From Gemmatimonadota bacterium (GTDB lineage: Bacteria; Gemmatimonadota; Gemmatimonadetes; Longimicrobiales; Longimicrobiaceae), in the NCBI GenBank assembly GCA_019240375.1, contig JAFAYN010000207.1, positions 1 through 10,361 of the forward strand: a DNA stretch of 10,361 bases, read 5' to 3'. The notes beneath the pieces are model-generated. The model saw only the letters and a list, made by a program, of their open reading frames with translations. It searched no databases and had not been told where the DNA came from. A program made the position numbers and the translations under genes. Below are positions 1-10,361 of this stretch, piece by piece (the first letter of the stretch is position 1; the number at the start of each line of letters is the position of its first letter).

Positions 1-1
1 G

Positions 2-163
2 CCCACGCAGGTGGAGATCACCACCGAGCCGGTGAAGGCGGAGGCGCGGAAGTCGGAGCACGCCCGGGCGTCGCGCGACCAGTTCGCCCAGCGCGGGAGC
101 TTCTGGTGGGTGGTGGGGGTGATCGTGGTGGCCGGGGTGATCCTGGCCGTGATCCTGGACTGA
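2..163 (+). CDS. C-terminal fragment of an unidentified membrane-anchored protein
   Basis: An open frame enters from the left edge and ends at TGA 161-163, giving 53 visible residues. The first two thirds are charged and hydrophilic (ITTEPVKAEARKSEHARAS). The last 20 or so form one hydrophobic helix (FWWVVGVIVVAGVILAVILD) that runs to the C-terminus. The end of the protein is therefore probably embedded in the cytoplasmic membrane with almost nothing beyond it, like a tail anchor. No catalytic or family motif is visible, so I assign no function. The frame has the same high-GC third-position bias as the downstream genes. A 12-bp hairpin follows directly, which suggests that the transcript ends there and that the kinase downstream is a separate unit. 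The call as a real gene rests on the frame and the helix; the true N-terminus is outside the window. Confidence 0.6.
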   Translation, partial: PTQVEITTEPVKAEARKSEHARASRDQFAQRGSFWWVVGVIVVAGVILAVILD

Positions 164-170
164 GGGCGTG

Positions 171-199
171 CGGGGCCCCGGCGCCTTGCCGGGGCCCCG
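171..199 (+). terminator. GC-rich hairpin after the first gene
   Basis: A perfect 12-bp inverted repeat (CGGGGCCCCGGC / GCCGGGGCCCCG) has a 5-nt loop, GCCTT, and begins 7 nt after the stop codon. There is no T tract after it, so it could be a U-less terminator or a 3'-end stabiliser. The rest of the gap up to 265 is C-rich with nothing else recognisable. Confidence 0.5.
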
Positions 200-265
200 G
201 CTCCCGCGTACTCTTCCGCCCTCGCGCTCCCGCCGCGCCGCCCACCTCCCCCGTCTCGCCCTGAC

Positions 266-2002
266 ATGAGCACCAACGGCGGACCCCCGGGGCCCACGAG
301 GCCCGCCCGGGCGCTCCCGCTCTCGGACGCCCGGCTCCCCGAGCCGCGCCGCATCCTCTCGTGGCTCTACGTGGGGCGCCTCTGCCTGGCGGCCGCCATC
401 TTCCTGGCCGTCCTCCTGGCGTGGCGCGACGCGCCCCCGGGGACCACCCTGGCCGCCACCCTGATCCTGGTCCTGAGCGGGGTCTTCACCACCGGGTCGT
501 TCTGGTGGTCGCACCTGGCGCGGCACCCGCTGGGGAAGAACTTCCTGTACGGGCAGGTGGTCTTCGACGTGGTGCTGGTCACCTGGGTGGTGCACCTCAC
601 CGGGGGGACGCAGAGCGCCTTCGCGCCGCTGTACATCCTGGTGATCTGCGCGGCGGCGGTCCTCCTCCCCATCCTGGGCGGGATCCTGATCGGCCTGTTC
701 GCCAGCCTCCTGTACTTCGCCGACATGGCGCTGGGCCCGCCCGGCTCGATGGACGTCGGCGCCCTCCTGCAGATCGGGCTGTTCACCACCGTTGCGCTGG
801 TCACGGGATACCTGGGCGACCGCCTGCGCCAGACCGGCGCGGTGCTGGGGGAGCTGGAAACGGAGCTGCGCCTCCTCCGCCTGGACACCGACGACATCCT
901 GGGGAGCATCCACACCGCCATCCTGACCGTGGACGGCCGGGGGCGCCTGCTGTACCTCAACCCCGCCGCCTCCGAGATCCTGGAGCTGGCGCCGCACCAG
1001 TGGCTGGGGAAGCCGGTGCTGGAAAAGCTGGACGGGGTGGCCGAGGGATTGGGCGAGGTGATCCGCCGCTCGGCGCAGGAGCGGATCGCCATCCGCCGCT
1101 ACGAGACGACGGAGGACGGCGACGGCGGCACCATCCTGGGGGTGAGCACCACGCTGATGGAGCGGGGCACCCCGGAGGGACCCACCGTGACGGCCATCTT
1201 CCAGGACATCACCGAGCGGAAGCGCATGGAGGCGCTGCGCCGCCGCGCCGAGCGGCTGGAAGCCGTGGCCGAGCTGAGCGCCTCGCTGGCGCACGAGATC
1301 AAGAACCCGCTCGCCTCCATCCGCAGCGCGGTGGAGCAGCTCGCGGGGGGCGGGATCGACCAGGAGGACAAGGACGTCCTGGAGGGGCTGGTGATCCGCG
1401 AGTCGGACCGCCTGAGCCGGCTCCTGGCCGAGTTCATCGACTTCGCGCGGGTCCGCGTCCGCGACACCGCGCCGGTGCGGCTGCGCGAGGTGGTGCGCCA
1501 CGTGGTGGACCTGGTGCGCGCCCACCCGGAGAGCGCGGGCGTCGCCGTCCGCATCGAGGTCGCGGACGGGGTGGCGCCGGTCGTGCAGGGGGACGAGGAC
1601 CTGCTGCACCGTGCCGTGCTGAACCTGGTGCTCAACGGCGCGCAGTGGGCGGGCCCCGGCGGCGAGGTGGCGGTGGCGCTGGACCTGGTGCAGTCCGACA
1701 TCCTGGCGCCGGAGCTGGGGATCTCGCAGCTGGCGCGGCTGCGGGTGTCCGACACCGGCCCGGGCGTCCCCCCGGAGGACGTGGACCACGTCTTCGACCC
1801 GTTCTTCACCGCGCGCCCCGGCGGAACGGGGCTGGGGCTGGCGATGGTGCAGCGTGCGGTGGACGCCCACGGCGGAGCGGTGTTCGTGGACGCCGCCCGG
1901 GCGCACGGCGACCACGGCGCCACCTTCGTGATGTACCTCCCGGTGCTGGTCCCCGAGGCGGAAGCGACGACCCCGAACGACACAGGAGTACCCCCGCAGT
2001 GA
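266..2002 (+). CDS. PilS-like membrane sensor histidine kinase (6 TM, PAS, HisKA, HATPase)
   Basis: A 578-residue two-component sensor that autophosphorylates on histidine and should phosphorylate the adjacent NtrC-type regulator. About six hydrophobic segments lie within residues 33-182 with very short loops, so the sensor is probably intramembrane rather than periplasmic. A PAS domain follows at about 208-315 and ends in the typical FQDITERKR. The HisKA H box [11 protein letters not shown] carries the phospho-acceptor His343. The HATPase domain has the N box (Asn453/Asn457), G1 DTGPG (496-500), F box FDPFFT (510-515) and G2 GGTGLGLAM (519-527), so all catalytic motifs are present. The order six TM-PAS-HisKA next to an NtrC-type activator matches PilS, which controls type IV pilin genes. 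No pilus gene is in view, so the symbol is withheld; NtrB/AtoS-like kinases are the alternative. ATG 266 has no clear Shine-Dalgarno. The stop overlaps the regulator start by 3 nt within GTGA. Confidence 0.9.
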
Positions 2003-3365
2003 GCGAAGCCGCGAAGATCCTCGTCATCGACGACGAGACCGCCATCATCGACACCCTGCGCATCCTGCTGAAGCGCGAGGGGTTCGAGGTACACACCGCC
2101 ATCGGCGGGAGGGAGGGGCTGGAGCGCCTGGGCGAGGTCCGCCCCGACGTGGTGCTGTCGGATGTGCGGATGCCGGGGGTGGGAGGGCTGGAGATCCTGA
2201 TGGCCGCCCGGGAGCTGGACCCCACCCTCCCGGTGATCCTGATGACGGCGCAGGCGTCGCTCCAGACGGCGATCCGCGCGGTCAACGAGGGCGCCTTCTA
2301 CTACATCCAGAAGCCCTTCGCCAACGACGAGCTGGTCGCCATCTGTCGACGCGCCGCCGAGTCGCGACAGCTCAAGGTGGAGAACCAGGCGCTCAAGAGC
2401 GAGATCCGCCGGCGCGACCGCTCCGACACCATCCGCCCCATCGGCAAGAGCCGGCGCTTCCTGGACGTGCTGCGCATGGCCGAGACGGTGGCTCCCACCG
2501 ACTCCACGGTGCTGATCACCGGCGAGTCGGGGACGGGGAAGGAAGTGCTGTCGCGCTACCTGCACGAGCGCTCGGAGCGCGTCGACGGCCCGTTCGTCTC
2601 CATCAACTGCGGCGCCCTCCCGGAAACGCTGCTGGAGTCCGAATTGTTCGGGCACGTGAAGGGCTCCTTCACCGGCGCGGTGCGCGACAAGCAGGGGCTG
2701 TTCGTGGCGGCGCGCGGCGGGACCTTCTTCCTGGACGAGGTGGGAGAGATGTCCCCCGCCATCCAGGTCAAGCTCCTCCGCGCGCTGCAGGAGCGGGAGG
2801 TGATCCCGGTGGGGGCCACGGAGACGATCCCGGTGGACGTGCGGATCATCGCCGCCACCAACAAGGACCTGGAGGAGGAGATCCGCCGCGGCAACTTCCG
2901 CAGCGACCTGTACTACCGCCTCAACGTGATCACCCTGCTCCTCCCGCCGCTCCGCGACCGCGCCGAGGACGTCCCCATCCTGGCCGACTACTTCCTGCAG
3001 CGCTTCGCCGGGTCGCGGGGCAAGGAGGTCGCGCGCCTTTCCCCGGACGCCCTCGCCGCGCTGCAGGCGTACGAGTGGCCGGGGAACGTGCGCGAGCTGG
3101 AGAACGCCCTGGAAAGAGCGGTGGTGCTCACCCCCGACGGCGAGATCCCCCCTCCGCCTTCCCGACGCGAATCACGGAGCGGGTGGTGGAGCCGCTGGTG
3201 TCGGACCGGCTCCCGCCCAACCCGACGCTGGAGATCATCGAGCGGGCGTACATCTTCTGGGTGCTCCAGTCGGAGGGGGGCAACAAGTCCCGCGCCGCCG
3301 AGGTGCTGGGGATCGATCCGTCCACGCTGTACCGGAAGCTGATGCGCTACGGGATGGAAGCGTAA
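1999..3365 (+). CDS. PilR/NtrC-family sigma54-dependent response regulator, frameshifted before its HTH
   Basis: An enhancer-binding activator that remodels sigma54 RNA polymerase by ATP hydrolysis after phosphorylation by the upstream kinase. GTG 1999 overlaps the kinase stop (GTGA), with AGGAG at 1984-1988, so translation is coupled. Receiver domain: residues 1-120, with acidic pair Asp11/Asp12, phospho-acceptor Asp55, Thr83 and Lys105. AAA+ domain: about 147-370, with Walker A GESGTGKE (175-182), sigma54-contact loop GSFTGA (222-227, the serine variant of GAFTGA) and Walker [11 protein letters not shown]. The Fis-type HTH ([19 protein letters not shown]) is in the -1 frame. The reading frame breaks at the six-C run 3147-3152. 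One extra C restores a continuous 455-residue protein, the usual family length. Read without a shift, the frame ends at 3342 with about 64 unrelated residues and no DNA-binding domain. This could be a base-call error, a true mutation or slippage. The DKQGLF context after GSFTGA resembles PilR. Confidence 0.87.
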
Positions 3366-3382
3366 GACAGGTTACAGGGGAC
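3366..3382 (+). repeat. Post-stop motif, copy 1 (after the sigma54 activator)
   Basis: GACAGGTTACAGGGGAC begins at the first base after the TAA stop. The same motif follows rpoD at 7419 and, on the minus strand, smc at 9843. Its role is unknown. It has internal direct-repeat character (ACAGGTTACAGG). Confidence 0.75.
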
Positions 3383-3409
3383 GGTCTCCGACTGCGGGGC
3401 CCTCACCCC

Positions 3410-3449
3410 GGCGCTTCGCGCCACCCCTCTCCCAATCCTGGGCGAGGGG
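3410..3449 (+). terminator. Double hairpin, probable transcription terminator after the two-component operon
   Basis: There are two adjacent stem-loops: GGCGC-TTC-GCGCC (3410-3422), then CCCCTC-T-CCCA / TGGG-C-GAGGGG (3424-3449) with loop ATCC and a single T/C mismatch. There is no T tract. The second hairpin has the same design and loop context (CCCAAT..TGGG) as the real U-tract terminator after rpoD at 7501-7530, which supports a 3'-end role. Confidence 0.5.
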
Positions 3450-3462
3450 AACGACACGACAG

Positions 3463-3634
3463 GTTCCGCTGTTCGCAGTTCCCGCAGTACCCACCAAATC
3501 TTGGCGGAGGGAGACCAGCGGGGCTGTTTCCGACGGGCTCACTCCGCGGGCGGGGAGACTGCCGGTAGTTTGGCAGGCTCACCGACCCCGCGCAGGAGAC
3601 CGGCCGCAGTTTGGCCGGGCTCCGGAGCGGCCCC
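3463..3634 (+). repeat. Triple-hairpin intergenic element, copy 1 (plus orientation)
   Basis: A leading tract has GTTCC/GTTCG/GTTCCC/GTACCC at 3463, 3471, 3478 and 3487, then a small hairpin CCAA-ATC-TTGG (3494-3504). Three stem-loops follow. H1 3506-3545: outer GGAG-G-GAG / CTC-A-CTCC; the inner stem has two mismatches and the loop is GGCTGTTTC. H2 3551-3584: CGG-G-GAG-A-CTGCC, loop GGTAGTTT, GGCAG-G-CTC-A-CCG. H3 3595-3623: GGAG-A-CCGGCC, loop GCAGTTT, GGCCGG-G-CTCC. The element ends with GGAGCGGCCCC. It lies 3' of the two-component operon, and its last hairpin ends 45 bp before the -35 box of the aldehyde dehydrogenase promoter. The family is not one I recognise. Confidence 0.8.
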
Positions 3635-3668
3635 ACCCCACCATACCCGAAGCAAATCACACCACCGG

Positions 3669-3697
3669 TTGGCAGCAGCACACGGAGCGCGTACATT
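3669..3697 (+). promoter_or_regulatory. Sigma70-type promoter for the aldehyde dehydrogenase
   Basis: TTGGCA (3669-3674) and TACATT (3692-3697) are separated by 17 bp, matching the consensus at 5/6 and 4/6 positions. Transcription would start near 3704, leaving a leader of about 60 nt before ATG 3764. The promoter sits after repeat copy 1, so the repeat would not be in this mRNA. Confidence 0.55.
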
Positions 3698-3763
3698 CAC
3701 CGCATCCGTGACGTAAAAAGCACCCTACCGAGACCTCTCCTGCAACCGACCGGGAAAACGAGC

Positions 3764-5263
3764 ATGGCGGAAAAGCACAAGAACTTCATCGGTGGCGAGT
3801 GGGTGGAGCCCGCCACCGGCGAATACTTCGAGAACCGGAACCCCGCGCGCCAGTCGGACCTGATCGGCCTGTGGCCCCGCTCCGGCAGGGAAGACGTGGA
3901 GCACGCCGTCGCGGCCGCGAAGAAAGGGTTCGAGACCTGGCGCCTGACCCCGGCCCCCGAGCGCGGCGCCATCCTCAAGCAGGTGGGCGACCTGCTGGTG
4001 GAGCGCAAGGACGAGATCGCCCGCGCCGCCACCCGCGAGATGGGGAAGACCGTCGCAGAGACCCGCGGCGACGTGCAGGAGGGGATCGACACCGCCTACT
4101 ATGCCGCCACCGAGGGACGCCGCCTGTTCGGGCACACCGTCCCCTCGGAACTGCGCAGCAAGTGGGCGATGAGCTTCCGCCGCCCCATCGGGATCTGCGG
4201 GCTGATCACCCCGTTCAACTTCCCGCTCGCCATCCCCACCTGGAAGATGTTCCCCGCGCTGGTGTGCGGGAACAGCGTCATCATCAAGCCGGGCGAGGAC
4301 GTCCCCCACACCGTCGAGCTGCTGGTGGAGGTGCTGGAGGAGGCGGGGATCCCGAAGGGGGTCGTCAACCTCGTCCAGGGGTTCGGCGAGGAGGTCGGTG
4401 ACGTGATCGTCCGCCACCCCGACGTCCCGGTGATCTCCTTCACCGGCTCCACGGAGACGGGGAAGATCGTCGGGCGGGTGTGCGGCGAGATGCACAAGCG
4501 CCTGTCGCTGGAGATGGGCGGCAAGAACGCGCAGATCGTCATGGCCGACGCGGACATGGACCTGGCGCTGGACGGGGTGCTGTGGGGCGCCTTCGGGACC
4601 ACCGGACAGCGCTGCACCGCCACCTCGCGCCTCCTCCTCCAGGACGAGATCCACGACCAGTTCGTGGAGAGCCTGACCGCCCGCGCCCGCCAGCTCAAGC
4701 TGGGCTACGGGGCCGACGAAGGGGTGGACGTGGGGCCGCTGGTGAGCGCCGCCTCGCGCGAGAAGGTGGAGCGCTACATGGAGATCGGGCGGCAGGAGGC
4801 CGAGCTGGTGCTGGGCGGCGAGCGCGCCACCGGCGAGGGGCTGGACGACGGCTTCTTCTTCCAGCCGACCATCTTCACCGGGGTGAAGCCCGGCTCGCGG
4901 CTCGCCACCGAGGAGATCTTCGGGCCGGTGCTGTCGGTGATCCGCTTCTCGGACGCGGACGAGGCCTTCCGGATCAACAACGAGGTGAAGTACGGGCTGT
5001 CGAGCTCCGTCTACACCCGCGACGTGAACGTCTCGTTCCGCGCCTTCCAGGAGCTGGACAACGGGATCACCTACGTCAACGCCCCCACCATCGGGGCCGA
5101 GGCGCACCTCCCCTTCGGCGGGGTGAAGCAGACGGGGAACGGCCACCGCGAGGGCGGCTGGGAGGTGTACGAGTTCTACTCCGAGACCAAGGTGGGCTAC
5201 CTGGACTACTCCGGGAAGCTGCAGCGCGCCCAGATCGACAATTACGAAGCCTCCCCCTACTGA
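3764..5263 (+). CDS. NAD(P)-dependent aldehyde dehydrogenase (KGSADH/YcbD-like)
   Basis: A 499-residue cytoplasmic enzyme that oxidises an aldehyde to a carboxylate with NAD(P)+. All hallmarks of the ALDH superfamily are present: PFNFP with oxyanion Asn152, IIKPGE with cofactor-binding Lys175, the FTGSTETG turn at 226-233, general base Glu250 in LEMGGKN, catalytic Cys284 in GQRCTATSR, and EEIFGPVL (383-390), which contacts the nicotinamide ribose. The C-terminal PFGGVKQTGNGHREGG is typical of the group containing alpha-ketoglutaric semialdehyde dehydrogenase and Bacillus YcbD, but the substrate cannot be fixed from sequence. ATG 3764 is chosen because the protein then begins MAEKHKNFIGGEWV, the family's normal start. 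The frame stays open back to 3611, but that part overlaps the promoter and repeat copy 1 and reads as low-quality sequence. The Shine-Dalgarno is weak. The gene is monocistronic: its own promoter is upstream and a palindromic hairpin lies 17 nt downstream. Confidence 0.93.
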   Translation: MAEKHKNFIGGEWVEPATGEYFENRNPARQSDLIGLWPRSGREDVEHAVAAAKKGFETWRLTPAPERGAILKQVGDLLVERKDEIARAATREMGKTVAETRGDVQEGIDTAYYAATEGRRLFGHTVPSELRSKWAMSFRRPIGICGLITPFNFPLAIPTWKMFPALVCGNSVIIKPGEDVPHTVELLVEVLEEAGIPKGVVNLVQGFGEEVGDVIVRHPDVPVISFTGSTETGKIVGRVCGEMHKRLSLEMGGKNAQIVMADADMDLALDGVLWGAFGTTGQRCTATSRLLLQDEIHDQFVESLTARARQLKLGYGADEGVDVGPLVSAASREKVERYMEIGRQEAELVLGGERATGEGLDDGFFFQPTIFTGVKPGSRLATEEIFGPVLSVIRFSDADEAFRINNEVKYGLSSSVYTRDVNVSFRAFQELDNGITYVNAPTIGAEAHLPFGGVKQTGNGHREGGWEVYEFYSETKVGYLDYSGKLQRAQIDNYEASPY

Positions 5264-5280
5264 GGCACCCCCGCCCCGTT

Positions 5281-5310
5281 CTGGTGCACGGACGCGCGTC
5301 CGTGCACCAG
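5281..5310 (+). terminator. Perfect 30-bp palindrome, probable terminator hairpin
   Basis: A fully self-complementary sequence. The 13-nt arm CTGGTGCACGGAC, a GCGC centre and the exact reverse complement form a hairpin with a 4-nt loop. It lies 17 nt after the aldehyde dehydrogenase stop. There is no strong T tract (GCGTTTCCC follows). A transcription terminator is most likely; a dimeric-protein binding site is possible. The rest of the gap to 5524 shows no confident promoter. Confidence 0.6.
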
Positions 5311-5524
5311 GCGTTTCCCTCCCCACGGCGCGGAAACCCCACGCCACGCCTCTGCTCCCGCGGTCCGATTCCTGCGGGCCGGTTCCGGTGTCCGGGCCTC
5401 TTTCGCGCCGGAGCGGGCGGAGGAACGACCCCTTCCCTGCCGTGTAGGAACTCGGGTCCACCCGCCGGATCGGCGTGTTTCCCGCTTCGTCGCTTTCAAG
5501 CGCTCACGGGCGCGTAAGAGTGCC

Positions 5525-6322
5525 ATGGACAGCATCCCTCAGGGCCAGTCCGGAGAGCTTCCCTACCCCCGCATCCCCTCGGAGCGCGTCTTCGAGGAGC
5601 ACCGCCGGCTCGCGGAAGAGAGCCGCGGCTCCATCTCGACGGGGCGGTGGATGTGGGAGTGGGTCAAGGCGATCTCCACGGCGATCCTCCTTTTCCTGGT
5701 GGTGCGCACCTTCGTGGTGGAAGCCTTCAAGATCCCCACGGGGTCGATGGAGCGGACGCTCCTGGTGGGCGACTTCCTCCTGGTGAACAAGGCGGTGTAC
5801 GGGGCCGAGGTCCCCTACACGCACACGCACCTCCCGGCGTTCTCGGAGCCGTCGCGCGGGGACGTGATCGTCTTCCTCCCGCCGCACGACCCCACCAAGA
5901 ACTACGTCAAGCGGCTGATCGGCCTCCCCGGCGACACGCTGGAGATGCACGACAAGGTGCTGTATCTCGACGGCAAGCCGCAGCCCGAGCCGTACGTGCG
6001 GCACATCGACCCGATCACCGACCCGGGAGACCCGCAGATGATGTGGCAGCTCTCCTACCTGGCCGGCGGCGAGGGCGCGCAGCGCTACTACCACCCGACG
6101 CGCGACAACTGGGGCCCCATCGTGGTGCCGCCCGGGAAGTACTTCGCGCTGGGCGACAACCGGGACAACTCCGAGGACTCGCGCTACTGGGGCTTCCTGG
6201 ACAAGGAGGCGATCAAGGGACGGCCGATCCTGGTGTACTATTCGTTCGAGCGGGACGTGGCCCACCCCTTCTCGTGGGTGACCGGGGTGCGCTGGACGAG
6301 GATCGGGAGCATGATCCACTAA
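5525..6322 (+). CDS. lepB: Signal peptidase I
   Basis: A 265-residue membrane serine protease that removes signal peptides from Sec- and Tat-exported proteins on the outer face of the cytoplasmic membrane. A cytoplasmic N-terminus of about 45 residues precedes one transmembrane helix (about 47-66). The catalytic Ser74 is in box B, IPTGSMERTL. The general base Lys129 is in box D, YVKRLIGLPGD. Box E, GDNRDNSEDSR (210-220), is intact. The region at about 164-192, between boxes D and E, is the usual variable beta-rich section. Only one TM helix is seen, as in Gram-positive and many other bacterial forms, rather than the two of E. coli LepB. ATG 5525 is preceded by a modest AAGAG; it is the first start in frame that gives a typical N-terminus. 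A 10-bp hairpin follows, and rpoD beyond it has its own promoter, so the two are probably separate units. Confidence 0.95.
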   Translation: MDSIPQGQSGELPYPRIPSERVFEEHRRLAEESRGSISTGRWMWEWVKAISTAILLFLVVRTFVVEAFKIPTGSMERTLLVGDFLLVNKAVYGAEVPYTHTHLPAFSEPSRGDVIVFLPPHDPTKNYVKRLIGLPGDTLEMHDKVLYLDGKPQPEPYVRHIDPITDPGDPQMMWQLSYLAGGEGAQRYYHPTRDNWGPIVVPPGKYFALGDNRDNSEDSRYWGFLDKEAIKGRPILVYYSFERDVAHPFSWVTGVRWTRIGSMIH

Positions 6323-6335
6323 GCGGCCGACCGCT

Positions 6336-6361
6336 CCGACCGGGACAAGCTTCCCGGTCGG
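6336..6361 (+). terminator. Hairpin after lepB
   Basis: A perfect 10-bp stem CCGACCGGGA / TCCCGGTCGG with loop CAAGCT, 13 nt after the lepB stop. There is no U tract. It ends only 4 nt before the -35 box of the rpoD promoter, so it may insulate rpoD from lepB read-through. Confidence 0.5.
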
Positions 6362-6365
6362 GGGG

Positions 6366-6394
6366 TTGACACCTCCGTGCAAGTCGCACATACT
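6366..6394 (+). promoter_or_regulatory. Sigma70-type promoter for rpoD
   Basis: A perfect -35 TTGACA (6366-6371), a 17-bp spacer and CATACT (6389-6394, 4/6 match). Transcription would begin near 6401, giving a long leader of about 155 nt before ATG 6556. This is the best promoter match in the window and is consistent with autoregulation of the primary sigma factor. Confidence 0.65.
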
Positions 6395-6555
6395 CCAACC
6401 GTGATATTGCGTACCTGCGGGATCCCTCCTCCCGTTCGCGCATCTCGTCTCCTTTCCGGCCGGTTCCGTCGCCGCCCAACGTAGCGCCGCTCGGCGCATC
6501 GTGCGCCGGATCCCCCGCGCCCTCTCCTCATCCGTTCCGTCTCCCGGAGCCCCGC

Positions 6556-7413
6556 ATGAGCATCCGCGCCCCCAAGAAGATCTCCGTCGAGTCCGAGTCC
6601 CTGGACCAGTACCTCCGCGAGATCAGCGCGTATCCACTCATCGACCGGGAGGAAGAGGCGAACCTGGCCCGGCGCATCCGCGTCGGGGAGAGCGAAGCCC
6701 TGGAGGCGCTGGTCCGCTCCAACCTCCGCTTCGTGGTCGCGGTCGCCAAGAAGTACCAGAACCAGGGCGTCTCGCTGGCCGACCTGATCAACGAGGGGAA
6801 CATCGGGCTGATCCGGGCGGCGCGGAAGTTCGACGAGACCAAGGGAATCAAGTTCATCTCGTACGCGGTCTGGTGGATCCGTCAGGCGATCCTCCAGGCG
6901 CTCGCCGAGCAGTCGCGCATCGTGCGCGTCCCGCTCAGCCGGGCCGGCGCGGTGCACCGGATCGGGAAGCGTTCGTCGGCGCTGACGCAGGAGCTGGGGC
7001 GTGAGCCGACGCTGGAGGAGATCGCGGGGGAGCTGGACCTCCCCGCCGACGAGATCAGCCACACCCTGGCGATGTCGCAGGTCCACCTCTCGCTCGACGC
7101 GCCGCTGGTGGCGGGAGAGGACGGGCAGCTCCTGGACTACCTGTCGGACCAGGGCTCGGCGGGGCCGGACGAGGAGGTGTACGGGCAGGCGCTGAAGCGC
7201 ACCATCGACGACGCGCTCTCCACCCTGACCGAGCGCGAGGCCAAGGTGCTCCGCCTCTACTTCGGTCTGGGGGACACGGAGCCGATGACGCTGGAGCAGA
7301 TCGGGGAGATGTTCGGGATCACGCGCGAGCGGGTGCGGCAGATCAAGGAAAAGGCGCTGCTCCGCCTGCGGCACCAGTCGCGGGCCCGCTTCCTGGAAAC
7401 GTACCTGACCTGA
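6556..7413 (+). CDS. rpoD: RNA polymerase primary sigma factor (short RpoD/SigA type)
   Basis: A 285-residue sigma70 factor that directs RNA polymerase to housekeeping promoters. Region 1.2 is at about 14-46 (SLDQYLREISAYPLI). Region 2 is at about 50-120 with the core-binding and melting segment (NLRFVVAVAKKYQNQG, DLINEGNIGLI) and -10 recognition helix FISYAVWWIRQAI (100-112). Region 3 is at about 130-200. Region 4 is at about 217-280 with the -35 HTH (TLEQIGEMFGITRERVRQIKEK). There is no region 1.1 and no long non-conserved insert, so the protein is less than half the length of E. coli RpoD. This short form is typical of Bacteroidota and relatives, including Gemmatimonadota, where it is the primary factor. 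A group 2 paralogue cannot be excluded. ATG 6556 has GGAG at 6546-6549, 6 nt upstream. The gene has its own promoter and a Rho-independent terminator downstream. Confidence 0.93.
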   Translation: MSIRAPKKISVESESLDQYLREISAYPLIDREEEANLARRIRVGESEALEALVRSNLRFVVAVAKKYQNQGVSLADLINEGNIGLIRAARKFDETKGIKFISYAVWWIRQAILQALAEQSRIVRVPLSRAGAVHRIGKRSSALTQELGREPTLEEIAGELDLPADEISHTLAMSQVHLSLDAPLVAGEDGQLLDYLSDQGSAGPDEEVYGQALKRTIDDALSTLTEREAKVLRLYFGLGDTEPMTLEQIGEMFGITRERVRQIKEKALLRLRHQSRARFLETYLT

Positions 7414-7418
7414 GAGGG

Positions 7419-7437
7419 GACAGGTTACAGGGGACAG
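7419..7437 (+). repeat. Post-stop motif, copy 2 (after rpoD)
   Basis: GACAGGTTACAGGGGACAG starts 5 nt after the rpoD stop. The bases around it make a direct repeat: GGGGACAG, GTTACA, GGGGACAG. It is identical over 17 bp to the motif after the sigma54 activator at 3366. Confidence 0.75.
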
Positions 7438-7443
7438 CCTGCT

Positions 7444-7461
7444 GGCCTTCGCGCGAGGGCC
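7444..7461 (+). other. Hairpin in the rpoD 3' UTR
   Basis: GGCCTTC-GCGC-GAGGGCC forms a 7-bp stem with one G-T wobble, between the post-stop motif and the terminator. It may protect the mRNA 3' end; the function is not known. Confidence 0.35.
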
Positions 7462-7500
7462 GGCGCCGCACGCCCCCATCCGGCTCGCTTGGGCTCGCCA

Positions 7501-7530
7501 CCTTCCCCCAATTCTGGGGGAAGGCTTTTT
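7501..7530 (+). terminator. Rho-independent terminator of rpoD
   Basis: A perfect 9-bp stem CCTTCCCCC / GGGGGAAGG with a 6-nt loop, AATTCT, followed by CTTTTTG. It is the only classical U-tract terminator in the window. Confidence 0.85.
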
Positions 7531-7540
7531 GTTGTTCGTC

Positions 7541-7699
7541 GTTCCGCCGTTCCCTGCCGTTCCCACATGATGTGCGGAGGGAGACCACGGCAGTATCGTG
7601 GGCTCACTCCGAGGACGGGGAGACTGCCAGTAGTTCCGGCAGGCTCACCGGCCCCGCGGAAGAGACGGACAGTAGTATCGTCCGGCTCTGGAGCGGCCC
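7541..7699 (+). repeat. Triple-hairpin intergenic element, copy 2 (plus orientation)
   Basis: A leading GTTCC/GTTCCC tract (7541, 7549, 7559) is followed by a small hairpin CACA-TGA-TGTG (7564-7574). H1 7576-7610: GGAG-G-GAG-A-CCACG, loop GCAGTAT, CGTGG-G-CTC-A-CTCC. H2 7616-7650: CGG-G-GAG-A-CTGCC, loop AGTAGTTCC, GGCAG-G-CTC-A-CCG. H3 7662-7688: GAG-A-CGGAC, loop AGTAGTATC, GTCCG-G-CTC. It ends with GGAGCGGCCC (7690-7699). This is the cleanest copy. It lies between the convergent rpoD and yraN, 10 bp after the rpoD terminator U tract, so rpoD transcription should mostly stop before it. Confidence 0.85.
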
Positions 7700-7722
7700 G
7701 CCAGGACACGCAAAACCCGACG

Positions 7723-8112
7723 TCACATCCGCCAGGCGTCCTCCACGTGCTCCACGACCGGCTCCCCGCCACCGAGCACCAGCACCGCGACCGCATCGAA
7801 CCGGTACACGTCCCCGTCACGCCCGTACCGCTCCACCCACGCCGCCGCCACCTGCTGGATCTCCCGCCGCTTCTTCCAGGTGATGGCTTCCAAAGGGTGC
7901 CCATACCCACGCCCCGCCCGCGTCTTCACCTCCACGAACGCGACGACCTCACCGCGGCGCGCGACGAGGTCGATCTCCTTCCGGCCCATGCGGAAGTTGC
8001 GGTTCAGGACGGTCCACCCCCGCTCCGAAAGGTGCCGGGCGGCAAGCTCCTCCCCCCGGTCCCCGAGCGGCTTCCCCGAAGGACGCGCCGGCCGACGAGG
8101 CGATTCCTCCAC
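7723..8112 (-). CDS. yraN: YraN family (UPF0102) endonuclease-fold protein
   Basis: A 129-residue protein of the UPF0102/YraN family, whose members have a Holliday-junction-resolvase/restriction-endonuclease-like fold; the cellular role is not established. The family motifs appear in order: GDRGEELAARHLSERGW near the N-terminus, RNFRMGRKEIDLVAR with candidate metal ligands Glu46 and Asp48, and VAFVEVKTR with Glu61 and Lys63, together the E-x-D...E-V-K nuclease signature. The length is normal for the family (about 120-130). The start is GTG at 8110-8112, with only a weak GGGG-type ribosome site. It lies 19 nt after aroF on the same strand and is probably co-transcribed from the aroF promoter. 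Its 3' end faces repeat copy 2 and rpoD; no terminator of its own is obvious. The family is clear; DNA cleavage activity is inferred from the fold. Confidence 0.9.
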   Translation of the reverse strand: MEESPRRPARPSGKPLGDRGEELAARHLSERGWTVLNRNFRMGRKEIDLVARRGEVVAFVEVKTRAGRGYGHPLEAITWKKRREIQQVAAAWVERYGRDGDVYRFDAVAVLVLGGGEPVVEHVEDAWRM

Positions 8113-8131
8113 GAAAGCCCCGGCGGGAAGA

Positions 8132-9172
8132 CTAACGGGCCGCCGCCAGGGACGGGCTGATCGTGCGCCCGATGGCCTCGGCGATGGTCCCGATCTGCTG
8201 CATCATCTCCCCGAACTGGTCCGGGTACAGCGACTGCGCCCCGTCCGACATCGCCCGCTCCGGGTCCGGGTGCACCTCCACCATCAGCCCGTCCGCACCG
8301 GCGGCCACCGCGGCGCGCGCCATGGGGATCACCTTGGCGCGGACCCCGGTCCCGTGGCTCGGGTCGGCGATGATCGGGAGGTGCGAGAGCGACTGCACCA
8401 CCGGGATGGCGGTCAGGTCGAGCAGGTTGCGCGTCTGCGTGTCGAAGCTGCGCACCCCGCGCTCGCACAGGATCACCTGGCGGTTCCCCTCGGCCAGGAT
8501 GTACTCGGCCGACATCAGGAACTCGGTGATGGTGGCCGACATCCCGCGCTTCAGCAGGACCGGCTTCCCCGAGCGCCCGGCGTGCCGCAGCAGCGAGAAG
8601 TTCTGCATGTTGCGCGCGCCGATCTGGATGATGTCGGCGTACTTCGCCACCAGCGCCAGGCTTTCCGGGTCGATCGCCTCGGTGACGATCGCCATCCCGG
8701 TCTCCTCGCGGGCGCGGGCCAGCAGCTTCAGCCCCTCCTCGCCCATCCCCTGGAACGAGTACGGCGAGGTGCGAGGCTTGAAGGCGCCGCCGCGCAGGAT
8801 GGTGGCGCCCGCGTCGCGCAGCCGGTGTGCGATCCCCAGGATCTGCGCCTCCGACTCCACCGAGCAGGGGCCGGCCATCACCACCACCTCGCCGGCTCCG
8901 ATGCGGGTGCCGTTGGCGAGCTCCACGATGGTGGGCTCCGGCGACCACTCACGGGAGACCTGCTTGTAGGGCTGGGACACGTGGATGACCTGCATCACGC
9001 CGGGGAGCGCCTCGATCCGGTCCGCCGGCACCTTGCCGTCGTTGCCGATCAGGCCGATGGCGGTGCGCTGCTTCCCGGGGATCGGGCAGGCCTCGTAGCC
9101 GAGCTCATGTATGGTGTCGACGACGCCCTGGACCTCGTCCTCGGAGGCGTCGTGCCGCATGACGACAAGCAT
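8132..9172 (-). CDS. aroF: 3-deoxy-7-phosphoheptulonate (DAHP) synthase, class I beta with N-terminal regulatory domain
   Basis: A 346-residue enzyme catalysing the first step of the shikimate pathway: phosphoenolpyruvate plus erythrose 4-phosphate gives DAHP, leading to Phe, Tyr and Trp. Residues 1-70 (MLVVMRHDASEDEVQG...) form the ferredoxin-like/ACT-type domain of Thermotoga-type enzymes, which mediates feedback inhibition in studied members. The TIM-barrel catalytic domain follows, with MAGPCSVES (metal ligand Cys103), LRGGAFKPRTSPYSFQG (substrate phosphate site), IGARNMQNF, LLKRG, DPSHGTG (His273), MVEVH (Glu299) and SDGAQS (Asp310). All four metal ligands are present. ATG 9170-9172 gives the family's normal N-terminus; the ribosome site is weak. 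It is the first gene of a two-gene operon with yraN and has its own promoter. An inverted repeat over the -10 box suggests transcriptional control in addition to any allosteric control. E. coli-type symbols (aroF/G/H) do not map exactly onto this subclass. Confidence 0.95.
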   Translation of the reverse strand: MLVVMRHDASEDEVQGVVDTIHELGYEACPIPGKQRTAIGLIGNDGKVPADRIEALPGVMQVIHVSQPYKQVSREWSPEPTIVELANGTRIGAGEVVVMAGPCSVESEAQILGIAHRLRDAGATILRGGAFKPRTSPYSFQGMGEEGLKLLARAREETGMAIVTEAIDPESLALVAKYADIIQIGARNMQNFSLLRHAGRSGKPVLLKRGMSATITEFLMSAEYILAEGNRQVILCERGVRSFDTQTRNLLDLTAIPVVQSLSHLPIIADPSHGTGVRAKVIPMARAAVAAGADGLMVEVHPDPERAMSDGAQSLYPDQFGEMMQQIGTIAEAIGRTISPSLAAAR

Positions 9173-9202
9173 GGTGAACCGTGCGCCGGGTGCGTTTGTT
9201 TA

Positions 9203-9232
9203 GGTGCTGAAGTGCCGTGAAAGTATAGCACC
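9203..9232 (-). promoter_or_regulatory. Candidate operator: inverted repeat over the aroF -10 box
   Basis: GGTGCT (9203-9208) and AGCACC (9227-9232) form a 6-bp inverted repeat with 24 bp between arm centres. One arm abuts and overlaps the -10 hexamer and the other lies just past the start site. The spacing would suit a dimeric repressor. The regulator is unknown and the site is inferred only from symmetry and position. Confidence 0.3.
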
Positions 9233-9250
9233 TTGGGGCTTTGGAGTGAA
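9222..9250 (-). promoter_or_regulatory. Sigma70-type promoter for the aroF-yraN operon
   Basis: Reading the minus strand: TTCACT (9250-9245), a 17-bp spacer, TATACT (9227-9222). The matches are 4/6 and 5/6. Transcription would start near 9215, giving a leader of about 43 nt before ATG 9172. Confidence 0.6.
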
Positions 9251-9268
9251 GTACGTGGTGTTTGTGTG

Positions 9269-9430
9269 GGGGCCGCTCCAGAGCCGGACGATACTGCCGT
9301 CCGTCTCTTCCGCGGGGCCGGTGAGCCTCACGAAACTACCGTGAGTCTCCCCGTCCTCGGAGTGAGCCCGCGATACAGCCGTGGTCTCCCTCCGTACATC
9401 TTCCGGGAACTACGGGGAACGGCGGGGAAC
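9269..9430 (-). repeat. Triple-hairpin intergenic element, copy 3 (minus orientation)
   Basis: Read on the minus strand, the element has GTTCCC at 9430, 9420 and 9410, then H1 9393-9359 (GGAG-G-GAG-A-CCACG, loop GCTGTAT, CGCGG-G-CTC-A-CTCC, one A/C mismatch), H2 9353-9319 (CGG-G-GAG-A-CTCACG, loop GTAGTTT, CGTGAG-G-CTC-A-CCG) and H3 9307-9281 (GAG-A-CGGAC, loop GGCAGTATC, GTCCG-G-CTC), ending GGAGCGGCCCC. The H2 stem differs from copies 1 and 2 on both sides, which preserves pairing. It sits between divergent genes and points at aroF, 30 bp before the aroF -35 box. Confidence 0.85.
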
Positions 9431-9452
9431 TGCAGGTGCCCACGCGGGATTC

Positions 9453-9481
9453 TTGACTTGTCGCGAAATGGCCGATACCGT
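9453..9481 (+). promoter_or_regulatory. Sigma70-type promoter for the small secreted protein gene
   Basis: TTGACT (9453-9458), a 17-bp spacer, TACCGT (9476-9481): 5/6 and 3/6 matches. The start would be near 9488, about 50 nt before ATG 9539. It lies just outside the 5' end of repeat copy 3. Confidence 0.5.
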
Positions 9482-9538
9482 GCTGACACGGAGCATCCCC
9501 TGCTCGCTCCGGTCATCCTCCAACCCCAGGAGAGGCCC

Positions 9539-9742
9539 ATGAGGAAGAAGCTGATGCTGCTGTCCGCGCTGGTCTGCATCGCCGGGAGTACGGACCTGCT
9601 GGCCGGGACGCGCGCACTCACGCCGTGCGAGTCCCTGCGCGGCCAGCGGTGCAGCCCGAACGGCGCCCTGACCGCCTGCACGGACCCGTATGGGGAGAAC
9701 GTGCCGATGGCCTGCACCAGCGGCACCTGGCAGTACATCTGA
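9539..9742 (+). CDS. Small secreted cysteine-containing protein, function unknown
   Basis: A 67-residue protein with a clear Sec signal peptide: MRKK, then the hydrophobic core LMLLSALVCIAG, with probable cleavage after about residue 22 (DLLAG). The mature part of about 45 residues has four cysteines (30, 38, 47, 59), enough for two disulfides, and ends TSGTWQYI. ATG 9539 is chosen because it has a strong ribosome site (AGGAGAGG, 9528-9535) at good spacing and begins the signal peptide. The frame stays open upstream to 9233, but that part runs through repeat copy 3 and has no ribosome site. It has its own promoter and is followed by a 12-bp hairpin, so it is probably a single-gene unit. It would be exported and processed by a signal peptidase such as the LepB in this window. 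I do not recognise a family; a secreted structural or signalling peptide is possible. Confidence 0.75.
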   Translation: MRKKLMLLSALVCIAGSTDLLAGTRALTPCESLRGQRCSPNGALTACTDPYGENVPMACTSGTWQYI

Positions 9743-9782
9743 GATCGACGGGTCGGGGGCTGGCCCTGGCATGGTGAAACGA

Positions 9783-9811
9783 CGGGGCGGCACCATGCCG
9801 GTGCCGCCCCG
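9783..9811 (+). terminator. Bidirectional hairpin between the small gene and smc
   Basis: A perfect 12-bp stem CGGGGCGGCACC / GGTGCCGCCCCG with loop ATGCC. It lies between convergent genes, 40 nt after the small gene's stop and 37 nt after the smc stop. It has no U tract on either strand. Confidence 0.55.
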
Positions 9812-9824
9812 CCGTCGTCGCAGG

Positions 9825-9843
9825 CTGTCCCCTGTAACCTGTC
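9825..9843 (-). repeat. Post-stop motif, copy 3 (after smc)
   Basis: On the minus strand GACAGGTTACAGGGGACAG begins 5 nt after the smc stop codon (TAG, 9851-9849). It is identical over 19 bp to the copy after rpoD and in the same orientation relative to the gene. Confidence 0.75.
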
Positions 9844-9848
9844 GTCCC

Positions 9849-10361
9849 CTACGCCACCCGCTCCGCGTCGGTCATCGCCCAGGCGCCCTGCAGCTCCACC
9901 CCCACCAGCGTCGACACCCCCGGCTCCTCCATGGTCACGCCGTAGATCCAGTCGGCGGCTTCCATGGTGCGCGGGTTGTGGGTGATGACCACGAACTGCG
10001 TGTCGGCCTTGAAGTCCTGGAGGAGCTGGATGAAGCGTCCCACGTTGGACTCGTCCAGCGGGGCGTCCACCTCGTCGAAGAGGCAGAACGGCGACGGCTT
10101 CACCAGGTAGATGGCGAACAGGAGCGAGAGCGCGGTCAGCGTCCGCTCGCCGCCCGACAGGAGGTGGATCCGCTGCGTCTTCTTGCCGCGGGGCGAGGCG
10201 TGGATCTCCACCGGCGACTCCAGCGGGTCGTCCGGGTCCAGGAGCCAGATGTCGCACTCGCCCCCCAGGAAGAGCGAGTGGAAGGTGCGCTGGAAGTTTT
10301 CCCGGATCACGGTGAAGGTTTCCAGGAACACCTCGCGCGCCGTCTTGTTGATCTGGCGGAT
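9849..10361 (-). CDS. smc: Chromosome segregation protein SMC, C-terminal part
   Basis: The last 170 residues of an SMC ATPase; the N-terminal head half, coiled coils and hinge lie beyond the right edge. SMC forms a ring-shaped dimer with ScpA/ScpB that organises and segregates the chromosome. Visible motifs, numbered from the window edge: FQRTFHSLFLGGECDIWL entering the C-terminal head, ABC signature LLSGGERTLTALSLLFAIY (67-85), Walker B FCLFDEVDAPLDESN (92-106) with catalytic Glu97, and the switch histidine His128 in VITHNPRTM. The SGGE-T-TALSLLFA pattern and the DEVDAPLDE Walker B are specific to SMC rather than RecN or SbcC. The frame runs unbroken to the window edge, so the first visible GTG at 10331 is not a start. 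The stop TAG at 9849-9851 is followed by the post-stop motif. It is convergent with the small secreted protein gene. Confidence 0.95.
   Translation of the reverse strand: MRQINKTAREVFLETFTVIRENFQRTFHSLFLGGECDIWLLDPDDPLESPVEIHASPRGKKTQRIHLLSGGERTLTALSLLFAIYLVKPSPFCLFDEVDAPLDESNVGRFIQLLQDFKADTQFVVITHNPRTMEAADWIYGVTMEEPGVSTLVGVELQGAWAMTDAERVA

Follow-up and report, generated by a model that had tools for sequence, protein, structure and literature searches.

Covariation between the two sides of a stem is usually taken as proof of a selected RNA. A 10,361-nucleotide stretch of a Gemmatimonadota genome (here called the window) raises the question of whether that reading suits a repeat of three successive hairpins, which a preliminary description had reported there as an undescribed family with covarying stems. 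Our analysis of the sequence and of covariance-model matches found the three copies at the positions and on the strands originally reported, with model matches at 3496-3634 (copy 1, E = 6.1e-19), 7566-7700 (copy 2, E = 5.4e-25), and 9269-9403 (copy 3, E = 5.7e-24). The copy pattern brought integron attC sites to mind, but the window's neighboring genes look, by our reading, like ordinary chromosomal ones. The features of the window are as follows:

3484..3492, + strand: copy 1 5' box GCAGTACCC, sharing the motif of the hairpin loops (sequence, box statistics)
3505..3546, + strand: copy 1 hairpin H1, two mismatches in the inner arm CCAGCGG/CCGACGG (sequence, model match)
3548..3587, + strand: copy 1 hairpin H2, CTGCC/GGCAG (sequence, model match)
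3588..3630, + strand: copy 1 hairpin H3, CCGGCC/GGCCGG, ending in GCGG (sequence, model match)
3631..3665, + strand: copy 1 A/C-rich tail (flank statistics)
7501..7530, + strand: terminator-like hairpin and T run upstream of copy 2
7546..7554, + strand: copy 2 box 1 GCCGTTCCC (sequence, box statistics)
7556..7564, + strand: copy 2 box 2 GCCGTTCCC, in a 10-nt register (sequence, box statistics)
7575..7611, + strand: copy 2 hairpin H1, CCACG/CGTGG (sequence, model match)
7613..7653, + strand: copy 2 hairpin H2, CTGCC/GGCAG (sequence, model match)
7654..7696, + strand: copy 2 hairpin H3, CGGAC/GTCCG, with GNA/GGA internal loop (sequence, model match)
7697..7722, + strand: copy 2 A/C-rich tail, reaching the stop codon of a convergent gene that we take, by reading, to be YraN-like
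9405..9423, - strand: copy 3, two 5' boxes (sequence, box statistics)
9358..9394, - strand: copy 3 hairpin H1, CCACG/CGCGG, one A·C (sequence, model match)
9316..9356, - strand: copy 3 hairpin H2, CTCACG/CGTGAG (sequence, model match)
9273..9315, - strand: copy 3 hairpin H3, CGGAC/GTCCG (sequence, model match)
9238..9272, - strand: copy 3 tail region, rich in A and C when read along the element strand (flank statistics)

Each hairpin follows the plan first proposed, i.e., GAGAC, arm, loop, complementary arm, and GGCTC, with A·G and G·A mismatches and stems that change on both sides, and the inner H1 mismatches of copy 1 (CCAGCGG/CCGACGG) and copy 3 (CCACG/CGCGG) are real. The loop is indeed conserved, but its spelling as GYAGTWTY was too narrow and is better given as GYNGTWY, with a free third base.

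The three-hairpin repeat is an interspersed family whose abundance lies far above chance. In its own genome (G000; partial, 62% complete), a broader covariance model gave 93 matches at E ≤ 0.05, and blastn gave 40 (40 of the 114 first-look candidates scored). The same type of search uncovered copies in six relatives, such that 7 of the 21 family genomes are carriers, with 93, 54, 34, 21, 3, 2, and 1 matches, respectively; copy number is therefore high in four genomes of this one family and low in three others. An even sample of the phylum, searched with strict filters and 7 candidates scored per genome, returned matches in 7 of 395 genomes, which are the identical seven carriers, all from that family. 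A first exact sequence pattern had 0 matches in genome contigs, and a second one found 24 stretches there, in two Gemmatimonadetes MAGs only. The plasmids and phages searched held no match to the element. In IMG/VR, the first pattern had 0 matches and the second had two, which are without a covariance-model match and look like chance, and a viral origin was thus rejected. Neither the window nor five loci from relatives matched an Rfam family above its gathering score, and a known RNA family was rejected on this ground. As we also found no paper describing it in the literature searched, the family is, as far as searched, undescribed.

Across copies, a frame stays constant within a unit of ~110-220 nt: the loop GYNGTWY, the feet, which the alignments give as GCGGAGG-like and GCGGYCC, and, in each of the three hairpins, an A·G mismatch. 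The mismatch occurs in 81, 79, and 79 of 82 own-genome copies (H1, H2, and H3, respectively) and in 83, 85, and 83 of 88 rows from relatives. The loop motif was found in 57, 57, and 56 of 57 own copies compared with 9% of shuffled segments; these loop and flank statistics come from an earlier parse, whose H1 filter was passed by 57 of 83 G000 copies and whose 3' ends are sound, with H1 starts less so. A 5' box, GCNGTWYCC, repeats the loop motif and forms the left edge of the element in relatives. In H3, a GNA/GGA internal loop is nearly invariant. The A/C-rich 3' tail of ~35 nt is clear in the own genome, where its composition is kept in 83 of 83 copies whatever the strand of the neighboring gene, and weaker in relatives. 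We found no conservation past the 3' end (the commonest downstream 8-mer occurs in 21 of 83 copies) and no terminal repeats. Stem length as well as sequence differs among genomes, and the loops are spaced 38-43 nt apart in G000 and G001 and mostly 52-60 nt, with a few at 63-74 nt, in G006 and G007. Since loop spacing differs among genomes and is not phased, double-stranded protein sites in helical phase were rejected. An intrinsic terminator was likewise rejected, with T reaching only 0.01-0.11 per 5-nt bin over the first 35 nt downstream of the G000 hairpins.

Within this frame, the stems covary as had been claimed. In a set of 60 copies drawn from six genomes, 27 of the 40 pairs show two-sided change, the covariation score is 0.284 (0.081 when shuffled, and at most 0.048 in slid controls), and each of the five covariation measures is higher than in any of 500 shuffles. 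Among 31 own-genome copies, the score is 0.142 versus 0.066 for shuffles (0 of 500 reach it), and further pair types do not rise above shuffles (19 vs 18.7; 275 of 500). The alignments used (A2-A5) are model-fitted. RNAfold z-scores are modest, at about -1.8 for the GAGAC strand and -3.0 to -3.5 for the opposite strand, and the case therefore rests on comparison rather than on single-copy folding energy.

The manner in which the arms vary suggests how such covariation arises. Arm types of H1, H2, and H3 assort independently (shuffle P of 0.78, 0.16, and 0.31), giving 40 combinations in 70 copies, and some arms occur at more than one hairpin position; the copies are thus mosaics of exchangeable modules, as BIMEs are. 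Two equal arms within one copy were never seen (~4.4 expected, summed over seven comparisons). Two congeneric genomes have one site in common, and there each of the three arms is different, on both of its sides. G·T pairs occupy just 48 of 3337 stem cells, unlike the residue expected from stepwise compensation through G·U. Judging from these sequences, the covariation looks to be mostly whole-arm replacement among copies and not stepwise compensation. The arm independence counts derive from a cleaned parser, which dropped 9 of 144 parsed copies for low score, as early hairpin parsers mis-split some copies; the inner-stem counts exclude H2 of G006, G007, G008, and G015, weak-stem hairpins, the loop-closing pair, and the outer H1 positions of CCGNAG-type variants. 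Since arms appear to be exchanged as entire blocks, the family can be used to set template switching or conversion against stepwise selection as sources of covariation.

That the sense strand was not settled, as the preliminary description put it, is borne out by the wobble pairs. Read on the GAGAC strand, the stems hold 48 G·T versus 5 A·C cells (cleaned parse), or 12 versus 5 distinct types (p = 0.14), and model-fitted alignments give 60 versus 16 and 26 versus 73, although 68 of those 73 A·C cells fall in a single column that probably does not represent a pair. In the earlier parse, there are 27 G·T and 59 A·C cells with loop-closing pairs kept and 97 and 16 with the two innermost pairs dropped. 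In-stem G·T hence favors the GAGAC strand, and loop-closing A·C the other.

With regard to genomic sites, none of the 83 parsed own-genome copies overlaps a gene predicted by a simple codon model (i.e., not by annotation). In the gene-context counts, which stem from an earlier parse, sense and antisense placements at tandem-gene sites number 15:15 in G000, 5:5 in G001, 2:15 in G006, and 10:8 in G007; the element has no fixed relation to transcription. In G000, 37 sites are convergent versus 4 divergent. The corresponding counts are 3 versus 5 in G006, where the bias is absent, and 2 versus 1 in G001 and 5 versus 2 in G007, where it is not clear. Among 80 G000 copies with a downstream gene, that gene is opposed in 59 and co-oriented in 21, and the opposed stop codon lies 15-34 nt from the hairpins in 42 of the 59.

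A comparison of G000 with its congener G001 revealed two empty sites and one common site, the latter implying an old origin for at least some copies. The flanks are ~500 bp apart in G000 and 59 bp apart in G001 at one empty site (C351/C53), and ~527 bp and 250 bp apart at the other (C521/C55), the element being missing from G001 in both cases; the ends of these length differences are not base-exact. The additional DNA at these sites includes other repeats as well, so the difference need not be a clean single insertion. At a further site (L130), the G001 flanks do not map together.

Considering the lineage-specific high copy number, the mosaic copies, and the two empty syntenic sites, a mobile non-autonomous element is the best-fitting of the three options offered at the outset, with a protein-binding array only plausible and a modular RNA less favored. 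We give about an even chance to the reading that the family is a non-autonomous, interspersed, REP/BIME-like mobile repeat of new architecture that works as a folded single strand. This architecture joins a 5' box to three tandem hairpins and, in the own genome, to an unpairable A/C-rich tail. As to mechanism, we infer that the element would work as a single strand with its three hairpins formed, most probably as single-stranded DNA that becomes exposed during replication. In each hairpin, one and the same protein would recognize the loop and mismatch, and it would move the element or fix it in intergenic DNA. Template switching and gene conversion among copies, and not stepwise compensation, would keep the arms perfectly paired. 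Single-strand transposases and TnpA-REP do recognize loops and stem mismatches (PMC8266576). A more specific version is tentative and, we think, somewhat doubtful: the arms might be interchangeable cassettes under a near-invariant frame, each event of template switching or conversion rewriting both sides at once, with one putative protein reading three times. If true, mobile structured elements would gain a new class in this cassette-arm element, and the >200 paralogous hairpins of a single genome would record how "compensatory" change arises.

Other readings account for part of these data. The GAGAC strand might be transcribed as a structured RNA, whose three identical-tipped hairpins would bind protein in a CsrB-type or MS2-type array, with a pyrimidine-rich leader and the A/C tail preventing misfolding. 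The strong covariation, the near-invariant H3 internal loop, and the indifference of the tail to neighboring strand agree with this, as do the in-stem excess of G·T cells and the absence of equal arms within a copy. We nevertheless consider it unlikely, as that excess shrinks to 12:5 in distinct types and reverses once loop-closing pairs are counted, G·U makes up <2% of stem cells, orientation to genes is inconsistent, and the opposite strand has the better z-score; in addition, a consensus scan of one stretch, itself a weak test, found no sigma-70-type promoter near copy 2. The opposite strand could instead carry an mRNA 3'-end element that, placed just past stop codons, protects the convergent gene's transcript or brings about its termination. 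The G000 gene arrangement fits this, as do the z-scores on that strand and the loop-closing A·C, which would there be G·U, and REPs likewise lie mostly between convergent or tandem genes (PMC3733652). The leader sequences have no T run on that strand, however, 21 G000 copies face a co-oriented gene, G006 is without the convergent bias, and in-stem wobble favors the GAGAC strand, all of which make this improbable. Slightly less probable still is that the family is passive repeat DNA, its inverted repeats kept perfect by template switching with no structural selection. Template switching can make and repair stems in one step (PMC8794818), and the arms do change as blocks with few intermediates, but passive correction should erase the A·G mismatch, which is kept with the loop while arms change, and tail composition is also kept. 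Against the mobile repeat, the A/C tail, the in-stem wobble ratio, and the lack of equal arms would also suit a transcribed RNA.

The mobile repeat that we favor resembles REPs and BIMEs (PMC3733652, PMC8266576) in being high-copy, intergenic, species-specific, and mosaic, in having a stem mismatch and loop that can serve recognition, and in often lying near gene ends. Our family is likewise high-copy, intergenic, and species-restricted. REPs, however, are single 20-40 bp palindromes with a terminal GTAG/CGTC tag, whereas this element comprises three same-direction hairpins with fixed loops, free stems, and an A/C tail; reading of the alignments (not a tag search) showed no such tag at the feet, with GTAG inside some loops only. 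No transposase was found to travel with the element, nor was a RAYT (Y1_Tnp) gene flanked by it. Y1_Tnp (PF01797) occurs in 13 of the 21 family genomes, including several element-free relatives, and in 0 of the carriers G000 (itself 62% complete), G001, and G004, and among the matches listed, elements and Y1 matches are never less than 50 kb apart on one contig. A RAYT-mobilized REP was rejected, there being no tag and no transposase correlation. MITE-like relatives of IS200/IS605 share the same-direction hairpins and a loop and mismatch suited to single-strand recognition, but have two ends rather than three hairpins; moreover, three carriers have no Y1 transposase and cleavage sites were unseen.

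BOX, ERIC, and NEMIS are intergenic, structured repeats of ~100-200 bp, BOX being modular; our element is similar in setting, structure, and size and differs in sequence and plan, and we know of no description of cassette-like arm exchange under a fixed frame for any of them. Covarying stems and conserved loops are shared with Rfam structured RNAs, which the family departs from in matching none, in its ~90 copies in one genome, and in its inconsistent orientation. With this family, Gemmatimonadota, a phylum that has received little study, gains a high-copy repeat class. The family also points to a putative single-strand reader of loop and A·G mismatch, and it lends itself naturally to testing how paired stems evolve and what reads them. 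The hairpin and T run upstream of copy 2 (7501..7530) is a repeat distinct from the element, which it often precedes in the own genome.

Three copies of the element, an interspersed repeat of three successive hairpins (H1, H2, and H3), were delimited in the window from the sequence:

3505-3630, + strand, element copy 1
7575-7696, + strand, element copy 2
9273-9394, - strand, element copy 3

All three match the plan given in the preliminary description, in which each hairpin runs GAGAC, variable arm, loop, complementary arm, GGCTC, and they belong to a large repeat family. In the window's own genome (G000, an assembly of 632 contigs that is 62% complete), a blastn-type search with copy 2 as the query returned 40 matches (40 scored among 114 candidates), and a covariance model built from 31 own-genome sequences returned 116 at E<=1, a count that includes weak matches and opposite-strand shadows. 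A broader covariance model built from 60 copies found 93 matches at E<=0.05. This broader model also detected copies in six relatives; in all, seven of the 21 genomes from the family of G000 were carriers, with 93 matches in G000, 54 in G006, 34 in G007, 21 in the congener G001, 3 in G008, 2 in G004, and 1 in G015. The same seven were the only carriers among 395 genomes sampled evenly across the phylum, a search with stricter filters and only seven first-look candidates scored per genome, such that weak or single diverged copies may be missed. Neither the window nor five loci from relatives matched Rfam, in keeping with the initial view that the family was undescribed, and plasmid and phage collections searched with copy 2 yielded no match. 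Collectively, the element is real and widespread within part of one family, and it has no name in Rfam or in the literature searched.

What is constant in the element is a frame around the arms. Between GAG/CTC and the inner stem lies an A·G mismatch, which H1, H2, and H3 keep in 81, 79, and 79 of the 82 own copies, respectively; among the 88 rows from relatives, the corresponding numbers are 83, 85, and 83. In addition, H3 holds a GNA/GGA internal loop, whose G·A and A·G are each present in 81/82 own copies and in 85/88 and 86/88 rows from relatives. The conserved loop reported initially was also recovered, better written as GYNGTWY; this motif occurs in 57/57, 57/57, and 56/57 own copies (H1, H2, and H3), versus 9% of shuffled segments. 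It is found in 22, 21, and 22 of 22 copies in G007, in 9 of 10 at each hairpin in G001, in 18, 31, and 29 of 31 in G006, and in H3 only of the one parsed G008 copy; by eye, it is absent from both G004 copies. The 13 of 31 parsed G006 copies without the H1 motif include L193, L197, and L200, and many of these 13 carry a long variable insert there. Ahead of H1, the motif recurs as a 5' box: 51 of 57 own copies have it no more than 60 nt away and 29 have it twice, mostly at distances of 19-22 and 29-31 nt, against a chance expectation of 0.04 per 55 nt; in relatives, the box is present in 7/10 (G001), 14/31 (G006), 12/22 (G007), and 0/1 (G008).

Within this frame, the arms behave as exchangeable blocks. 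A total of 30 distinct 5-nt arms, some found at more than one hairpin position, occur across 351 hairpins; in 278 of these hairpins, the first five inner pairs are all Watson-Crick. Arm types at H1, H2, and H3 are independent in 70 cleaned G000 copies (P 0.78, 0.16, and 0.31), which display 40 combinations. No copy has an identical arm in two hairpins, versus ~4.4 expected over seven comparisons, but none of these is significant alone, and avoidance of equal arms is therefore only suggestive. Relative to high-copy genomes, arms are much shorter in G004 (L064 and L069), where they close in tiny loops without the motif, and longer in G008 (L065, L242, and L244).

The covarying stems initially described were upheld, by covariation score, in both alignments. 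Across 60 copies from six genomes, in an alignment fitted to the covariance model, 93.6% of cells pair, both sides changed in 27 of 40 pairs (15.3 in shuffles) with 264 two-sided cell changes (77.5 in shuffles), and the covariation score was 0.284 versus 0.081 shuffled and at most 0.048 in slid controls. The 31 own-genome copies alone scored 0.142 versus 0.066, with further pair types no more numerous than in shuffles. In an alignment-free count of parsed hairpins, which leaves out the loop-closing pair, 3218 cells were Watson-Crick, 48 were G·T, and 5 were A·C, with 66 of other kinds; distinct pair types numbered 12 for G·T and 5 for A·C (p=0.14). This stem-internal wobble favours GAGAC as the working strand. 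The loop-closing pair is often A·C on that strand (counting it in an earlier parse gave 59 A·C against 27 G·T), and together with RNAfold z-scores it favours the opposite one. The indications for the working strand thus point opposite ways.

None of 83 parsed G000 copies overlaps a predicted gene. For the 71 copies with both neighbours available, the element lay between convergent genes at 37 sites, between tandem genes at 30 (15 in each orientation), and between divergent genes at 4. Of 59 opposed downstream genes, 42 have their stop codon at a distance of 15-34 nt from the hairpins. Counts (convergent, divergent, tandem antisense, tandem sense) were 3, 5, 15, and 2 in G006, 5, 2, 8, and 10 in G007, and 2, 1, 5, and 5 in G001; therefore, neither bias is general. 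The ~25 nt 3' of the G000 hairpins are 80% A+C, exceeding 50% in 83/83 copies (minimum 0.64), whereas 114 control stop codons without the element had a median of 0.52, with 63 above 0.5. In copies with no closer gene, A+C drops past 35 nt from ~0.75-0.9 to ~0.55-0.7, whichever way the next gene points. This tail is weak in G006 and G007 (0.61-0.79 over the first 25 nt). Downstream of the G000 copies, no 8-mer is shared by more than 21 of the 83; on the upstream side, further hairpin repeats are frequent, among them a terminator-like hairpin that has a T run.

Comparison with G001 supports mobility. Two G001 contigs lack the element between matched flanks, with 59 bp (C53) versus ~500 bp and 250 bp (C55) versus ~527 bp in G000, although the extra DNA at both also holds other repeats and does not demonstrate a clean single insertion. 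G001 stretches read at the window's YraN/DAHP and sigma/ALDH loci contain no element, but because the genes around them are not the same, the two loci do not qualify as clean empty sites; the flanks of locus L130 did not map together in G001. At a site shared by contigs C521 (G000) and C417 (G001), the element sits at the same place between conserved flanking genes, but the two genomes differ in each of the three arms, on both sides of the stem. This could be arm replacement in an old copy; independent insertion is less likely.

Being high copy, intergenic, mosaic, and narrow in range, the element resembles REPs and BIMEs. REPs, as characterized in PMC3733652, are palindromes of 20-40 bp that bear a GTAG or CGTC tag, whereas the element has three tandem hairpins with fixed loops and free stems, an architecture unlike the repeat classes compared. 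Single-strand transposases and TnpA-REP recognise loops and stem mismatches, according to PMC8266576, and these are the parts fixed in the element; we infer that it is recognised as a single strand, and it may have a function as RNA. The distribution of PF01797 (the Y1_Tnp transposase domain), however, does not follow the element and so yields no candidate for its reader or mobiliser. Template switching, which PMC8794818 describes as able to rewrite both stem sides at once, fits arms that change as whole blocks with few wobble intermediates; alone, it cannot account for the persistence of the mismatch and loop.

Several minor observations concern the element's surroundings. A second repeat (GACAGGTTACAGGGGAC...) lies in its intergenic regions at 3366-3390, 7419-7442, and, inverted, 9820-9843 of the window, and 10-mers of it recur upstream of 12-14 of 83 G000 copies. 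At L226 (G007, contig C83), elements at 2176-2344 (-) and 2731-2902 (+) lie in opposite orientation ~390 bp apart, their leaders facing each other as in a BIME pair. By reading, an NtrC-like response regulator gene in the window has an apparent frameshift at ~3140-3165, its C-terminal helix-turn-helix region lying in another frame (3075-3365), through either assembly error or a real change. Finally, a predicted 67-residue small protein (9539-9742, + strand) adjoins copy 3 and has, by eye, a signal-peptide-like start.
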